Source: Nocardioidaceae bacterium (lineage in GTDB: Bacteria > Actinomycetota > Actinomycetes > Propionibacteriales > Nocardioidaceae). From it: a stretch of DNA of 64,000 nt. A model generated the notes under the pieces. The model made no database searches. It was given only the letters and a program-made list of their open reading frames with translations, and was not told where the DNA came from. This document shows, in pieces, positions 1-64,000 of the stretch. The stretch is taken from the NCBI GenBank assembly GCA_017744365.1, contig JAGIBL010000003.1, positions 372,001 to 436,000 on the forward strand, read 5' to 3'. The stretch's first letter is position 1; every line of letters begins with the position of its first letter. A program made the translations under genes and the position numbers.

Positions 1-661
1 GTGTGGCCTTGCCGGCGAGTCGGGTCGCCATCGCGACCTCGTCGTTGGAGACCGCGAAGTGGACCAGGCAGCGGTTGGCGAAACCGAGCAGCGGCTCGCC
101 GGCCGGGTTCCGGTTCGCCCGGTACTGGTTCGTAGCGTCCTCGATCGACTGGGTGTTCTCGGTCTTCAGCTCGATCGTCGCGACGGGGAGCCCGTTGACG
201 AACAGGACCAGGTCGATGCTGTTGGTGTTCGCCGACGAGTAGTAGACCTGGCGCATCACCCGGACGCGGACTGCGTCGTAACGCGCCATCGCCTCGGCGT
301 TCAACGTCGTCGCCGGCTTGAACTGGCACATGCTGAACTTCGCCGGGGTCTTGTCGAAGCCCTTGCGGAGCACGTTGAGCGTCCCGCCGCCCTGGTCGAG
401 CGGCTTGTTCAGGACGGTCACCAGGCGGTCGAGCAGCTGCTCGGTCGCCTTCTTCTGCTCGTCGGGGGACATGGTCGGCTTCACGACCTTCTCCCACTGC
501 TCGGGCTGGGTCTCCTGAAGCCAGGCCATCACGTCGGGGACGAACAGCGCCCGCTTCTTGTCGTAGCCCTCACGCTCGGCCTCGGTCGTGTACCACCAGC
601 CGTCCCGGTGCAAGGCGTCGCAGATCTCGTCCTCGAAGGCCTTCTCCAGCTCGGGGTTCAC
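1..661 (-). CDS. hsdR: Type I restriction endonuclease subunit R, N-terminal part (cut by window edge)
   Basis: This is the N-terminal 220 residues of the restriction and translocation subunit of a type I R-M complex. It starts at a GTG two bases after the hsdS stop, so the genes are translationally coupled. The visible part carries the HsdR N-terminal nuclease domain. Around residues 147-168 lies SIDLVLFVNGLPVATIELKT, which supplies the Asp and Glu-x-Lys of a PD-(D/E)xK active site. It is followed by a helix containing QYRANRNP, typical of this family. The DEAD-box motor domain would lie beyond the window start. The visible part shows no frameshift. The HsdR call is firm; whether the whole protein is intact cannot be seen. 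Confidence 0.9.
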   Translation of the reverse strand, partial: MNPELEKAFEDEICDALHRDGWWYTTEAEREGYDKKRALFVPDVMAWLQETQPEQWEKVVKPTMSPDEQKKATEQLLDRLVTVLNKPLDQGGGTLNVLRKGFDKTPAKFSMCQFKPATTLNAEAMARYDAVRVRVMRQVYYSSANTNSIDLVLFVNGLPVATIELKTENTQSIEDATNQYRANRNPAGEPLLGFANRCLVHFAVSNDEVAMATRLAGKAT

Positions 662-662
662 T

Positions 663-1943
663 TCACGCCACCTCGTCACGTACGTCGATCTGCCCGGTGA
701 CGGCAGCGGTGATGAGAGCCGCGCGGCGCTCACGCGAGAGTTCAATGAACTGCTCAGCTTTGGCGATCAGGGAATCGATCTTCTCAGTCTTCTCCTTCAG
801 GTCCGCCACAATGCGTCGCTGTTCAATTAGCGATGGAACCGGGATGCGAAAAGACCGGATCTTTTCCTGGTTAATGTTCGGCTGCCCACCGCCCACTGCC
901 TCCAAGAGAAGCCGTTCCCTAGCTGCACTCAGGCTGTACTGAACGAACTCAACATCTACGCCAATCGGGCCCACAAGCGCACAACACGCCTGGTTGGAAG
1001 CAGCATCGATTCCCAGTAGGGCCGTACGTCCTATGGTCGCTCCATACATGGCAATAAGTAGCGACCCAGAAGGATGGACGCTGAGCCCTGAATATCGTCC
1101 GACGACATCTGCGGTTACGCCGCGCTGGGTTTCAATGATGACTTCCTCTCGCAGTTCCCCTGTCGTCACCCAAGGAATTTCGGCTTCACTGGAGTAGACG
1201 ATGTCAGCATTTGCTGGGGTGGTTCCACTCGCTGTCCTATCGAACAGCCACGACAACCGAGCACGGGTCCAGTCCGCTGTCGAATGGTCCCACCCAGTCG
1301 AGCGCGCAATGGATGCCGACCGACGCTCACGAAGCAGCTCAATCAACCGCTGCTGCTCCTCGATGAGCGTGTCGATCTGGGTTGTCTCACGGTCGAGGAA
1401 GTCGGCGATTGCCCGTTGCTCGAGAGGCCTTGGAAAGGGGAGGCGGATACGGTTAATGTCACGCTGGAACAGGTGCGGCACGCCCATCCCACCGCGAAGA
1501 CGATCGAACGTACCTTGGGCATAGGTGCTCGCTATGAACCAGTACAGATAGCGGCCATCCAGACGTCCCGTCGGAGTGAGCACGGCGATGGACCCATTCA
1601 CAGTCGCGGGTTCCGGCAAGTCACGTACGACGTTGACGGTTCCGATCGTCGAACCGTCTTTAGTCAGCAGCACGTCGCCCTCGCGGAGCATTATCTCCGG
1701 CGATTCGTCATATCGATCCTGCGGGATCCTGTTTGCCCCGCCGTAGTCGATCGCTCGGCCTTTGATGTCTGGCGTGGCTAACATCGGCACGCCATTGTCG
1801 ACGTACTCCGATGCCGTAAGTCCCTTCCACCCGAGGCGAGCACGAACCCACACTTCTCGTCCGATCTCGCGCTCGTCCCAGTCGGACGGCAAGACCTCGA
1901 GCCATTCAAGCGACGTGGGTCGAAATTGTTCGTGCGTCTTCAT
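663..1943 (-). CDS. hsdS: Type I restriction-modification specificity subunit S
   Basis: This is the DNA-recognition subunit that sets target specificity for the HsdM methylase and HsdR nuclease. The 426 residues show the standard duplicated plan. TRD1 covers about residues 15-170 and is followed by the conserved helix PLEQRAIADFLDRETTQIDTL. TRD2 covers about residues 220-375 and is followed by SLIEQRRIVADLKEKTEKID. The repeated spacer helices set the distance between the half-sites. Its ATG overlaps the hsdM stop by 4 bp. The middle of the gene (about 700-1700) is visibly richer in A/T than hsdM, as expected for a module exchanged by horizontal transfer. The recognised sequence cannot be predicted. 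Confidence 0.92.
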   Translation of the reverse strand: MKTHEQFRPTSLEWLEVLPSDWDEREIGREVWVRARLGWKGLTASEYVDNGVPMLATPDIKGRAIDYGGANRIPQDRYDESPEIMLREGDVLLTKDGSTIGTVNVVRDLPEPATVNGSIAVLTPTGRLDGRYLYWFIASTYAQGTFDRLRGGMGVPHLFQRDINRIRLPFPRPLEQRAIADFLDRETTQIDTLIEEQQRLIELLRERRSASIARSTGWDHSTADWTRARLSWLFDRTASGTTPANADIVYSSEAEIPWVTTGELREEVIIETQRGVTADVVGRYSGLSVHPSGSLLIAMYGATIGRTALLGIDAASNQACCALVGPIGVDVEFVQYSLSAARERLLLEAVGGGQPNINQEKIRSFRIPVPSLIEQRRIVADLKEKTEKIDSLIAKAEQFIELSRERRAALITAAVTGQIDVRDEVA

Positions 1944-3682
1944 ACGCCCTCAACCTCCCGCAGTAACTTCAAGATCTTCGCGACCTGAGCTTCCAGATCC
2001 GCATCGATCTCCTCGAGCGGCCTCGGCGGGACGTACTGGTAGAAGTGCCGGGTGAACGGGATCTCGTAGCCGACCTTCGTCTTCTTCGCGTCGATCCAGG
2101 CGTCCGGGACATGCGGGAGGACCTCGGCCTCGAAATACGCCTTGATCGTCTCTTCGCGCCCCTCCTCGCCGAGCGCGTTCCCTCCATACGTGAACGGGAT
2201 GTTCTCCGTGTCGCGCTTCTTCGAGTCCGGCTTCGGCTTGCCGGCGCGATCGGTGACGACCTTGCCGTCATCGTTCAGCAGCGGCCGCTCGACGGTGATC
2301 GTCCAGTAGCCGAACGCATCCGTGCTGAACACCTTCGCGTGCTCGCCGTCCTCGAACGCGGCGTACAGCTTGAGGATCTGCGCGCGGTCGGCCTCACCGA
2401 CCTCGCGTCCCTTCTGGCCGAGGTTCTTGCGCATCTTCGTCCAGAAGCCACTGCCATCGATGAGCTGGACCTTGCCGACGCGCTCGGTCGGCTTGTTGTT
2501 GTCGAGCACCCAGACGTAGGTGGCGATGCCGGTGTTGTAGAACATGTTGGTCGGCAGCGCGACGATCGCGTCCACCAGGTCCGACTCGAGCAGCCAGCGC
2601 CTGATCTCCGACGGCCCGGACCCGGCACTGCCGTTGAAGAGCGGCGAGCCGTTCAGGACGATCCCGGCCCGACCTCCGCCGTCCTTCACCGGACGCATCT
2701 TCGAGGCCAGGTGCTGCAGGAAGAGCATCTGGCCGTCGCTCACCGCCGGCAGGCCCGCCCTGAACCTGGACGCTTCGCCGTGATCGGCACGGTCCTTCTT
2801 GACCGCCGCCTCGGACGCCTTCCAGTCCACGCCGTACGGAGGATTGGACAGGCAGTAGTCGAACGTCGTCCCCGCGAAGAGGTCCTCGGCAAGGGTGTCG
2901 CCGAGCTTGATGTTCTGGGCGTCCTGGCCCTTGGCGATCATGTCGGACTTGCAGATCGCGTAGGACTGGTCGTTGATCTCCTGGCCGTAGAGCCGGAGCC
3001 GGGCACCGGGGTTCATCTTGTGCAGGTGTTCCTCGGCGATCGAGAGCATCCCGCCGGTGCCGGCCGTCGGGTCATAGACAGTCCGGACGACGCCCTTCCC
3101 GACGAGAGCGTCGTCGTCGCCCGCGAAGAGCAGGTCGACCATCAGCCGGATTGCGTCGCGCGGCGTGAAATGCTCTCCGGCCGTCTCGTTCGACGCGTCG
3201 GCGAACTTGCGGATGAGCTCCTCGAACAGGTCGCCCATCTCCGCGTTTGACACCGCGGCCGGGGACAGATCCACCTCGGCGAACTTCTGCACCACGATCA
3301 GCAGCCGGTTCTTCTCGGCCAGCTCATGGATCGTGTTCTCGAACTTGAACCGCTCGAAGACGTCGATGTTCGCTGAGAACCCGGCCAGGTAGTCGACCAA
3401 GTTCGCCGCCAGGCCGTCCGGGTCTCCCAGCAGCTTGGCGAAGGTCCACTCCGAGGTGTTGTGGAACCCGAGCTTGAGCTCGCGCTTGACCCGGACGTCC
3501 ACCATCTCGGGCTTCTTCTCCGCCGCGGCGATCGCCCGGACCTTGTCCCGGGTCGGCGCCAGCACACAGTCGAGCCGGCGCATGATCGTCATCGGCAGGA
3601 TCACGTCGCCGTACTGGTGAGGCTTGTAAGGGCCGCGAAGCTGGTCCGCGATCGACCAGACGAAGTTGCCCAGGCTGCTCAT
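1940..3682 (-). CDS. hsdM: Type I restriction-modification DNA methyltransferase subunit M
   Basis: This is an N6-adenine DNA methyltransferase of 580 residues, normal for HsdM. It has an N-terminal HsdM helical domain. The SAM-binding motif DPTAGTGG is near residue 204 and the catalytic NPPY motif (SNPPYGVDW) is near residue 280. The conserved GEHFTPR sequence lies just ahead of the SAM motif. It is the first gene of the hsdM-hsdS-hsdR operon. The 117-bp gap upstream (3683-3799) separates it from ocd on the same strand and should hold its promoter, but no convincing consensus is visible there. A short CCTGACGTCAGG palindrome at 3793-3804 spans the ocd stop. Confidence 0.95.
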   Translation of the reverse strand: MSSLGNFVWSIADQLRGPYKPHQYGDVILPMTIMRRLDCVLAPTRDKVRAIAAAEKKPEMVDVRVKRELKLGFHNTSEWTFAKLLGDPDGLAANLVDYLAGFSANIDVFERFKFENTIHELAEKNRLLIVVQKFAEVDLSPAAVSNAEMGDLFEELIRKFADASNETAGEHFTPRDAIRLMVDLLFAGDDDALVGKGVVRTVYDPTAGTGGMLSIAEEHLHKMNPGARLRLYGQEINDQSYAICKSDMIAKGQDAQNIKLGDTLAEDLFAGTTFDYCLSNPPYGVDWKASEAAVKKDRADHGEASRFRAGLPAVSDGQMLFLQHLASKMRPVKDGGGRAGIVLNGSPLFNGSAGSGPSEIRRWLLESDLVDAIVALPTNMFYNTGIATYVWVLDNNKPTERVGKVQLIDGSGFWTKMRKNLGQKGREVGEADRAQILKLYAAFEDGEHAKVFSTDAFGYWTITVERPLLNDDGKVVTDRAGKPKPDSKKRDTENIPFTYGGNALGEEGREETIKAYFEAEVLPHVPDAWIDAKKTKVGYEIPFTRHFYQYVPPRPLEEIDADLEAQVAKILKLLREVEGV

Positions 3683-3799
3683 CTCGTTGCTCTCCGTTCG
3701 ACCCAGCCCGCGAGGATCGGCCCGCGAGTCGGTCCTATGGTGTCAGCGACGACCGACAGGCGTCCCGGAGGCAGCGACGAAGAGCCGCACGACCTGACG

Positions 3800-4834
3800 T
3801 CAGGCCGGCACCCGCGCCGCGGACACCAGCGCAAACAGGTCCTTCGGGTCCGCCGGGTCGGCGACCACGTCGAGGTACTCCACGAGCTCGGTCCCCCGCA
3901 CGGCCTCGAAGACGTAGCGCAGCGTGCTGAAGTCCTCGACCGCGAACCCGACCGAGTCGAAGACGGTGATCTCCTCGGCGGAGGTCCGGCCGGGGACGAC
4001 GCCGGTGAGCACCTGCCAGAGCTCGGTCGGCCGGAAGTCCGCAGGCAGCTGCTGCAGCTCGCCCTCGATCCGGGTCTGCGGCTCGTACTCGACGAAGACC
4101 GACGCCCGCTCGAGGATCGCCCGGTCCAGCTCGGTCTTGCCGGGGCAGTCGCCGCCGATCGCGTTGACGTGCACCCCGGCGCTCACCATGTCGTCGGTGA
4201 GCACGGTGGCGTAGGCCTTGTCCGCGGTGCAGGTGGTGATGATGTCGGCGCCGCGGACGGCGTCCTCGGCGGACTCCGCGGCCACCGCGTCGATACCCAG
4301 CTCCGCGGCGTTGCGGAGGAACTTCCGGACGGCAGCGGGGTCGACGTCCCAGGCACGGACCCGGTCGACGCCGAGCACCTGCTGGAAGGCGGCCGCCTGG
4401 AACTCGGCCTGCGAGCCGGTCCCGATCAGCGCCATCGTCGTCGGGTTCGGCCGACAGAGCGCCCGCGCCGCCATCGCCGAGGTGGCCGCGGTGCGCAGCG
4501 CAGTCAGGACGGTCATCTCGCTCAGGAACGTCGGGTAGCCGTTGAGCACGTCGGCCAGCACCCCGAAAGCGGTCACCGTCTGGAAGCCGCGGGTCGGGTT
4601 CAGCGGATGCCCGTTGACGTACTTGAACCCGTACGACGTCGCATCCGCGACTGGCATCAGCTCGATGACGCCGTCGGTCGAGTGCGCCGCCACCCGCGGG
4701 GTCTTGTCGAAATCGGGCCAGCGCCGGAAGTCGGCCTCGATCGCCTCGGTCAGGTCGGCCAGCACGGTGGTCAGACCGCGCTCGCGCACCCAGCGAGCGG
4801 TGTTGGCGACGCTGAGGAACGGAACCGCGCTCAT
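3800..4834 (-). CDS. ocd: Ornithine cyclodeaminase family protein
   Basis: This is an NAD(H)-binding protein of the ornithine cyclodeaminase/mu-crystallin family, 344 aa, which typically converts L-ornithine to L-proline and ammonia. Family features are RVAAHSTDGVIELMPV (substrate region), FKYVNGHPLN, the Rossmann segment ALIGTGSQAEFQ near residue 138, and DIITTCTADK. The start is placed at the ATG that overlaps the upstream gene's stop by 4 bp; another ATG eight codons earlier is less likely. It is the second gene of a two-gene operon with an arginine-degrading amidinotransferase-fold enzyme, which supports ornithine as substrate. Other members of the family act on alanine or other amino acids. 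Confidence 0.88.
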   Translation of the reverse strand: MSAVPFLSVANTARWVRERGLTTVLADLTEAIEADFRRWPDFDKTPRVAAHSTDGVIELMPVADATSYGFKYVNGHPLNPTRGFQTVTAFGVLADVLNGYPTFLSEMTVLTALRTAATSAMAARALCRPNPTTMALIGTGSQAEFQAAAFQQVLGVDRVRAWDVDPAAVRKFLRNAAELGIDAVAAESAEDAVRGADIITTCTADKAYATVLTDDMVSAGVHVNAIGGDCPGKTELDRAILERASVFVEYEPQTRIEGELQQLPADFRPTELWQVLTGVVPGRTSAEEITVFDSVGFAVEDFSTLRYVFEAVRGTELVEYLDVVADPADPKDLFALVSAARVPA

Positions 4835-5676
4835 CGGCCGATCTCCAGGGTGCAGCACTTGGCGGAGCCACCGGCCTTGTTGAGCTCGGAGGTGTCGACG
4901 CCGATGGGGTGGAAGCCGCGCTCGCGCAGGGCCGCGATCAGGTCGGTCGCCGCCGCGGAGAGCACCACGTGGTAACCGTCGGAGACGGCGTTCAGCCCGA
5001 GTACCGCGGCATCGGCCTCGGTGGCGATGACCGCGTCCGGGAACAGGGTGCGCAGGATCTCCTGGCTGGCCGGGTCGAAGGCGGCCGGGTAGTAGGCGAT
5101 GGTCTCGTCGTTGAGGACGGTCAGCGCGGTGTCCAGGTGGTAGAGCCGCGGGTCGACGAGGGTGAGGCTGGTGACCGGGACGCCGAAGAACTCCGCGACC
5201 TCGGCGTGCGCGGCGAGCGACGTACGGAACCCGGTGCCGGCCAGGAACCGGCCGCCGACGTACAGGAAGTCACCCTCGCCCTCGTTGAGGTTCGTCGCGG
5301 TGACGGCGGGAGTCATCCCGGCCTGCTCGAACCAGCGGCGGTAGAGCTCGCCCTCGGCCTTGCGCTCGTCGTGGGTGAAGTGCGCGGCCATGGCGCGGCC
5401 GCCGTGCACGATGCCGCCGTTCGCGGCGAAGACCATGTCCGGCAGGCCGGCCGCGGGCTCGACCGTCTCGACCTGGTGCCCGAGCTCGAGGTAGACGCGG
5501 CGGATCTCCTCCCACTGCGCGATCGCGCGCTCGCGGTCGACCGGGACGCCGAGGTCCATCCAGGGGTTGATGCTGTAGCTGACCTCGAAGTGGTCGGGCC
5601 GGCACATCAGGTAGGTGCGTGCGCGGGGGCGGCGGCTGCCGGTCTGCTCGGGGCGCGGGGCCACGTCCACGGTCAC
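4831..5676 (-). CDS. Arginine dihydrolase / dimethylargininase-type enzyme
   Basis: This is a 281-aa enzyme of the guanidino-group-modifying (pentein) superfamily. The catalytic Cys lies in GGSAKCCTLEIGR at the C-terminus and the catalytic His in LYHLDTAL. The substrate loop reads LPDMVFAANGG. It carries Asn where ordinary arginine deiminases and dimethylargininases have Asp. This Asn is a feature of the cyanobacterial arginine dihydrolases ArgZ/AgrE, which release ornithine and two ammonia. Annotation pipelines would usually call it dimethylargininase. The GTG start follows a GAGGAG ribosome site. The translational overlap with ocd suggests that the product ornithine is passed to Ocd. The family is certain; the exact reaction is inferred. 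Confidence 0.75.
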   Translation of the reverse strand: MTVDVAPRPEQTGSRRPRARTYLMCRPDHFEVSYSINPWMDLGVPVDRERAIAQWEEIRRVYLELGHQVETVEPAAGLPDMVFAANGGIVHGGRAMAAHFTHDERKAEGELYRRWFEQAGMTPAVTATNLNEGEGDFLYVGGRFLAGTGFRTSLAAHAEVAEFFGVPVTSLTLVDPRLYHLDTALTVLNDETIAYYPAAFDPASQEILRTLFPDAVIATEADAAVLGLNAVSDGYHVVLSAAATDLIAALRERGFHPIGVDTSELNKAGGSAKCCTLEIGR

Positions 5677-5735
5677 GGTGCTCTCCTCGGGGTTGGCGTC
5701 TGAGACCGAACCTAGGGAGCCGTACGTCGGACAAG

Positions 5736-5775
5736 CAATGAACATTCGTTGCGCAAGTGGCGTACATTCGTTGCG
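5736..5775. promoter_or_regulatory. Putative Lrp-type operator between the arginine operon and lrp
   Basis: The divergent intergenic region holds an imperfect dyad, CAATGAACATTCGTTG (5736-5751), in which six of eight base pairs match. It also holds two direct copies of ACATTCGTTGCG at 5742-5753 and 5764-5775. The copies are 22 bp apart, about two helical turns, which would suit side-by-side binding of an octameric Lrp/AsnC regulator. Autoregulation and control of the divergent operon are inferred. Confidence 0.55.
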
Positions 5776-5805
5776 TCCAGGTCCCACTTGACGCAAGGAA
5801 TCGCC

Positions 5806-6243
5806 GTGGATGCGCTCGACCGCCAGATCATGGGTGTGCTGCTCGTCGACGGCCGGGCGACCTACAAGGAGATCGGCGACGAGGTGGGCCTCTCCGCGCC
5901 GGCGGTGAAGCGGCGCGTGGACAAGCTGCTCGCCTCCGGGGAGATCAGCGGCTTCACCGCGGTCATCGACCCGCACGTGCTCGGCTGGCACACCGAGGCC
6001 TACGTCGAGATCTCCTACAAGGGCAACGTCCCGAACAGCCGGCTGACCCAGGACCTCGAGCGCATCCCCCAGGTCGTCGGCGTCTGGTCGGTGTCCGGCG
6101 AGGCCGACGCCCTGGTGCACGTGATGGCCACGACCATGGCCGACGTCGAGCAGGCCGTCGAGCAGATGCGGAAGACGCAAGGGGTCGACCGGACCCGCAG
6201 CGCCATCGTGATGTCGAGGCTCCTGGAGCGGCCGCGGACCTGA
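5806..6243 (+). CDS. Lrp/AsnC family transcriptional regulator
   Basis: This is a 145-aa feast/famine regulator. The N-terminal winged HTH (about residues 1-50) reads ALDRQIMGVLLVDGRATYKE and continues into the recognition helix SAPAVKRRVDKL. The C-terminal RAM domain for ligand binding and oligomerisation follows. The GTG start comes after AAGGA. An upstream TTG at 5749 is also in frame but lies inside the repeated operator, so it was rejected. The gene is divergent from the arginine dihydrolase-ocd operon and is the obvious candidate regulator of it, probably responding to arginine, ornithine or proline. Confidence 0.9.
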   Translation: MDALDRQIMGVLLVDGRATYKEIGDEVGLSAPAVKRRVDKLLASGEISGFTAVIDPHVLGWHTEAYVEISYKGNVPNSRLTQDLERIPQVVGVWSVSGEADALVHVMATTMADVEQAVEQMRKTQGVDRTRSAIVMSRLLERPRT

Positions 6244-6292
6244 GCGCGCCCGTGCTCCTCGCTCCGCTCGTCGACGGACGCTTGCTCAGCGG

Positions 6293-6339
6293 GAACGAGA
6301 AGACCCCCGGAGGAATGCATTCCGGGGGTCTTCTCGTTC
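6293..6339. terminator. Strong hairpin terminator after lrp
   Basis: There is a perfect 18-bp inverted repeat, GAACGAGAAGACCCCCGG at 6293-6310 and its complement at 6322-6339, with an 11-nt loop. It lies 50 bp beyond the lrp stop. It has no U-tract, which is usual in actinobacteria. It could also stop transcription arriving from the tRNA/IS side. Confidence 0.8.
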
Positions 6340-6346
6340 AACCTCG

Positions 6347-6361
6347 CTGCGCGCCCGTAGG
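6347..6361. repeat. Left target-site duplication of the IS
   Basis: CTGCGCGCCCGTAGG is identical to 7705-7719. It is a copy of the 3' end of the adjacent tRNA-Arg gene, created when the IS inserted. Confidence 0.85.
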
Positions 6362-6419
6362 TGTGATCCGTCAGGACATCCCGGACACCTCTCTCAAGAC
6401 ATCCCGGACACCCACTGAC

Positions 6420-6437
6420 CAGGTGCATATACACCTG
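6420..6437. promoter_or_regulatory. Dyad over the transposase promoter
   Basis: CAGGTG (6420-6425) and CACCTG (6432-6437) flank CATATA, which overlaps a TATACA -10-like hexamer 20-30 bp ahead of the transposase ATG. It is a plausible transposase or host repressor site. Confidence 0.35.
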
Positions 6438-6454
6438 CCGAGATCGTCGGGCCC

Positions 6455-7666
6455 ATGTCGAAGGCCCGGCTGGTCATCACCGCTGTCGAGATCGAAGGCC
6501 GCAGCGTCGCCGACGTCGCGGCCTCCTACGGCCTCTCCCGCTCCTGGATCTACGAACTCCTCAACCGCTACCGCACCGAGGGCGAGGCCGCCTTCGAACC
6601 GAAGTCACGCCGACCGCACACCTCACCCACCGCGATCCCCGACAGCACCATCGACCTGATCGTGCGGCTACGCAAACAACTCACCGAATCAGGACTCGAC
6701 GCCGGCCCCGACACCATCACCTGGCACCTCGCCCACCACCACCACATCCAGGTCTCGGCCTCCACCATCGCCCGCACCCTGACCCGCCAGTCCCTCGTGG
6801 AACCCCAGCCAAAAAAACGACCCAAAGCCTCCTACACCCGCTTCGAAGCCGCCCAACCCAACCAGACCTGGCAATCAGACTTCACCCACTACCGCCTAGC
6901 CAACGGCCAAGACACCGAGATCATCACCTGGCTCGACGACCACTCCCGCTACGCACTCCACGTCACCGCCCACCGCCGGATCACCGGACAGATAGTCCTC
7001 GACACCTTCCGCAAAACCGCCCACCAGCACGGCTATCCCGCCTCAGTGCTCACCGACAACGGCATGGTCTACACAACCCGGTTCTCCGGCGGCCGCGGCG
7101 GCCGCAACGCACTCGAGACCGAGCTGCAACGCCTCAACATCGTCCAAAAGAACTCCCGACCCAACCACCCCACCACCTGCGGCAAGTGCGAACGATTCCA
7201 ACAGACACTCAAGAAGTCGCTGACCGCCCAGCCCACCCAGCCCACCACCCTGACCGAGCTCCAAACCCTCATCGACACCTTCGTCAACGCCTACAACAAC
7301 CACCGACCACACCGGTCACTACCGCACAAAGCAACCCCAGCCACCGCCTACCAAGCACGACCCAAAGCCAGCCCCAGCGCCGACCGCAGCACCGACATCC
7401 ACCACCGCGTCCTGGCCGACATCGTCGACAAAGACGGCAAGCTCAGCCTCCGCCTCCACGGCCGCATGCACCACATCGGCATCGGCCGCGAACACGCCCG
7501 AACCCCCGTCCTCAAGCTCCTCGACGACCTCCACCTCAGAGTCATCAACGCCGCCACCGGCGAACTCCTCCGCGACCTGACCATCGACCCCACCCGCGAC
7601 TACCAGCCACTCGGCCGACCACCCGGACCACAACCCCGAAAACACAGAAGTCCGGACCCCAGATAG
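6455..7666 (+). CDS. IS481-family transposase
   Basis: This is a 403-aa DDE transposase. An N-terminal helix-turn-helix (VADVAASYGLSRSWIYELLN, residues 16-35) is followed by an HTH_32-type segment and the rve integrase core. The catalytic triad is Asp in QTWQSDFTHY, Asp in VLTDNGMVYT and Glu in GKCERFQQTL. NNHRPHRSL and the C-terminal IGIGREHA segment are typical of actinobacterial IS481 elements. It is full length with no internal stop. The stop codon lies inside a terminator hairpin. It acts in trans on the element's own ends. Confidence 0.93.
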   Translation: MSKARLVITAVEIEGRSVADVAASYGLSRSWIYELLNRYRTEGEAAFEPKSRRPHTSPTAIPDSTIDLIVRLRKQLTESGLDAGPDTITWHLAHHHHIQVSASTIARTLTRQSLVEPQPKKRPKASYTRFEAAQPNQTWQSDFTHYRLANGQDTEIITWLDDHSRYALHVTAHRRITGQIVLDTFRKTAHQHGYPASVLTDNGMVYTTRFSGGRGGRNALETELQRLNIVQKNSRPNHPTTCGKCERFQQTLKKSLTAQPTQPTTLTELQTLIDTFVNAYNNHRPHRSLPHKATPATAYQARPKASPSADRSTDIHHRVLADIVDKDGKLSLRLHGRMHHIGIGREHARTPVLKLLDDLHLRVINAATGELLRDLTIDPTRDYQPLGRPPGPQPRKHRSPDPR

Positions 7667-7676
7667 GGGTCCGGAC
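7650..7676 (+). terminator. Terminator at the end of the transposase gene
   Basis: GTCCGGACCCC (7650-7660), a 5-nt loop and GGGGTCCGGAC (7666-7676) form a perfect 11-bp stem. The transposase stop TAG (7664-7666) sits at the loop. It would limit read-through from the IS into the antisense of the tRNA. Confidence 0.65.
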
Positions 7677-7704
7677 TGTCCGGGATCTCTTGAGAGATCA
7701 CACA

Positions 7705-7719
7705 CTGCGCGCCCGTAGG
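7705..7719. repeat. Right target-site duplication of the IS (3' end of tRNA-Arg)
   Basis: This is the right copy of CTGCGCGCCCGTAGG. It belongs to the functional tRNA-Arg gene (acceptor stem and start of the T arm), so the tRNA remains complete. Confidence 0.85.
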
Positions 7720-7780
7720 GATTCGAACCCCAAACCTTCTGATCCGTAGTCAGATGCTCTATCCGTTGAGCTACGGGCGC
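7708..7780 (-). tRNA. tRNA-Arg (anticodon ACG)
   Basis: This is a 73-nt cloverleaf read on the minus strand. The acceptor stem GCGCCCG pairs with CGGGCGC, the D arm is AGCTCAACGGATAGAGC, the anticodon loop is CTACGGA and the T arm is GGGTTCGAATCCC. No CCA is encoded. The discriminator base is G. The IS481 element lies directly beyond its 3' end. Confidence 0.95.
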
Positions 7781-8039
7781 TCATCGTCCCCGGGCCACGG
7801 CCGCGAGGACTGCCCTATGTTAGCGGAGGTTCGCCGATACCCCGAATCGGGCCCCGGCACCCTGCCTGGATCGATCCAATAGGTGGCCGCGAGCGGCGAG
7901 GGTACATTCATCGAACTCGATCGCTCGCAAGGGCGCGGCGATCAAACCACACCAACTTTCAAGATCCGCCGATGCGCTCGGCGGCCGGCGTGTTTTCCGG
8001 TACAGGCAGGCACGCCGCGACCGAAGGGGAACACCTGGC
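7781..8039 (+). other. Intergenic leader upstream of pckG
   Basis: This 259-bp region has no gene. It must hold the pckG promoter and 5' UTR and, on the other strand, the tRNA-Arg promoter. An AAGGGG ribosome site lies about 10 bp before the pckG ATG. I see no recognisable riboswitch. Confidence 0.5.
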
Positions 8040-9878
8040 ATGACCGCCGAGACCATCCAGAACTCCGGCACCGCGCCGACCACCCGTGAGGACATCCTCG
8101 CCTGGGTCACCGAGATCGCGGAGCTGACCCAGCCGGACGCGATCCACTGGTGCACCGGCTCCGACGAGGAGTGGACCGAGCTGACCGACTTCCTGGTCGG
8201 CACCGGCACCTTCGTCAAGCTCGACGAGAGCAAGAAGCCGAACTCGTTCTACGCGGCCTCCGACCCCACCGACGTGGCTCGTGTCGAGGACCGCACCTAC
8301 ATCTGCTCCATCGACGAGCGCGACGCCGGGCCCACCAACAACTGGATGGACCCGAACCAGATGAAGGAGCTCATGCGCGGCCTGTACGCCGGCTGCATGC
8401 GCGGTCGCACCATGTACGTGATCCCCTTCGTGATGGGCCACCTCGAGGCCGAGCAGCCGATGTTCGGCGTGGAGATCACCGACTCGGCGTACGTCGTCGC
8501 GTCGATGCGCGTGATGGCCCGGATGGGCACCAACGTCCTGCGCCGGATGGAGGAAACCAACGCTCCCTACGTGCCCGCGCTGCACTCAGTTGGGCACCCG
8601 CTCGCCGACGGCGAGAAGGACGTCGCCTGGCCGTGCAACGAGACCAAGTACATCGTGCAGTTCCCCGAGGAGCGGATGATCTGGTCGTTCGGCTCGGGCT
8701 ACGGCGGCAACGCACTGCTCGGCAAGAAGTGCTACGCCCTGCGCATCGCCAGCGTGATGGCGCGCGACGAGGGCTGGATGGCCGAGCACATGCTGATCCT
8801 CAAGCTGACCTCGCCGCAGGGTGTCACCAAGTACGTCGCCGCCGCGTTCCCGAGCGCCTGCGGCAAGACCAACCTGGCGATGCTGGAGCCGACCATCCCG
8901 GGCTGGAAGGTCGAGGCCATCGGCGACGACATCGCCTGGATGCGCATCGGCGAGGACGGCCGGCTGTGGGCGGTCAACCCGGAGTACGGCTTCTTCGGTG
9001 TCGCCCCCGGCACCAACGAGCACACCAACCCCAACGCGATGAGGACCATCAACAAGGGCAACTCGGTCTTCACCAACGTCGCGCTCACCGCCGACGGCGA
9101 CGTCTGGTGGGAAGGCCTGGAGAACCCGCCGGCCCAGGCGACCTCCTGGAAGGGCGAGCCGTGGACACCCGCGTCCGAGGAGCTCTCCAGCCACCCGAAC
9201 AGCCGCTACTGCACGCCGATCAAGCAGTGCGACATCCTCGCCCCTGAGTACGACGACCCGCGCGGCGTGCCGATCGACGCGATCCTCTTCGGCGGCCGTC
9301 GCAAGACCACGATCCCGCTGGTCACCGAGGCCCGCGACTGGACGCACGGCACCTTCATGGGCGCCACCCTGTCCAGCGAGACCACCGCGGCCGCCGTCGG
9401 CGCGGTCGGCGTGGTCCGTCGCGACCCGATGGCGATGCTGCCGTTCATCGGCTACAACGCCGGCGACTACTTCGGCCACTGGATCAACATGGGCAAGGAC
9501 AACGACGCGTCGAAGATGCCCAAGATCTTCTACGTGAACTGGTTCCGCCGCGCTCAGTCGTCCGACGGGGGCGACGGCGACTTCCTGTGGCCCGGCTTCG
9601 GCGAGAACAGCCGGGTGCTCAAGTGGGTCATCGAGCGCATCGACGGCCAGGCCGCTGCGGTCGAGACCCCGATCGGTCACGTGCCGGCGCCGGGTTCCTT
9701 CGACATCGACGGCCTGGACATGACCGAGGAGCAGCTCGCCGAGGCGCTCCGGGTCGACGTCGAGGAGTGGAAGGCCGAGATCCCGCAGATCACCGAGTGG
9801 TTCGAGAAGTTCGGCGACGACCTGCCGAGCGTGCTGTGGACCGAGCTCGACGGGCTGAAGGCGCGTCTCGGCTCCTGA
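8040..9878 (+). CDS. pckG: Phosphoenolpyruvate carboxykinase (GTP)
   Basis: This enzyme converts oxaloacetate and GTP to PEP, CO2 and GDP, the first committed step of gluconeogenesis, and can run in the anaplerotic direction in actinobacteria. At 612 aa it has the length of the GTP-dependent class. The kinase-1a loop [13 protein letters not shown] is near residue 276, with the catalytic Cys next to the P-loop Lys. The nucleotide/metal motif [13 protein letters not shown] follows. The [12 protein letters not shown] segment and the C-terminal WFRR...[13 protein letters not shown] segment bind guanine. It is a monocistronic cytosolic enzyme with its own terminator. Confidence 0.97.
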
Positions 9879-9887
9879 CGACGTACG

Positions 9888-9923
9888 ACGAGGGCCGTGC
9901 CGGAGTTCCGGCACGGCCCTCGT
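9888..9923. terminator. Terminator of pckG
   Basis: A perfect 16-bp stem is formed by ACGAGGGCCGTGCCGG (9888-9903) and its complement at 9908-9923 with a 4-nt loop, 10 bp beyond the pckG stop and followed by a short T-rich stretch. Confidence 0.85.
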
Positions 9924-9966
9924 TGCTTTCGGCCTGCATGTAATTGTCCAACTCACGTGTCCGGTT

Positions 9967-9986
9967 TTGCAGGTTTCTGCGATCAT
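9967..9986 (+). promoter_or_regulatory. Tandem box and -10 of the LuxR-type regulator
   Basis: TTGCAGG-TTT-CTGCGAT (9967-9983) is a direct repeat with a 10-bp period. It runs into GATCAT (9981-9986), which sits six bases before the GTG start, the leaderless geometry common in this window. The 15-bp core (9968-9982) matches 13 of 15 bases of a box in front of the peptide gene (11421-11435). It probably binds the regulator itself. Confidence 0.5.
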
Positions 9987-9992
9987 CGACGC

Positions 9993-10994
9993 GTGGGCCT
10001 CGAGTACGACGCAACGCATCGCCGTCTCCTGGAGACCGACGCGGGCGACCTGTACCAGAAGGTCATCCTCGAGGGCTCCATCAGCAGCGACGACCCACGC
10101 ATCGCCAAGGGCGCCCCGGACCACCCTGCTTTTGCCTTCCTCGTCGACCTCGGGCTGCTCGGCTACGACCCCGGCACCGACTCCTACCTCCCCGTCGACC
10201 CGGCCACCGTCCAGTCCCGCGTGGTCGCGCCGATGGGCCAGCGCGCGGCCGACCTGCTCGCCGAGTCGACGGGCTGGGCGAACGCCTTCGCCGAGCTCGG
10301 CCTGGCCTTCCGTCGTACGTCGCTCGCGGACCAGCCGATCACCGAGCTGCGCGGCGGGCCGAACATCAACCGGTTCCTGACGGCGGCGGTCGGCGATGCC
10401 CAGACCGAGCTGCTCACCGCCGCCCCCGACGGCGCGCGTCCCGGAGCCCAGCTGGCGCAGGCGATCGAGCGGGACAAGCCGGCGCTGGCCCGCGGCGTGA
10501 AGATGCGCACGCTCTACCAGCACTCGGCGCGACGCAGTGTGGCCACCCGCGACTACGTCGAGGAAGTCTCCAAGCTGGGCGCCGAGGTGCGCACGCTCGA
10601 GGAGTTCTTCAACCGGCTGATCATCGTCGACCGGCGGCTGGCCGTCGTACCGGGCGCCGAGGGTGCGCACGTGGCGATCGCGATCCACGAGCCGAACCTC
10701 GTCGCCTACCTGGTCGACATCTTCGAGCGGTTCTGGGCTCGGGCCCGGGCGTTCACCGATCGCGAGGCCTCGACCGAGCGCGAGATCGCCGAAGACGTGC
10801 ACAACATGACGATTCGGATGCTGGTGGAGGGTCACAGCGACAACGCCAGCGCGAAGCGGGTCGGGGTCAGCACCCGCACGTACGCCGGCTACGTGGCTTC
10901 GCTCAAGGCCGAGTACGGCGTGGAGACCCGGTTCCAGCTGGGCTACGCGATCGGTCAGCAGGAGATGCGCGAGGAGGAGGAGTCCGCGGAGTGA
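9993..10994 (+). CDS. LuxR-type HTH transcriptional regulator with TrmB/PLD-like sensor region
   Basis: This is a 333-aa cytoplasmic regulator. Residues 1-110 resemble a winged-helix N-terminal part. Residues 115-255 look like the phospholipase-D-like fold found in TrmB-type sensors, without an HxK catalytic motif. Residues 275-325 are a LuxR-class HTH (RMLVEGHSDNASAKRVGVST, then RTYAGYVASLKAEYGVETRF). The GTG start is chosen because the protein begins there with family-like sequence and a -10-like hexamer lies six bases upstream. It is convergent with a 50-aa secreted-peptide gene, and both have a matching upstream box. The regulator class is clear. Sensing of the peptide is inference. Confidence 0.8.
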   Translation: MGLEYDATHRRLLETDAGDLYQKVILEGSISSDDPRIAKGAPDHPAFAFLVDLGLLGYDPGTDSYLPVDPATVQSRVVAPMGQRAADLLAESTGWANAFAELGLAFRRTSLADQPITELRGGPNINRFLTAAVGDAQTELLTAAPDGARPGAQLAQAIERDKPALARGVKMRTLYQHSARRSVATRDYVEEVSKLGAEVRTLEEFFNRLIIVDRRLAVVPGAEGAHVAIAIHEPNLVAYLVDIFERFWARARAFTDREASTEREIAEDVHNMTIRMLVEGHSDNASAKRVGVSTRTYAGYVASLKAEYGVETRFQLGYAIGQQEMREEEESAE

Positions 10995-11021
10995 CGTTCG
11001 CGGTGTACCTCGGGAATTGAC

Positions 11022-11052
11022 AAGGGCGGCGAGTGGGGGGCTCGCCGCCCTT
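11022..11052. terminator. Bidirectional terminator between regulator and peptide gene
   Basis: AAGGGCGGCGAG (11022-11033) and CTCGCCGCCCTT (11041-11052) form a perfect 12-bp stem with a 7-nt loop. The complementary A/T ends allow use from both sides. It lies between the convergent regulator and peptide genes. Confidence 0.85.
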
Positions 11053-11145
11053 CATCACGAGACGGGCCGGGGGTGGCAAGAGGCCAGGTCTGGGGGTCGA
11101 CGTGGCGTCCTCGTCTCGAGTCTTCAGTTGTCCCTCTCGGGTCGC

Positions 11146-11298
11146 TCAGTTCGGCCAGCCGGTGTCCATCGGGATGGCCACGCCACCCGGCTTGGGCTTT
11201 GCCACGGCCGACTCGGACGCAGCAGTGGTGCCGGCGAAGATGCCGACCGTCAGGAGCGTCGCAGCAACGACGCGAACAACGCGCTTCAGGGTGCTCAT
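11146..11298 (-). CDS. Small secreted peptide precursor (50 aa)
   Basis: This is a short gene with a clear ribosome site (GGGAGG, 9-10 bp before the ATG). The N-terminus MSTLKRVVRVVAATLLTVGI has basic residues followed by a hydrophobic core, and a probable cleavage site follows near GTTAA (residues 23-27). The rest, SESAVAKPKPGGVAIPMDTG and then WPN, would be a roughly 23-residue exported peptide without cysteines. No enzyme motif is present. It stands next to, and convergent with, a LuxR-type regulator and has the same tandem box upstream. The most economical reading is a signalling peptide or cell-surface peptide under that regulator. I do not recognise a named family. Confidence 0.75.
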   Translation of the reverse strand: MSTLKRVVRVVAATLLTVGIFAGTTAASESAVAKPKPGGVAIPMDTGWPN

Positions 11299-11383
11299 TG
11301 GTGGGTGCCTCCCAGTTTCGCCGGCCGCTCAGGGGACGCGACCGGATACACCAATCCTGGCTCAACGCGCTGACGCGGACCAA

Positions 11384-11446
11384 CCTGAGGGCTGCCTCAG
11401 GATCGTGCAGTGCACCTTCCTGCAAGTTTCTGCAAGCGGCTGTCAA
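11384..11446 (-). promoter_or_regulatory. Promoter/operator region of the small peptide gene
   Basis: Reading toward the peptide gene there is a perfect TTGACA (11446-11441, overlapping the stop of the VOC gene). Next comes the tandem box CTGCAAG-TTT-CTGCAAG (plus-strand 11420-11436), then the odd palindrome GTGCAGTGCAC (11405-11415), and then CCTGAGG-GCTG-CCTCAGG (11384-11401). No good TANNNT -10 is present at the correct spacing, which fits an activator-dependent promoter. The peptide ATG is 86 bp further on. Confidence 0.5.
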
Positions 11447-12060
11447 GCACTGGCGGGCGGCTCCCACGCGAACCCGTCCGGATCGGCGAACGCACCCGCG
11501 TCGGTGACGACGGCGATCCGGTGCGATCCGCTGCCCTCGGGCGGGACGCCGGCGTCCTTCGCGAGTGCTTTGCGCTCGTAGAGTCCCATCCCGACGGCGC
11601 TCGCGCCAGTGTCGAACTCGACGTACTTCTTGCCAAAGCTCTTCGCGACCGGCAGGCCGTGGTCGACGTAGAACTGCTTGGTCGCCGCCACGTCGGTGGC
11701 GCCGAGGAGCAGCACGATCCGGTCGAACGCGGTGCTGGCCGGAGCGGTGTCCTTCTTGCTCGAGGTGGCCACCTTCCAGATGGTGCCGTCCGGCGCCTGC
11801 ACCACACCGCCGACGCCCCACAGCGACTTCTTGACCGGCTTCAGCGTCGTGGCTCCGGCACCGACGAGGGCGTCGACGAGCGCGTGCACGTTGCCGGGCT
11901 GGCTGACCAGCAGCGAGAGGGTGAAGCCGCGAAAGCCGCTCGTGGGCTCCTCGGTAGCACGCAGCCGGACCTGCTCGGGCAGCCCGAAGGCGTTGGCGTA
12001 GAACTTCGCGGCGGCCTCGACGTCGGCCACCTCCAGGGTGATCGCTTCGATGTTCGTCAT
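11443..12060 (-). CDS. VOC (glyoxalase/bleomycin-resistance fold) family protein
   Basis: This is a 205-aa cytosolic protein with two tandem betaalphabetabetabeta modules. The first is near residues 1-90 (MTNIEAITLEVADVEAAAKF). The second is near residues 110-200 (FDRIVLLLGATDVAATKQFY). It ends with the family signature DPDGFAWE. The substrate cannot be inferred; metal ligands typical of glyoxalase I are not obvious. The ATG has no strong ribosome site. It follows the VanZ-like gene by 10 bp on the same strand and is probably co-transcribed with it. Confidence 0.8.
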   Translation of the reverse strand: MTNIEAITLEVADVEAAAKFYANAFGLPEQVRLRATEEPTSGFRGFTLSLLVSQPGNVHALVDALVGAGATTLKPVKKSLWGVGGVVQAPDGTIWKVATSSKKDTAPASTAFDRIVLLLGATDVAATKQFYVDHGLPVAKSFGKKYVEFDTGASAVGMGLYERKALAKDAGVPPEGSGSHRIAVVTDAGAFADPDGFAWEPPASA

Positions 12061-12070
12061 GACCACGACG

Positions 12071-12643
12071 CTAGGCGCGCGCCGTCGTACGGTGCTTCTC
12101 GATTCCTGACGCACCTGCACGCATGACCAGCGCCAGGACCACACCACCAGCGGCGCCCATGGCGACACCGACCAGGTTCGTGAGGGCATCCCCCAGCACG
12201 AATCCGACGCGGCTCAGCCCGGGCAGGACCCCCTGGACGAGCTCGGAGACGAACGGGAGTCCGATGGCGAGCAGCGGCCAGTAGCGCCGGAGGACAGAGG
12301 AAAGGAGCACGGCAGCGGCTCCCAGCGGGACCGCGACCAGCAGGTTGAGCGAAACCTCGTTGAGGGCGCGCAGGTCACGAAGGTTCGGCAGGGACGGCGA
12401 CATCGACCGAATCACGTGAGTCGACAGACCGCCCGAGAAGTGCCCTCCCGTTGGTGTGATCGTGACGGCCAGGAACCCACCGACAGCCGACAGGTACAGC
12501 CACCACACCAGCGGATTGCCACCGTGACGACGAGCCAGGACCGGGCTGGCCGCGAGCGCGACGGCGCACGCCACAACGGTCACCGGCAACGCCCACGGCT
12601 CGGCATCGAAGAACACCTGCAACACGACGACTCCCTTGCGCAT
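12071..12643 (-). CDS. VanZ-like family membrane protein
   Basis: This is a 190-aa membrane protein with about five hydrophobic segments. The VanZ signature is present: SLNLLVAVPLGAAAVLL, then LPFVSELVQGVLPGLSRVGF and DALTNLVGVAMGA near the C-terminus. VanZ proteins give low-level teicoplanin resistance in the vanA cluster, but most homologues have no known role. No van genes are nearby, so resistance should not be assumed. Confidence 0.82.
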   Translation of the reverse strand: MRKGVVVLQVFFDAEPWALPVTVVACAVALAASPVLARRHGGNPLVWWLYLSAVGGFLAVTITPTGGHFSGGLSTHVIRSMSPSLPNLRDLRALNEVSLNLLVAVPLGAAAVLLSSVLRRYWPLLAIGLPFVSELVQGVLPGLSRVGFVLGDALTNLVGVAMGAAGGVVLALVMRAGASGIEKHRTTARA

Positions 12644-12679
12644 GGTCCGGTCGACGATCCACGGCTCATTCCGGCTCGA

Positions 12680-13180
12680 TCAGCCCCAGGTGCAGCGAAC
12701 TTGGGTGGAGTAGACGGTCGTCCCGCTCGCCTTGATTTTTCCACGCATGCATTCGGACAAGCTGCCTGGCGGGATTTCTGCCGGACTGCGATAGAAGCGA
12801 GCCCCCCAGGTCTGGCCGGCACCGATCGAGACTGCACCCGTCGAGTCCCAGTGGCTACCGGCGATCGCTCCACCTGAGGAGTTCGTCCATTCATAGCCGA
12901 ACTGCACACTGATGGTCCTTGGCGTGGCGTCACTATCTCGGTCGTACCTGACGGTCAGCGTGGTCATCTTGCCCGTACTCGTGTAGCACCACGCGAAGGT
13001 CAGCTTGCCGTTCGACAGGTAGTTGTACCCGACCTTCGACGCCGTGCCGCTAGCGCAGTACTGGACGTTGTAGTTCACCTGCTGTGCAGCAGTCGCAGCG
13101 CCAGGCATCGCCACCACCGCCGTAAGTGCAACCACGATCGTCATCAGGGAGCGTCTGAAGGTCTTTGAAGCCGTCAGCAT
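12680..13180 (-). CDS. Secreted protein of unknown function
   Basis: This is a 166-aa exported protein that I do not recognise. A Sec signal peptide covers about residues 1-32 (RRSLMTIVVALTAVVAMPGA, then ATAA as the likely cleavage site). The mature part is rich in Tyr, Trp, Ser and Gly and carries four Cys (QYCAS, FAWCY, SECMR, VRCTW), possibly two disulphides. This is compatible with a small beta-rich extracellular domain. The start is supported by AAGGAG about 10 bp upstream. It is a single gene between a VanZ-like gene and tRNA-Ser. Confidence 0.75.
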   Translation of the reverse strand: MLTASKTFRRSLMTIVVALTAVVAMPGAATAAQQVNYNVQYCASGTASKVGYNYLSNGKLTFAWCYTSTGKMTTLTVRYDRDSDATPRTISVQFGYEWTNSSGGAIAGSHWDSTGAVSIGAGQTWGARFYRSPAEIPPGSLSECMRGKIKASGTTVYSTQVRCTWG

Positions 13181-13333
13181 GAGAACACCTCTCCTTCTCT
13201 GTCGCACCGACTGAGTTCGAGAGGTCGGCCCCGCCTCGACACACCTGCGTAGCGGGTGCCGAGCTCTCGGCAGGAGGACGGATCGAGCCAGCGATTCATT
13301 ACGCGATCGCGTCCATGCGCTGGAACAGACGAA

Positions 13334-13369
13334 AGAGCCCCCGGCGAGATCACTCTCGTCGGGGGCTCT
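13334..13369 (-). terminator. Terminator downstream of tRNA-Ser(GCU)
   Basis: AGAGCCCCCGGCGAGA (13334-13349) and TCTCGTCGGGGGCTCT (13354-13369) pair with one mismatch around a 4-nt loop. It starts 14 bp beyond the tRNA 3' end. Confidence 0.75.
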
Positions 13370-13382
13370 ACCGTCACTCGTC

Positions 13383-13476
13383 TGGCGGAGGTGGAGGGAT
13401 TTGAACCCTCGATGGGGTTGTAGCCCCAAACCCGCTTAGCAGGCGGGCGCCATAGACCGGACTAGGCGACACCTCC
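13383..13476 (-). tRNA. tRNA-Ser (anticodon GCU)
   Basis: This is a class II tRNA with a long variable arm. The acceptor stem GGAGGTG pairs with CACCTCC, the anticodon loop is CTGCTAA, the variable stem is GGGGCT...AGCCCC-like and the T arm is GGGTTCAAATCCC. An encoded CCA is included (13383-13385). Confidence 0.95.
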
Positions 13477-13539
13477 AGACAGCGTGGGAAAGGTTACCGA
13501 AGCCGGGTCTCCGTGCGGAAATCGGGCAGGGAATCCGGC

Positions 13540-14004
13540 TCAGAGCCGGCGGTAGCCGTGCCCGCGGTCGAGGTGGCGCTGCAGCTCGTCGACGAACTCC
13601 TCGCGGTCGCCCTCGATCAGGTTGACCGGGATCGTGGTGGTGCCGCCGTTACGCAGCCGGAGCACCACGCACTCCGTTCCGGCGACGACCGCGGTGGTCA
13701 GGTCCTCGACGTCGGTCCAGCGGCCGCGGTCCTGCCCGACCCCGCGGACGAACCGGACCTGGTAGCCGGTCTCGTCGAGCCGTACGACGTACCAGCGGCG
13801 CACCAGCAGGAAGCCCAGGCCGAAGACGCCGACGACCACGATCACCGCGACGACCGGGATCAGGTCCTGGTTGAGGTGCAGCACCGCGACGAGCACGGTG
13901 ACGAGCAGCAGGAGCAGGCCGACGCCGCCGAGGAAGAAACCCATCAGCCGGGCCCGGAGCGCCGGGGCGAGGCCGTACTCACGCGGCTCGGAGGTGGTGG
14001 TCAT
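13540..14004 (-). CDS. Two-TM membrane protein with PH-like C-terminal domain
   Basis: This 154-aa protein has two hydrophobic helices near residues 20-45 and 48-68. A soluble C-terminal domain follows, starting RRWYVVRLDETGYQVRFVRG and containing repeated beta-strand-like segments that end ECVVLRLRNG and TTIPVNLIEG. The layout matches small actinobacterial membrane proteins with a bacterial PH-like domain. Function is unknown. The ATG is chosen where the coding bias begins; an in-frame extension to 14070 looks non-coding. Confidence 0.7.
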   Translation of the reverse strand: MTTTSEPREYGLAPALRARLMGFFLGGVGLLLLLVTVLVAVLHLNQDLIPVVAVIVVVGVFGLGFLLVRRWYVVRLDETGYQVRFVRGVGQDRGRWTDVEDLTTAVVAGTECVVLRLRNGGTTTIPVNLIEGDREEFVDELQRHLDRGHGYRRL

Positions 14005-14194
14005 GCCCGAATTACAGCGGGTTCCGCCGTACGACGGACAGCCGGGGTGGGGCAGGAAGCGGGTCTGCACCGGCGCGTCGCGGCCGCCGCGCCGTGATGT
14101 TCGAGGAATCCGGCAGATGGGTATTGTCTGGGCGTGTGGCCTGAGTCACACTCGAAGTCCCTCTCCCGCTCCAACCCCCGCGGAGGTGGTGGCC

Positions 14195-14551
14195 ATGACG
14201 CTCGAGTCGGCGATCTCGGACCTGCAGAAGACCCTCGGCGATGCCCGGACGGCCGCGAACTGGCGCTGGATGATGCGGCAACAGCTCTCCGCGGTGCGCG
14301 ACGCCCTTCGCGACGAACGCTTCGCCTCCTGGGACGGCTGGCTGGCCGCGCGCAGCGGCACCACCGACCGCGAACGGCAACAGCTCCTCGGGCGGATCAC
14401 CTCGCTGGCCAGCGGCCTGCTCGACCGCCTCGACACCGATCGGGTGGCGCAGGAGGTACGGCGCCTGCTCAACGACGTCGAGCACTACCGGCAGAAGATG
14501 CACGACCTCGTCTACGACTCCGTGTCGATGGAGATCGGCGGGTCGGAGTAG
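14195..14551 (+). CDS. Conserved actinobacterial hypothetical protein
   Basis: This is a 118-aa, mostly helical, highly charged cytosolic protein (LESAISDLQKTLGDARTAAN, and later LLNDVEHYRQKMHDLVYDSV). GGAGGTG, a near-perfect anti-SD match, lies about 7 bp upstream of the ATG, so this start is secure. No catalytic motif is visible. The heptad-like pattern suggests a coiled-coil or four-helix fold. It sits alone between a membrane protein and tRNA-Ser. Confidence 0.75.
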   Translation: MTLESAISDLQKTLGDARTAANWRWMMRQQLSAVRDALRDERFASWDGWLAARSGTTDRERQQLLGRITSLASGLLDRLDTDRVAQEVRRLLNDVEHYRQKMHDLVYDSVSMEIGGSE

Positions 14552-14561
14552 TACACGTTTG

Positions 14562-14650
14562 CAGAGGGGGCGGGATTCGAACCCGCGGCTGACATCTCTG
14601 CCAGCGACCGCTTTCAAGGCGGTTCCGATCGGCCACTCCGGCACCCCTCC
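14562..14650 (-). tRNA. tRNA-Ser (anticodon UGA)
   Basis: This is an 89-nt class II tRNA. The acceptor stem is GGAGGGG/CCCCTCT with a terminal G-U pair, the anticodon loop is CTTGAAA, the variable arm is long (GCTGGCAGAGATGTCAGC region) and the T arm is GGGTTCGAATCCC. CCA is not encoded. Confidence 0.94.
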
Positions 14651-14685
14651 TCGCGCCGGGACGTGCCGGCGCCAGGCGGCCGAGT

Positions 14686-14910
14686 CTAGTGGCCGAGGAC
14701 GACGAGCACGTCGCCCTCCTGGACGACGTCACCCGGAGAGACCCGGACCTCGAGGACGGTGCCGGCGCGCTCGACGAGGACGGGGATCTCCATCTTCATC
14801 GACTCCAGCAGGATGGCGGTGCCACCGGGCTCGAGCTGGTCCCCGACGGCCACCGGAATCGAGAGCACGCTGGCCACCATCTCGGCGAGGATCTCCGACG
14901 TCGAGGACAT
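14686..14910 (-). CDS. Biotin/lipoyl attachment protein (TB7.3-like)
   Basis: This is a free-standing 74-aa biotin carrier domain. The biotinylation motif is ESMKMEIPV with Lys near residue 40. The family-typical PGDVVQEGDVLVVLGH is at the C-terminus. Mycobacterial TB7.3 is the closest well-known relative by architecture. It would be modified by BirA and could serve an acyl-CoA carboxylase, although the carboxylase in this window (50663-52459) has its own carrier domain. Confidence 0.88.
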   Translation of the reverse strand: MSSTSEILAEMVASVLSIPVAVGDQLEPGGTAILLESMKMEIPVLVERAGTVLEVRVSPGDVVQEGDVLVVLGH

Positions 14911-14965
14911 GCGGCGACGCTACCGTGCCGCTGCCGTTACTCGCGCGTTCGTGACGGGTCGGCGG

Positions 14966-16516
14966 CTAGTGCAGGGGTTCGGTGCGGCCGGGTTCGGGGC
15001 GGTGGGCGACGGCCTCCTCGTCGCGACGGGCCCGGCGCCCGTGGGTGCCGGTGAGCAGCTGCTCGGCGCGGATCACCAGGTAGCCCAGGGCGATGCCGAC
15101 CACGAACGAGTAGACCGCACCGAGGGCGACGCTCTGCACGCTCAGGTCGGAGGCAACCAGGCGGGTCGCGGTCGGGGCGGTGGCGGCGACGCCGAACGCG
15201 CAGACCCACCAGCCCTGGCGCCGCCGGGCGCGCATGAACACGCCCCAGACCAGCGCCGGGTAGCCGAGCAGCGCGACGATCGGGTGCGGCACCGCACCCA
15301 GGGTGTCGCGCAGCGAGTCGCGGACGTCGTCGACCACGTTGACCAGGTCGCGCGAGCCCCACTGGGCGATCGCCTCGCTGTAGGCCATCGCGAGCGCCAG
15401 CATCACGACCGCCGTCCCGGCCACCACGTAGCCGCGACGACCCAGGCCGTGCAGGCCGGCGCCGAGCCGGTAGACGAGCGCGAACGCCCCGGCGAGGGCG
15501 AGCCCGAGGACGACGTACCCGAGCTTGTCGGCGTCGACCCGCGGGTGCGCATCCGGCCCGTAGCCGAGCACCCCGGCGGCGCCCACCCAGGCGATCAGCG
15601 TGGCCACCACCACCTCGCGGATGGCGAGCCGGAACGTGGCCGCCGGCACGGTCGCCATCACCGCGAGCGTCGCGGCCATCACGCCGGTCCCGACCGAGGC
15701 ACCGGCCAGCCACTCCTCGGAACCGGAGACGAACGCGCCCACCGCCAGGCCCGCGGTCAGCACCGCCGCCCAGATCGGCCGCCCGCCCGTGCGGACCGCC
15801 AGTCCCCAGGCGAGCCCGACCGAGATGGTGCCGGCCGAGACCTGGCGGATCAGGTCGGGCAGGTCGGCGGAGGCACGGGCCAGTGCGACGCCGGCGGTGG
15901 CGGCCGCGAGCAGGACGACCCAGACCACGGTCAGCGCGTGCCGGGAGAGCGAGGAGGTCTTCTCCGGCGCCGGACGCGGCGCCTTCCTGGCGACCGGCTG
16001 GGGTGTGGGCTCGGCGATCCGGCGGGCGCCGGTCGCGTGCGGCCGGGCGGCGGCCTGGCGTGCGGCCCGGTTGGCGGCGGCACGCTCGGCGGGGTCCGGC
16101 GCCGGCGAGGCAGGCGGATCGGCATCGGCGGGCGCGGGCGGGTTCGCCCGCAGCGCGGGACGCTCGACGGGGCGGGCCGGTGTGGCCGCGACCCGGCGGC
16201 CGGCGGGGGCGTCGGCCGCGGCCGGCCCGACCAGGGTCGGCCGGTCGGCGCGGCGGGCACCGGGGGGACGCGCGGCGGGACGTTCGCCGGGCGGGAGCAG
16301 CACGGGTCCGGCGGGGATGCTGGGCGGCCGGTTCGCGGGTCGGGCGGCCGGACGTGCGGCTTGGCTCAGCGGAGGCCGGACGTGCTGGGAGTCGTGCGAG
16401 GTCGCCCCGGACTCGTCGGCGGACTCGTCCTGGGGAATCAGCGCGGCCGACTCCTCGAACGGACGGAGGGCACGCCGACGACCTGGCACCCCGTCAGCAC
16501 CGGACACCTGCGCCAC
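14966..16516 (-). CDS. Large membrane protein with Pro/Ala/Arg-rich N-terminal tail
   Basis: This 516-aa protein has two parts. Residues 1-190 are a low-complexity cytoplasmic tail rich in Pro, Ala and Arg (for example RPAARPANRPPSIPAGPVLL). Residues 195-490 carry about eight to nine hydrophobic helices (the first reads HALTVVWVVLLAAATAGVAL). No transporter motif is recognised. The tail may be disordered and act in protein interaction. It resembles DUF-type actinobacterial multi-pass proteins. Function is unknown. Confidence 0.7.
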   Translation of the reverse strand: MAQVSGADGVPGRRRALRPFEESAALIPQDESADESGATSHDSQHVRPPLSQAARPAARPANRPPSIPAGPVLLPPGERPAARPPGARRADRPTLVGPAAADAPAGRRVAATPARPVERPALRANPPAPADADPPASPAPDPAERAAANRAARQAAARPHATGARRIAEPTPQPVARKAPRPAPEKTSSLSRHALTVVWVVLLAAATAGVALARASADLPDLIRQVSAGTISVGLAWGLAVRTGGRPIWAAVLTAGLAVGAFVSGSEEWLAGASVGTGVMAATLAVMATVPAATFRLAIREVVVATLIAWVGAAGVLGYGPDAHPRVDADKLGYVVLGLALAGAFALVYRLGAGLHGLGRRGYVVAGTAVVMLALAMAYSEAIAQWGSRDLVNVVDDVRDSLRDTLGAVPHPIVALLGYPALVWGVFMRARRRQGWWVCAFGVAATAPTATRLVASDLSVQSVALGAVYSFVVGIALGYLVIRAEQLLTGTHGRRARRDEEAVAHRPEPGRTEPLH

Positions 16517-16558
16517 CTCGTGAATTGCTCGACCCCGACGAGTCAGCGTATCAACGGC

Positions 16559-17344
16559 TCAGAATCTGCGATTGGACAACGAGGGGTTGCGCTCCCGGGC
16601 CTCCCGGACGGCATCCAGGGTCAGCGTGGCGTGCAGCACCTCGTCCCCCTCGCCCGCCTCGGCCACCACGTCCCCGGTCGGCGCGACCACCATCGAGTGA
16701 CCGGTGTAGCGGGGCCCGGGCTGGGCCGCGGCGACCACCCAGGCGATGTTCTCGATCGCCCGCGCCTGCACCAGCGTCCGCCACTGCTCGACCTTGCGCG
16801 GCCCGGCCACCCACGCCGCGGGCAGCACCAGCACCTCGGCCCCCTCGGCGGACAGGGCCCGGGCCAGCTCGGGGAAGCGCAGGTCGTAGCAGGTCATCAG
16901 CCCGGTGCGTAGGCCGCCGACCTCGGTCAGCACCGGGGTCAGCGGGCCGGGGGTGACCAGGTCGGTCTCCCGGTTGCCGAAGGAGTCGTAGAGGTGGATC
17001 TTCCGGTACGTCGTGAGCCGGTCGCCATCGGCGAGCACGAGCGTGTTGTACGGACGGGCGGGATCCTCGGCGGTCTCGAACATCCCGGCCAGCACCGCCG
17101 TACGGCGTCGCGCCGCCAGCGAGCGCACCGCGGTGACGAACGGACCGTCCAGCGGCTCGGCGTACGGCGCCAGGTCCGAACCCGGCTCGCCGAAGTCGCG
17201 CGCGAACGCCTCGGGCAGCACCACCAGGTCGGCGTCCTCGCCGAGGTCGCCGCCCTCGGCCAGCCGCTCCAGCGCCGCCCGGTTCTCGGCCGGGTCGAGG
17301 GAGGAGGCGTGCTGCCAGACGGTCACGCGCAGTTCGGCACCCAT
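16559..17344 (-). CDS. Carbon-nitrogen hydrolase (nitrilase superfamily)
   Basis: This is a 261-aa cytosolic amidohydrolase. The Glu-Lys-Cys triad is clear: Glu in VVLPEAFARDF near residue 44, Lys in YRKIHLYDSFGNRE near residue 115, and Cys in GLMTCYDLRFPELAR near residue 152. It resembles the Nit2/omega-amidase and deaminated-glutathione amidase branch, so amide repair is a likely role, but the substrate is not fixed. It is divergent from the MobA-like gene by 26 bp. Confidence 0.88.
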   Translation of the reverse strand: MGAELRVTVWQHASSLDPAENRAALERLAEGGDLGEDADLVVLPEAFARDFGEPGSDLAPYAEPLDGPFVTAVRSLAARRRTAVLAGMFETAEDPARPYNTLVLADGDRLTTYRKIHLYDSFGNRETDLVTPGPLTPVLTEVGGLRTGLMTCYDLRFPELARALSAEGAEVLVLPAAWVAGPRKVEQWRTLVQARAIENIAWVVAAAQPGPRYTGHSMVVAPTGDVVAEAGEGDEVLHATLTLDAVREARERNPSLSNRRF

Positions 17345-17370
17345 CCCCCCAGCGTGCCAGACTGCCGCGC

Positions 17371-17973
17371 ATGAGCGAGGCGGCCCCCACCTCCCGCAGG
17401 ACCGGCGCGGTCATCCTCTCCGGCGGCGGCGCGGTCCGGCTCGACGGTGCGGACAAGGCCTCGGTCGAGCTCGGCGGGCTCACCCTGCTCGAGCACGCGC
17501 TCGGCGCGGTCGTGGACGCCGACGAGGTGGTCGTGGTCGGCGAGCCGGTGCCCACCACCCGGCCGGTCACCTTCACCCGGGAGGACCCGGCCGGCGGCGG
17601 ACCCGCGGCCGGCCTGCTCGCCGGGCTCCGCTGCTTCGCCCGGCGTCCGGACCGGGTGCTCGCGCTCGCCGTGGACATGCCGCTGGTGACCAGCTGGACG
17701 GTGCGCCGGCTGACCGATGCCCTGGACGCCTCCGGGGCCGACGGCGCCGCACTCATCGACGAGGGCCGTCGGGTGCAGCTGCTCTGCGCGGTCTACTCCC
17801 TCGACGCCCTCGACCGGGTGCGCCCGCCGTACGAGGAGGAGTTCGGGCTCGCCATGAAGGACCTGGTCCGGGTGCTGCGGATCGAGCAGGTCCCGGCGAT
17901 CGGCCCGGAGTCGCAGGACGTCGACACCTGGGACGACCTGCGCCGGCTGCGCGAGGCCCTGGGCGACCGCTGA
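17371..17973 (+). CDS. MobA-like molybdenum cofactor guanylyltransferase
   Basis: This is a 200-aa NTP transferase of the MobA type, which attaches GMP to molybdopterin. The N-terminal nucleotide loop reads AVILSGGGAVRLDGADKASV, with the conserved GG and Lys of the family. LALAVDMPLVT carries the metal-binding Asp near residue 94, and GPAAGLLAGL follows the usual GP-GG motif. The next gene encodes DUF6457, a domain often fused to or found next to MobA in actinobacteria, which supports the assignment. No molybdoenzyme is in the window. Confidence 0.8.
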   Translation: MSEAAPTSRRTGAVILSGGGAVRLDGADKASVELGGLTLLEHALGAVVDADEVVVVGEPVPTTRPVTFTREDPAGGGPAAGLLAGLRCFARRPDRVLALAVDMPLVTSWTVRRLTDALDASGADGAALIDEGRRVQLLCAVYSLDALDRVRPPYEEEFGLAMKDLVRVLRIEQVPAIGPESQDVDTWDDLRRLREALGDR

Positions 17974-18016
17974 GAACCCCTTGCGCGCAGGCCGGTCCTC
18001 GACAATCGTGGGCAGC

Positions 18017-18322
18017 GTGAACCTGCACGACTGGATCGATGAGCTGTGCGACGCGCTCGACGTCGAGGTGGACCTCGACGAGGCCCTGATCCTCGACCTC
18101 GCGCGCGAGGCCGCACACAACGTGGACCGCCCGGCTGCCCCGATCACGACCTTCCTGCTCGGCTACGCCGCGGCCCGTTCCGACGGTGACCCGGACGAGC
18201 TGGAGCGGCTCGCCGGCGCGGCCACCGACCTGGCCCGGCGGTGGGACAAGTCGGCGTACGAGGTCGAGCACGAGGACGACGACCCCGAGGTCGAGGAAGA
18301 GCTGGAGTCGGTCGACGCCTGA
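18017..18322 (+). CDS. DUF6457 domain protein
   Basis: This is a 101-aa acidic helical protein with NLHDWIDELCDALDVEVDLD near the start and RPAAPITTFLLGYAAARS in the middle. This matches the DUF6457 family that accompanies molybdenum-cofactor nucleotidyltransferases. The C-terminal tail is very acidic. It lies 43 bp downstream of the MobA-like gene and is probably co-transcribed. A GTG nine bases upstream (18008) is an alternative start. Confidence 0.72.
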   Translation: MNLHDWIDELCDALDVEVDLDEALILDLAREAAHNVDRPAAPITTFLLGYAAARSDGDPDELERLAGAATDLARRWDKSAYEVEHEDDDPEVEEELESVDA

Positions 18323-18369
18323 CCAGCGCTGGGAGCCGCCGCGAGGACGCGGCCCCTAGGCTGACGCTC

Positions 18370-19341
18370 ATGCGTGCCGTCCTCGCTCCCGAACCCGGAG
18401 GGCCCGACGCCCTCGTCGTCACCGAGCTGCCCGACCTCGAGCCGGGACCCGGCGAGGTCGTCCTCGACGTGGCCGCGTCCGCGATCAACCGCGCCGACAC
18501 CCTGCAGCGGATGGGCTTCTACCCGCCTCCGCCCGGCGCCACCGACGTGCTCGGCCTGGAGTGCTCGGGCACGGTGCGCGCCGTCGGCGAGGACGTCACC
18601 GGCTGGGCCGTCGGCGACCAGGCGTGTGCGCTGCTGGCCAGCGGCGGGTACGCCGAGCAGGTGGCCGTTCCCGCCGGGCAGCTGATGCCGGTGCCGGCCG
18701 GGCTGTCCCTGATCGAGGCGGCCGCGCTGCCCGAGGTGGCCTGCACGGTCTGGTCGAACGTCTACATGGTGGCCAACCTGCAGCCCGGCGAGACCTTCCT
18801 GGTGCACGGCGGCGCCGGTGGCATCGGCACGTTCGCGATCCAGCTCGCCGCGACGCTCGGCTCCCGGGTGTTCACCACCGCCGGGACGCCGGAGAAGCGC
18901 GCCCTGTGCGAGTCGCTCGGCGCAGAACGGGCGATCGACTACCGCGAGGAGGACTTCGTCGCTGTGCTGGGCGAGGCCGGTGGCGCCGACGTCATCCTCG
19001 ACAACATGGGCGCGAAGTACCTGGACCGCAACGTGCAGGCCCTGGCCACCTCGGGACGGCTGGTCATCATCGGCATGCAGGGCGGCGTCCGCGGCGAGCT
19101 CGACATCGCGCGGCTGCTGGCCAAGCGCGGCGCGGTGATCGCGACCTCGCTGCGCGCCCGGCCGGCGGCGGAGAAGGCCGCGGTGTGCCGCGCGGTCGCC
19201 GAGCACGTCTGGCCGCTGGTCGCCGAGGGCAAGGTGAAGCCGATGGTGCACGCCGAGTTCGGGCTCGACGAGGTGTCCCAGGCGCACACGCTCATGGACG
19301 CCGGCGACCACACCGGCAAGATCGTGCTCCGGGTCGACTAG
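18370..19341 (+). CDS. NAD(P)H:quinone oxidoreductase, zinc-free MDR family
   Basis: This 323-aa protein is a medium-chain dehydrogenase/reductase of the PIG3/QorA type. INRADTLQRMGFYPPPPGA is the diagnostic quinone-oxidoreductase segment. The cofactor loop FLVHGGAGGIGTFAIQLA near residue 146 fits NADPH. No catalytic zinc cysteines are present. TAGGCT lies 7 bp before the ATG, so translation is probably leaderless. It probably reduces quinones or enals in the cytosol. Confidence 0.88.
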   Translation: MRAVLAPEPGGPDALVVTELPDLEPGPGEVVLDVAASAINRADTLQRMGFYPPPPGATDVLGLECSGTVRAVGEDVTGWAVGDQACALLASGGYAEQVAVPAGQLMPVPAGLSLIEAAALPEVACTVWSNVYMVANLQPGETFLVHGGAGGIGTFAIQLAATLGSRVFTTAGTPEKRALCESLGAERAIDYREEDFVAVLGEAGGADVILDNMGAKYLDRNVQALATSGRLVIIGMQGGVRGELDIARLLAKRGAVIATSLRARPAAEKAAVCRAVAEHVWPLVAEGKVKPMVHAEFGLDEVSQAHTLMDAGDHTGKIVLRVD

Positions 19342-19346
19342 GGGAG

Positions 19347-19856
19347 CTACTTCCTCTTGACCACGTAGGTGACCAGGACCCCGTCGCCGGTGTGGGTGGC
19401 GGTGAAGCCGACCTCGTACGACGCGCTGCGGAACGTGCGCACCTGCAGGTTCTCCTGCATCGTCTTCGCGCCCGAGGTGAAACCGGCCGCCTCCAGCTTG
19501 GCGGTCGCCTGGTCGGCCAGGTCCTCGAGGGCGCCCTTCGGCTGCAGCACCACCGACCAGTCGTAGCGACCGCCCGGCTCGCCGACGGTCCCGTTGACGA
19601 CGTCGGCGTCGATGAGCGGGACGTCCTTGTCCGGGAAGCCGGTCGGCAGGCCCTGCTGGACGATGACCCGGCCGCCGGCCGCACCCGCGTCACCGCCGGG
19701 ATTGGCGGGAGCGGGAGCCGTCGTCGGGGCGGTGGTCGGGGCCGTGGTCGGCGCCTTGGCCGGCTTGTCGGCGGACGTGTCGCCGTCGCCCCCGCAGCCG
19801 GTCAGGAGGGTGAGCGCGAGCGCCGCGGCACCGAGAGCGGCCAGACGGGTTCTCAT
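19347..19856 (-). CDS. Lipoprotein of unknown function
   Basis: This is a 169-aa predicted lipoprotein. The lipobox LLTGC has Cys at residue 21. A Thr/Ala/Pro linker with repeated TTAP follows (residues 35-52). A folded domain then begins near VIVQQGLPTGFP and ends in VLVTYVVKRK. No named domain is recognised. It is convergent with the quinone oxidoreductase gene (5 bp apart). Confidence 0.78.
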   Translation of the reverse strand: MRTRLAALGAAALALTLLTGCGGDGDTSADKPAKAPTTAPTTAPTTAPAPANPGGDAGAAGGRVIVQQGLPTGFPDKDVPLIDADVVNGTVGEPGGRYDWSVVLQPKGALEDLADQATAKLEAAGFTSGAKTMQENLQVRTFRSASYEVGFTATHTGDGVLVTYVVKRK

Positions 19857-19915
19857 GGGGCGAATTGAACCAGGCGGCCCGGGGCGACGGACAGCGAACG
19901 GCTACAGTCACGAGC

Positions 19916-20464
19916 ATGTCCGAGCAGCCGCACGACGCCCCCGAGACCGACCCCCGGGTGATGATCATCGACCCGCAGGGCGCTCCCGCCGCTTCCGCCG
20001 AGGACCAGGCGGAGGAGGAGGTCACCGACCTGATCGAGGAGCCGGCCAAGGTGATGCGGATCGGCAGCATGATCCGCAGCCTGCTCGAGGAGGTGAAAGC
20101 CGCGCCCGTCGACGACGCCGGCCGCACCCGGCTGGCAGGCGTGCTGAAGACCTCGATCAGCGAGCTCAAGGAGGGCCTGGCACCCGAGCTCGGCGAGGAG
20201 CTGGACCGGCTGATCGAGCCGTTCAGCGAGGAGACCCCGTCGGAGTCCGAGCTGCGGATCGCGCAGGCCCAGCTGGTGGGCTGGCTGGAGGGGCTGTTCC
20301 ACGGCATCCAGACCGCGATCTACGCCCAGCAGATGGCCGCCCGGGCCCAGCTCGAGCAGATGCGCCGGGCCCTGCCCGCGGGCCAGATGCCGCCGGGAAT
20401 GCACCCGGGCCAGCAGCAGGAGCAGCCGGGCTCGGAGCAGAGCTCCGGGGGCATGTACCTCTAG
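19916..20464 (+). CDS. bpa: Bacterial proteasome activator (Bpa/PafE)
   Basis: This is a 182-aa ATP-independent proteasome activator that forms a ring and opens the 20S gate. The central helical region has the family signatures EEPAKVMRIGSMIRSLLEEV and LVGWLEGLFHGIQTAIYAQQ. The C-terminus ends GGMYL, equivalent to the GQYL gate-opening tail of mycobacterial PafE. TACAGT lies 7 bp before the ATG, indicating a leaderless transcript. No proteasome subunit genes are in the window. Its last codons overlap a convergent gene by 4 bp. Confidence 0.92.
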   Translation: MSEQPHDAPETDPRVMIIDPQGAPAASAEDQAEEEVTDLIEEPAKVMRIGSMIRSLLEEVKAAPVDDAGRTRLAGVLKTSISELKEGLAPELGEELDRLIEPFSEETPSESELRIAQAQLVGWLEGLFHGIQTAIYAQQMAARAQLEQMRRALPAGQMPPGMHPGQQQEQPGSEQSSGGMYL

Positions 20465-21042
20465 TACCCGCCGTACTGGCTCGGCCCGCTCGGCGGTCCG
20501 AAGAACCGGCGCCGCAGCACCAGCGCGCCACCCCCGAGTAGCGCGAGCACGATCACGCCGATGCCGACGAACCGGATCCGGTCGGGTCCGTCCGAGGACG
20601 GCTCGGCCTCCCCGGAGAACGTCGGCAGCGGTTCGACCGGGTCGCCGGTGGCCTTCTCCACCGCGGTGACCACCTGCTCGCCGTACGGCGCGGTGCCGCT
20701 GCACTGGTTCGCGCTGAGCCGGCCGGGATGCTTGCCCTGCAGGAAGAAGACGTAGACCTCGTCGGTGGCCAGCTCGCCGAGCCCGCAGGAGGCCTCGCTC
20801 GCCGAGCTGTGCACCTTCTCGCGCATCCCGGCGATGCCCTTGAAGACCTGGTCGACGCGGATGCCGTAGCTGGCGTCGATGCCGTTGTCCTGGCGCCACT
20901 CGAGAGTCGCGACCACGACGGTGTCGGCGCGCTTGGCCGCCTGGGCCGGCGTCGAGGCGACGCACGAGCAGGCGAGCGCGACGCTCGGGCTGACCAGCAC
21001 CATGCCTGCAGCGAGCAGCAGGACCACCAGGAAGCGTCGCAC
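20461..21042 (-). CDS. Secreted/anchored TIMP-like (NTR fold) protein
   Basis: This is a 193-aa exported protein. The signal peptide ends at ALA before Cys-Ser-Cys (CSCVA, residues 25-29), the hallmark N-terminus of the TIMP/netrin-like fold. Further Cys lie in EASCGLG and ANQCSG, giving the expected disulphide partners. A Pro/Ser-rich linker leads to a C-terminal TM helix (FVGIGVIVLALLGGGALVL) and the basic tail RRRFF, so it is anchored outside the membrane. Protease inhibition is known for animal TIMPs but is not shown for bacterial homologues. Confidence 0.8.
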   Translation of the reverse strand: MRRFLVVLLLAAGMVLVSPSVALACSCVASTPAQAAKRADTVVVATLEWRQDNGIDASYGIRVDQVFKGIAGMREKVHSSASEASCGLGELATDEVYVFFLQGKHPGRLSANQCSGTAPYGEQVVTAVEKATGDPVEPLPTFSGEAEPSSDGPDRIRFVGIGVIVLALLGGGALVLRRRFFGPPSGPSQYGGY

Positions 21043-21046
21043 CGTC

Positions 21047-21862
21047 TCAGTGTTCCCGGGCTCTCACCGGGGTGTCGAGGAGGCGCTCGATGATCTGGGC
21101 CACACCGTCCTCGTCGTTGGCCGGCGCGACCAGCGTGGTCGCGGCGAGCAGGCTCGGGTGCGCGTTGGCCATCGCGTACGACGTCCCGGCCCAGGCCAGC
21201 AGCGGCAGGTCGTTCGGCATGTCCCCGAAGGCGACCACCTCGTCGGCCTCGACCCCGCGCTCGGCGCAGAACAGCGCCAGCGTCGACGCCTTCGTGACCC
21301 CGTGCGCACTGATCTCCAGCAGCGTCGTCGCCGAGGACCAGGTGATCTCGACCTGGTCGCCGACGGCGGCCTCCGCGGCGTCCCAGAACTCCTGCGGCGG
21401 CAGGTCCTCGTGCCGGGCGAGCAGCTTGTACGCCGGCCGGTCGGCGATCTCGGCGAAGGTGCCGCGCCGGCTGTCCGGGGGCAGCGGGTGCCGCTCGAGG
21501 AAGTGCTCCTCCAGGGCGATCCCGGCGAGGGTCTCCACCGCGAACCGCGATCCGGGGACCGCCGTACGAAGCCGCTCGGTGACGGTGTGCAGCACGTCGA
21601 CCGCGATCGGCCTCTCCAGGTACGGCGCCGCGCCGGCCACGTCCCAGATCAGGGCGCCGTTGGAGACGATGGCGTAGCCGTGGCCGCCGACGTGCTCGAA
21701 GAGCTCCTCGGCCCAGCGCAGCGGCCGGCCGGTCACGAACACGACGTCGAGACCGCGTTCCTCGGCGGCCACCAGGGCGGCCCGGGTGCGCGGGGTCAGG
21801 GTGCCGTCGCTGTGCAGCAGGGTGCCGTCGAGATCCGTCGCCACCAGCCTGACCGTGCCCAC
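21047..21862 (-). CDS. HAD-superfamily phosphatase, Cof type
   Basis: This is a 271-aa Cof-type (class IIB) HAD hydrolase that usually acts on sugar phosphates or nucleotides. Motif I is ATDLDGTLL near residue 9. Motif II is FVTGRPLRWA. Motif III/IV contains VVAFGDMPNDLPLLAWAGT near residue 215. The GTG start follows a TAGCCT hexamer by six bases. The gene is divergent from a DinB-like gene across a region with two TetR-type dyads. Confidence 0.88.
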   Translation of the reverse strand: MGTVRLVATDLDGTLLHSDGTLTPRTRAALVAAEERGLDVVFVTGRPLRWAEELFEHVGGHGYAIVSNGALIWDVAGAAPYLERPIAVDVLHTVTERLRTAVPGSRFAVETLAGIALEEHFLERHPLPPDSRRGTFAEIADRPAYKLLARHEDLPPQEFWDAAEAAVGDQVEITWSSATTLLEISAHGVTKASTLALFCAERGVEADEVVAFGDMPNDLPLLAWAGTSYAMANAHPSLLAATTLVAPANDEDGVAQIIERLLDTPVRAREH

Positions 21863-21888
21863 GGGGCGAGGCTATCCGGGCCCTTCTC

Positions 21889-21946
21889 AACCAAACGGTT
21901 TACAACTGGATCCGCCGCCGCTAGAGTGCTGCTCAACCGATTGGTT
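21889..21946. promoter_or_regulatory. Two TetR-type dyads
   Basis: AACC-AAAC-GGTT (21889-21900) and AACC-GATT-GGTT (21935-21946, extended to a 7-bp CTCAACC/GGTTGAG dyad) are 46 bp apart in front of the gene at 21959. Such AACC-N4-GGTT sites are typical of TetR/AcrR repressors. No TetR gene is adjacent. Confidence 0.5.
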
Positions 21947-21958
21947 GAGGAGAAGTCG

Positions 21959-22525
21959 ATGGGCACACCCGCCGAGAACCACCGCCAGGTCGCCGACGCG
22001 TTCGGTGCCTACGTCCGCACCGCCGACCCGGCCCGCTGGGACGACCCGTCGCCGGTGGCCGAGTGGCGCGCCCGCGACGTCGTGGGCCACCTCGTCGAGT
22101 GGCTGCCCGCGTTCCTGGAGTCGAGCACCTCGGTCCGGCTCGACCCCGGGCCGTCCGCGGCGCAGGACCCGGTCGCCGCCTGGGAGCACCACGCCGCCGC
22201 GGTGCAGGCGCTGATCGAGGATCCGGCCTCGGCCGCGGTGATGGTCTCGAACCCGCACCTGGGCGAGCAGCCGCTGGTGCCGACGATCGACATGATCTAC
22301 ACCAACGACGTCTTCCTGCACACCTGGGACCTGGCCAAGGCGACCGGCCAGGAGGTCGCCCTCGACGCCGAGACCTGCGCGGTGATGCTGGCGGGGATGG
22401 AGCCGATGGACGAGATGCTGCGGCAGAGCGGTCAGTACGGCCCGAAGGTCGAGGTGCCCGCGGACGCCGACCCGCAGACCAGGCTGATGGCGTTCATCGG
22501 GAGGAACCCACTGGCCTGGCGGTGA
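21959..22525 (+). CDS. TIGR03086-type metal-binding protein (DinB/mycothiol-dependent maleylpyruvate isomerase fold)
   Basis: This 188-aa protein belongs to the DinB-like group common in actinobacteria. WRARDVVGHLVEWLPAFLES carries the first His, and YTNDVFLHTWDLAKATG carries the second metal-ligand His-Trp-Asp motif. Members bind a divalent metal and often use mycothiol. The substrate is unknown. A GAGG site precedes the ATG, and the upstream dyads suggest TetR control. Its 3' end overlaps the convergent GNAT gene by 32 bp. Confidence 0.78.
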   Translation: MGTPAENHRQVADAFGAYVRTADPARWDDPSPVAEWRARDVVGHLVEWLPAFLESSTSVRLDPGPSAAQDPVAAWEHHAAAVQALIEDPASAAVMVSNPHLGEQPLVPTIDMIYTNDVFLHTWDLAKATGQEVALDAETCAVMLAGMEPMDEMLRQSGQYGPKVEVPADADPQTRLMAFIGRNPLAWR

Positions 22526-23012
22526 GTGGACGGGCCATCACCAGGTTCCCCTCGTCGTCGCTACCGCGCAGGATCGTGAAGCCGCACTTGGCCAGCACCC
22601 GGATGCTGGCGGCGTTCTCCGGCTCGACGCTCGCGCGGACCCGGACGCCGGCGGCGTCGGTGAGGGCCAGCAGGCCGCGCAGCGCCTCGGTGGCCACGCC
22701 GCGCCCGCGCGCCTCGTCGACCAGGCCGTAGCCGACCTCGACCTCCTCGACGCCGTCGCCGGCCGGCTCCGGCGGGCCGAAGAAGCCGATCGAGCCGACC
22801 ACGAGGCCGTCGAAGGCACGGACGATGCGGCGCGAGCTCCAGCAGGAGTCGTCGCGGATCATCGAGACCCCGTCGAGGTCGTCCTGGCGCGGGAAGTCCG
22901 CGTGCCAGGAGGGCTCCCGCTGCCCGGCCCGCATCGCGGCCGCGGCCGCGGGGGTGATCCGCTCCAGGTGCAGGCGCGGAGTGCGGACGGTGTCGGGGAT
23001 CAGGGGAACCAC
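22494..23012 (-). CDS. GNAT-family N-acetyltransferase
   Basis: This is a 172-aa RimJ/RimL-like acetyltransferase, with TPRLHLERITPAAAAAMRAG at the N-terminus. The acetyl-CoA motif A is EVGYGLVDEARGRGVATEAL near residue 103, and the C-terminal part is EPENAASIRVLAKCGF. The substrate is unknown. The GTG start overlaps the end of the upstream HAD gene by 13 bp, consistent with an operon. Confidence 0.82.
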   Translation of the reverse strand: MVPLIPDTVRTPRLHLERITPAAAAAMRAGQREPSWHADFPRQDDLDGVSMIRDDSCWSSRRIVRAFDGLVVGSIGFFGPPEPAGDGVEEVEVGYGLVDEARGRGVATEALRGLLALTDAAGVRVRASVEPENAASIRVLAKCGFTILRGSDDEGNLVMARPLTARPVGSSR

Positions 23013-23821
23013 CGGCGCAGCTCCTGAGCGGCGCCGTCCTCGTAGACCGTGCCGGTCACGCCGTCGGCCGCCGCCCGGACCTCCTCGACCGCCTGGCCCA
23101 TCGCCACGCCGCGGCCGGCCCAGGTGAGCATCTCGATGTCGTTGCGGCCGTCGCCGATGGCGAGCACGTCGGCGGCGTCCACGCCGAGCCGCGAGCACAC
23201 CTCGGCGAGCCCGCTGGCCTTGTGCACCCCGACCGGGGACAGGTCCAGCCAGGCCGTCCAGCCGACGACGTAGTTGGTGCCGTGCAGGCCGAGCCGGCCG
23301 GCCAGCGCGACGAAGTCCTCGGCGGTGGCGTCCGGGTCGCGGATGATGACGCGGCTGACCGGGTCGGCGATCATCTCCTCGAGGTCGCACGGGATCATCT
23401 CGCCGGAGAGCTCGCCGGGCGGGAACGGCCGGTTGATCTTGTAGCCCACGCCGCGCTCCTCCACGGCCACCAGCGCCTCGGGGTGCTCGGCCAGGATCGC
23501 GGCCACCGCGTCGCGGGCGTCGAAGGTGACCTCGTGGACCACGTCGACGGGCGGGTAGCGCAGCACCACCGCCCCGTTGGAGGCGACGATCCAGAGCGGG
23601 TCGTCCTCGATGCCGGTGAAGCCGAAGAGGTCGGCGATGATCGTCATCGCGTGCGCCGAGCGCCCGCTGGCCAGCACGATCTCGGCCCCGGCGTCGTGCG
23701 CGGCGCGCACTGCCTCGTACACCGCCGGGCGCACCTCCTCGTGGGTGGTGCCCTTGCCCTCCACCCAGGCGAGCAGGGTGCCGTCGATGTCGAGCGCGAC
23801 GAGCTTCGGGGTCCAGGTCAC
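23000..23821 (-). CDS. HAD-superfamily phosphatase, Cof type
   Basis: This is a 273-aa class IIB HAD hydrolase with [12 protein letters not shown] (motif I), [12 protein letters not shown] (motif II), [11 protein letters not shown] with the motif III Lys, and [18 protein letters not shown] (motif IV). It is a second Cof-like enzyme, related to but clearly different from the one at 21047-21862. The GTG start overlaps the serS stop by 4 bp, so it is co-translated with serS. The substrate is unknown. Confidence 0.88.
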
Positions 23822-25107
23822 GGCGCCACCGGGGTGAGCACGTCACGGCCGAGCCACTTCTGCAGCGCCTTCGGCACCCGCACCGAGCCGTCGGCCTGCT
23901 GGTGGGTCTCCAGGATCGCCACGATGGTCCGGGTCATCGCGCACAGGGTGCCGTTGAGCGTCGAGATCGGCCGAATCCCACTCGCACCCTCCGGGCCGGC
24001 GAACCGGGCTCGCGTGTCCAGCCGGCGGGTCTGGAACTCGGTGCAGTTCGAGGTCGAGGTCAGCTCGCGGTACTTGCCCTGGGTCGGGATCCACGCCTCG
24101 CAGTCGAACTTGCGGATCGCCGACAGCCCGAGGTCGCCGGCGGCCACGTCGATGACCCGGTAGGCCAGCTCCAGCTTGTCCAGGAACTCCTTCTCCCAGG
24201 CGAGCAGGCGCTGGTGCTCGGCGTAGGAGTCCTCGGTGGTCGTGTAGACGAACATCTCCACCTTGTCGAACCAGTGCACCCGGATGATGCCCTTGGTGTC
24301 CTTGCCGTGCGAGCCGGCCTCCTTGCGGAAGCACGGGCTGAACGCGGCGTAGCGCAGCGGGAGCGTGCCCCCGTCGAGGATCTCGTCGGAGTGGTAGGCC
24401 GCCATCGGCACCTCGCTGGTGCCCACCAGGTAGAGGTCCTGCCCCTCGATCCGGTACACGTCGTCGGCGGCCTGGCCGAGGAAGCCGGTGCCGTCCATCG
24501 CGCGCGGCTTGACCAGCGACGGCGCGATCACCTGGGTGAAGCCGGCCTCGCGAGCCTGCTCCATGGCCAGGTTGACCAGCGCGATCTCCAGCTCGGCGCC
24601 GATGCCGGTGAGGAAGTAGAAGCGTGAGCCCGAGACCTTGGCGCCGCGGTCGATGTCGATGGCGCCGAGGATCTTGCCCAGCTCGATGTGGTCGCGCGGC
24701 TCGAAGCCCTCGGCGGCGAAGTCGCGCGGGGTGCCGACGGTCTCCAGGACCACGAAGTCGTCCTCGCCCCCGGCCGGCGCCTCCTCGGCCGCGGGGTTCG
24801 GGATCGCCATGACGGCGTCGCGCCAGGCCTCCTCGGCGGCGACCTGCGCGGCCTCGGCGGTCTTCACGTCGGCAGCCAGCTGCTTGGTCTGCTCGAGCAG
24901 CGCCGCCTTCTCCTCGCCCTGCGCCTGCGGGATCTGCTTGCTCAGCTGCTTCTGCTCGGCCCGCAGCGCCTCGAAGGCGACGATCGCCTGGCGGCGGGAC
25001 TCGTCGGCGGCCAGCGCGGTGTCGACCACGTCCCCGGACAGCCCGCGCTTGGCCTGGGCGGCGCGGATCAGGTCGGGGTTCTCGCGGAGAAGTCGTGGAT
25101 CGATCAC
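23818..25107 (-). CDS. serS: Seryl-tRNA synthetase
   Basis: This enzyme charges tRNA-Ser (two tRNA-Ser genes lie 9-11 kb away). It has 429 aa, as usual. The N-terminal coiled-coil arm that reads the long variable arm spans about residues 27-100. The class II motif 2 region is [20 protein letters not shown], and motif 3 is [20 protein letters not shown]. The GTG start is chosen because the protein begins [12 protein letters not shown], the standard SerRS start. It overlaps the upstream lipoprotein stop by 4 bp. Confidence 0.97.
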
Positions 25108-26027
25108 GAGGCCGAGGATATCGGCAGCGCGACAGCGATTTCCGAGGCGGCGGGCGGGACGACCGGAGCCGACGGCGTGCCGAAGCGCTGCCACTGCTCG
25201 CCGTCCTCGGCGACCTTGTACGTCGTGATCCGCGGCGTGTCCGCGCAGAAGACCCACGAGGTCCCCTCCGCGTCGGTGAACCCGCCGGCGAACCCGCACG
25301 GCAGGGCGGGCAGTCCGGGCAGGGCGGTGCCGTCGTAGCTGAGCAACCGGCCGCCGTCGCGCTCGACCGGCCGGGCGTCGTCGATGCCGTTGCCGGCCGG
25401 CTCGGTCGCCTCGGTGTCGACGGCCTCGATGAAGGGCAGCCCGGAGTTCTTGTCGAAGCCGTTGCCGAACACCCAGCCCGTGCGCACCGCCAGCGTGCCC
25501 GCGGCGGTCGCGGTCCGGGCGGCCACGTCGACCTGCCAGACCCGGTGCCGGTCGTCGACCACCCGGAGCAGCCCGGGCTTCGCGGGGTCGAAGGCGGCGG
25601 CCACCGGACGGAGCCGGGTGTCGCCGGTCCAGGTCCGCAGCGGCAGCACCGACGTACCCGGGCCGGTGGTCGAGTACAGGGTGACCCGTCCCTGCTTGCC
25701 CTCGGCGCCGACGGTCGTGTCGGCGAGCGACCAGGCCCGGCCGGCGTCGACGAGCAGGGCCTGCGCGGCGCCGTACGACGTCCCGCCGGTGACCCGCGGC
25801 ATCCGCGCGACCGTCGCGGCGCCCGACTCCGGGTCGAAGCGGACGTAGACCGAGCGGGAGAACTCGCCGTCAGCGCCCTCGGCGGTGTTGATGCGCAGCA
25901 GCCAGGCGCCGTCGGGGGTCGACGGAGTCGGGTTGGCCTTCGGCGGCTCGGTCCGGCCGGTGCTGCCGCACCCGGCGGCGAGGGTGGCCACCAGCAGCGC
26001 GCAGGCCAGGGCTCGGGTCGGTTTCAC
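25104..26027 (-). CDS. Lipoprotein, WD40-like beta strands, unknown function
   Basis: This is a 307-aa lipoprotein with lipobox LAAGC (Cys at residue 20). The mature part has repeated segments of the kind seen in beta-propellers ([20 protein letters not shown], and later [17 protein letters not shown]). No enzyme motif is seen. The GTG start follows GGGGGTG. Its stop overlaps the serS start by 4 bp, so the two are in one operon. Confidence 0.75.
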
Positions 26028-26086
26028 GTCACACCCCCGTCGGGCTCGGGACTTCGAGTGTGGCAGACCGCGGCTATCATCCGCGA

Positions 26087-27661
26087 GTGATCGAGACGCC
26101 TCGCCAGCGGTGGTCCGTCGTCGCCTGGACCGCCGGGTGCGCCGGGCTGTTCGCGCTGCTCACCGTGCTGGTCGGCACCGAGTGGAGCCCGCTGCGCGAC
26201 CTCGACCACGACCTCGCCGAGGATCCGTACCGGCTCACCGCCGACCACGCCTGGCTCCGCCACCTGGCGAACGGGATCGAGACCGCGACCCAGCCGAACT
26301 ACCTGGTCGCCGCCGCGGTGGTGGCCGCGATCGTGCTGGCCGTCAAGGGACACCGGCGCGCCGGCATCTGGACCGTGATCGTGATGGCCGCGGCGCGGAT
26401 CGCCTACCCCCTGCTCAAGGAGCTCGTCGAGCGTCCCCGGCCGGACCTCGGTGACCTGGGCGGCTGGTCGTTCCCGTCCGGGCACGCGACCGTGGCCGGG
26501 GCCGCGGCCGGTGTGGTCGTGGTGCTGGTGACCATGCTCGTACGACGGCGCGGCCTGCGCCGGGCGCTCGTCGTGCTGGCGATCGCCTTCGCCGTCCTGG
26601 TCGGAGCCGACCGGGTGCTGCTCGGGGTGCACTACGTCTCCGACGTGGTCGCCGGCGGCCTGCTCGCCGCGGCCATCGTGCTCGGCGCGCTGCTCGCCTT
26701 CGACCCGCAGCCGCGCTCGATCGCGCTGAGGATCGAGCCGCTGCACGAGGCCCTGCCGCCGGGCGAGCGCAAGGTGGCCGCGATCCTCAACCCGATCAAG
26801 GTCGACGACCCGGCCGGGTTCCGCGCGATGGTCGACAAGATGGCCCTCGACTCCGGGTGGCGCGAGGTCGCCTGGTGGGAGACGACCGCCGAGGACACCG
26901 GCTACCGGATGGCCCACGAGGCTGCCGTCTCCGGTGCCGACCTGGTGATCGCGATCGGCGGCGACGGCACGATCCGCGCGGTCTGCGAGGAGCTGGCCGG
27001 CACCGGCATCCCGGTCGGCATCGTGCCAGCCGGCACCGGCAACCTGCTGGCCCGCAACCTGTCCATCCCGCTCTACCTGCGCGCCGCCGTCGACGTCGGC
27101 CTCAACGGCCAGGACCAGGCGGTCGACCTGGTCCGGGTCACCGGCGACGAGATGGAGGAGTCGACCTTCCTGGTGATGGCCGGGATGGGCTTCGACGCCG
27201 CGATCATGGAGGGCGTCAACGAGGACTTCAAGAAGAAGGTGGGCTGGCTGGCCTACGTCTGGTCGGCGCTCAAGGCGCTGATGTTCCCGGCGATCAAGGT
27301 CGAGGTCTCCGTCGACGGCGGCGAGCCGACCACGCACCGCGCCCGGACGGTGGTGATCGGCAACGTCGGCTACCTGCAGGCCGGGATGCCGCTGATCCCG
27401 GACGCGGCCATCGACGACGGCCAGCTCGACGTGGTGCTGCTCTACCCGCGGCGGTTCCTGTCCTGGGTGCCGCTGGCCGCCCGGGTGCTGACCAAGAACC
27501 CGCGCACCGACGAGACCATCGTGCGGATGCGCGGCCGGACCGTGCTGGTGCGCGCCTCGGGACCGGCGCCCCGCCAGCTCGACGGCGACCTGCTCAACCC
27601 GGGTCGCGAGCTGCTCGCCGAGTGCCTGCACGGGCGCCTGCTGCTGCGGGTGCCGCGCTGA
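26087..27661 (+). CDS. PAP2 phosphatase - diacylglycerol kinase fusion protein
   Basis: This is a 524-aa two-domain lipid enzyme. Residues 1-205 form a membrane PAP2 phosphatase with all three motifs: KELVERPRPD, PSGHAT, and DRVLLGVHYVSDV. Residues 220-520 form a DAGK/LCB5 lipid kinase with AAILNPIKVDD, the nucleotide motif AIGGDGTIRAVCEEL and PAGTGNLLARNL. One chain could therefore both add and remove lipid phosphate. TATCAT lies six bases before the GTG, indicating a leaderless transcript. The next gene overlaps by 1 bp. Confidence 0.88.
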   Translation: MIETPRQRWSVVAWTAGCAGLFALLTVLVGTEWSPLRDLDHDLAEDPYRLTADHAWLRHLANGIETATQPNYLVAAAVVAAIVLAVKGHRRAGIWTVIVMAAARIAYPLLKELVERPRPDLGDLGGWSFPSGHATVAGAAAGVVVVLVTMLVRRRGLRRALVVLAIAFAVLVGADRVLLGVHYVSDVVAGGLLAAAIVLGALLAFDPQPRSIALRIEPLHEALPPGERKVAAILNPIKVDDPAGFRAMVDKMALDSGWREVAWWETTAEDTGYRMAHEAAVSGADLVIAIGGDGTIRAVCEELAGTGIPVGIVPAGTGNLLARNLSIPLYLRAAVDVGLNGQDQAVDLVRVTGDEMEESTFLVMAGMGFDAAIMEGVNEDFKKKVGWLAYVWSALKALMFPAIKVEVSVDGGEPTTHRARTVVIGNVGYLQAGMPLIPDAAIDDGQLDVVLLYPRRFLSWVPLAARVLTKNPRTDETIVRMRGRTVLVRASGPAPRQLDGDLLNPGRELLAECLHGRLLLRVPR

Positions 27662-28143
27662 TGGGCGTCTTCACGCCGCTGGCGATCCGGATCGGCGCGA
27701 TCGCGTGGCTGCCGAAGTTCCTGCCGCAGATCACCGCGTTCGACAGGTTCCTGCAGCGGATCACCCGCGGCCACCTCTCCCTGCTCCGGCTGGCCGGCCT
27801 GCCGAGCATGATGCTGACCGTGGTCGGGCGGAAGTCCGGCCTCGTGCGCACGACTCCGGTGCTCTGCGTGCCCTACCTGCGCGGCTTCCTGGTCGCCGGG
27901 TCGAACTTCGGCGGAGCGAAGGCACCGGTGTGGGTGCTCAACGTGCGCGCCGCCGCGGAGCGGGACGAGCCGGTCACGATCGCGGTGGACCGGCACACCC
28001 AGCAGGCGAGGCCCCGGGAGATCACCGGTCCCGAGCGCGAGCAGGTCTGGGCGCACATGCTGAAGACCTGGCCGAACTACGCCAAGTACGCCGAGCGCAC
28101 CGACCGGGTGATCCCGGTCTTCCTCTTCGAGCCTGCTGCCTAG
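27661..28143 (+). CDS. Deazaflavin (F420)-dependent nitroreductase family protein
   Basis: This is a 160-aa protein of the DDN/FDOR-A family, which uses F420H2 to reduce quinones or nitro compounds. The split-barrel signature MLTVVGRKSGLVRTTPVLCV and LVAGSNFGGAKAPVWVLNVR are characteristic. The N-terminal hydrophobic helix may contact the membrane. The ATG overlaps the stop of the lipid kinase (ATGA), so it is co-translated. Confidence 0.88.
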   Translation: MGVFTPLAIRIGAIAWLPKFLPQITAFDRFLQRITRGHLSLLRLAGLPSMMLTVVGRKSGLVRTTPVLCVPYLRGFLVAGSNFGGAKAPVWVLNVRAAAERDEPVTIAVDRHTQQARPREITGPEREQVWAHMLKTWPNYAKYAERTDRVIPVFLFEPAA

Positions 28144-28553
28144 CGCCGCGCCTGCTCGACCGCCTGCTCCTCCTCGGGCGACAGCGGCTGCTCACAGGTC
28201 CAGGAGGTGATCGTCTTGGCGTAGGTGCGGGCCTCGGTGCGGCCGTGGATCGAGGTGATGACCGCGCCGTCGCCGTGGTCGTCGAGCAGGGCCAGCGACC
28301 AGGAAAGCCCGCCGCCCACGTTGCTGTCCGACGCGGTGGCGAAGGCGTCGTACCGGACCACGGCCAGGTGCTGCAGCGCGCCGGCCGCCTCGCCGCGCAG
28401 CGCCGCCACCTCGTGCCGCAGCCCGCGGGCGTCCTCGGGCAGGTCGTCGACCTCCGCGTCCTCGGGCGAGCCCGGATGCCGGTGCGCCAGGAAGTGCAGC
28501 GCGAGGGCGGCGAGGGCGACCAGCAGCGCGAGGACCGAGAGGACCGTGTTCAC
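28140..28553 (-). CDS. DUF4446 family membrane-anchored protein
   Basis: This is a 137-aa protein. An N-terminal TM helix (NTVLSVLALLVALAALALHF) is followed by a helical region and the DUF4446 core, with RYDAFATASDSNVGGGLSWS and LLDDHGDGAVITSIHGRTEA. Function is unknown. The family commonly sits next to pheA in actinobacteria, as here. The GTG start puts the TM helix at the very N-terminus. Confidence 0.82.
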   Translation of the reverse strand: MNTVLSVLALLVALAALALHFLAHRHPGSPEDAEVDDLPEDARGLRHEVAALRGEAAGALQHLAVVRYDAFATASDSNVGGGLSWSLALLDDHGDGAVITSIHGRTEARTYAKTITSWTCEQPLSPEEEQAVEQARR

Positions 28554-28618
28554 CCGGGCCAGCCTAGGCAATGAGAACGCGGCCGACCCGGTGACGTGGC
28601 CGTGCGAGACTCGACGCC

Positions 28619-29458
28619 GTGACCGCACGACGCATCGCCTACCAGGGCGAACCCGGGGCCAACTCCCACCTGGTGTGCAAGCAGCACTACCCCGACGCCG
28701 AGCCGGTGCCGTGCGCGTCGTTCGAGGACGTCTTCGCCGTCGTCGAGAGCGGCGACGCGGACCTGGCGATGATCCCGATCGACAACTCCATCGCCGGCCG
28801 GGTCTCCGACATCCACCACTTCCTGCCGACCTCGACGCTGCACATCATCGGCGAGCACTTCCTGCGCATCCAGTTCTCGCTCATGGCCACGCCAGGGGCC
28901 TCGCTGGACACGATCCGGACCGTGCACAGCCACGTGCACGCGCTGGGCCAGTGCCGCCGGATCATCCGCGAGCACGGCCTGACGCCGGTCATCTCGGGCG
29001 ACACCGCCGGGGCGGCCCGCGAGGTCGCCGAGGCGGCCGACCCGACCCAGGCCGCGATCGCGCCGCCGCTGGCCGCGGAGATCTACGGGCTGAACGTGCT
29101 CGCCAGCGACGTCGAGGACGAGGACCACAACACCACCCGGTTCGTGGTGCTCTCCCGCGACTACGTCGAGGCGCCGCGCGACAACGGCCCGGTGGTGACC
29201 TCGTTCGTCTTCAACGTGCGCAACCTGCCCGCCGCGCTCTACAAGGCACTCGGCGGCTTTGCCACCAACGGGATCAACATGACCAAGCTGGAGAGCTACA
29301 TGGTGGGCGGGCACTTCGCCGCCACCCAGTTCCTGGCGGAGGTCGACGGGCACCCCGACGACCCGGGTCTGAGGAACGCTCTCGAGGAGCTCGCGTTCTT
29401 CACGACCGAGGTGAAGATCCTCGGGGTGTACCCCGCCGACAGCTTCCGCGCTTCCTAG
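28619..29458 (+). CDS. pheA: Prephenate dehydratase
   Basis: This enzyme makes phenylpyruvate from prephenate in phenylalanine synthesis. It is 279 aa and lacks a chorismate mutase domain. The periplasmic-binding-like catalytic part runs from RIAYQGEPGANSH and contains the catalytic TRF motif in HNTTRFVVLSRDY near residue 178. The C-terminal ACT domain (LPAALYKALGGFATNGINMT, then KLESYM) gives Phe feedback control. The GTG start is 65 bp from the divergent DUF4446 gene. It overlaps the convergent VOC gene by 4 bp. Confidence 0.96.
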   Translation: MTARRIAYQGEPGANSHLVCKQHYPDAEPVPCASFEDVFAVVESGDADLAMIPIDNSIAGRVSDIHHFLPTSTLHIIGEHFLRIQFSLMATPGASLDTIRTVHSHVHALGQCRRIIREHGLTPVISGDTAGAAREVAEAADPTQAAIAPPLAAEIYGLNVLASDVEDEDHNTTRFVVLSRDYVEAPRDNGPVVTSFVFNVRNLPAALYKALGGFATNGINMTKLESYMVGGHFAATQFLAEVDGHPDDPGLRNALEELAFFTTEVKILGVYPADSFRAS

Positions 29459-30243
29459 CCCTCCGCAGGTGCCTCGAACAACGCGAACATCGCGCCCTGC
29501 GGGTCGCTGTAGAACCCCATCCGCCCGACGCCCGGGACGTCGAAGTTGGGCGCGACCGTGGTGCCGCCGAGCTCACCGATCTTCGCGCCGGTCGCGTCGG
29601 CGTCCTCGACGTTGAAGTAGACGTTCCAGTGCGGCGGGATGCCCTCCATCTGCGGGGTGACCGCACCGCCGATGACCTTGCCCTCGGCGTCGGTCAGCGA
29701 GGTGTAGGAGGTCTCGCCCATGTCCATCACCTGGCTGCCCATGCCGAGCACGTCGGCGTAGAACTGGGTCGCCTTCTCCACGTCCGGGGTGACGACCTCG
29801 TTCCAGGAGACCGACCCGGGCTCGTTGGCCCGCTCGCTGCCGATCGAGGTGCCGGCCTGCCACAGGTTCACCCGGGCACCGGTGGGGTCCTGGATCGCGG
29901 CCATCCGGCCGAGGTCCATGACGTCGAACGGAGCCATCTCGACCTTGCCGCCGGCCGGCTCCACCTTCGCCGCGACGGCGTCCACGTCGTCGGCGGTCAG
30001 GTAGACGCCCCAGAAGGCCGGGTGGCCTTCCATGCCGGGCATCTGACCGCTGATGCCCGAGACCGTGTCCCCCTGCAGCAGACCGGAGCGGTAGACGCCG
30101 CCGCCGGCCTCCTCGGGGAGCGGGGTCTCCTGGATCTCCCATCCGAACAGGTCTGCGTAGAAAGCCGCGGCCGCGGCCGGGTCGGGAGCCATCAGCTCCA
30201 CGTAGCTGGGTGTGCCCTGCACGTACTTCTCGAATTTCGCCAT
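29455..30243 (-). CDS. VOC family protein, duplicated
   Basis: This is a 262-aa protein with two glyoxalase-fold halves. Residues 1-125 begin GTPSYVELMAPDPAAAAAFY, and residues 140-262 begin GSVSWNEVVTPDVEKATQFY. Each half ends with a DPTGA/DPQGA turn. This double arrangement is common in Streptomyces and Nocardioides proteins near the hydroxylase/antibiotic-resistance-like group. Metal and substrate are unknown. Confidence 0.82.
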   Translation of the reverse strand: MAKFEKYVQGTPSYVELMAPDPAAAAAFYADLFGWEIQETPLPEEAGGGVYRSGLLQGDTVSGISGQMPGMEGHPAFWGVYLTADDVDAVAAKVEPAGGKVEMAPFDVMDLGRMAAIQDPTGARVNLWQAGTSIGSERANEPGSVSWNEVVTPDVEKATQFYADVLGMGSQVMDMGETSYTSLTDAEGKVIGGAVTPQMEGIPPHWNVYFNVEDADATGAKIGELGGTTVAPNFDVPGVGRMGFYSDPQGAMFALFEAPAEG

Positions 30244-30310
30244 GTCCCTGTCCTACTCGCGACCACCGACAACTCTCAAGCGAGCTGCCCCAACGGACTA
30301 CGTTTATCTC

Positions 30311-31021
30311 GTGAACGACCGTCGAACCCCTGAACCCGAGGCCGTCGCCGACCTCGGGTTCGCCCGGCTCGACACCGACCGCGCCCGTCGTACGGGGGAT
30401 CCCGAAGTGGTCTACGGCGCCGGCAAGACGCCCGCCCAGATCGCCGGCATCCTGGCCACGCTGCACGCGAAGCACCCCGAGCGCGCGGTGCTGGTCACCC
30501 GGCTCTCCGACGAGGCGGTCGCGCACCTGCGCGAGGCACTGCCCGAGGCCGTGATCGACCCGGTCGCCCGGGCCGCGACGCTGGGCCCGCTGCCGGAGCC
30601 GCGGGGCACCGTCGCGGTGATCGCCGCCGGCACCAGCGACGCCCCGGTCGCCGCGGAGGCGGCCCTGAGCGTGCGCGTGCACGGATCCGCGGTCCGACGG
30701 ATCGACGACGTGGGCGTGGCCGGGATCCACCGCATCCTCGAGGCGCGCGCGGAGTTCGCGGACGCCGACTGCGTGATCGTGGTCGCGGGCATGGAGGGCG
30801 CGCTGCCCAGCGTGGTCGGCGGCCTGGTCGGCGTGCCGCTGGTCGCGGTGCCCACCAGCGTCGGGTACGGGGCCGCCTTCGAGGGCCTGGCCGCGCTGCT
30901 CGGCATGCTCAACTCCTGCGCGCCCGGGGTCAGCGTGGTCAACATCGACAACGGCTACGGTGCCGGGGTGTTCGCCGCCCGGGTCGCCCGCAACGCCCGC
31001 CCGCGAGGGGAGCGCGCGTGA
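30311..31021 (+). CDS. larB: LarB, nickel-pincer cofactor biosynthesis carboxylase/hydrolase
   Basis: LarB carboxylates and hydrolyses nicotinic acid adenine dinucleotide in the first step of nickel-pincer nucleotide synthesis. The 236-aa protein has the PurE-like core, with VAVIAAGTSDAPVAAEAALS, RIDDVGVAGIHRIL and VVAGMEGALPSVVGGLV, and the strongly conserved PTSVGYGAAFEGLAALLGML near the end. TACGTT lies six bases before the GTG, so a leaderless transcript is likely. It overlaps larC by 4 bp. Confidence 0.94.
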   Translation: MNDRRTPEPEAVADLGFARLDTDRARRTGDPEVVYGAGKTPAQIAGILATLHAKHPERAVLVTRLSDEAVAHLREALPEAVIDPVARAATLGPLPEPRGTVAVIAAGTSDAPVAAEAALSVRVHGSAVRRIDDVGVAGIHRILEARAEFADADCVIVVAGMEGALPSVVGGLVGVPLVAVPTSVGYGAAFEGLAALLGMLNSCAPGVSVVNIDNGYGAGVFAARVARNARPRGERA

Positions 31022-32187
31022 CCCGCGTCGGCTGGCTGGACTGCTCCTCGGGCGCCAGCGGCGACATGGTGCTCGGCGCGCTGCTCGGCGCCGGTGTCCC
31101 GCTGGCGGTGCTGCGCGAGGCCGTCGAGCTGGTGGTGCCGGAACCGGTCACCCTCGACGAGGAGCCCGTCAGCCGCGGGGGTTTCGCCGCCACCCGCTGC
31201 CGGGTGCACGTCGCCGACTCGAGCACGCACCGCACCTGGGCCGACGTCCGCACGATCCTGGACACCTCCACGCTGCACGAGCCGGTGCGCGCGCTGGCGA
31301 TCGCGATCTTCACCCGGCTGGCCGAGGCCGAGGCAGAGGTGCACGGGGTGAGCCCCGACGAGGTGCACTTCCACGAGGTCGGTGCGCTGGACGCGATCGC
31401 GGACGTGGTCGGCGCCGCCGCCGGCTTCGTGCACCTGGGCCTGGACCGGCTCGTCTGCGCTCCGGTCGCCCTCGGCGGCGGCACCGTCCAGGCGGCGCAC
31501 GGGCGCATCCCCGTCCCGGTGCCGGCGGTGGTCGAGCTGCTCCGCGGGCACCCGTCGTACGGCGGACCGCTCGACCGGGAGCTGACCACCCCCACCGGCG
31601 CGGCCATCCTCACCACCGTCGCCGACGCATGGGGGCCGCAGCCGGCGATGGTAGTCGAGTCGATCGGCCTGGGGGCGGGGAAGGCCGATCCGCCCGGGCA
31701 CGCGAACGTGCTGCGGCTGCTGGCCGGCGCGAGCGAGTCGTCCCCGCAGGCCGGGGGCGCCCTGGTCATCGAGTCGAACGTCGACGACCTGGACCCGCGC
31801 CTGTGGCCCGCGGTCCTGGCCGCGCTGCTGGAGGCCGGTGCCTCGGACGCCTGGCTGACCCCGATCCTGATGAAGAAGGGGCGGCCGGCGCACACGCTGC
31901 ACGTCCTGGTCGCGGCCGGGTCCGCGGACGCCGTACGTCGTGAGGTGTTCCGGCAGACCAGCACCATCGGCGTGCGCGAGCAGACCTTCGCCAAGCACGC
32001 CCTGGACCGCAGCTTCACCGAGGTGACCGTCGACGGCCACCGGATCGCGGTCAAGCTGGCCCACCTCGACGGCGAGCTGATGAACGTGCAGCCCGAGTAC
32101 GAGGACGTGGCCGCGGCCGCGCGGGCCACCGGCCGGCCGGTCAAGGACGTGCTCGCCGCGGCGATCGCCGCCAGCCGGGGAGCCTGA
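31018..32187 (+). CDS. larC: LarC, nickel insertion protein
   Basis: LarC is the CTP-dependent nickel insertase that completes the nickel-pincer cofactor. The 389-aa chain contains both halves in a single uninterrupted frame. In Lactobacillus plantarum the two are joined by a programmed frameshift. Signatures are WLDCSSGASGDMVLGALLGA, FHEVGALDAIADVVGAAAG, APVALGGGTVQAAHGRIPVP and IESNVDDLDPRLWPAVL. It is the middle gene of larB-larC-UPF0016. The sulfur transferase LarE and racemase LarA are not in the window. Confidence 0.94.
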   Translation: MTRVGWLDCSSGASGDMVLGALLGAGVPLAVLREAVELVVPEPVTLDEEPVSRGGFAATRCRVHVADSSTHRTWADVRTILDTSTLHEPVRALAIAIFTRLAEAEAEVHGVSPDEVHFHEVGALDAIADVVGAAAGFVHLGLDRLVCAPVALGGGTVQAAHGRIPVPVPAVVELLRGHPSYGGPLDRELTTPTGAAILTTVADAWGPQPAMVVESIGLGAGKADPPGHANVLRLLAGASESSPQAGGALVIESNVDDLDPRLWPAVLAALLEAGASDAWLTPILMKKGRPAHTLHVLVAAGSADAVRREVFRQTSTIGVREQTFAKHALDRSFTEVTVDGHRIAVKLAHLDGELMNVQPEYEDVAAAARATGRPVKDVLAAAIAASRGA

Positions 32188-32789
32188 TGGACCTCGCCGT
32201 CGTCGCGCTCACCTTCGCCGCGATCTTCGTCGTCGAGCTGCCCGACAAGACCTTCATCGCGGCGCTGGTGCTCTCCACCCGCTACCGCGGCCTCCACGTC
32301 TGGGTCGGTGTCGGGCTGGCGTTCCTGATCCAGACCGTCATCGCGGTCACCCTCGGCCGGGTGGCGACGCTGCTGCCCGAGGACCTGGTCCGCGGGGTGG
32401 CGGCGGCGATCTTCCTCGTCGGCGCGGTGGTGCTGCTGCGCGAGGCGCCGAGGGCGGACGCCGAGGAGGCCTCGACGGAGGCAGAGTTCGCGGAGAAGGC
32501 GCGCGCGGCGAAGACCGGCTGGGCCGCGATCGGCGCGTCCTTCCTGGTGCTCTTCGCCGCCGAGTGGGGCGACCTCTCCCAGCTGCTCACGGTCAGCCTG
32601 GTCGGCCGGTACGGCGAGCCGCTCAGCGTCTTCGTGGGTGCCTGGGGCGCCCTGCTCGCGGTCTCCGGGCTGGCCGTGGTCGCCGGCCGGTTCCTGCTGC
32701 GGCACGTGCGGCTCTCGGTGATCCACTACCTCGGCGCCGCCGTGTGCCTCATCCTGGCCGGGATCACGACGTACGAGCTGGTGCGCTGA
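32187..32789 (+). CDS. TMEM165/GDT1 (UPF0016) family cation exporter
   Basis: This is a 200-aa membrane protein with six predicted helices in two inverted halves, each bearing the family motif: VELPDKT near residue 18 and AEWGDLSQ near residue 127. Members move Mn2+ or Ca2+ out of the cytosol. The ATG overlaps the larC stop by 1 bp. Its coupling to larB-larC raises the possibility that it handles a metal for the Lar pathway, but Ni2+ transport has not been shown for the family. Confidence 0.88.
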   Translation: MDLAVVALTFAAIFVVELPDKTFIAALVLSTRYRGLHVWVGVGLAFLIQTVIAVTLGRVATLLPEDLVRGVAAAIFLVGAVVLLREAPRADAEEASTEAEFAEKARAAKTGWAAIGASFLVLFAAEWGDLSQLLTVSLVGRYGEPLSVFVGAWGALLAVSGLAVVAGRFLLRHVRLSVIHYLGAAVCLILAGITTYELVR

Positions 32790-32853
32790 GGTTCTCGAGC
32801 CGACCCAACCGGATCCCGGGCCCGCCGCGTCAACGAGGCAGGAAGGGGGTGCC

Positions 32854-33336
32854 ATGTCGTACGAGGACTACGTCGCCGCTCGCTGGAGCGCGCTGTACCG
32901 GACGGCCTACCTGCTCACCTCCAGCCATGCCGACGCCGAGGACCTGGTGCAGACGACGCTGGTGAAGGCCTACCTGTCCTGGGCGAAGGTGAGCAGCGCC
33001 GCCTCGCCGGACGCCTACGTGCGACGGATCCTCACCAACGCCTTCCTCTCCGGGCGGCGACCGCTCCGGGTCGCGCGCGAGCGGCTCGTCGAGCAGGCAC
33101 CCGAGATCGAGGCACCGGAGACGCCGTACGACGAGCGCCTGGTGCTCTGGCCGCACATCGCCTCGCTACCGGCCCGGCAGCGCGCGGTCGTGGTGCTGCG
33201 CTACTACGAGGACCTCTCCGAGCAGCAGATCGCCGACGCGCTGGGCTGCTCGACCGGGACCGTCAAGTCCACCGCCAGCGACGCGCTCCGGTCGTTGCGC
33301 ACCCGTCTCGGCCAGCAGGAAGGAGCGACATCGTGA
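32854..33336 (+). CDS. SigE-family RNA polymerase sigma factor (ECF)
   Basis: This is a 160-aa ECF sigma factor. Region 2 spans residues 5-70 (YEDYVAARWSALYRTAYLLT and then DAEDLVQTTLVKAY). Region 4 has LPARQRAVVVLRYYEDLSEQ followed by the HTH QIADALGCSTGTVKS. The SYEDYVAARW start and length are typical of the actinobacterial SigE/SigM-like group without a separate anti-sigma zinc finger. GGAAGGGGG precedes the ATG. It overlaps the next gene by 4 bp and should be controlled by it. Confidence 0.93.
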   Translation: MSYEDYVAARWSALYRTAYLLTSSHADAEDLVQTTLVKAYLSWAKVSSAASPDAYVRRILTNAFLSGRRPLRVARERLVEQAPEIEAPETPYDERLVLWPHIASLPARQRAVVVLRYYEDLSEQQIADALGCSTGTVKSTASDALRSLRTRLGQQEGATS

Positions 33337-34418
33337 ACCTCGACCAGACCCTGACCGACGAGCTGCGCACCGTCGCCACCGAGCTGCGGACCCCGCCGCC
33401 CCCGCCCGCCGCGGAGCTGGTCCGGCTGGCGGAGCGGCAGCGCACCCGGGCCCGGCTGCGGGCCGCCGGGATCGCCGTCGTCGCGGCCGCCGCGGTCGTC
33501 ACCGCCCTCGCCCTGGGCGGCCAGCTGGGCAAGCCGGACGCCGCGCCCAGCCCGGCACCACGGCCGACCGACCTGCCCACGGCGCTGCCGACCGGCGACC
33601 CGCCGGCGATCCCGTTCATCGAGAACGACCGGCTCCACGTCGCCGGCCGGGTGCAGCCCGGGTCGTGGGTGGCGGTCCAGACGCGGGAGGGGTCGTCGGT
33701 GGCCTACCTCGACGACGCGAACGACCTGACCCAGACGATCGCGCTCTTCGACGACGGCGACCCGCTCGGCCGGTTCACCGACGTCAGCACGCAGGTCGTG
33801 GTGCTGTCGCCCCACGGCGCCCGGGCGGCCTGGGTCGAGCGCGACGGCAGCAGGTGGTTCCTCGTGGTCTACGACTTCCAGACCCATCGCGAGCAGGGAC
33901 GCCTGGCCGTCGACGCGAGGACGATGGGCCACGTGGGCGTCGAGAACGAGGGCTGGGAGAGCCTCGGATCGGTCGACGACACCGGCACCGTCCGGTGGGG
34001 CGGCGTCCTGCAGGGACACGTCTGGACGCCGGACGGCGAGCCGCAGGACACCGCCCCGGACGCGGATGCCGGCACCCCGTCGGGCCGGTTCCCGGTGGAC
34101 GAGGGCGTCGTCTCGCTCAGCCCGGACGGCGCCTGGGGTGCCTGGACCGTCGACCGCACCGGCGACCGGCCGCAGGGCACCACCGACACCCCGGACCAGT
34201 ACGACGTCGAGGTGGCGGCACAGCGGCCGGGTCAGCCGGGGACCCGGATCCGGCTGCCGCTGCCCCGCGACAGCAACGCCAGCGGCATCGACTGGGAGAC
34301 CACCGGGACGTTCCTGGTGACGGTCTTCGACGACCCGACCGGGGTCAGCTGGCACTACGTTCGTTGCTCGGTCGTGACCCGCGACTGCGAGCTCGCGCCC
34401 ACCTCCGAGGCGCCCTGA
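33333..34418 (+). CDS. Membrane protein paired with SigE sigma factor, beta-propeller-like
   Basis: This is a 361-aa single-pass protein. A short cytoplasmic N-terminus (residues 1-50) could bind the sigma factor. It is followed by a TM helix (GIAVVAAAAVVTALALGGQL), a Pro/Thr-rich linker and an extracellular domain of repeated strands, for example VVLSPHGARAAWVERDGSRW and VVSLSPDGAWGAWTVDRTGD, as in WD40/PD40 propellers. The arrangement suggests a membrane sensor or anti-sigma partner. No classic zinc-finger anti-sigma motif is present. A very similar pair lies at 58565-60218. Confidence 0.78.
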   Translation: MNLDQTLTDELRTVATELRTPPPPPAAELVRLAERQRTRARLRAAGIAVVAAAAVVTALALGGQLGKPDAAPSPAPRPTDLPTALPTGDPPAIPFIENDRLHVAGRVQPGSWVAVQTREGSSVAYLDDANDLTQTIALFDDGDPLGRFTDVSTQVVVLSPHGARAAWVERDGSRWFLVVYDFQTHREQGRLAVDARTMGHVGVENEGWESLGSVDDTGTVRWGGVLQGHVWTPDGEPQDTAPDADAGTPSGRFPVDEGVVSLSPDGAWGAWTVDRTGDRPQGTTDTPDQYDVEVAAQRPGQPGTRIRLPLPRDSNASGIDWETTGTFLVTVFDDPTGVSWHYVRCSVVTRDCELAPTSEAP

Positions 34419-34435
34419 GGATCTAGGCTCGGCCC

Positions 34436-35626
34436 ATGACGTTGGGAGCGAGCAGCGAGGTCGGTCGGCTGCGGACGGTGATGCTGCACCGGCCCGGCCC
34501 GGAGCTGAAGCGGCTGACCCCGCGCAACAACGACAAGCTGCTCTTCGACGGCATCCCGTGGATCGGCCGCGCCCAGGACGAGCACGACGCGTTCGCGCAG
34601 GCGCTGCGCGACCGGGACGTCGAGGTGGTCTACCTGGTCGACCTGCTCACCGAGACCCTGGCCCTGCCCGTGGCCCGGGAGCGCGCGATCGCCGACGCGC
34701 TGACCTCGCTGCACCTCGGCGACACCCTGCGCGAGTACCTGTCCACCGCGCTGGCCGAGCGGACCCCCGAGGAGCTGGCCCAGGTGCTCACCGCCGGGCT
34801 GCGCAACGACGAGGTCCGCGGCGGGTTCGGGCTGGTCACCTCGCTGCTCGCGCACGACGACTTCCTCATCGACCCGCTGCCCAACCTGCTCTTCACCCGC
34901 GACTCCAGCGTCTGGATCGCCGACCGGGTGGCGATCACCTCGCTGGCGATGCCGGCCCGCGAGCGGGAGACGCTGCTGACCGACCTCATCTACTCGCTGC
35001 ACCCGCGGTTCGCCGGGGTCGAGCGGATCCACGGGTCCCGGCGCGAGCACGTCGAGGGCGGTGACGTGCTGCTGCTCTCCCCCGGCGTCATCGCGGTGGG
35101 CGTCGGCGAGCGCACCACCCCGGCCGGCGTCGAGCGGCTGGCCCGGCAGGTCTTCGCCGACGGGCTGGCCAGCACCGTGCTCGCGGTGCCGATCGCCCAG
35201 GAGCGCGCGACCATGCACCTGGACACGGTCTGCACCATGGTCGACGTCGACAAGATCGTGATGTACCCGAACGTGGCCGACCAGCTGGTCGCGCACGCGG
35301 TCACCGAGCCCGAGCCCGGAGCGCTGCACGTGGCCGCGGCCGAGCCGTTCCTCACCGCGGCGGCCAAGGCGATGCAGATCGACACGCTGCACCAGATCGA
35401 CACCGGCCTGGACCCGGTCACCGCCGAGCGGGAGCAGTGGGACGACGGCAACAACACCCTGGCGCTGGCGCCCCGGCTCGCGGTCGCCTACGAGCGCAAC
35501 GTCGAGACCAACGCGAGGCTGGAGGCGGCGGGGATCGAGGTCATCGCGATCGCCGGTTCCGAGCTGGGTTCGGGGCGGGGCGGGCCGCGCTGCATGAGCT
35601 GCCCGATCGACCGGGACTCGCTCTAG
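34436..35626 (+). CDS. arcA: Arginine deiminase
   Basis: This enzyme hydrolyses L-arginine to citrulline and ammonia. The 396-aa length and motifs are canonical: [13 protein letters not shown] with the substrate Asp, [25 protein letters not shown] with the catalytic His, and the catalytic Cys in [14 protein letters not shown] at the C-terminus. No arcB, arcC or arcD follows, so it is not a full ADI operon. TAGGCT lies six bases before the ATG (leaderless). A hairpin terminator lies 37 bp beyond the stop. Confidence 0.96.
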
Positions 35627-35662
35627 GGACGCCTGTCCGGTCAGGTGTCCGGGCATGTGAAC

Positions 35663-35702
35663 GCCCGGCCGGTGTTGACGGGGGATGCAACGCCGACCGG
35701 GC
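35663..35702. terminator. Hairpin between arcA and the convergent SEC-C gene
   Basis: GCCCGGCCGGTGTTG (35663-35677) pairs with CAACGCCGACCGGGC (35688-35702) at 13 of 15 positions, the other two being G-U or C-A type, with a 10-nt loop. It probably ends both convergent transcripts. The rest of the 175-bp gap shows nothing else recognisable. Confidence 0.6.
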
Positions 35703-35801
35703 TGACAGCAGCGTAGAACACGTTCGCGGATTCTGTCGCGTTTTTCAGTACGACCCTGTACCCAAAACGGACATCGGGCTGGACCAGTGCCCTCGGAAGG
35801 C

Positions 35802-36728
35802 TCAGCGAATCGTCAGCTGGCGGCTGGCGAGGCCCGCGCGGGCCGCTCTCTCCTCGGTGCTGAGCGGTGCCGGAGCGGCCAGCGTCTCGCCCAGGCGGAC
35901 GTCGAACGCGGCCACCGGGCCGGCCAGCGCCTCGGCGCCGGTGCCCAGCGGCAGGTCCCAGACCGGGGCCAGCACGCCGTGGGCGCGGAACATCCCGATC
36001 AGCCGGCCGCCCTCGACCAGCCGGTCCTCGCCGCCCGCGTGCAGCCGGGCGAGCGCGTCGAGCAGCTCGTCCTCGTCCTCGCCACGGACCCAGCGCAGGA
36101 ACTCGCGGTCGCCCACGGAGGTCCAGTAGGCGCCGGGCGCCAGCCGGACGGTCGGCGAGGCGACCTCGTTGGCCTGGTCCAGCACGGCGGCCAGGGCGCC
36201 GTCCGGGTCGTCGAGCCCGTCGCCCCAGTAGTCGAAGCCCTCGTGCACGGTCACCTCGACCGGGCCGTCGAGCAGCTCCTGCAGCCGCGGGCCCTCGCCC
36301 GGGTCGGTGGTCAGCCCGACCACCTCACCCGGCTCGGCCTCGAGCGCGGCGGTCAGCACGGCGGCGAGGTCGCGGCTGGGATCGCCGTACGCGTGCTGGA
36401 CCTGGAGCGCGAGCCAGACGGTGCCGTCGTCGCGGACCAGGGCCGGGGCGGCGCCGGGCAGGAGCGTGGCCAGCCGCACGGTCCGGTCGGTGTCCTTGAC
36501 CGCGAGCGGCGCGGTCGCGGCGGGCACGAACTCGCGCAGCGCGATCAGGTCGGTCTCGCCGTCGATCCCGGCGAACGGCCGGGCCGACCAGGCCGCCGGC
36601 GCTCCCGACGTACTGCCGTGGCAGGCCTTGTAGCGACGACCGGACCCGCACGGGCACGGCTGCCGCGGGCCGACCTCACCGGAGACAGCCTCGACGGAAC
36701 GTGCCTTGACGCGCGACTTCTTGCCCAT
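35802..36728 (-). CDS. DUF5926 protein with SEC-C zinc motif
   Basis: This is a 308-aa cytosolic protein. The N-terminus is basic (MGKKSRVKARSVEA). The SEC-C metal-binding motif PCPCGSGRRYKACHG is at residues 24-38; this motif is used in SecA and other proteins for zinc and RNA or protein contact. The remainder (DUF5926) has mixed alpha/beta character and no catalytic motif. The family is restricted to actinobacteria and its role is unknown. Confidence 0.85.
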   Translation of the reverse strand: MGKKSRVKARSVEAVSGEVGPRQPCPCGSGRRYKACHGSTSGAPAAWSARPFAGIDGETDLIALREFVPAATAPLAVKDTDRTVRLATLLPGAAPALVRDDGTVWLALQVQHAYGDPSRDLAAVLTAALEAEPGEVVGLTTDPGEGPRLQELLDGPVEVTVHEGFDYWGDGLDDPDGALAAVLDQANEVASPTVRLAPGAYWTSVGDREFLRWVRGEDEDELLDALARLHAGGEDRLVEGGRLIGMFRAHGVLAPVWDLPLGTGAEALAGPVAAFDVRLGETLAAPAPLSTEERAARAGLASRQLTIR

Positions 36729-36754
36729 GCGCGAAGGCTAGACGGACGGGGCAC

Positions 36755-37174
36755 TCACCCGAGAGGCAGGTCCATCCGGACGTGGATCGCGCTGCCGCCG
36801 CTCTCCGTCTCCACCGTCCAGGTGCCGAGTGCGTCCACGATGCCCAGGCCGCGCCCGCCGAGCGCCTCCGGGGCGGCCACCCGCTGGGTCGGGACCGAGA
36901 CGCCGCCGCCGTCGCGGACGGTGAGCAGCAGCCGGTCGCCCTCGCACTGCCAGCCCACGTGCAGGCTCCCGTCGGCCAGCGGCTGCGCGTGCAGCACCGA
37001 GTTCGCGACCAGCTCGGTGATGACCAGCTGGGCGTCGTCGACCAGTCCGTCGTCGTAGCCGAGGTCGTGCAGCCAGGTGCTGAGCGCGCGCCGGGCAGCG
37101 CCCGCACTGGCCGGGGTGAACGGCAGGTCCATCGACGCCGAACCTCGCAACGACGGGGACACGAAGGTACTCAT
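36755..37174 (-). CDS. ATP-binding protein, RsbW-type anti-sigma/serine kinase
   Basis: This is a 139-aa HATPase_c protein. The N-box is QLVITELVANSVLHA near residue 49. The G1 region is RDGGGVSV and the G2 region is GGRGLGIVDALGTWTVE. This stand-alone form is very common in actinobacteria, where such proteins bind or phosphorylate anti-anti-sigma partners. No partner gene is adjacent. The ATG is placed where the protein sequence starts MSTFVSPSLRG. Confidence 0.85.
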   Translation of the reverse strand: MSTFVSPSLRGSASMDLPFTPASAGAARRALSTWLHDLGYDDGLVDDAQLVITELVANSVLHAQPLADGSLHVGWQCEGDRLLLTVRDGGGVSVPTQRVAAPEALGGRGLGIVDALGTWTVETESGGSAIHVRMDLPLG

Positions 37175-37266
37175 GGGCGACTTCCTCCGGCAGGGCAACC
37201 GATGTCGCAGAGTTATCTTCCCGCGACGACCCGTGCCCAAACGCGCATCGTCCTGGCGGTGAACCT

Positions 37267-38064
37267 TCAGCTCTGCAGGTACCGCAGCGTCTCGCCGGGC
37301 TTGTCGGTGATGACCGCGGCGACGCCCAGGTCGCGGCACAGGTCGATGTCCGCGGTCTCGTTGACGGTCCACACGTGCACCTCGGTGCCGGCCTTGCGCA
37401 TCCGCCGGACCAGGTCCGGGTGGTGGCGCAGCAGCTTGATGCCCGGGCCGGCGATCCAGTCGATCTCCGCGAACGGCCGCGACCGGGCCCAGTCCGTCGG
37501 CCCGTCCATGAGGAAGACCAGGTCGAGGTCCGGGGCGAGCCGGCGCACCCGGCGCAGCGCGATCCAGGAGAAGCTCATCACCCGCGCCGGGGAGCCCTTG
37601 CCGGCCCAGCCGAAGTCCTCGAGCAGGTCGACCAGCCGGCGCTCGACAAGGCCGGCGTACCGGGTCGGGTGCTTGGTCTCGATGGCCAGCTGCACCGGCC
37701 GGTCGTAGTCGGCGACCGCCTCCAGCAGCCGGCGCAGGGTGAGCACCTTGCCGAGCTCGGGGTCGGAGTCGGGGGCCTCGTCGTCGAGGTCGGCCCAGGG
37801 GTGCTTCCAGGACGCGAAGTCCAGCTGCTCGAGCTCGGAGAGCTCCATCGTCGAGACCACGCGCTGGCTGTTCGCCGTACGGCGCAGGTCCCGGTCGTGC
37901 ACGCAGACCAGGTGCCCGTCGGCGGTGAGCCGGACGTCGCACTCGAGCGCCTCGGCGCCCTCGTCCAGGGCGGCCAGGTAGGCCCCCAGGGTGTGCTCGG
38001 CCTTCGACGCGCTGGCCCCTCGGTGCGCGACCACCTGGGGACGTGTCCCTCCCATGGGCGTCAT
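37267..38064 (-). CDS. Glycerophosphodiester phosphodiesterase
   Basis: This is a 265-aa GDPD-family enzyme that cleaves glycerophosphodiesters to glycerol-3-phosphate and an alcohol. Catalytic residues are seen in VVAHRGAS near the N-terminus, in ALECDVRLTADGHLVCVHDR near residues 38-57 (Glu, Asp and His) and in IETKHP. There is no signal peptide, so it acts in the cytosol. A start three codons later (MGGTRP) is possible. It is divergent from the SDR gene by 28 bp. Confidence 0.92.
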   Translation of the reverse strand: MTPMGGTRPQVVAHRGASASKAEHTLGAYLAALDEGAEALECDVRLTADGHLVCVHDRDLRRTANSQRVVSTMELSELEQLDFASWKHPWADLDDEAPDSDPELGKVLTLRRLLEAVADYDRPVQLAIETKHPTRYAGLVERRLVDLLEDFGWAGKGSPARVMSFSWIALRRVRRLAPDLDLVFLMDGPTDWARSRPFAEIDWIAGPGIKLLRHHPDLVRRMRKAGTEVHVWTVNETADIDLCRDLGVAAVITDKPGETLRYLQS

Positions 38065-38092
38065 TGTGCCGTCGGGGAAATACGATTCGGCG

Positions 38093-39589
38093 GTGACTCA
38101 CCCTGACGGCGGGATCGATCCCGAGGACCTCGCCACCACTCTGCGCGTGCTCACCGAGCTGCAGCAGCTGCCGCCGGACCACGACGACGTGCGCACGGTC
38201 AAGCGCGCGGCGTCGTACATGTACAAGATGATCAAGAAGGCCCGGCGGGCCGAGATCCGCGCGATCCGGTTCCAGCACGACCAGGACATCATCGAGCGGA
38301 CCGCGACCGGCAGCGCGCTGCGGATCGACGACGAGACCGCCGGGATCCCGCTGGTCTCGACGGCGGCCGGGGCCTTCGCGGGCGAGCTCATCACCCCGCG
38401 CGGCTGCTACATCTGCAAGGAGGACTTCACCCTCGTCGACGCCTTCTACCACTGGCTGTGCCCGCGCTGCGCCGCGTTCAGCCACACCAAGCGCGACCAG
38501 CGCACCGACCTGACCGGCAGGCGGGCGCTGCTCACCGGCGGGCGGGCCAAGATCGGCATGTACATCGCGCTGCGGCTGCTGCGCGACGGGGCGCACCTGA
38601 CGATCACCACGCGGTTCCCCAAGGACGCCGTACGACGCTTCGCCGCGATGGAGGACTCCGGCGAGTGGCTGCACCGGCTCAAGGTCGTCGGGATCGACCT
38701 GCGCGACCCGACCCAGGTGATCGCGCTGACCGACGACGTCGCGGCCGCCGGGCCGCTGGACATCCTCATCAACAACGCCTGCCAGACCGTACGGCGCACG
38801 CCGGGCGCCTACTCGAACCTGGTCGAGATGGAGTCCGCCCCGCTGCCGGTGCTCGACGCGCTCCCCGAGATGGTCACCTTCGACCGCATCTCCGAGGCGC
38901 ACCCGGCGGCGATCTCCGGAGCACTGTCCTCGCTGCCGGTCGCGCACCACGACGGCGAGTCCGCCGAGCACGCGCTGGCCGCGCACAACGCCGCCTCGCT
39001 GACCGCGCTGGCCCTCAAGGCCGGGCACGCGTCCCTGGAGGCGCACCTGGCCGGCACCGCGGTGGACGCCGGCGGCCTGCTCCCCGACGTGCAGACCAAC
39101 AACTCCTGGACCCAGGTGGTCGACGAGGTCGACCCGCTGGAGCTGCTCGAGGTCCAGTTCTGCAACTCGATCGCGCCGTTCCTGCTGATCTCGCGGCTCC
39201 GGCCGGCGATGCGGGCCGCCGTGCAGAACGGAGCGCGGCGGGCCTACGTGGTGAACGTGAGCGCGATGGAGGGCCAGTTCTCCCGCAAGTACAAGGGTCC
39301 CGGCCACCCGCACACCAACATGGCCAAGGCCGCGCTGAACATGCTGACCCGGACCAGTGCCGGCGAGATGTTCGAGACCGACCGCATCCTGATGACCGCC
39401 GTCGACACCGGCTGGATCACCGACGAGCGGCCGCACCACGAGAAGCTGCGGATCGCCGCCGAGGGCTGGCACGCCCCGCTCGACCTGGTCGACGGCGCCG
39501 CCCGCGTCTACGACCCGATCGTCCTCGGCGAAGCCGGCGAGGACCTCTACGGCTGCTTCGTCAAGGACTACAAGCCCAGCCCCTGGTAA
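38093..39589 (+). CDS. Short-chain dehydrogenase-like protein with N-terminal helical and CxxC-zinc segment
   Basis: This is a 498-aa protein. Residues 1-100 are helical (RTVKRAASYMYKMIKKARRA). Residues 108-130 hold CYICKEDF...CPRCAAF, a four-Cys zinc-finger-like pair. The SDR Rossmann fold starts at ALLTGGRAKIGMYIALRLLR and includes PLDILINNACQ (NNA motif). In the active-site helix the sequence is PHTNMAKAALNML: the Lys is kept, but Thr stands at the usual Tyr position. TACGAT lies six bases before the GTG (leaderless). The substrate is unknown, and the odd active site argues for a divergent or non-classical enzyme. Confidence 0.85.
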   Translation: MTHPDGGIDPEDLATTLRVLTELQQLPPDHDDVRTVKRAASYMYKMIKKARRAEIRAIRFQHDQDIIERTATGSALRIDDETAGIPLVSTAAGAFAGELITPRGCYICKEDFTLVDAFYHWLCPRCAAFSHTKRDQRTDLTGRRALLTGGRAKIGMYIALRLLRDGAHLTITTRFPKDAVRRFAAMEDSGEWLHRLKVVGIDLRDPTQVIALTDDVAAAGPLDILINNACQTVRRTPGAYSNLVEMESAPLPVLDALPEMVTFDRISEAHPAAISGALSSLPVAHHDGESAEHALAAHNAASLTALALKAGHASLEAHLAGTAVDAGGLLPDVQTNNSWTQVVDEVDPLELLEVQFCNSIAPFLLISRLRPAMRAAVQNGARRAYVVNVSAMEGQFSRKYKGPGHPHTNMAKAALNMLTRTSAGEMFETDRILMTAVDTGWITDERPHHEKLRIAAEGWHAPLDLVDGAARVYDPIVLGEAGEDLYGCFVKDYKPSPW

Positions 39590-39592
39590 CGC

Positions 39593-39684
39593 CGAGCGGG
39601 CAGTTCGTCTCCGCCCCAGTGCGCCGAACGGGCAGTTCCGCACGCGCGGTCGGCGTCGACCCGCACGTACAACCTGCCCGCTCG
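39593..39684. repeat. Intergenic nested repeat, GAGCGGGCAGTTC type
   Basis: The core CGAGCGGGCAGTTC occurs at 39593-39606, a near copy CGAACGGGCAGTTC occurs at 39625-39638, and an inverted copy AACCTGCCCGCTCG occurs at 39671-39684. The outer copies can form a hairpin around the middle one. It lies between convergent genes and may act as a terminator or be a small mobile/REP-type element. Confidence 0.6.
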
Positions 39685-39693
39685 CGGGAATTT

Positions 39694-40887
39694 TCAGGTG
39701 CGGTCGCGGAGGTAGCGGCCGAAGTGGGGGACGGTGAAGGCGATCCGGCCGCGCTCGCTGGCGTAGATGAGTCCTTTCTTCAGCAGGGCGTCCCGGGCCG
39801 GGGAGAGGGACTGCGGCTTCTTGCCCAGGACCGCGGCGACGTCGGCGGTGGGGACCGAGCCCACGCCGTCGAGGTCCTCCTCGTGCAGCTGCACCGCCGC
39901 GTCGGCCATCGCGCGCAGGTAGTCCCGCTCCCCCGGCGTCGCCCGCTCGTACCGGCTGCCGAAGAAGCCGACGGCGAGCTCGGCCTCGGCCTCGGGGGCG
40001 GCGACCGCGACGTCGGCGGCGGTGATCGGGCTGCGCGGGGCCACGTCCCAGACGGCCTTGCCGTAGGCCTGGATGAAGTACGGGTACCCGCCGGTGGCGA
40101 CGTACATCGCGGCCAGTGCGCCCTCGTCGTACGCGGCCTCCTCCTCGGTTGCCGGCGCGGTCAGCGCCCGGTCGGCGGCCTCGCGCCCGAGCCGGTCGAT
40201 GCGCTGGTAGCGGAACAGCCGCTCGGAGTAGGACTTGCTCGCGCTCAGCACCGCCGGCAGGTGCGGCAGCCCGGCGCCGACCACGATCACCGGCAGCCCC
40301 GACTGGCTGATCTCGTGGCAGGCCGCGCACAGGGCCGAGACGTCGTCCGCGCCGAGGTCCTGCATCTCGTCGATGAACACCGCGACGCCCTTGCCCACGT
40401 CGCCGGCCAGCCCGCCGACGTCGGTGAGCAGCTCGACCAGGTCGATCTCGATGTCCCCGGAGTCGGCCCGGCCCTTGGCGGCGGGGACGTCGATGCCCGG
40501 GTTCCAGACGTCGCGCAGCTTGGCCCCCTGGGAGTCGCGCTGGGCGAACGCGCGGATCACGCCGAGCACGTCGTCGGGGACGGGATGGCCCAGCTCCCGG
40601 ACCGCCTGGTGCAGCGCGCTGGACAGCGGCCGGCGCAGGCTCTGGTCGGGCCGCGCCTCCAGCTTCCCGGTCCCCCAGCCCCGTCGTACGGCGGCCGAGC
40701 GCAGCGCGTTCAGCAGCACCGTCTTGCCGACCCCGCGCAGCCCGGTGAGCACCAGCGAGCGCTCCGGCCGTCCCCGGGCCACCCGTTCGAGGACCACCTC
40801 GAAGGCGCCGAGCTGCTCGTCGCGGCCGGCGAGCTCGGGCGGTCGCTGGCCGGCGCCGGGCGCGTACGGGTTCCGGATCGGGTCCAT
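39694..40887 (-). CDS. AAA ATPase with C-terminal winged-helix (Orc1/Cdc6-like or AAA_16)
   Basis: This is a 397-aa P-loop ATPase. Walker A is LTGLRGVGKTVLLNAL near residue 50. Walker B is VAVFIDEMQDLG near residue 168. A sensor-type segment VIVVGAGLPHLPAVL follows. The C-terminal winged helix (SVPTADVAAVLGKKPQSLSP) ends in a basic tail. The architecture resembles the archaeal Orc1/Cdc6-type ATPases found scattered in actinobacteria. TATCGT lies six bases before the ATG (leaderless). The partner and role are unknown. It is convergent with the SDR gene. Confidence 0.82.
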   Translation of the reverse strand: MDPIRNPYAPGAGQRPPELAGRDEQLGAFEVVLERVARGRPERSLVLTGLRGVGKTVLLNALRSAAVRRGWGTGKLEARPDQSLRRPLSSALHQAVRELGHPVPDDVLGVIRAFAQRDSQGAKLRDVWNPGIDVPAAKGRADSGDIEIDLVELLTDVGGLAGDVGKGVAVFIDEMQDLGADDVSALCAACHEISQSGLPVIVVGAGLPHLPAVLSASKSYSERLFRYQRIDRLGREAADRALTAPATEEEAAYDEGALAAMYVATGGYPYFIQAYGKAVWDVAPRSPITAADVAVAAPEAEAELAVGFFGSRYERATPGERDYLRAMADAAVQLHEEDLDGVGSVPTADVAAVLGKKPQSLSPARDALLKKGLIYASERGRIAFTVPHFGRYLRDRT

Positions 40888-41020
40888 GATCGGACGATAT
40901 CCGGCTGTATTGCCGATTCCTTAGATTTCGCTAGCGAGTCTTAGCAGCCGAGCGCGGTTTCGGCTCGGGCCGAGTCTCCGTAACATCGACCCGGTTGAAC
41001 CAACCTGGGAGAAGTCAACA

Positions 41021-42433
41021 ATGGCAGTCACGCTTGCCCCCGACGAGCTCAGGGACGCCGAGATCACCGATGGGATCGGCCGCGGCGACGTCGGGTGCGC
41101 CGCCCGTCTCTGGGTCCGGTACTGGCCGACGGCGCTCGGTGCCGCCCGGCGGTTCGTCGACCCCGAAGAGGTGCCCGGCCTTGCCGCCGAGGCGCTGATC
41201 GGCACGATCACCGCCGTGGCCATCGGCCGCGGGCCCCGCGAGGACGTGGCCGGGTTCGTCGAGGACGCCGTCCGCGAGCTCGGCGAGGACGACGACGAGC
41301 CCGCCCCCGCGCACGGCGGCGGCTACCCCGACCTGTTCGTCTCGCCCGCGATGACCGAGGCGTTCGAGGCCCTCGAGCCCGAGACCCGGCACGCGCTCTG
41401 GGCGTTCGCGCACGACGAGCCGGCCGAGGACGGCACCCGCGCCCTGACCGTGCTGCAGCACTACTACCTCGCCGAGCACGCCGACCGAGCCCGGACCACG
41501 GACTGCCGCCGGGTGCACATCGCGCTCATGGGCGTCGCCGACGGGTCCGCCCGCGAGGGTCTCTCCGGCGACACCTGGCTGCACCTGAGCACCTGCGCCT
41601 GGTGCACCGAGGCGTTCCACGAGACCGCGTTCAGCAACGTCGCGCTCGGCGCGCTGATCGCGCCCGAGGCGCTGGCGGCGGCTGCCCCGGTCGCCGCCGC
41701 TCCCGTCGAGGATCTCGCCGAGGACGTCGAGGGCGCCGGGACCTCCGAGGAGACGGGTCCGGTCGACCCGCTCGCGGTCGCGGCGCCGTTCGTCGTCGAC
41801 GCGTTCGACGAGCCGGACAGCCCGTTCGACGCGCCGTTCGGTGCCCGGTACGACATGCACGACGACGAGCCCGGGGACGAGCCCGGGCACGAGCCCGGGG
41901 AAGACCCGCGCCCTGCTCCCGCCGGCGAGCTCGAGGACGAGGACGACGACGAGGGCGCGTTCCTGCTCGGCCGAGAGACCGTACGACGACGCGGTCGCCT
42001 GGTCGCGGGCGCGATCCTGGCCGCCGCCGCGGTGGCCGTGCTGGCGATGATCGTGGTCGGGTTCGGCAACGACGACCCGGCTCCGACCGCCTCGAACACC
42101 CGGCCCACCGAGACCGCCACCACCCCCGGCACGGGTGAGGACGCCGCCGTGGACCCGCTCACCCCGGACCTCCCGACGACGTCGGCGACGGTCGCCGGGC
42201 CGCTGGTCACGCCGAGCACCGACGTCCCGGTGATCACCCCGGCAGCCCTCGACCCGACCTCGGCCGCGGCCAAGCCGACGCCCAAGCCGGCCCCGAAGCC
42301 GACCCCCACGCCGAAGCCGAGCGCGAAGCCGACCCCGAGCACCCCGCCGAGCAGCTCGCCACCGCCGAGCTCGCCGACCGCGTCGCCGACCCGGCGGTGC
42401 AACGGCCTGCAGCACCTGCTCGGCATCTGCTGA
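41021..42433 (+). CDS. Sigma-factor-like / zinc-finger / transmembrane fusion protein
   Basis: This is a 470-aa protein of mixed parts. Residues 1-85 resemble the region 2 fold of ECF sigma factors (ITDGIGRGDVGCAARLWVRY). Residues 100-180 form a helical part. Residues 187-200 carry HLSTCAWC, the His-x3-Cys-x2-Cys of anti-sigma zinc fingers. A long acidic linker follows (residues 215-315). A TM helix (LVAGAILAAAAVAVLAMIVV) leads to an extracellular tail rich in Pro, Lys and Thr (PKPTPTPKPSAKPTPS) that ends CNGLQHLLGIC. GGAGAAG precedes the ATG. It reads like a sigma-like and anti-sigma segment tethered to the membrane and cell wall. Function is inferred only. Confidence 0.75.
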   Translation: MAVTLAPDELRDAEITDGIGRGDVGCAARLWVRYWPTALGAARRFVDPEEVPGLAAEALIGTITAVAIGRGPREDVAGFVEDAVRELGEDDDEPAPAHGGGYPDLFVSPAMTEAFEALEPETRHALWAFAHDEPAEDGTRALTVLQHYYLAEHADRARTTDCRRVHIALMGVADGSAREGLSGDTWLHLSTCAWCTEAFHETAFSNVALGALIAPEALAAAAPVAAAPVEDLAEDVEGAGTSEETGPVDPLAVAAPFVVDAFDEPDSPFDAPFGARYDMHDDEPGDEPGHEPGEDPRPAPAGELEDEDDDEGAFLLGRETVRRRGRLVAGAILAAAAVAVLAMIVVGFGNDDPAPTASNTRPTETATTPGTGEDAAVDPLTPDLPTTSATVAGPLVTPSTDVPVITPAALDPTSAAAKPTPKPAPKPTPTPKPSAKPTPSTPPSSSPPPSSPTASPTRRCNGLQHLLGIC

Positions 42434-42449
42434 CCGGTATTTTGGCTGC

Positions 42450-43316
42450 GTGCCCGAGCTGCCCGAGGTGGAAGCGCTGGCCCGCGACCTCGCCGGCCGG
42501 CTGGACGGCCGCGCCATCGTGCGCGTCGACATCGCCAACTTCAGCTGCCTGAAGACCTACGACCCGCCGATCACCGCGCTGGCCGGCGGCCTGGTCGACG
42601 GCGTGAGCCGGCGCGGCAAGTTCCTGGTCTTCGACGTCGGCGGCACCTACCTCGTGCTGCACCTGGCGCTGGCCGGCTGGGTGCGCTGGAAGGACGAGGT
42701 GCCGAAGCTGCCCGCCAAGCCGAACAGCAAGTCGCCGCTGGCCGCGCGGATCGTGCTCGACGACGGCAGCGGCCTGGACATCACCGAGGCCGGCACCCGC
42801 AAGAGCCTGGCCCTGTACGTCGTGCGCGACCCGGCCGACGTCGAGGGGATCGCCCGGCTCGGCCCGGACCCCCTGGCCGACGAGTTCACCCGGGACGTGC
42901 TCGCCACGATCCTCGCCGACGCCGGGAAGGCCCAGATCAAGGGCGTGCTGCGGATGCAGAGCAACATCGCCGGGATCGGCAACGCCTACTCCGACGAGAT
43001 CCTGCACGCCGCGAAGATGTCACCGTTCAAGCCCGCCAACAGCCTGACCGACGAGGAGGTCGACCTCCTCTACGCGACGATCCGCTCCGAGCTGTCCGCC
43101 GCGGTGGCGCGCTCCGACGGGCTGCCGGCCAGCGAGCTCAAGGGCGAGAAGAAGTCGAGCATGCGGGTGCACGGCCGGACGGGCCAGAAGTGCCCGGTCT
43201 GCGGCGACGTCGTCCGCGAGGTGTCGTTCGCCGACCGGAGCCTGCAGTACTGCGCGACCTGCCAGACCGGCGGGAAGCCGCTGGCCGACCGCCGGCTCTC
43301 CAAGCTGCTCAAGTAG
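42450..43316 (+). CDS. Fpg/Nei family DNA glycosylase
   Basis: This is a 288-aa formamidopyrimidine-DNA-glycosylase-family base-excision enzyme. The catalytic N-terminal Pro is followed by PELPEVEAL. The H2TH part contains LRMQSNIAGIGNAYSDEILH. The C-terminal zinc finger is CPVCGD then YCATCQT. It is likely to excise oxidised purines or pyrimidines. The substrate range differs among Fpg-like paralogues, so mutM is not assigned. TATTTT lies six bases before the GTG (leaderless). Confidence 0.9.
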   Translation: MPELPEVEALARDLAGRLDGRAIVRVDIANFSCLKTYDPPITALAGGLVDGVSRRGKFLVFDVGGTYLVLHLALAGWVRWKDEVPKLPAKPNSKSPLAARIVLDDGSGLDITEAGTRKSLALYVVRDPADVEGIARLGPDPLADEFTRDVLATILADAGKAQIKGVLRMQSNIAGIGNAYSDEILHAAKMSPFKPANSLTDEEVDLLYATIRSELSAAVARSDGLPASELKGEKKSSMRVHGRTGQKCPVCGDVVREVSFADRSLQYCATCQTGGKPLADRRLSKLLK

Positions 43317-43326
43317 TTTGGACGAC

Positions 43327-43644
43327 ATGCACATCCCCACCGTCACCGTCGACCAGATCCCCGCGCCGCTGCCCGAGGGCGTGTTCCTGCTCGACGTCCG
43401 CGAGCCGGTGGAGTGGGCCTCGGGCCGGGTCGAGGGTGCGGTGCACGTGCCGATGAACGAGATCCCCGACCGGATCGAGGAGCTGCCCCGCGACGAGCGG
43501 GTGCTGGTGATCTGCAAGGTCGGTGGCCGGTCCGCTCAGGTGACCGGCTTCCTGGTCCACCACGGCTTCGACGCGGTCAACGTCGAGGGCGGGATGCTCG
43601 AGTGGGCGGCCGCCGGGAAGCCGATGGTCGGCGAGGTCTACTGA
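43327..43644 (+). CDS. Rhodanese-like domain protein
   Basis: This is a 105-aa single-domain rhodanese. FLLDVREPVEWASGRVEGAV is the typical front half. The active-site loop VICKVGGRSAQ carries the persulfide-forming Cys. It probably transfers sulfur between small thiols or proteins. A TTG at 43318 is an alternative start, but the ATG 9 bp later is preferred. It lies 10 bp beyond the glycosylase gene. Confidence 0.88.
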   Translation: MHIPTVTVDQIPAPLPEGVFLLDVREPVEWASGRVEGAVHVPMNEIPDRIEELPRDERVLVICKVGGRSAQVTGFLVHHGFDAVNVEGGMLEWAAAGKPMVGEVY

Positions 43645-43651
43645 GCCTCCG

Positions 43652-44323
43652 CTAGGACCGCCGGCGCGCCTTCACGCAGCAGCGGCCCGCCTCGGGCTCC
43701 AGGCACGCGTCGACGTCGGCGCCGAGACCGTCGGCCACCCCCTGCACGAAGTCGCGGTTGAGCCCGCAGACCAGCGTGGTGTGCCGCTTGGCGAGCACGT
43801 CGAAGGGGCAGTTCGCGAGGGTGACCACGTCCTTGTCGACCTGGGGCTGGTAGCCCTGGCTGCCGAGCACGTCAGCCACCGCGCGCAGCGGCTTCTTCGT
43901 CCCCAGCCGCGCCGAACGGGCCAGCTCGACCCCCTCGCGGTGGGCCGCCTCGGTCAGTGAGGCGTCCACCGCGGCACCCTCGCCGACCTGGGCGAACGCC
44001 TCGGCGAGGATGCCGCCGACCAGGTCGTACTTGCGCGGCGGCAGCGTCACCGCGAACTCGCGCTCGGCCCGCCGGTAGAGCTTGCTGGGCCGGCCGGCAC
44101 CGGGCCCGCTGCGCCCGCTGAGCCGCCGGTACTCGACCTCGAGGAGTCCCTCGTCGACGAGCTTGTCGAGGTGGAAGTTCACGTTGTGCTGCGCGACACC
44201 GGTGGCCGTCGCCGCCTGCTCGCGGCCGACTGGCTCGGGCTGTGCGACGACGTACTCGTAGAGCGCGCGCCGGGTGTCGTCGGCGAGCGCGCCGATGCCG
44301 GCCGCCTGGGAGCCCAGATCCAT
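43652..44323 (-). CDS. SufR-like HTH regulator with Fe-S-type cysteines
   Basis: This is a 223-aa regulator. The N-terminal winged HTH (LADDTRRALYEYVVAQPEPV and ATGVAQHNVNFHLDKLVDEG) is of the ArsR/SufR class. The C-terminal half has Cys in ANCPFDVL, TTLVCGLN, DACLEP and GRCCVK. This spacing resembles SufR proteins that ligate an iron-sulfur cluster as redox or iron sensor. No suf genes are in view. It is divergent from a DoxX gene across an 84-bp promoter that contains matching dyads, and is its likely regulator. Confidence 0.83.
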   Translation of the reverse strand: MDLGSQAAGIGALADDTRRALYEYVVAQPEPVGREQAATATGVAQHNVNFHLDKLVDEGLLEVEYRRLSGRSGPGAGRPSKLYRRAEREFAVTLPPRKYDLVGGILAEAFAQVGEGAAVDASLTEAAHREGVELARSARLGTKKPLRAVADVLGSQGYQPQVDKDVVTLANCPFDVLAKRHTTLVCGLNRDFVQGVADGLGADVDACLEPEAGRCCVKARRRS

Positions 44324-44331
44324 GGCCCGAG

Positions 44332-44398
44332 TCTAAAACAGAGATCCCTTGACACAAGAGGTCTGGCCTTCTAATTTCAAAGAGTATTCGTTTTAGAA
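44332..44398 (+). promoter_or_regulatory. Consensus promoter and dyads of the doxX gene
   Basis: TTGACA (44349-44354), a 17-bp spacer and TAATTT (44372-44377) form a rare near-consensus promoter toward the DoxX gene. TCTAAAAC (44332-44339) and GTTTTAGA (44390-44397) are inverted copies bracketing it. TTCTAA (44369-44374) and TTAGAA (44393-44398) form a second dyad over the -10 and start region. They are candidate operators for the divergent SufR-like protein. Confidence 0.6.
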
Positions 44399-44407
44399 GG
44401 AGGAGTC

Positions 44408-44833
44408 ATGACCGCACCCGCTGCCACGTCGACGACGACCACGAGGTCGACCGACGACTACGCGTTCCTGCTGCTGCGCAGCGTGTTCACGATCGCGCCG
44501 ATCGCGTTCGGCCTCGACAAGTTCGCCGAGGTGATGACCGACTGGGACAAGTACCTGGCGCCCTGGATCAACGACCTCGTCCCCGGCGACGCGCACGACG
44601 CGATGATGATCGTCGGCGTCATCGAGATCGTCGCCGGACTCGTCGTCGCGCTGACCCCGCGGTTCGGCGGGCTGCTGGTCGCGGCCTGGCTGGCCGGGAT
44701 CATCCTCGACCTGCTGACCCTCGGTGGGTACGGCGACGTCGCGCTGCGGGACTTCGGGCTGCTCGGCGCCGCGCTGGCACTCAGCCTGCTGGCCTGGAAC
44801 CGGGATCAGCTCGGCCGGCCCCGGTCCCTGTAG
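44408..44833 (+). CDS. DoxX-family membrane protein
   Basis: This is a 141-aa four-helix membrane protein. The first helix region reads FLLLRSVFTIAPIAFGLDKF, followed by MIVGVIEIVAGLVVALTPRF and two more helices. DoxX-like proteins are linked to thiosulfate/quinone or thiol-stress systems in other bacteria. GGAGGAG precedes the ATG. The neighbouring rhodanese and SufR-like regulator fit a sulfur or redox context. It overlaps the convergent MarR gene by 28 bp. Confidence 0.82.
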   Translation: MTAPAATSTTTTRSTDDYAFLLLRSVFTIAPIAFGLDKFAEVMTDWDKYLAPWINDLVPGDAHDAMMIVGVIEIVAGLVVALTPRFGGLLVAAWLAGIILDLLTLGGYGDVALRDFGLLGAALALSLLAWNRDQLGRPRSL

Positions 44834-45300
44834 GAAGGGTGGCCCAGGGGAGCGATCCCCTGGGCCGCTGTCACCTTGCCGAGCAGCTCGACCAGCGTCG
44901 TGCGCTCGGCGGCGGTGAGTCCCTTCACCATCGCCCGGTCGTGGTCGGCGACGAGCTCGCGCACCTCCGCGAGCCGGCCGGCCGCCGCGGGCGCGAGGTG
45001 CAGCTCGTGGTGGCGCCGGTCGGTCTCGCTGCGCCGTCGCTCGACCAGGCCGCGGTCCTCGAGCTCGTCGAGCAGCTTGACCACCCGGCTCGGCACCGCG
45101 CCGATCCGCTCGGCGAGCGCCTGCTGGCTCAGTCCCGGCTGGGTCGCGATCACCCGCAGGATTCCGACGTGCGCGGGAGTCAGGCCCAGCGGCGCGAGGC
45201 GACGGGCGAACTCGGCGGCCACGTGGGCACCCACCTGGGAGAGCAGCAGCGCAGCTCCGGACGGTCTTCTCACGGAATCAAGTTTGGCACGACCGGTCAT
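44806..45300 (-). CDS. MarR-family transcriptional regulator
   Basis: This is a 164-aa dimeric winged-HTH regulator. The core runs from LGLTPAHVGILRVIATQPGL through the recognition helix IGAVPSRVVKLLDELEDRGL to the wing with RRSETDRRHHELHLA, which is the typical MarR DxR motif. It is divergent from a membrane-protein gene whose -10/-35 region overlaps its start, so it probably represses that gene and itself. The ligand is unknown. Confidence 0.9.
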   Translation of the reverse strand: MTGRAKLDSVRRPSGAALLLSQVGAHVAAEFARRLAPLGLTPAHVGILRVIATQPGLSQQALAERIGAVPSRVVKLLDELEDRGLVERRRSETDRRHHELHLAPAAAGRLAEVRELVADHDRAMVKGLTAAERTTLVELLGKVTAAQGIAPLGHPSYRDRGRPS

Positions 45301-45319
45301 CGGTGTAATAGTTCACAGC

Positions 45320-46069
45320 ATGAACGATGTGGCGACCCCGCGGCTGAACCGGCTCTGCCTCGTCGTCGCGGCCCTGCTCGTCGTCTCCGGCCTGGTGCAC
45401 CTCGGCGTCTTCGTCGCCGACGACCGGCCCTGGGGCGGGCCGCTGTCGTGGCGCAAGCCGTTCACCTTCGGGCTCTCCTTCGGCATCACGCTGGCCTCGG
45501 TGCTCTGGGTGACCTCCTACCTGCGGATGCCCGCGCGCACGCGTGCCTGGCTGCTCGGCATCTTCGCCGTGGACTGCGTCGTCGAGGTCGCCGGGATCAC
45601 CGTGCAGGCCTGGCGGGACCAGCCCTCGCACCTCAACACCTCCACGCCGCTCAACACCGCCATCGCGATGACCCTGGCCGTGGGCGGCGCGGTGCTCATC
45701 GTCGTGCTCGGGGCGTTCGCGGTCACGGCGCTGCGCGGCCGGGTCGCCGCCGACCCGTCGATGGTGCTCGCCCTGCAGGCCGGGTTCGGGCTGCTCCTGC
45801 TCGGCCTGCTCTCCGGCGCGGCCATGATCGCGCGCGGCACCATCGGCAAGCGCACCGGCGGCGCCGAGCACGGCTACCAGGTGGCCGGCTTCGTCAAGGA
45901 CTTCCACGGCGTCACGCTGCACGCCGTCCTGGTGCTGCCCGCGCTGGCCTGGCTGCTGTCCCGCCTCGACCTCGGCGAACAGGCCCGGCTGCGCTGGGTC
46001 AGGATCGGGGTGGCGTCGTACGGCGTGGCGGCGATCGTCGTGCTGGTGCTGGACCTCCTCATCCGCTGA
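45320..46069 (+). CDS. Multi-pass membrane protein, unknown
   Basis: This is a 249-aa protein with about seven hydrophobic helices, starting RLCLVVAALLVVSGLVHLGV and ending VAAIVVLVLDLLIR. WRKPFTFGLSFGITL is a conserved-looking loop. It resembles uncharacterised actinobacterial membrane proteins without a named domain. TTGGCA (45284-45289) and AATAGT (45307-45312) with a 17-bp spacer form a likely promoter that overlaps the divergent marR start. Confidence 0.75.
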   Translation: MNDVATPRLNRLCLVVAALLVVSGLVHLGVFVADDRPWGGPLSWRKPFTFGLSFGITLASVLWVTSYLRMPARTRAWLLGIFAVDCVVEVAGITVQAWRDQPSHLNTSTPLNTAIAMTLAVGGAVLIVVLGAFAVTALRGRVAADPSMVLALQAGFGLLLLGLLSGAAMIARGTIGKRTGGAEHGYQVAGFVKDFHGVTLHAVLVLPALAWLLSRLDLGEQARLRWVRIGVASYGVAAIVVLVLDLLIR

Positions 46070-46718
46070 ACGGACTCCCCGGCACGCCGAGCGCCACCCG
46101 GAGCCGCCGGAAGTACTCCTCCCGGGACACCTCCACGACGCCGAGGGTGGCCAGGTGCGGGGTCTGCCACTGGGTGTCGAGCAGGCGGGCGCCGGCGTGC
46201 TCGTCGCGGAGCAGGGAGACCAGGTGCACCAGGGCGACCTTGGAGGCGTCCGTGGCCCGGGAGAACATCGACTCCCCGGCGAAGAGGCCGCCGATCGCGA
46301 CGCCGTACAGGCCGCCGACCAGGGTGCCGTCGGCCCAGCACTCCACCGAGTGCGCCCAGCCCAGGTCGTGCAGCCGCTGGTAGGCCCGTGCCATCGGGGC
46401 GTCGATCCAGGCGCCGTCGCGGTCCGGGTCCGCGCAGCCGGCGACGACCTCGGTGAAGGCGGTGTCGACGGTCACCTCGTAGCGGCGCAGCGAGCGGCGC
46501 AGGGAGCGGGAGACGACCAGCCCGTCCAGCGGCAGGATCCCCCGCCGCACCGGCGACCACCAGCCGAGCTCTCCCTCGACCGGCATCGGGAACAGACCGG
46601 CCCGGTAGGCAGCCACCAGGGTCGCCGGCTCGAGATCAGCGCCGAGCGCGACCAGGTCACCGGTTCGCGGGCCGGGGGTCGGCAGCGCCCAGGGAGTGGG
46701 ACCGGGATCGACGGGCAC
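46059..46718 (-). CDS. aat: Leucyl/phenylalanyl-tRNA--protein transferase
   Basis: This enzyme adds Leu or Phe to N-terminal Lys/Arg of proteins, marking them for ClpAP/ClpS degradation. Family motifs are PTPWALPTP, ALGADLEPATLVAAYRAGLF, GWWSPVRRGILPLDGL, WIDAPMARAYQRLHDLGWAH, SVECWADGTLVGGLYGVAIG and LLDTQW. The GTG start gives VPVDPGPTPW, close to the usual N-terminus. An in-frame ATG at 46757 would share its bases with the divergent gene's start. The length of 219 aa is normal. Confidence 0.92.
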   Translation of the reverse strand: MPVDPGPTPWALPTPGPRTGDLVALGADLEPATLVAAYRAGLFPMPVEGELGWWSPVRRGILPLDGLVVSRSLRRSLRRYEVTVDTAFTEVVAGCADPDRDGAWIDAPMARAYQRLHDLGWAHSVECWADGTLVGGLYGVAIGGLFAGESMFSRATDASKVALVHLVSLLRDEHAGARLLDTQWQTPHLATLGVVEVSREEYFRRLRVALGVPGSPFSG

Positions 46719-46755
46719 GGCTCCATCCAACCGGACGGGCTCTAGGGTTTGCGGC

Positions 46756-47436
46756 ATGAGCGTGTCCAAGAAGCTCGGCTCCGCACTGGGACCGAAGATC
46801 CCGCAGCTGGCGCCGAACGTCACCAGCGCGTTCGTGCACCAGGCGCTGACCCAGGCGATCACCGGCGTCGGGCCGCTGCCGAGCGCTGCCGCCGCGGCCG
46901 AGAAGCAGCTCGAGCAGAACCACGGGCACCGCAACCGCGCCATCCACGACGTCATCGAGAACCACGTCCGGTACGCCGGCGTGCAGGGGTTCCTGACCAA
47001 TCTCGGCGGCCTGGTCACGATGGCGGTGACCGTGCCCGCCAACATCGCCGGGCTGGCGCTGCTCCAGTGCCGGATGGTGGCCGGCATCCTGCACCTGCGC
47101 GGCTACGACCTCGACGACCCGCGCGCCCGCGACGCCATCCTGGCCAGCCTGCTCGGCGAGGAGCGGGTGCTGCACCTGGTGAAGAAGCACCAGCTGCCCG
47201 GCACCCCGACGGAGATCGCCAACGCGATCACGCACAACCCCGACCTGGACCGCGAGCTCGCCAACGAGGTCGCCGCCGAGCTGATCGCCCGCGCAGCCGG
47301 CAAGCGGCTGGCCACCACGGTCGGGCGCCGGGTGCCCGTGGTCGGCGGCATGGTCGGCGCCGGCACGGACGCGTTCGTAACCTGGCGGATCGGTCGCTAC
47401 GTGGACCGCGAGTTCCTGCCCCGCACCCGCCGGTAG
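46756..47436 (+). CDS. EcsC family protein
   Basis: This is a 226-aa protein resembling EcsC. Its middle section, GFLTNLGGLVTMAVTVPANI and then AGLALLQCRMVAGILHLRGY, is the conserved hydrophobic core. LLGEERVLHLVKKHQLPG and the C-terminal RRVPVVGGMVGAGTDAF are also typical. EcsC is encoded with an ABC exporter in Bacillus, but its action is unknown. TAGGGT lies 7 bp before the ATG (leaderless). It overlaps the convergent sulfotransferase gene by 40 bp. Confidence 0.8.
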   Translation: MSVSKKLGSALGPKIPQLAPNVTSAFVHQALTQAITGVGPLPSAAAAAEKQLEQNHGHRNRAIHDVIENHVRYAGVQGFLTNLGGLVTMAVTVPANIAGLALLQCRMVAGILHLRGYDLDDPRARDAILASLLGEERVLHLVKKHQLPGTPTEIANAITHNPDLDRELANEVAAELIARAAGKRLATTVGRRVPVVGGMVGAGTDAFVTWRIGRYVDREFLPRTRR

Positions 47437-48605
47437 AGCCCGAGCAGCCGCCGCGCGAGCGGGCTGGAGGCCGACCGTTCCACGAACTTCCGGCGCCAGC
47501 GGTAGAGCGGGGTCGCGTAGGCGCGGTCCAGCTCGCCGTGCAGCCGGGCGATCTCGCGGTGCAGGGTCTGCTCGTGGTCGCGCAGCCGGGCCGCCTCGAC
47601 GGTCATGATCGTCAGCGCGTTCAGCCCCGCCTCGGCGAGCTCGGCCGGGTCGGGGTCGTCCGGGTCCGAGAACGCGCCGGCCGGCTGCGGTAGCAGGTCG
47701 TCCAGCTCGCCGACGACGTCGTACCCGCGCTGGGCCAGCTCGACCACCCAGCGCCGGCTCAGGTCCGCAGCCCAGGCCGCCACGTCGTCCGGCACCGAGA
47801 GCCGGTCGGAGATGCGTTCCTTGGACAGGTGCTGGTGGACCAGGTTCTCGCGCACCAGCGGCCGGTAGTTGTGGTTGTGCACCCGGTCGGCGAGCCGCTC
47901 GTTGAGCCGGCGCAGCAGCGCCGCCTCGGCGACGCCGAGGGAGACGTTGGCGCGGCTGTCGTCGAGGGTCAGCTCGTCGGGGTCGAGCCCGAGCACCGAG
48001 GAGAACCGCTGCCAGAGCAGGTCGCGCGGCGAGCCCGGCGGCGGCACCGTGACCAGGTGCACCTGGCGCGGCGGCAGGCTAGAGCCCCAGCGGTCGAGCA
48101 CGTCGGGGATCTCCTGGACGCCCCAGAACCAGCGTGCGACCTCGGTGGACCGCGCGGGGTCGCGGAGCTCGTCGAGGAAGTCGCCGTACGGCAGGGTCTT
48201 GCGGTGCTTGACGTTCTCCTGCCACTCCGCCGGGATCTGCCGGACCAGGTCGCGCGCGGAGAGCACCACGTGCACCTCGGTCCCCTCGCCGCCCAGCGAC
48301 TCCAGCGCCCGGGCGGTCTGCTGGCGCGAGGCGGTCGCCAGGATCTCGTGGCTGATGATCGCGGTGCCGTCCCAGGCGCGGATCTCGGCGGCGAGCCGGT
48401 CCCAGGCCCCGCCGGCCTCGCGCTCGATGCCGCCCCAGGGCAGCTCCATCAGGTCGAGCGCGGCCAGGAAGTGCGCGTCGAACCGGTCCGCGGGGTAGAG
48501 GATGCCGCGCTTGCGCAGCGCGTCGCGCTCGGAGAAGAGCAGGTCCTGCACGAACGAGGTGCCGGTCTTGGGGGCGCCGACGTGCACGATCACGGTCCGT
48601 GCCAT
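47397..48605 (-). CDS. Sulfotransferase-like protein
   Basis: This 402-aa protein begins with TVIVHVGAPKTGTSFVQDLL, the PAPS 5'-phosphosulfate loop of sulfotransferases. HVVLSARDLVRQIPAEWQEN corresponds to the 3'-phosphate-binding SxRD region. The C-terminal part is helical and charged. Proteins of this type in actinobacteria modify cell-surface glycans or lipids. Its start overlaps the stop of the upstream gene by 1 bp, so the two proteins are made together. Confidence 0.82.
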   Translation of the reverse strand: MARTVIVHVGAPKTGTSFVQDLLFSERDALRKRGILYPADRFDAHFLAALDLMELPWGGIEREAGGAWDRLAAEIRAWDGTAIISHEILATASRQQTARALESLGGEGTEVHVVLSARDLVRQIPAEWQENVKHRKTLPYGDFLDELRDPARSTEVARWFWGVQEIPDVLDRWGSSLPPRQVHLVTVPPPGSPRDLLWQRFSSVLGLDPDELTLDDSRANVSLGVAEAALLRRLNERLADRVHNHNYRPLVRENLVHQHLSKERISDRLSVPDDVAAWAADLSRRWVVELAQRGYDVVGELDDLLPQPAGAFSDPDDPDPAELAEAGLNALTIMTVEAARLRDHEQTLHREIARLHGELDRAYATPLYRWRRKFVERSASSPLARRLLGLYRRVRGRNSRST

Positions 48606-49756
48606 CAGTGCGCTCCTTCCCACAGGCTCGCGATCAGGTCCAGCGCCAGGTCCAGCACGTCCTCGGCCGGCACGGCCCGGCGTACGACGGCCCCGGTGCC
48701 GGCCCGGCGGTCGCCGAGCAGCACCGCCGGATCGCCGTGCACAGCGTAGTCACCGGCCCGCGCGGCGGCGGCGAGCTCTTCCGCCATCCGGGTCGCGGTG
48801 GCCTTGGACCAGGCGCCGTGACCGGAGGGAGCGCCCAGGCTGCCCTCGTGCGGCCGGGCGTCGACGGCGTCGGCCCAGGGGCCGGTCACCAGCGCGCGCG
48901 CACCCGCCGGGCCGGCGGCCAGGACGAGCAGCGGGTTCAGCCGGCGGAGCAGGTCGGCGGCCACGATGTCCGCGCTGCCGACCCGCACCCGGGCGCGCAC
49001 GCCGAGCAGCCCCAGCGCGCGGTCCGCCACCTGCTGGGGGTCGGTACCCAGGACGACGTGCACCCGGCCGGGCGCCTTCTCCGCGTACGACGACGCGAGC
49101 GTGGGCAGGTCGAGGTCCGGCCAGCCGCGCGGGCGGGTCTTGGCGGCCCGCCAGGAACGGCGCCACCGGGTCGCCTCGCCGGCCGCGATCCGGGCGCACC
49201 AGCGCTCGGCCATCAGGTGGTCGAAGGGTCCGCCGAGCACCAGGTACGTCGCCCGCCGGCCGCCCTCGCGCAGCCCCGCGGAACGCAGGGTCTCGCGGAC
49301 GGCCGCCACGGTCACCGGTGCCCCGGCGAGCACGAACGCGCGGCGCCGCGGCACCGGCCGGCGCACCCGGCGGCGCGTCTCGGGCTGGGCGCGCAGCAGC
49401 TTGACCAGCACGCCGCAGGCCGCCCGGACCAGCTCCTCGACGGGCTGCTGGTCGGGCTCGACGGCGGGGGTGCCGAACTCACGCAGTCCGCCCGGCCAGG
49501 GCAGCGGCGGGTCCACCAGGCCACGTCCCGGGCTCGGCGTGGCCAGCACCAGGTCGGCGAGGGCACCGAAGTCGCCGGGCACGTCTCGTTCGGCCAGCCT
49601 GCGCACGAGCTCGAGCTGGGCGTTGCCGGGGAGGGGGCCGTGACCCGGCGACGCTGCGTCGCTCTCCCGGAACTCGGCCCAGGTCCTCGTGTCCCCGGAA
49701 CGCAGCGCGTCCGCCCAGGCACGGACCCGGGCGTCGTACTCGGGCGTCCGGGTCAT
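48605..49756 (-). CDS. Hypothetical protein paired with sulfotransferase
   Basis: This is a 383-aa cytosolic protein that I do not recognise. The N-terminal part (YDARVRAWADALRSGDTRTW) is helical. The middle has APVTVAAVRETLRSAGLREG and HVVLGTDPQQVADRALGLLG, suggesting alpha/beta folding, possibly nucleotide- or glycan-related. The gene is tightly coupled to the sulfotransferase, so it probably serves the same surface-modification pathway. Confidence 0.7.
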   Translation of the reverse strand: MTRTPEYDARVRAWADALRSGDTRTWAEFRESDAASPGHGPLPGNAQLELVRRLAERDVPGDFGALADLVLATPSPGRGLVDPPLPWPGGLREFGTPAVEPDQQPVEELVRAACGVLVKLLRAQPETRRRVRRPVPRRRAFVLAGAPVTVAAVRETLRSAGLREGGRRATYLVLGGPFDHLMAERWCARIAAGEATRWRRSWRAAKTRPRGWPDLDLPTLASSYAEKAPGRVHVVLGTDPQQVADRALGLLGVRARVRVGSADIVAADLLRRLNPLLVLAAGPAGARALVTGPWADAVDARPHEGSLGAPSGHGAWSKATATRMAEELAAAARAGDYAVHGDPAVLLGDRRAGTGAVVRRAVPAEDVLDLALDLIASLWEGAH

Positions 49757-49785
49757 GCCGCCATTGTTGCGTAGGCCAGTCGACT

Positions 49786-50670
49786 TCAGCTCAGGGCGGT
49801 GACCACGCGGGACGGGCTGGGCCGGCCGAGCACGCCGGCCATCCAGGTGCTGGTGGCGACCAGGGCATCCAGGTCGACCCCCGTCTCGACGCCGAGACCG
49901 CGGAACATCCAGACCAGGTCCTCAGTGGCCAGGTTGCCGGTCGCGCTCTCGGCGTACGGGCAGCCGCCGAGGCCGCCGGCGCTGGCGTCGAAGGTCCGGA
50001 CCCCGTGCTGCCAGGCGGCGTACGCGTTCGCCAGCGCCTGGCCGTAGGTGTCGTGGAAGTGCACGGCGAGCACGTCGTCGGGCAGGCCGGCGGCGTTGAA
50101 GGCGTCCAGCAGGGTGCCGACCGCACCGGCGGTGCCGACCCCGATGGTGTCGCCGAGTGAGAGCTGGCTGGCACCCAGGTCGAAGAGCCGCTTGCCGACG
50201 CTCACCACCTGCTCGACCGGGACCGCGCCCTCCCACGGGTCGCCCCAGCACATGCTCACGTAGGCGCGCACGTCGAGGCCGTGCTCGCGTGCGCGGGTCA
50301 CGGTCGGCTCGAACATGGCGAACTGCTCGTCCAGGCTGCGGTTGAGGTTGCGCTGGGCGAACGTCTCGGTGGCGCTGCCGAAGATCGCGATGTGCTCACA
50401 GCCCAGCTCCAGCGCGCGGTCGAGGCCGCGCTCGTTGGGGACGAGGACAGGAAGGCTCTTGCCGGCCTCTCCCAGCATCGTCAGCAGCTCGCCGGCATCG
50501 GCCAGCTGCGGCACCCACCTCGGGTGCACGAAGGAGGTCGCCTCGACGATCGGCAGCCCGGCGGCCACCAGCCGCTCGATGAACTCGGCCTTGGCCTCGG
50601 TCGGCACCACGGTGGACTCGTTCTGCAGGCCGTCGCGGGGGCCGACCTCGTAGATCGTCACGTCAGTCAT
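49786..50670 (-). CDS. Hydroxymethylglutaryl-CoA lyase
   Basis: This enzyme splits HMG-CoA into acetoacetate and acetyl-CoA, the last step of leucine breakdown. It is a 294-aa TIM barrel of the DRE-TIM family, with IYEVGPRDGLQNE (metal/catalytic Arg-Asp), VHFHDTYGQALANAYAAW, and the signature GGLGGCPYAESATGN containing the active-site Cys. Its start overlaps the stop of the biotin carboxylase gene by 8 bp, making it the third gene of the carboxylase operon. Confidence 0.94.
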   Translation of the reverse strand: MTDVTIYEVGPRDGLQNESTVVPTEAKAEFIERLVAAGLPIVEATSFVHPRWVPQLADAGELLTMLGEAGKSLPVLVPNERGLDRALELGCEHIAIFGSATETFAQRNLNRSLDEQFAMFEPTVTRAREHGLDVRAYVSMCWGDPWEGAVPVEQVVSVGKRLFDLGASQLSLGDTIGVGTAGAVGTLLDAFNAAGLPDDVLAVHFHDTYGQALANAYAAWQHGVRTFDASAGGLGGCPYAESATGNLATEDLVWMFRGLGVETGVDLDALVATSTWMAGVLGRPSPSRVVTALS

Positions 50671-52459
50671 CAGAAGACACCTCGAAGAGCAATTGCTTGA
50701 GCTGGACCAGGTCGCCGGCGTCGCCGCCGACGCTCGCGACGGTGCCCGCAAATGGGGCCTTGAGCGCGACCTCCATCTTCATCGCCTCCAGGACGCCGAG
50801 CCGCTGGCCCTCCTCGACCCGGTCGCCGACTTCCACGTCCACGGCGAGCAGGGTGCCCGGCATCGGCGCGAGCAGCGTGCCGTCGCCGATCTCGGCGCCG
50901 TGGTCCGCGGAGGCGTCCGGCCGGTCGAAGGTGAACCGCTGCCCCTGGTGGACGACCTCGATGTGCTGGCCGTGCACGACCGCGGTGCCGGTCGGCTCCG
51001 GCGGCGTGAGCGTGACGGGCTCGTCGAGGGTGACCACGACCGGCGCGGGCGTCGCGCCGAGCCGGAACCCGTCGGAGCGGAACGGCCCGTCGTGGCGGCG
51101 TCGGCTGCGGTACCAGGCCCAGGCGGCCAGCGTGCGCGCGGCGGCCGGGTCGGGTCGCTCGGGCTCGTGCCGGTCCAGCCAGGAGGTGTCGACGACGGCG
51201 TCGCGGAACTCCTCGCTCGCGGCCAGCGCGCGCAGGAAGCCGACGTTCGTGGTGAGGCCCAGGATCGCGGTGTCGTCGAGTGCCTGCACCAGCGCGAGAC
51301 GCGCCGTCTCGCGGTCCGGGCCGGCCGCGATCACCTTGCCGAGCATCGGGTCGTACGCCGTGCTGACCTCCTGGCCGGACTCCAGGGCATGGTCGTTGCG
51401 GGCGGCGCTGCTCCACCGCACCTCGGTCGCGACGCCTGCCTGCGGCAGGAAGCCGGCGTACGGGTCCTCGGCGTAGACCCGCGCCTCGATCGCGTGCCCG
51501 CTCAGGGTGACGTCGTGCTGACGGAACCCGAGCTCCTCGCCGGCCGCGACCTTCAGCTGCATCGCGACCAGGTCCGGGTGCTCGCCGTTGACCGCGACCG
51601 CGAGCTCGGTGACCGGGTGCTCGACCTGGAGACGGGTGTTCATCTCGAGGAAGTACGCCGCGCCGGAATCGTTGTCGAGCAGGAACTCGACCGTGCCCGC
51701 GTTGACGTAGCCGACCTCGCGCGCAAGTGCCACGGCCGCGGACGTGATCGCCTCGCGGGTCTCCTCGGTGATCGTCGGAGCGGGCGCCTCCTCGAGCACC
51801 TTCTGGTGCCGGCGCTGGGTCGAGCAGTCGCGCTCGAAGAGGTGCACCACGGTGCCGTGCGAGTCGGCGAGCACCTGCACCTCGACGTGCCGGCCGGAGG
51901 CGACGTACTTCTCCACCAGGAGGGTGTCGTCGCCGAACGCACTGGCCGCCTCCCGCCGGGCGGCCTCGACGGCCTGCTCGTACTCGCCGGCGCTGCGCAC
52001 GATGCGCATGCCCTTGCCGCCACCGCCGGCCGCGGCCTTGACCAACACCGGGAACGCCATGTCCGTCGCGTCGATCTCGTACGACGGAACCACCGGCACC
52101 CCGGCCTTGACCGCGACCTCGCGGGCCGCGTCCTTGCGGCCCATCAGGTCCATCACCGCGGCGCTCGGCCCGACGAGCCGCAGCCCGGCCTCCTCGACGG
52201 CGCGCGCGAACGCGGCCCGCTCGGAGAGGAACCCGTAGCCCGGGTGGATGAGCGCGGCCCCGGTCTCGCGCGCCGCGGCGACGATCGCGTCGATGTCGAG
52301 GTAGGAGCCGACCCGGACCGCGACGTCGGCCGCCCGGGCGTGCGGGGCGTTGGCGTCGAGGTCGGTGTGGATCGCGACGGTGCGCAGGCCGAGCGCCTTC
52401 GCCGTGCGGAAGATCCGCAGCGCGATCTCGCCGCGGTTGGCGACCAGGAGTGTCGTCAT
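50663..52459 (-). CDS. Acyl-CoA carboxylase alpha subunit (biotin carboxylase + carrier), methylcrotonyl-type
   Basis: This is a 598-aa two-domain alpha subunit. Biotin carboxylase covers residues 1-445: LVANRGEIALRIFRTAKALG at the start, the ATP loop KAAAGGGGKGMR near residue 156, and FLEMNTRLQVEHPVTE. A linker leads to the biotin-carrier domain with LEAMKMEVALKAPF near residue 565. It charges biotin with CO2 for the beta subunit encoded just upstream. The HMG-CoA lyase neighbour points to 3-methylcrotonyl-CoA as substrate; acetyl- or propionyl-CoA remains possible. Confidence 0.93.
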   Translation of the reverse strand: MTTLLVANRGEIALRIFRTAKALGLRTVAIHTDLDANAPHARAADVAVRVGSYLDIDAIVAAARETGAALIHPGYGFLSERAAFARAVEEAGLRLVGPSAAVMDLMGRKDAAREVAVKAGVPVVPSYEIDATDMAFPVLVKAAAGGGGKGMRIVRSAGEYEQAVEAARREAASAFGDDTLLVEKYVASGRHVEVQVLADSHGTVVHLFERDCSTQRRHQKVLEEAPAPTITEETREAITSAAVALAREVGYVNAGTVEFLLDNDSGAAYFLEMNTRLQVEHPVTELAVAVNGEHPDLVAMQLKVAAGEELGFRQHDVTLSGHAIEARVYAEDPYAGFLPQAGVATEVRWSSAARNDHALESGQEVSTAYDPMLGKVIAAGPDRETARLALVQALDDTAILGLTTNVGFLRALAASEEFRDAVVDTSWLDRHEPERPDPAAARTLAAWAWYRSRRRHDGPFRSDGFRLGATPAPVVVTLDEPVTLTPPEPTGTAVVHGQHIEVVHQGQRFTFDRPDASADHGAEIGDGTLLAPMPGTLLAVDVEVGDRVEEGQRLGVLEAMKMEVALKAPFAGTVASVGGDAGDLVQLKQLLFEVSSDD

Positions 52460-52461
52460 GG

Positions 52462-53997
52462 CTACATCCTGAAGATGCCGTAGGAGGGATCGGGGACGGG
52501 CGCCTGCGCGGTCACGGTGAGCGCCATCCCGAGCACCCGGCGGGTGTCCGCGGGGTCGATGATGCCGTCGTCCCAGAGCCGCGCGGTGGAGTAGTACGGC
52601 GAGCCCTGGTGCTCGTACTGCGCGCGGATCGGCGCCTTGAAATCGTCGTCGTCGGGGCGCCCGGCCACCGTCGCGAGCACGGAGGCGGCCTGCTCGCCGC
52701 CCATCACTGAGATGCGCGCGTTCGGCCACATCCACAGGAACCGCGGGTCGTAGGCACGCCCGCACATGCCGTAGTTGCCGGCGCCGAAGGACCCGCCGAT
52801 GACCACGGTCAGCTTGGGCACCACCGAGCACGCCACCGCGGTGACGAGCTTGGCGCCGTCGCGCGCGATGCCGTTGTTCTCGTACTCCTTGCCGACCATG
52901 AAGCCGGAGATGTTCTGCAGGAACAGGATCGGCGTCTTGCGCTGGTTGCACAGCTCGATGAAGTGCGCGCCCTTCAGCGCCGACTCGGAGAAGAGGATGC
53001 CGTTGTTGGCGACGATGCCGACCTTGTGCCCCCAGATCTCCGCGAAGCCGGTCACCAGGGTCTCGCCGTAGAGCCGCTTGAACTCGTGGAAGCGGCTGCC
53101 GTCGACGATCCGCCGGATCACCTCGCGCACGTCGTACGGGGTGCGGGTGTCGGTGGGGACGACGTCGTAGAGGGACTCGGGGGCCTCGTGGGGTTCCTCG
53201 ATGTCGGTGGCGACGGGCGTCTCCGGGTCCGGCAGCGTCTCCACGATCGACCGGATGATCGCCAGCGCGTGCGCGTCGTCGTCGGCCAGGTGGTCCACCA
53301 CCCCGGAGCGGCGCGCGTGCACGTCGCCGCCGCCGAGCTCCTCGGCGGTGACCACCTCGCCGGTCGCGGCCTTCACCAGCGGCGGGCCGCCGAGGAAGAT
53401 CGTGCCCTGGTTCTTGACGATCACGGTCTCGTCCGACATCGCCGGCACGTAGGCACCGCCGGCGGTGCAGGAGCCCATCACCGCGGCGATCTGCGGGATG
53501 CCCTCGGCGCTCATGTTGGCCTGGTTGAAGAAGATCCGGCCGAAGTGCTCCTTGTCCGGGAACACCTCGTCCTGCATCGGCAGGAACGCGCCCCCGGAGT
53601 CGACCAGGTAGATGCACGGCAGCTTGTTCTGGCGCGCGACCTCCTGGGCGCGCAGGTGCTTCTTGACCGTGATCGGGTAGTAGGTGCCGCCCTTCACGGT
53701 GGCGTCGTTGGCGACGATCATGCACAGCCGGCCGTTGACGGAGCCGATGCCGGTCACGACGCTCGCACTCGGCACGGCGTTGGCGTCCTCCTCCGAGGTG
53801 CCGTACATCCCGTACGCCGCCAACGCACTGAGCTCGAGGAACGGGCTGCCGGGGTCCAGCAGCGCGTCGATCCGGTCACGGGCGAGCAGCTTGCCGCGCT
53901 CGAGGTGCTTGGCCCGGGCCCGCTCCGAGCCACCCTGCCGGACCAGCGCGAGCCGCTCACGGAGCTCGTCGACGAGCACCTTCATCTGGGAGGTCAC
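52462..53997 (-). CDS. Acyl-CoA carboxyltransferase beta subunit, methylcrotonyl-type
   Basis: This 511-aa subunit moves the carboxyl group from biotin to the acyl-CoA. Both crotonase-fold halves are present, with [20 protein letters not shown] and [20 protein letters not shown] in the first and [20 protein letters not shown] and [20 protein letters not shown] in the second. The [10 protein letters not shown] segment is characteristic of methylcrotonyl-CoA carboxylases. It leads the operon with the alpha subunit (2 bp away) and HMG-CoA lyase. An ATG four codons downstream of the GTG is an alternative start. A 16-bp palindrome sits 17 bp upstream. Confidence 0.93.
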
Positions 53998-54013
53998 GGG
54001 CCCAGCCTGCCAG

Positions 54014-54029
54014 GTTAATGATCATTAAC
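54014..54029. promoter_or_regulatory. AccR-type operator
   Basis: GTTAATGATCATTAAC is a perfect 16-bp palindrome of the form GTTAA-N6-TTAAC. This is the motif described for AccR, a TetR regulator of short-chain acyl-CoA metabolism in Streptomyces. It lies 17 bp ahead of the carboxyltransferase start. Binding by the TetR protein at 58006-58554 is a testable guess. Confidence 0.7.
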
Positions 54030-54056
54030 TCAAGTCACGCCGACCCGTCGCAAAGG

Positions 54057-54156
54057 TGCACGTGTGGACGCTGACCTGGCGCACAAAGGCGCACGTCACA
54101 CTCGCCCTTTTGCGCCAGGTCAGCGCAATTACGTGCACTTCTCTGCCAGGTCAGCG
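54057..54156. repeat. Nested inverted repeat between the carboxylase and transporter operons
   Basis: The outer arms are GTGCACGT (54057-54064) and ACGTGCAC (54131-54138). The inner perfect 15-bp arms are CGCTGACCTGGCGCA (54069-54083) and its complement at 54111-54125. A further partial copy, GCCAGGTCAGCG, lies at 54145-54156, inside the 3' end of the ATPase gene. The structure can fold as one long hairpin and may be a terminator or a REP/MITE-type element. Confidence 0.65.
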
Positions 54157-54941
54157 TGGTGGCGGCCCCGGGGAAGGATCATCGGGGTGCCCGAGACCGG
54201 GTCCGGGACCACCTCGCAGCGCAGCCCGAAGACCTCGGTGATGACCTCGGCGGTGACCACGTCGGCCGGGGCGCCCTCGACGACGATCCGGCCGGCCTTC
54301 ATCGCGATGAGGTGGTCGGCGTACCGGCACGCGAGGTTGAGGTCGTGCAGGACGACCACGATGGTCCGCCCGGAGTCCCGGTTGAGGTCGGTGAGCAGGT
54401 CGAGCAGCTCGACCTGGTGGTGCAGGTCCAGGTAGGTGGTCGGCTCGTCGAGGAGCAGCAGGTCCGTCTCCTGGGCGAGCGCCATCGCCACCCAGACCCG
54501 TTGCCGCTGCCCGCCCGAGAGCTCGGACAGCGGCCGGTCGATGAGGTCGGCGGTCCCGGTGGCGGCGAGCGCGCGGTCCACTGCCGCGTCGTCCTCGGCG
54601 TTCCAGCGCCGGAACCAGCCCTGGTGCGGATACCGGCCGCGGCCGACCAGGTCGCCGACGGTGATCCCGTCCGGAGCCACCGGCGTCTGCGGCAGCAGGC
54701 CGAGCACCCGGGCGACGTCGCGGCTGCGCTGCTCGTGGACCGACCTGCCGTCGAGCAGCACGCTGCCGCCGCGCGGCTTGAGCAGCCGGGCCAGCCCGCG
54801 CAACAGGGTCGACTTCCCGCAGGCGTTGGCGCCGACGATCATCGTCACCTTCCCGGGCGGGATCGTCACGTCCAGGTCCCGGACGACGTCGCGGTCGTCG
54901 TACCCGAGGGTGAGGCCGACGGCCTCCAGCTGACTGGTCAT
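54129..54941 (-). CDS. Iron-siderophore ABC transporter ATP-binding protein
   Basis: This is a 270-aa FepC-type ATPase that powers siderophore import. Walker A is GANACGKSTLL near residue 38, with Ala-Cys in place of the usual Gly-Ser-Gly run. The signature is LSGGQRQRVWVAMALAQET, Walker B is LLLLDEPTTYLDL, and the H-loop is VVLHDLNLACRYADH. It is the last gene of the binding-protein/permease/permease/ATPase operon. The start overlaps the permease stop by 1 bp. The 3' end runs into the nested repeat. Confidence 0.94.
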   Translation of the reverse strand: MTSQLEAVGLTLGYDDRDVVRDLDVTIPPGKVTMIVGANACGKSTLLRGLARLLKPRGGSVLLDGRSVHEQRSRDVARVLGLLPQTPVAPDGITVGDLVGRGRYPHQGWFRRWNAEDDAAVDRALAATGTADLIDRPLSELSGGQRQRVWVAMALAQETDLLLLDEPTTYLDLHHQVELLDLLTDLNRDSGRTIVVVLHDLNLACRYADHLIAMKAGRIVVEGAPADVVTAEVITEVFGLRCEVVPDPVSGTPMILPRGRHHADLAEKCT

Positions 54942-55951
54942 CACGACTTCCGGTTCGAGGTGGCCAGGAGCCACACGAGGTAGGGGGCGCCGACCGCGCC
55001 GGTGACGACGCCGGTCGGGAGCGAGGCGGGGAGGAGGTGCTGGGCGATGAGGTCGGCGGTCAGCATCACCACCGCGCCGGCCAGCCCGGCGGCGAGCAGC
55101 CCGGGGGCGGGCCCCAGGAGGCGGGCGGCGATCGGGCCGGCGACCAGGGCCACGAACATCACCGGACCGACGGCGGCGGTGGCGACCGCGACCAGCAGGA
55201 TCGCCAGGCCCAGCAGCACCAGCCGGGCCAGCTCGAGGCGGGCGCCGAGGGCGCGGGCGGCGTCGTCCCCGAGCGCGAGGACGCCGAGCTGGCGACGCAG
55301 CACCACGGCCGCCGGGATCGCGAGCAGCACGGTCACCACCAGCGCACGGATCTCGCCGTGCCCTGCCTGCCCGACCGAGCCGGTCAGCCAGGTCATCGCC
55401 GAGCGCGCCTCCCAGTCCTCCGAGCGCGCGACCACCCAGCCGGTGAGCGCGACGAAGAACGCCGAGACGCCGATGCCGATGAGGATGAACCGGTATCCGG
55501 TGATCCCGTCCTTCCAGGCCAGCAGGTAGATCAGGGCGGCGCTGGTCATCGCGCCACCGAAGGCGAGCAGGGAGATCGGGGCGCCGCTGACGTGGAAGAC
55601 GGTCAGCCCGGCGACCGCGGCCAGGCCGGCCCCCTCGGAGACGCCGACGAAGTCCGGCGAGGCGAGCGGGTTGCCGAGCAGCTGCTGGAAGATCGTGCCG
55701 GCCAGGCCGAGGGCGAGCCCGGCGAACACGGCGGCCAGCGCGGTCGGCATCCGCAGCCCGTTCACGACGAAGTCCACGGCCGGGTTCTCGCCCAGGTGCA
55801 GCACCGAGACGACCACGTCGTCCAGCGGCACCCGGTAGCTCCCGACCGAGAGCGTGACCACGAACAGGGCCAGCACGAGCGCTGCGAGGGCGGCAGTGAC
55901 GCCCGCCGCGCGAGCGCGCAGCCGGCGACGCAGCACCGCGTACGACGTCAC
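54941..55951 (-). CDS. Iron-siderophore ABC transporter permease (FecCD type)
   Basis: This is a 336-aa FecCD-family permease with about nine to ten TM helices. NGLRMPTALAAVFAGLALGL and FQQLLGNPLASPDFVGVSEG are the conserved front motifs. The coupling-helix region reads LGDDAARALGARLELARLVL. The GTG start overlaps the upstream permease stop by 4 bp. It pairs with the other permease to form the heterodimeric channel. Confidence 0.93.
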   Translation of the reverse strand: MTSYAVLRRRLRARAAGVTAALAALVLALFVVTLSVGSYRVPLDDVVVSVLHLGENPAVDFVVNGLRMPTALAAVFAGLALGLAGTIFQQLLGNPLASPDFVGVSEGAGLAAVAGLTVFHVSGAPISLLAFGGAMTSAALIYLLAWKDGITGYRFILIGIGVSAFFVALTGWVVARSEDWEARSAMTWLTGSVGQAGHGEIRALVVTVLLAIPAAVVLRRQLGVLALGDDAARALGARLELARLVLLGLAILLVAVATAAVGPVMFVALVAGPIAARLLGPAPGLLAAGLAGAVVMLTADLIAQHLLPASLPTGVVTGAVGAPYLVWLLATSNRKS

Positions 55952-56943
55952 AGCTCGGCCACCCCGCGGTAGCGGACCAGCCCGACGAAGACCGGCGCCC
56001 CGAGCACGCCCAGCACCACGCCGACCTGGAGCTCGCCTCTGCCCAGCGCCAGCCGGCCGATCACGTCGGCGGCCAGCAGCAGCACCGGCGCGATCACCAT
56101 CGAGTACGGCACGATCCAGCGGTAGTCCGGCCCGCACAGCATCCGGGCCACGTGCGGCACCACCAGGCCCACGAAGACGATCGGCCCGCAGGCCGCGGTC
56201 GCCGCCCCGCACAGCAGCGCGACCGTCGCGAAGAGCACCGCCCGGACCAGGCCGACCCGCATCCCGAGCCCGCGGGCGACGTCCTCGCCGAGCGCGAGCC
56301 CGTTCAGCAACCGCCCCGCCACGAGCGAGACAACCAGTGCGCCCGCGATGAACCAGACCACCTGCCAGAACACCGGCAGGTACCGGCCGGCCAGCGAGCC
56401 GACCTGCCAGAACCGCAGCGCGTTCAGGGCCTCGATGTGCGTCATCACGATGCCGGTCGTGACCGCGGACATCCCAGCGGTCAGGGCCGCGCCGGCCAGG
56501 GCGAGCTTGACCGGGGTGGCGCCGTCGCGGCCGAGCGAGGCGATCCCGTAGACCGCGGCGGTCGCGGCAGCCGCGCCCAGGAACGCCAGCCACACGCTCG
56601 CCGGTCCCGACCCGACGCCGAGGAGCATCACGCCGCTGACCACGGCCAGGGCGGCGCCGGCGTTGATGCCCATGATCCCGGGATCGGCGAGCGGATTGCG
56701 GGTCAGTCCCTGGAGCAGCGAGCCGGCCACGCCGAGGGCGGCGCCGACGACCAGGCCGAGCAGGGTCCGCGGGATGCGCATCTCCCGCAGCACCCGCTGG
56801 GCGGTGTCGTGGTCGTCGTACGCGGTGAACGCCGACCAGAGCGTGTGCCAGGAGACGTCCCGCGCACCGAGCACGATGCTGAGCCCGCAGGTCAGCACCA
56901 GCACGACGAGCAGGGCCGCCAACCCGGCGACGCGTCCACTCAT
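55948..56943 (-). CDS. Iron-siderophore ABC transporter permease (FecCD type)
   Basis: This is a 331-aa FecCD-family permease. RIPRTLLGLVVGAALGVAGS and LLQGLTRNPLADPGIMGINA are typical of the first half. LGEDVARGLGMRVGLVRAVL is the ATPase-coupling region and FVGLVVPHVARMLCGPDYRW is the conserved C-terminal motif. It overlaps the substrate-binding-protein gene by 4 bp and the second permease by 4 bp. Confidence 0.94.
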   Translation of the reverse strand: MSGRVAGLAALLVVLVLTCGLSIVLGARDVSWHTLWSAFTAYDDHDTAQRVLREMRIPRTLLGLVVGAALGVAGSLLQGLTRNPLADPGIMGINAGAALAVVSGVMLLGVGSGPASVWLAFLGAAAATAAVYGIASLGRDGATPVKLALAGAALTAGMSAVTTGIVMTHIEALNALRFWQVGSLAGRYLPVFWQVVWFIAGALVVSLVAGRLLNGLALGEDVARGLGMRVGLVRAVLFATVALLCGAATAACGPIVFVGLVVPHVARMLCGPDYRWIVPYSMVIAPVLLLAADVIGRLALGRGELQVGVVLGVLGAPVFVGLVRYRGVAEL

Positions 56944-57923
56944 GAGCCGATGTCTGCCCGAGCGTTCTCGATGGCCGCGGCGAGCTCGTCCAGCTGCTCG
57001 GCGTACGAGGCGTAGGTGTGGATCCAGTACGCGGGCCAGGGCACCACCGCGCCGGCCGCGACCGCGCGGATCGACTTCCAGGTCGGCTGCTTCGCGGCGA
57101 TCTTCTGGCTCTGCTCCCAGGCCCGGTCGTCCATCAGCACCAGGTCGGGCTGGTAGCTGTCGGCCTTCTCCCAGCTGAGGTTCTCCCAGTAGGGGAAGGA
57201 CGGGTCGGGGCTCTTGGGCGCGAGGACCTTCAGGCCCCACTTGCCGAAGTCCATCAGCTCCGGCGAGTAGGGCGGGTTGCCGACGTAGAGCATGTCGTCG
57301 GCCGGCGACATCGCCATCACGGTCAGGCCCGGCTTGGCGGCGGTGGCCTTCCGGAAGCGCGCCACCGCCGCCTCGAAGGCCTCCTTCTCGTCGGCACCCT
57401 GGGCGACATCCGCGCCCAGCGACGCGGCGAGGCCCTCGTAGTAGGCGATCGTCTCGACCAGGGACTTGCCCTGGCTGCCGCCGATCACGGGCGCGAGGTC
57501 GGCCAGCTTCTTGCTCTTGGCCTTCACCCCGTTCTCGAAGCCGCCGTACGCCTTCTCCGCCGGCCACCAGTCGGTCACGATCAGGTCCGGGTTCAGCGCG
57601 GCGGCCTTCTCCACGTCGACCTCACCCCAGGCGGTGCCGAGGACCGCGATGCCGTCGAGGTCGTGGTCCTTCAGGTTCCGGTTCTCCGCGGGCTTCTCGT
57701 TGCCGAAGATGCCGACCGGCTTGATCCCGTACGACATCAGCGCGGCCGCCTCGTCGGAGTGGGCGATGATCCGCACCGGCGTGTGGTCGACCTTCACGGT
57801 CTCACCGTTGCCGGAGACGTAGGACCAGCGCCCTTCCTTCACGGCCGCCTTGTCGGCGCCCCCTTCCGAGGAGCCACAGGCAGCGACGAGGACGAGGGCG
57901 GCCAGCGCCAGGAGTGTTCGCAT
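56940..57923 (-). CDS. Iron-siderophore substrate-binding lipoprotein
   Basis: This is a 327-aa class III periplasmic-type binding protein anchored as a lipoprotein (lipobox LVAAC, Cys near residue 16). It has two lobes linked by a long helix. RIIAHSDEAAALMSYGIKPV and NPDLIVTDWWPAEKAYGGFE are typical of the siderophore group. It is the first gene of the transporter operon, with an IdeR box just upstream. The ATG that gives MRTLLALAALVL is preferred over one three codons earlier. The siderophore is unknown; no siderophore synthesis genes are in view. Confidence 0.92.
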   Translation of the reverse strand: MRTLLALAALVLVAACGSSEGGADKAAVKEGRWSYVSGNGETVKVDHTPVRIIAHSDEAAALMSYGIKPVGIFGNEKPAENRNLKDHDLDGIAVLGTAWGEVDVEKAAALNPDLIVTDWWPAEKAYGGFENGVKAKSKKLADLAPVIGGSQGKSLVETIAYYEGLAASLGADVAQGADEKEAFEAAVARFRKATAAKPGLTVMAMSPADDMLYVGNPPYSPELMDFGKWGLKVLAPKSPDPSFPYWENLSWEKADSYQPDLVLMDDRAWEQSQKIAAKQPTWKSIRAVAAGAVVPWPAYWIHTYASYAEQLDELAAAIENARADIGS

Positions 57924-57938
57924 GAAGGGCACCCTAAC

Positions 57939-57957
57939 TTAGGTAAGCCTTACCTTG
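57939..57957. promoter_or_regulatory. IdeR/DtxR iron box
   Basis: TTAGGTAAGCCTTACCTTG matches the 19-bp DtxR/IdeR consensus (TTAGGTTAGCCTAACCTAA) at most positions and is nearly palindromic. It lies 16 bp upstream of the binding-protein start and 48 bp before the divergent tetR start. Iron-loaded IdeR should repress the transporter. Confidence 0.88.
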
Positions 57958-58005
57958 CACATGGCCCTGGTCACGCGGGCGCCGACCCCGCTCTACACTC
58001 TCCCG

Positions 58006-58554
58006 GTGACCTCCCGCCGCGAACAGATCCTCGACGTCGCGGCCGGGCTCTTCGCGCAGCACGGGTTCCACGGCGTCTCGATCGCCGACCTCGGCGCGGC
58101 CTGCGGCTTCTCCGGACCGGCGCTCTACAAGCACTTCCGCAGCAAGCAGGCGATCCTCTCGGAGATGCTCGTCTCGATCAGCGAGGAGCTGCTCACCGAG
58201 GGCCGCGCCCGGGTGCGCGCCGCCGAGGACGACAAGACCGCACTCTTCTCGCTCATCGACTTCCACGTCGACTTCGCGCTCGCGCACAAGCCGCTCATCG
58301 TGGTGCAGGACCGGGACTGGGCCGCGCTGCCGCTGGAGGCGCGCGAGAAGGTGCGCGAGACGCAGCGCAAGTACGTCGAGGTCTGGGTCAAGGTGCTGCG
58401 CAACATCCACCCCGACCTGCCGCTCTCCTCCGCGCGGGCCAGCGTGCACGCGGCGTTCGGGCTCATCAACTCCACCCCGCACAGCGCGCTCGCCTCCGAG
58501 GACGCCATGCGCGAGATCCTCACCGGGATGGCGCAGCGCGCGCTGCTCGGTTGA
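58006..58554 (+). CDS. TetR/AcrR-family regulator
   Basis: This is a 182-aa TetR-family protein. The N-terminal HTH reads EQILDVAAGLFAQHGFHGVS and continues IADLGAACGFSGPALYKHFR. The C-terminal ligand domain has FHVDFALAHKPLIVVQDRDW. TACACT lies six bases before the GTG, so a leaderless start is likely and an in-frame ATG at 57961 is not needed. This kind of TetR often accompanies acyl-CoA carboxylase genes. It is the candidate for binding GTTAATGATCATTAAC (54014-54029), with the siderophore operon lying between. Confidence 0.85.
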   Translation: MTSRREQILDVAAGLFAQHGFHGVSIADLGAACGFSGPALYKHFRSKQAILSEMLVSISEELLTEGRARVRAAEDDKTALFSLIDFHVDFALAHKPLIVVQDRDWAALPLEAREKVRETQRKYVEVWVKVLRNIHPDLPLSSARASVHAAFGLINSTPHSALASEDAMREILTGMAQRALLG

Positions 58555-58564
58555 TGCGAGCGAG

Positions 58565-59722
58565 CTAGCGCGCGAGGGACATCGCCCCGACCAGCTGAGC
58601 CACCCGCTCGCAGCGACCCTCTGTCGAGCAGCGCACGAGCACCGACTGCGAGCCCAGGTCGAGCGCCACCAGCACGTGGTCCTTGTCCTCCCAGCGGAGG
58701 CTCGGCCCCGCCTCGGCCTTGGGCAGCTTGATGGTCGTGTCCGCCATCGTGTCCAGGTCCCGCACGTAGAGCAGCCCCTCGCGCACGAACGCGACCCGCT
58801 CTCCCTCCGGGTCGCGCAGGTCGTAGGACTCCGCCCGGATCCCGCGGACGGCGGCGCAGCAGTCGTCCTCCACGAAACGGTCGCCCTCGACCGTGCCGGC
58901 GACCAGGTTGATGTTCCCGCTCAGCACCAGGAGGTCCGGGGTCACCTGGTCGACGTAGGCGTCCGGGAAGCCGGCCAGGGCGACGCGCTCGAGCCCGGCG
59001 GACCGCAGCGTCCCGGTGACGTCGGCGAACTCGATCCGCCACAGCCACACCCGGCCCAGCGCCGGCATCGAGGCGATGACGCCGTCGCCGGTGATGCCGT
59101 CGATCGTGAACGGGTTGTCGCAGCACGACGGCTTCGCCGGGACGGCCTGGACCAGGTCCTCGCCGCCGTCGATCGGGTGCACGACCAGGGTGACCGCGCC
59201 GTCGTCGGTGTGACGCTGGTAGGTCAGGTAGTCCCCGGCCGGGCTGATCGCGGCCGGGCCCTCGGCGTCGCGGGCGATCAGCTCGGGGGTCGGGGTCGGA
59301 TCGTCGGTGCTGACCAGGAACAGCTGGCCGTCGCGGTACCGGTAGGCGACTTCCGAGGCGACCTGGGACAGGCCGAAGACGTCCTGGGTCAGCTCGATCT
59401 CGGTGCTGCCCAGGTAGAGCGTCCGGCCCACCACGTAGGCCACGTCCGTCGGCGGTCCGTGGGGCAGCTCGTCGACCCGCGACGGGCTCGGCAGCGGACC
59501 CGCCGGCTGCGGGTGCTCGTCGTGACGGCCGATCCCGAGAGCCACGATGCCCGCGACCGCGGCGGCCAGCGCACCGGCCACCGCGACAGCCCGCACCGCC
59601 GTACGACGCCGCCCGGACCGCACCGCGACGCGGACCGCGTCCAGCGGCGGCTCGGGCACGATCACGTCGTCGGCCCGCTCGCGCAGCACGGCGCGAAGAT
59701 CGGTGAGGGTCGGCTCAGCCAT
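58565..59722 (-). CDS. Membrane protein paired with SigE sigma factor, beta-propeller-like
   Basis: This is a 385-aa protein built like the one at 33333-34418. It has a short cytoplasmic N-terminus (LRAVLRERADDVIVPEPPLD), a TM helix (AVRAVAVAGALAAAVAGIVA), a Pro-rich linker and an extracellular repeat domain with AAISPAGDYLTYQRHTDDGA. Two Cys-Cys pairs (PSCCDN, DDCCAA) are notable. Its start overlaps the sigma gene by 8 bp. It probably acts as sensor or anti-sigma partner; no zinc-finger motif is seen. Confidence 0.78.
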   Translation of the reverse strand: MAEPTLTDLRAVLRERADDVIVPEPPLDAVRVAVRSGRRRTAVRAVAVAGALAAAVAGIVALGIGRHDEHPQPAGPLPSPSRVDELPHGPPTDVAYVVGRTLYLGSTEIELTQDVFGLSQVASEVAYRYRDGQLFLVSTDDPTPTPELIARDAEGPAAISPAGDYLTYQRHTDDGAVTLVVHPIDGGEDLVQAVPAKPSCCDNPFTIDGITGDGVIASMPALGRVWLWRIEFADVTGTLRSAGLERVALAGFPDAYVDQVTPDLLVLSGNINLVAGTVEGDRFVEDDCCAAVRGIRAESYDLRDPEGERVAFVREGLLYVRDLDTMADTTIKLPKAEAGPSLRWEDKDHVLVALDLGSQSVLVRCSTEGRCERVAQLVGAMSLAR

Positions 59723-60218
59723 GACGACCTACGGAGGTCTCGCTCTCGACGACCGAGACCCGCAGCGCCTTGAGCGCGGCGTGCGCGTGCGCCTTGACCG
59801 TGCCCGGTGCGCAGCCGAGGGTGCGGGCGATCTCGGCCTCGGAGAAGTCCTCGTAGTAGCGCAGCACGATCACCGCGCGCTGCCTCGGCGGCAGTGCCTC
59901 GATCCGGGACCAGAGCGCGTCGCGGTCGACCACGGCGCTCTCGTGCGACTCCGCGGCGACGTCCAGCTCGTCGAGCAGCGGCACGGTCGGCCGGTGGCGG
60001 CGGCCCTCGGAGATGGCGGTGTTCACCAGGATCTTGCGCAGGTAGGCGTCGGGCGAGGCGGCGTCGCGGACGCGGTCCCAGGAGGAGTACGCGCGCACCA
60101 GCGCCGCCTGGGCCACGTCGTCGGCCCGGCTCTCGCCCACGAGCAGCACGGCGAGCCGGTAGAGCGTCGCCCAACGCGCGCCGACGTACTCGGCGAAGGA
60201 GTCCTGCACGGCACCCAC
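59715..60218 (-). CDS. SigE-family RNA polymerase sigma factor (ECF)
   Basis: This is a 167-aa ECF sigma factor. Region 2 starts FAEYVGARWATLYRLAVLLV. Region 4 has LPPRQRAVIVLRYYEDFSEA and the HTH IARTLGCAPGTVKAHAHAAL. It is closely related in plan to the sigma at 32854-33336. The next gene, which overlaps by 8 bp, encodes its membrane partner. It should direct a small stress or surface regulon. Confidence 0.92.
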   Translation of the reverse strand: MGAVQDSFAEYVGARWATLYRLAVLLVGESRADDVAQAALVRAYSSWDRVRDAASPDAYLRKILVNTAISEGRRHRPTVPLLDELDVAAESHESAVVDRDALWSRIEALPPRQRAVIVLRYYEDFSEAEIARTLGCAPGTVKAHAHAALKALRVSVVESETSVGRHG

Positions 60219-60274
60219 CTTCCTCCTTCCGTAGACGCCGGGGCGAGCAATTCGGTTTAGCCACGGAGTGCTCC

Positions 60275-61303
60275 ATGATGGGGCTCGTGCCAGCAGCCCC
60301 CACGCCCGGCGAGCGCGCCGACCCGATCCACCGCGCGGTGCAGGCGTACGCCGAGGAGCAGCCGCGGCTGCTCGAGGTCACCGACCGCTGGGCCGCGCTG
60401 ATCACCCGGCTCCTCGACGACGCCGGCATCAACTACCTCTCCATCAGCGCGCGCACCAAGAGCGTGGCGTCGTACGCCGCCAAGGCGATCCGGTACGCCG
60501 AGGAGCGACCCGGCGAGGACGACCCGTTCGAGGCGATCACCGACCAGGTCGGGGTCCGGGTGATCACCTACCTGCTCAGCGACGTGGACGCGGTGGCCGA
60601 CCTGCTCGCCGACCAGCTCGCGGTCCTCGACGACCGGGACATGGGCCAGGAGACCGCGGCGAAGGGGCGCTTCGGCTACGCCAGCCGGCACCTGCTGCTC
60701 GACGCGCGCCCCGGGCGGGGCGAGGCGCCGATGCTGCGGCCGGCCTCGGTGCAGGTGCGCACCGTGCTCCAGCATGCGTGGGCGGAGTTCGAGCACGACA
60801 TCCGGTACAAGGGCACGGTTCCCGAGGAGCACGTGCCCGACCTGGATCGCCGCTTCACCCTGGCCGCCGGGCTGCTGGAGCTGGCCGACCGCGAGTTCAC
60901 CGAGATCCGCGACCGGATCCAGGCCGGGGTCGCCCGCGAGGAGCGCGGCGAGGACCCCCGCGACCCGCGCCTCGACGCCAGCGACCTGGCCGCCTTCCTG
61001 TCCGCGCGGTTCGCCGACGCCGGCTGGTCACGCACCGACCACTACGCCTGGATCTCGGGGCTGCTGCTGGAGCTGGGCATCACCTCGATGGCCGAGCTCG
61101 ACGCGCTGCTCGGCTCGGTCGACGACGCGACGATCGAGGCGCGGCTGGCCTACAAGTACCCGGCGGGTGCGGTGCGTCGCCTCGACGACGCGCTGCTGTC
61201 CCTCTTCGGCCGCCGGTACGTGGAGCTGCACGGCAACGCGCACCGGGTCGACCTGCTCAGCGCGCGGCTGGAGAAGCTGCGCGCGGAAGCGCCGCCGGAG
61301 TAG
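60275..61303 (+). CDS. RelA/SpoT-synthetase-domain protein (small alarmone-synthetase-like)
   Basis: This 342-aa protein (or 341 from the second ATG) has a (p)ppGpp-synthetase fold. ISARTKSVASYAAKAIRYAE holds the G-loop basic residues. ITDQVGVRVITYLLSD keeps the metal-binding Asp. GRFGYASRHLLL and QVRTVLQHAWAEFEHDIRYK follow. The Glu usually two residues before Gln in the EIQxRT motif is replaced (ASVQVRT), which may lower or change activity. The C-terminal 120 residues are helical and have no TGS or ACT domain. A CGGAG site precedes the ATG. Confidence 0.85.
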   Translation: MMGLVPAAPTPGERADPIHRAVQAYAEEQPRLLEVTDRWAALITRLLDDAGINYLSISARTKSVASYAAKAIRYAEERPGEDDPFEAITDQVGVRVITYLLSDVDAVADLLADQLAVLDDRDMGQETAAKGRFGYASRHLLLDARPGRGEAPMLRPASVQVRTVLQHAWAEFEHDIRYKGTVPEEHVPDLDRRFTLAAGLLELADREFTEIRDRIQAGVAREERGEDPRDPRLDASDLAAFLSARFADAGWSRTDHYAWISGLLLELGITSMAELDALLGSVDDATIEARLAYKYPAGAVRRLDDALLSLFGRRYVELHGNAHRVDLLSARLEKLRAEAPPE

Positions 61304-61309
61304 GGCGGA

Positions 61310-62506
61310 CTACCAGGTCCGCGCCCACAGGCAGTGCTCCGAGGCGCGTAGCGTCTCGACGACCTTGTCCGCGAGCGGCTCGGTGGCGTCGGCGACGACG
61401 TACCCGAGCTCGCCGCGGGTGGTGAGCCGCTGGCCGGTGACGTTGTTGCCGCCGTCGGCCGCGATCAGCGCGTTGAAGTCGGCCATCACGCCGGGCACGT
61501 TGCGGTGCAGGAAGCCGAGCCGGTGTCCCTCGACCAGCGGCGGCATCCCGACCGTCGGCAGGTTCACCGAGAGCGAGGTGTTGCCGGCGGTGAGGTAGCC
61601 GAGCAGCTTGCCCGCCACGAACCCGCCGATCTCCTCCTGCGCCTCGGCGGTCGAGCCGCCGACGTGCGGGGTGAGGATGACGTTGTCGAGGCCGCGCAGC
61701 ACCGAGTCGAACGCGTCGCCCTGGGCCTTCGGCTCGACCGGGAACACGTCGACCGCGGCACCGGCGATGTGCCCGTCGATCAGCCGGTCGCGCAGTGCTT
61801 CGTAGTCGACGACCATGCCGCGCGAGGCGTTGACGAACATCGCCCGCGGCTTCATCGCGGCGAACTCGGCGGCGCCGAAGAAGCCGGCGTTCCCGGGCCT
61901 GCCGTCGACGTGCAGGGTGACCACGTCGGAGATCGCGAGCAGCTCGTGCAGCGAGGACATCCGGCGGGCGTTGCCGTGCGCGGGCCGGTCGGAGGTGTCG
62001 TAGAAGACGACACGCATGCCGATCGCCTCGGCCATGTTGGAGAGCTGGGTGCCGATGTTGCCGTACCCGACGATGCCCAAGGTGCGGCCGCGCACCTCGT
62101 GGCTGCCGCGCGCGGACTTGTCCCAGACGCCGGCGTGCATCCGCTCGGTCTTCTCCGGCAGCCGCCGGGCCAGCGCGATGATCTCGCCGATGACCAGCTC
62201 GACGACGCTGCGGGTGTTGGAGTACGGCGCGTTGAAGACGCCGATCCCCTGGCGGGACGCGGCGTCCAGGTCCACCTGGTTGGTGCCGATGCAGAAGCAG
62301 CCGATGGCGAGCAGGCCCGGGTGCTCGTCCAGGACCCGCGCCGTGACGTTGGTGTTGGACCGGATGCCGAGCGCGTCCACGCCGTCCAGCGCCTCGATCA
62401 GCTCGCCCTCCGCGAGGGATCCGAGGCGCAGGTCGACCTCCCAGCCGCGGGACTCGAGGGTCTCGACGGCGGCGGGGTGGATGCCTTCGAGCAGCAGTGC
62501 CTTCAT
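61310..62506 (-). CDS. serA: D-3-phosphoglycerate dehydrogenase (E. coli-type SerA)
   Basis: This enzyme catalyses the first step of serine synthesis. The 398-aa chain is the short type with a C-terminal ACT domain. Its substrate domain includes CFCIGTNQVDLDAASRQGIG. The NAD-binding fold holds LGIVGYGNIGTQLSNMAEAI. The catalytic region has RGMVVDYEAL and the His in ILTPHVGGSTAEAQEEIG. The ACT domain starts near GHRLGFLHRNVPGVMADFNA and would bind serine as inhibitor. The ATG gives MKALLLEGIHPAA. Confidence 0.95.
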   Translation of the reverse strand: MKALLLEGIHPAAVETLESRGWEVDLRLGSLAEGELIEALDGVDALGIRSNTNVTARVLDEHPGLLAIGCFCIGTNQVDLDAASRQGIGVFNAPYSNTRSVVELVIGEIIALARRLPEKTERMHAGVWDKSARGSHEVRGRTLGIVGYGNIGTQLSNMAEAIGMRVVFYDTSDRPAHGNARRMSSLHELLAISDVVTLHVDGRPGNAGFFGAAEFAAMKPRAMFVNASRGMVVDYEALRDRLIDGHIAGAAVDVFPVEPKAQGDAFDSVLRGLDNVILTPHVGGSTAEAQEEIGGFVAGKLLGYLTAGNTSLSVNLPTVGMPPLVEGHRLGFLHRNVPGVMADFNALIAADGGNNVTGQRLTTRGELGYVVADATEPLADKVVETLRASEHCLWARTW

Positions 62507-62563
62507 GAGGGTCAACGCTAGTCGCCGCTGTGCGAGGTGCCGGTTCGGGTCTACGGTGGCGAG

Positions 62564-63061
62564 ATGACCGAGCTGGACCTGGCCGCCATCGACGCCGAGC
62601 GCGACCGCATCCGCGCGACGTACCTGCAGCCCGAGGGCGACCGGCCGCTCTCGACCGCCCGCGGCCTGCACCACTTCGCGGTGGTCGCGCGCGACGTCGA
62701 GGAGACCGTCCGGTTCTACCAGGGCATCCTCGGCTTCCCGCTCACCGAGATCTTCGAGAACCGCGACTACCAGGGGTCCAACCACTTCTTCTTCGACATC
62801 GGCAACGGCAACCTGCTGGCCTTCTTCGACTTCCCCGGCCTCGGCGTCGGGGAGTACGCCGAGGTGCTCGGCGGCCTGCACCACATCGCGATCTCGGTCG
62901 AGCCGGGGCAGTGGGAGCGGCTGCGCGCCCGCCTCGACGAGGCCGGCGTGGAGTACCTGCTGGAGAGCGGGACCTCGATCTACTTCCGTGACCCCAACGG
63001 CGCCCGGCTCGAGCTGATCGCGGATCCGCTCGGGGAGATGTACGGCACCAAGGTCCTGTGA
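62564..63061 (+). CDS. VOC family protein
   Basis: This is a 165-aa single-module VOC protein. LHHFAVVARDVEETVRFYQG is the first half, LGGLHHIAISVEPGQWERLR is the second, and FRDPNGARLELIAD is the terminal signature with the metal-ligand Glu. Ring-cleavage or isomerase roles are known in the family but are not fixed here. TACGGT lies six bases before the ATG (leaderless). It is divergent from serA and co-translated with the next gene. Confidence 0.84.
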   Translation: MTELDLAAIDAERDRIRATYLQPEGDRPLSTARGLHHFAVVARDVEETVRFYQGILGFPLTEIFENRDYQGSNHFFFDIGNGNLLAFFDFPGLGVGEYAEVLGGLHHIAISVEPGQWERLRARLDEAGVEYLLESGTSIYFRDPNGARLELIADPLGEMYGTKVL

Positions 63062-63333
63062 TCGAACCCGGTTCGCGCGGCCGCCGGGTCACGATCGCGG
63101 TCGTCGTGGTCCTCGCGGTCGTCCTCGTCAGCGGGTTCGTGGTGGCCCTCGACGATGCCGGGGTGCCGATGCCTGTGGCGCTGGTGCTGGTCGCGGGGCT
63201 GGTCTGCCTGGTGGCGATCGCGACGGCCGGTGTCGTCGGCTACCGGGCCAGCAGGCGCGAGGGCCGCGGCGTCGTGCCTTCGATGGGACGCGGGCTTCGT
63301 ACGGCGGTTCGCGTGTGGTGGGACCTGGGCTGA
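63058..63333 (+). CDS. Small two-TM membrane protein
   Basis: This is a 91-aa protein with two hydrophobic helices, VTIAVVVVLAVVLVSGFVVA and MPVALVLVAGLVCLVAIATA. A basic C-terminal tail (RASRREGRGVVPSMGRGLRT) follows. The GTG overlaps the stop of the VOC gene by 4 bp. Function is unknown; its coupling to the VOC gene is the only clue. Confidence 0.72.
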   Translation: MIEPGSRGRRVTIAVVVVLAVVLVSGFVVALDDAGVPMPVALVLVAGLVCLVAIATAGVVGYRASRREGRGVVPSMGRGLRTAVRVWWDLG

Positions 63334-63423
63334 ACCAGGGTTCCGCCGGGCGCGCGAAGTTTGGTGACCCGCACGCGTAAAATCCGGACGACACGGGCTC
63401 CGGCCGGAGTGAGAATGCCCGGG

Positions 63424-64000
63424 ATGACTTCCACGATCTCGGGCTCACGACCAGGGTTCCTCCGCCGGCTCATCCCGCCGACGCCGATGTCGCGTCGGCT
63501 GGCGACGCAGTCGATGCTCTTCTCCACCGGCGAGGGCGCGTTCAACACCGGCAGCGCCGTCTTCCTGACCCAGGTCGTCGGCATGTCCGCATCCCGCGTC
63601 GGTCTCGCGATCACCATCACGGGCATCGCCGAGTTCCTGTTCGCCTACCCCGCCGGGCGGGTGGTCGACCGGTTCGGGCCGAAACGGATCTGGGCGCTGA
63701 CCACCTGGGGCCGCGCGCTCTGCTTCGTGGCGCTGCCGTTCGTGGGGTCGTTCAGCGAGTACCTGCTCGTCGGCCTGATGTTCGCGGTCGCGGGCTCGGC
63801 CGGTCACTCCAGCTACCAGGCGTACGTGCTCGACGCGCTGCCCACGAAGGAGCGGATCGAGACCCAGGCCTACATGTACTCAGCCCTCAACGTCGGGTTC
63901 ACCGTGGGCGCGATCATCGGCGGCGTCTCGCTCGCCTTCGACAACCTCGACGTGGTCCGCTGGACGCCGCTGTTCGCCGCCGCCCTGATGGCGACCACCG
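63424..64000 (+). CDS. MFS transporter, N-terminal part (cut by window edge)
   Basis: The first 192 residues of a major facilitator transporter are visible. Helix 1 begins near RLATQSMLFSTGEGAFNTGS. The loop 2-3 signature is PAGRVVDRFGPKRIWALTTW, typical of drug:H+ antiporters. The following helices read CFVALPFVGSFSEYLLVGLM and FTVGAIIGGVSLAF. The substrate is unknown. A TAAAAT hexamer at 63378-63383 could be its -10. The gene continues beyond the window. Confidence 0.88.
   Translation, partial: MTSTISGSRPGFLRRLIPPTPMSRRLATQSMLFSTGEGAFNTGSAVFLTQVVGMSASRVGLAITITGIAEFLFAYPAGRVVDRFGPKRIWALTTWGRALCFVALPFVGSFSEYLLVGLMFAVAGSAGHSSYQAYVLDALPTKERIETQAYMYSALNVGFTVGAIIGGVSLAFDNLDVVRWTPLFAAALMATT

Follow-up and report, generated by a model that had tools for sequence, protein, structure and literature searches.

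The locus described here raises the question of whether a regulator and the small exported peptide encoded opposite it form a peptide-signalling pair. It lies in a window (the whole stretch of DNA analysed) of 64,000 nucleotides from a Nocardioidaceae bacterium (contig JAGIBL010000003.1, positions 372,001 to 436,000), whose source genome is 4.76 Mb in size. An initial annotation, made from the sequence alone, had described a regulator with a TrmB-like sensor part and a LuxR helix-turn-helix (HTH) convergent with a 50-codon gene, and had proposed that the mature peptide is either sensed through this regulator or is its output.

Architecture and conservation of the pair

Both open reading frames (ORFs) were found as annotated, as were the ribosome site of the small gene and the MDTGWPN ending of its product (Table 1). 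The hairpin between the two genes, previously placed one base off, does have a perfect stem and is probably a bidirectional terminator. The leader of the peptide is probably cleaved after SAVA, as judged by eye, and its tail, KPKPGGVAIPMDTGWPN, holds a D-T-G-W core. Regulator and peptide have one match each in their own genome at E ≤ 0.001.

Table 1 Features of the regulator–peptide locus, in window positions
Feature	Position	Strand	Remarks
Half-operator-like element TGCA-N6-TGCG, directly 5' of regulator start	9968–9981	+	Found by eye; suggestive only
Regulator gene	9993–10994	+	GTG start; 333 amino acids
Hairpin between the convergent genes	11023–11053		12-bp perfect stem; 7-nt loop; −26.4 kcal/mol
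Prepropeptide gene	11146–11298	−	ATG start; 50 codons; Sec-type leader
Ribosome-binding site GGGAGG of peptide gene	11308–11313	−	
−10-like box CAGGAT of peptide gene	11354–11359	−	Operator at fixed offset
Operator dyad TGCA-N6-TGCA-N-TGCA-N6-TGAG	11396–11424	−	Extra upstream TGCA extends site to 11434

The regulator adjoins a gene that we take to encode a phosphoenolpyruvate carboxykinase-like protein, upstream of which lies an ORF (6455–7666, plus strand) that is presumably transposase-like, given an integrase core seen by eye. On the minus strand, a long ORF at 12680–13429 has no convincing match in a Pfam search; its probable true start yields a secreted protein (MLTASKTFRRSLMTIVVALTAVVAMPGAATAAQQVNYN...), and the part of the frame 5' of it, which is probably spurious, runs into tRNA-Ser(gct) at 13383–13476. 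No transporter or processing gene was recognized by eye next to the pair in the window.

The regulator has matches at E ≤ 0.001 in 45 of 58 relatives, and those of 50–80% identity fall in the Nocardioidaceae; Nocardioides-type genomes usually carry one regulator locus each. A regulator-profile scan of named genomes gave 578 confirmed matches, and among the best 80, which were used, 79 are titled Nocardioides, Marmoricola or Nocardioidaceae and one Actinomycetota. Combined with the loci of the other relatives, these 80 make up 91 distinct loci, almost all from Nocardioidaceae. A minus-strand ORF with a Sec-like leader followed by D[ST]xW lies downstream of the regulator in 80 of 89 testable regions, whereas such ORFs occur in 0/89 regions downstream on the plus strand, 0/89 upstream on either strand and 1/91 antisense to the regulator. 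Export was judged by a simple Sec rule rather than by a signal-peptide program, and Sec-like ORFs regardless of motif are common at control places (45/89 downstream plus, 44/91 antisense to the regulator); specificity is therefore carried by the motif. When a wider stretch is scanned, 81 of the 91 loci have a convergent gene for a Sec-leader peptide that holds D-[S/T]-x-W. Small secreted-peptide genes, which the initial annotation had asked to be sought beside homologous regulators, are thus the rule rather than absent, and the pairing is strongly supported.

Seven of the ten loci without the strict motif show variants or a lost start: TSWG (L078), DYQW (L081), DLTW (L098), DITW (L102, L104 and L106), and a DTSWP peptide without a clear start (L101). 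Of the others, L062 is cut off where its contig ends, the regulator frame of L068 is disturbed and at L126 no peptide was seen beside the regulator.

The regulator itself is best described as a TrmB/TrmBL2-like sensor part with an added C-terminal HTH of LuxR/HTH_23-like appearance, an assignment that rests on sequence similarity. A profile of 22 orthologues matches archaeal TrmBL2 (PDB 5box, E 1.9e-7, residues 18–252), in keeping with the TrmB-like sensor first proposed, and the same orthologues weakly match the DUF7436, TbsP_N, HTH_23, PLDc_2 and TrmB models. At E ≤ 0.1, Pfam TrmB is found in 2 of the 22 and HTH_23 in 15. On the LuxR HTH of the initial annotation, the matches point both ways: besides the HTH_23 matches, a Streptomyces-like orthologue (L290) resembles the LuxR GerE model (E 0.0048; 16.9 bits, below the Pfam cut-off of 23.5), but the C-terminal HTH of the window regulator, taken alone, is not recognized by any Pfam model, GerE included. 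No Pfam or NCBIfam family covers the window protein convincingly. Among the Pfam matches of the regulators there is no AHL-binding or receiver domain, and no TPR family appears among those of the 22 orthologues at E ≤ 0.1.

The peptides and their operator

The window peptide has no Pfam or NCBIfam family match, and a plain sequence search with it at E ≤ 0.1 gives matches in 19 of the 58 relatives, some of them within long unrelated frames. Nevertheless, the peptide ORFs evolve as coding sequence, with a pN/pS of 0.5 and 890, 692 and 1510 changes at the three codon positions (92 pairs of at least 60% identity). The conserved core is D-x-x-W and the remainder of the mature part is free. A conserved tail of the D-x-G-W-P kind first suggested is present, but that exact ending is too narrow and was rejected as a rule: P is one of several residues that follow the core, and many precursors end in D-x-x-W-G or have the core directly after the leader. 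The latter arrangement, with the core following an AxA-type leader end (APAQA, then DTSWG...; by eye), is found in many species. Among the precursors of the 81 loci, 64 hold one motif copy, 13 two, three hold three and one holds four, and some peptides have cysteine pairs, for example DTSWGCGGYC. Tandem-repeat precursors favour a matured signal. The Phr leader model TIGR04429 matches one scanned peptide, that of L301, below its cut-off (E 0.01; 16.3 bits against 25), probably just through the hydrophobic leader; the six other scanned peptides, including that of the window, show no match.

Column counts of the peptide upstream regions reveal a conserved 29-bp dyad, TGCA-N6-TGCA-N-TGCA-N6-TG. 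The pattern TGCANTGCA occurs upstream of 66 of the 81 Nocardioidaceae peptide genes, 90–125 nt before the start in 62 of these, and TGCA-N5..7-TGCA is present in 71/81 peptide upstream regions compared with 0/81 coding stretches. This element also occurs in 14/81 regions upstream of the regulator (0/81 coding stretches), and TGCA-N6-TG-type elements 5' of the regulator, listed by eye for 19 cases, are present in seven close relatives and absent from the other eleven. The operator is strongly supported.

With the 66 operators aligned, an A....T pair typical of a −10 box lies at offsets 54–56 in 65 promoters, other offsets reaching at most 10, and no −35 column stands out. As the −10 box usually lies 7 nt from the transcription start, the centre of the dyad falls near −62, the position of a class I activator. 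This position, the fixed −10 spacing and the lack of a −35 column are the main grounds on which activation, rather than repression, is argued. Between promoter and ribosome site, the 5'-UTRs of the peptide genes show recurrent hairpins with C-rich loops (GGGCCATTCCGTGGGCCC, GTCATCCCCTGTGAC, CCGGTCGC..GCGGCCGG); perfect stems of at least 6 bp occur in 21/81 compared with 69/810 shuffles, a modest excess, and the window hairpin (about 11321–11345) is imperfect.

At E ≤ 1, an operator sequence model finds sites in 22 of the 24 genomes of the genus; it fails in exactly those two that have no regulator match, one of which is 75% complete. Weak matches (E 0.15–0.86) were obtained in three order-level genomes without a close orthologue (G038, G046 and G048). 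In a further chosen set of Nocardioidaceae, the model finds the operator in 18 of the 20 genomes that have the regulator, all but G148 and G340, and in 0 of 15 without a regulator match at E ≤ 1e-40. This co-occurrence supports but does not prove recognition by the regulator, because operators of this kind served to train the model and the pattern partly reflects loss of the whole locus. The peptide gene thus looks to be controlled from a conserved operator that comes and goes with the regulator, which would make it an output, one of the two options put forward initially.

Further operator copies and relatives beyond Nocardioidaceae

The window operator is unique in its genome with two long patterns, and the shorter TGCA-N6-TGCA-N-TGCA leads to three places. 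Across the Nocardioidaceae, 30 further operator sites were assessed (18 of 19 exact non-peptide sites, G024:C23 being left out, and all 12 model-only sites). A Sec-leader ORF of at least 150 amino acids starts 60–180 nt downstream of 17 of them (9/18 exact, 8/12 model-only), whereas this holds for 0 of 20 reversed-pattern sites and for 176 of 3000 positions drawn at random from those loci; the remaining 13 do not precede a long Sec ORF. The reversed-pattern sites are 20 of 25 (all 15 of genus g1, one of g11 and two each of g8 and g4). Six sites of another family, f3 (L217–L222), were inspected but not counted, as their genomes have no close regulator orthologue. The −10 box appears less clean, by eye, in the exoenzyme promoters than in the peptide promoters.

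Several of the products are proteases. M4 thermolysin-type proteases follow operator copies at five loci (L205, L253, L257, L259 and L262), and in the window's own genome a copy precedes a kumamolisin-like protease (L203; PDB 4ne7, E 3.4e-12), which has look-alikes, by eye, at L214, L255 and L267. The same genome has an M23 peptidase gene after an operator copy (L204) that the automatic Sec rule missed. Other products are an M57-like protease (L213), a GmrSD_C-domain protein that is probably a nuclease (L212) and He_PIG secreted proteins (L215 and L216). Proteases encoded behind such operators could also mature the peptide.

A strong extra operator copy lies between a HAD-hydrolase gene and one that is presumably DUF4439-like in ten genomes (L316, L317, L319, L322, L324, L327, L328 and L331, near position 1500; also L207, L208 and L210). 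In seven of eight loci examined, it is followed by a long hairpin with its apex 118–206 nt on (z −2.6 to −6.5 against mononucleotide shuffles); at L324 the pattern used gave no RNA segment. Five of the hairpins are closely alike, with the apical ACRTCTCGGGAGTTCCCC and compensating stem changes (by eye), L327 and L331 deviate, and an Rfam search of the five alike loci gave no match. We regard this hairpin as a candidate structured RNA, possibly a regulated sRNA.

Class-wide, 54 of 394 genomes have a regulator match at E ≤ 1e-40: 22 are Nocardioidaceae, 31 belong to genus g41 of a Streptomyces-like family (f22) and one to family f20. The f22 genomes measure 6–11 Mb and are taken for Streptomyces on account of the plasmid matches given below. 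We examined the 19 best f22 matches (14 genomes) and the f20 match. In 17 of the 19 f22 regions, but not in the f20 region, the regulator is divergent from a Sec-leader ORF in which a D-x-x-W-type core occurs in two to seven copies. The repeats include DVGWG-type (seven copies), DSGWT (seven), DSGWN/D (five), DPGWT-type (five), DPVWD (four), DTGWG (three) and others; one peptide has N-x-x-W cores instead. Gene order is thus inverted, convergent in Nocardioidaceae and divergent in the Streptomyces-like genomes, and the partnership is kept. A box in the Streptomyces-like intergenic regions, CCTGAACGTGCAGGAACATGATGC, was considered as a counterpart of the Nocardioides operator; only 3 of 17 (L295, L304 and L305) beat their own 60 shuffles with the Nocardioides matrix, and we therefore do not claim it as the same site.

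Searching plasmids with one of the Streptomyces-like regulators returned 128 records, 121 of them from Streptomyces and all below 60% identity; several of these relatives are annotated as LuxR-type. Among nine records looked at, four have a Sec-like D-x-x-W peptide beside the regulator (L310, L345, L346 and L347), each annotated as a hypothetical protein. One peptide (DSAWG) lies near beta-methylarginine genes; the other three (DDQWG, DDQWG and DDEW) precede regulators that have AfsA-related genes behind them. Such surroundings suggest that specialized metabolism is under peptide control. No peptide was found in the other five records with the pattern used, which would miss D-D-x-W forms.

Distant regulator paralogues of larger genomes were also considered as partners of D[ST]xW peptides. 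This was rejected: in the 34 of 40 fetched regions in which the regulator could be located, there is no such Sec peptide within 900 nt. Scans around these paralogues, one of them upstream under a less strict leader rule, show Sec-leader peptides ending SCWQM or VCWQM about 100 nt from a divergent distant paralogue in two genomes (L132 and L140) of a genus with 8-Mb genomes; these may represent a further peptide pair within this superfamily of receptors.

A model of peptide signalling and its relation to known systems

The reading that we favour, and hold to be probable, is that the regulator and the D-x-x-W peptide constitute a peptide quorum-sensing system in which the regulator activates the gene for its pheromone precursor together with an exoenzyme regulon. 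Computation shows the pairing, the conserved motif with its repeats, the operator and its tie to the regulator, the promoter geometry and the secreted-protein targets. On this basis, the small gene would give rise to a Sec-exported prepropeptide, from which signal peptidase and extracellular proteases would free a short D-x-x-W peptide (in the window, from the ...MDTGWPN tail). The peptide would then re-enter the cell and bind the adjacent cytoplasmic TrmB-like regulator as its ligand, and the response would depend on cell density. The regulator in turn would occupy the dyad of TGCA repeats, whose centre lies some 60 bp before the predicted transcription start, and act there as a class I activator. 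It would raise expression of its own peptide gene, a positive feedback, and of a small set of genes for proteases and other proteins that are secreted. By analogy, one to four motif copies in Nocardioidaceae and two to seven in Streptomyces-like genomes are how pheromone precursors may be expected to look. The resemblance to TrmBL2, a family with an effector domain, is likewise counted for a putative peptide receptor.

The strongest alternative, which we consider unlikely, makes the regulator a metabolite sensor that induces secreted scavenging proteins, the D-x-x-W peptide being a merely co-regulated product (a protease inhibitor, a metal or substrate binder, or a surfactant) rather than the ligand. 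TrmB proteins are sugar or metabolite sensors and, to our knowledge, none is known as a peptide receptor; the TrmBL2 match and the weak TrmB and TbsP similarity would suit this reading, as would the presumed phosphoenolpyruvate carboxykinase-like neighbour and an operator that suggests the peptide to be an output. Against it count the persistence of the peptide beside the regulator despite the inverted gene order, the tiny, often repeated mature parts in which D-x-x-W alone is kept, and the D-x-x-W peptides that adjoin plasmid regulators in other gene settings (four of nine records).

Operator and regulator might also be connected less directly, with a different regulator reading the operator and the TrmB-like neighbour being linked for other reasons. 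TGCA-type dyads do occur in genomes without a close orthologue, one of them (L217) adjoining what we take to be a PadR-like gene. Against this stands the agreement between operator and regulator in Nocardioidaceae (18/20 versus 0/15), although it is not independent of whole-locus loss, and we find this explanation improbable. We give even less credence to a role of the peptide as an antimicrobial or a contact toxin of small size, made under the regulator alongside degradative enzymes. It is secreted and short, sometimes with cysteine pairs, and shares its operator type with exoenzymes, but no immunity or dedicated export gene was recognized by eye among the neighbours, a toxin would not usually be built from a four-residue core repeated in tandem between free linkers, and Nocardioides-type genomes usually have a single regulator locus. 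A chance origin of the small ORF, for which its shortness, the lack of a family and the weak plain search could speak, is ruled out for practical purposes by its occurrence in 80/89 regions versus 0/89 at control positions and by its coding-type substitutions.

Returning to peptide quorum sensing, we think on balance that these loci represent an undescribed, widespread Actinomycetota family, with TrmB-like/LuxR-HTH receptors, diversified D-x-x-W pheromones in up to seven copies, control of proteases and a structured RNA in Nocardioides, and a plasmid link to specialized metabolism in Streptomyces. Putative pherotypes are DTGW, DTSW, DSGW, DVGW, DPGW, DPVW, DLGW, NSSW and DDQW. If correct, an encoded and probably unmodified pheromone would come with a defined receptor gene, operator and regulon, making the question of actinobacterial communication signals directly testable with a synthetic six-residue peptide, and exoenzyme secretion, perhaps also Streptomyces gene clusters, could be influenced in a new way.

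To all appearances the pair is a bacterial system of peptide communication that is new to the literature; no description of it was found in an open-access collection without preprints and most subscription papers. According to the introduction of one study, Actinomycetota signals are typically enzyme-made small molecules (PMC10075063), and the parts of a 2016 review consulted name gamma-butyrolactones and cyclic or modified peptides as general signals in Actinobacteria and find the LuxR proteins there intriguing, since no AHL is known to act in these bacteria (PMC4748050). Actinobacterial LuxR-type regulators may share the C-terminal HTH of LuxR appearance with the regulator described here, which differs in having no AHL-binding or receiver domain among its Pfam matches; the sections consulted of a paper on such regulators mention no peptide partner gene (PMC3466318). 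Archaeal TrmB/TrmBL2 resembles the regulator over residues 18–252, whereas the added C-terminal HTH, the bacterial host and the conserved peptide partner set the latter apart.

The closest likeness in working is to the RRNPP(A) systems of Bacillota. PlcR–PapR and NprR–NprX are RRNPP systems with propeptide and exoenzymes as targets, and it is these two in particular that the present pair resembles: genes for a Sec-exported propeptide and a cytoplasmic regulator are adjacent (directly so at 81/91 loci), a short matured peptide is expected, and the regulator's own propeptide and exoenzymes appear as targets. At 333 amino acids, the regulator also falls within the range of 250–500 given for RRNPP receptors in the part of the source consulted (PMC10075063). 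However, the receptor is TrmB-like with a C-terminal HTH and the phylum differs; because no TPR receptor was found, the pair is, on present evidence, not an RRNPP member, though similar in working. Finally, the tandem-pheromone Phr propeptides of phage Rap systems likewise hold several pheromone copies, which, in the portion of the report consulted, are processed by extracellular proteases (PMC11343458); the receptor is unrelated, and here up to seven D-x-x-W copies are carried by a single precursor.
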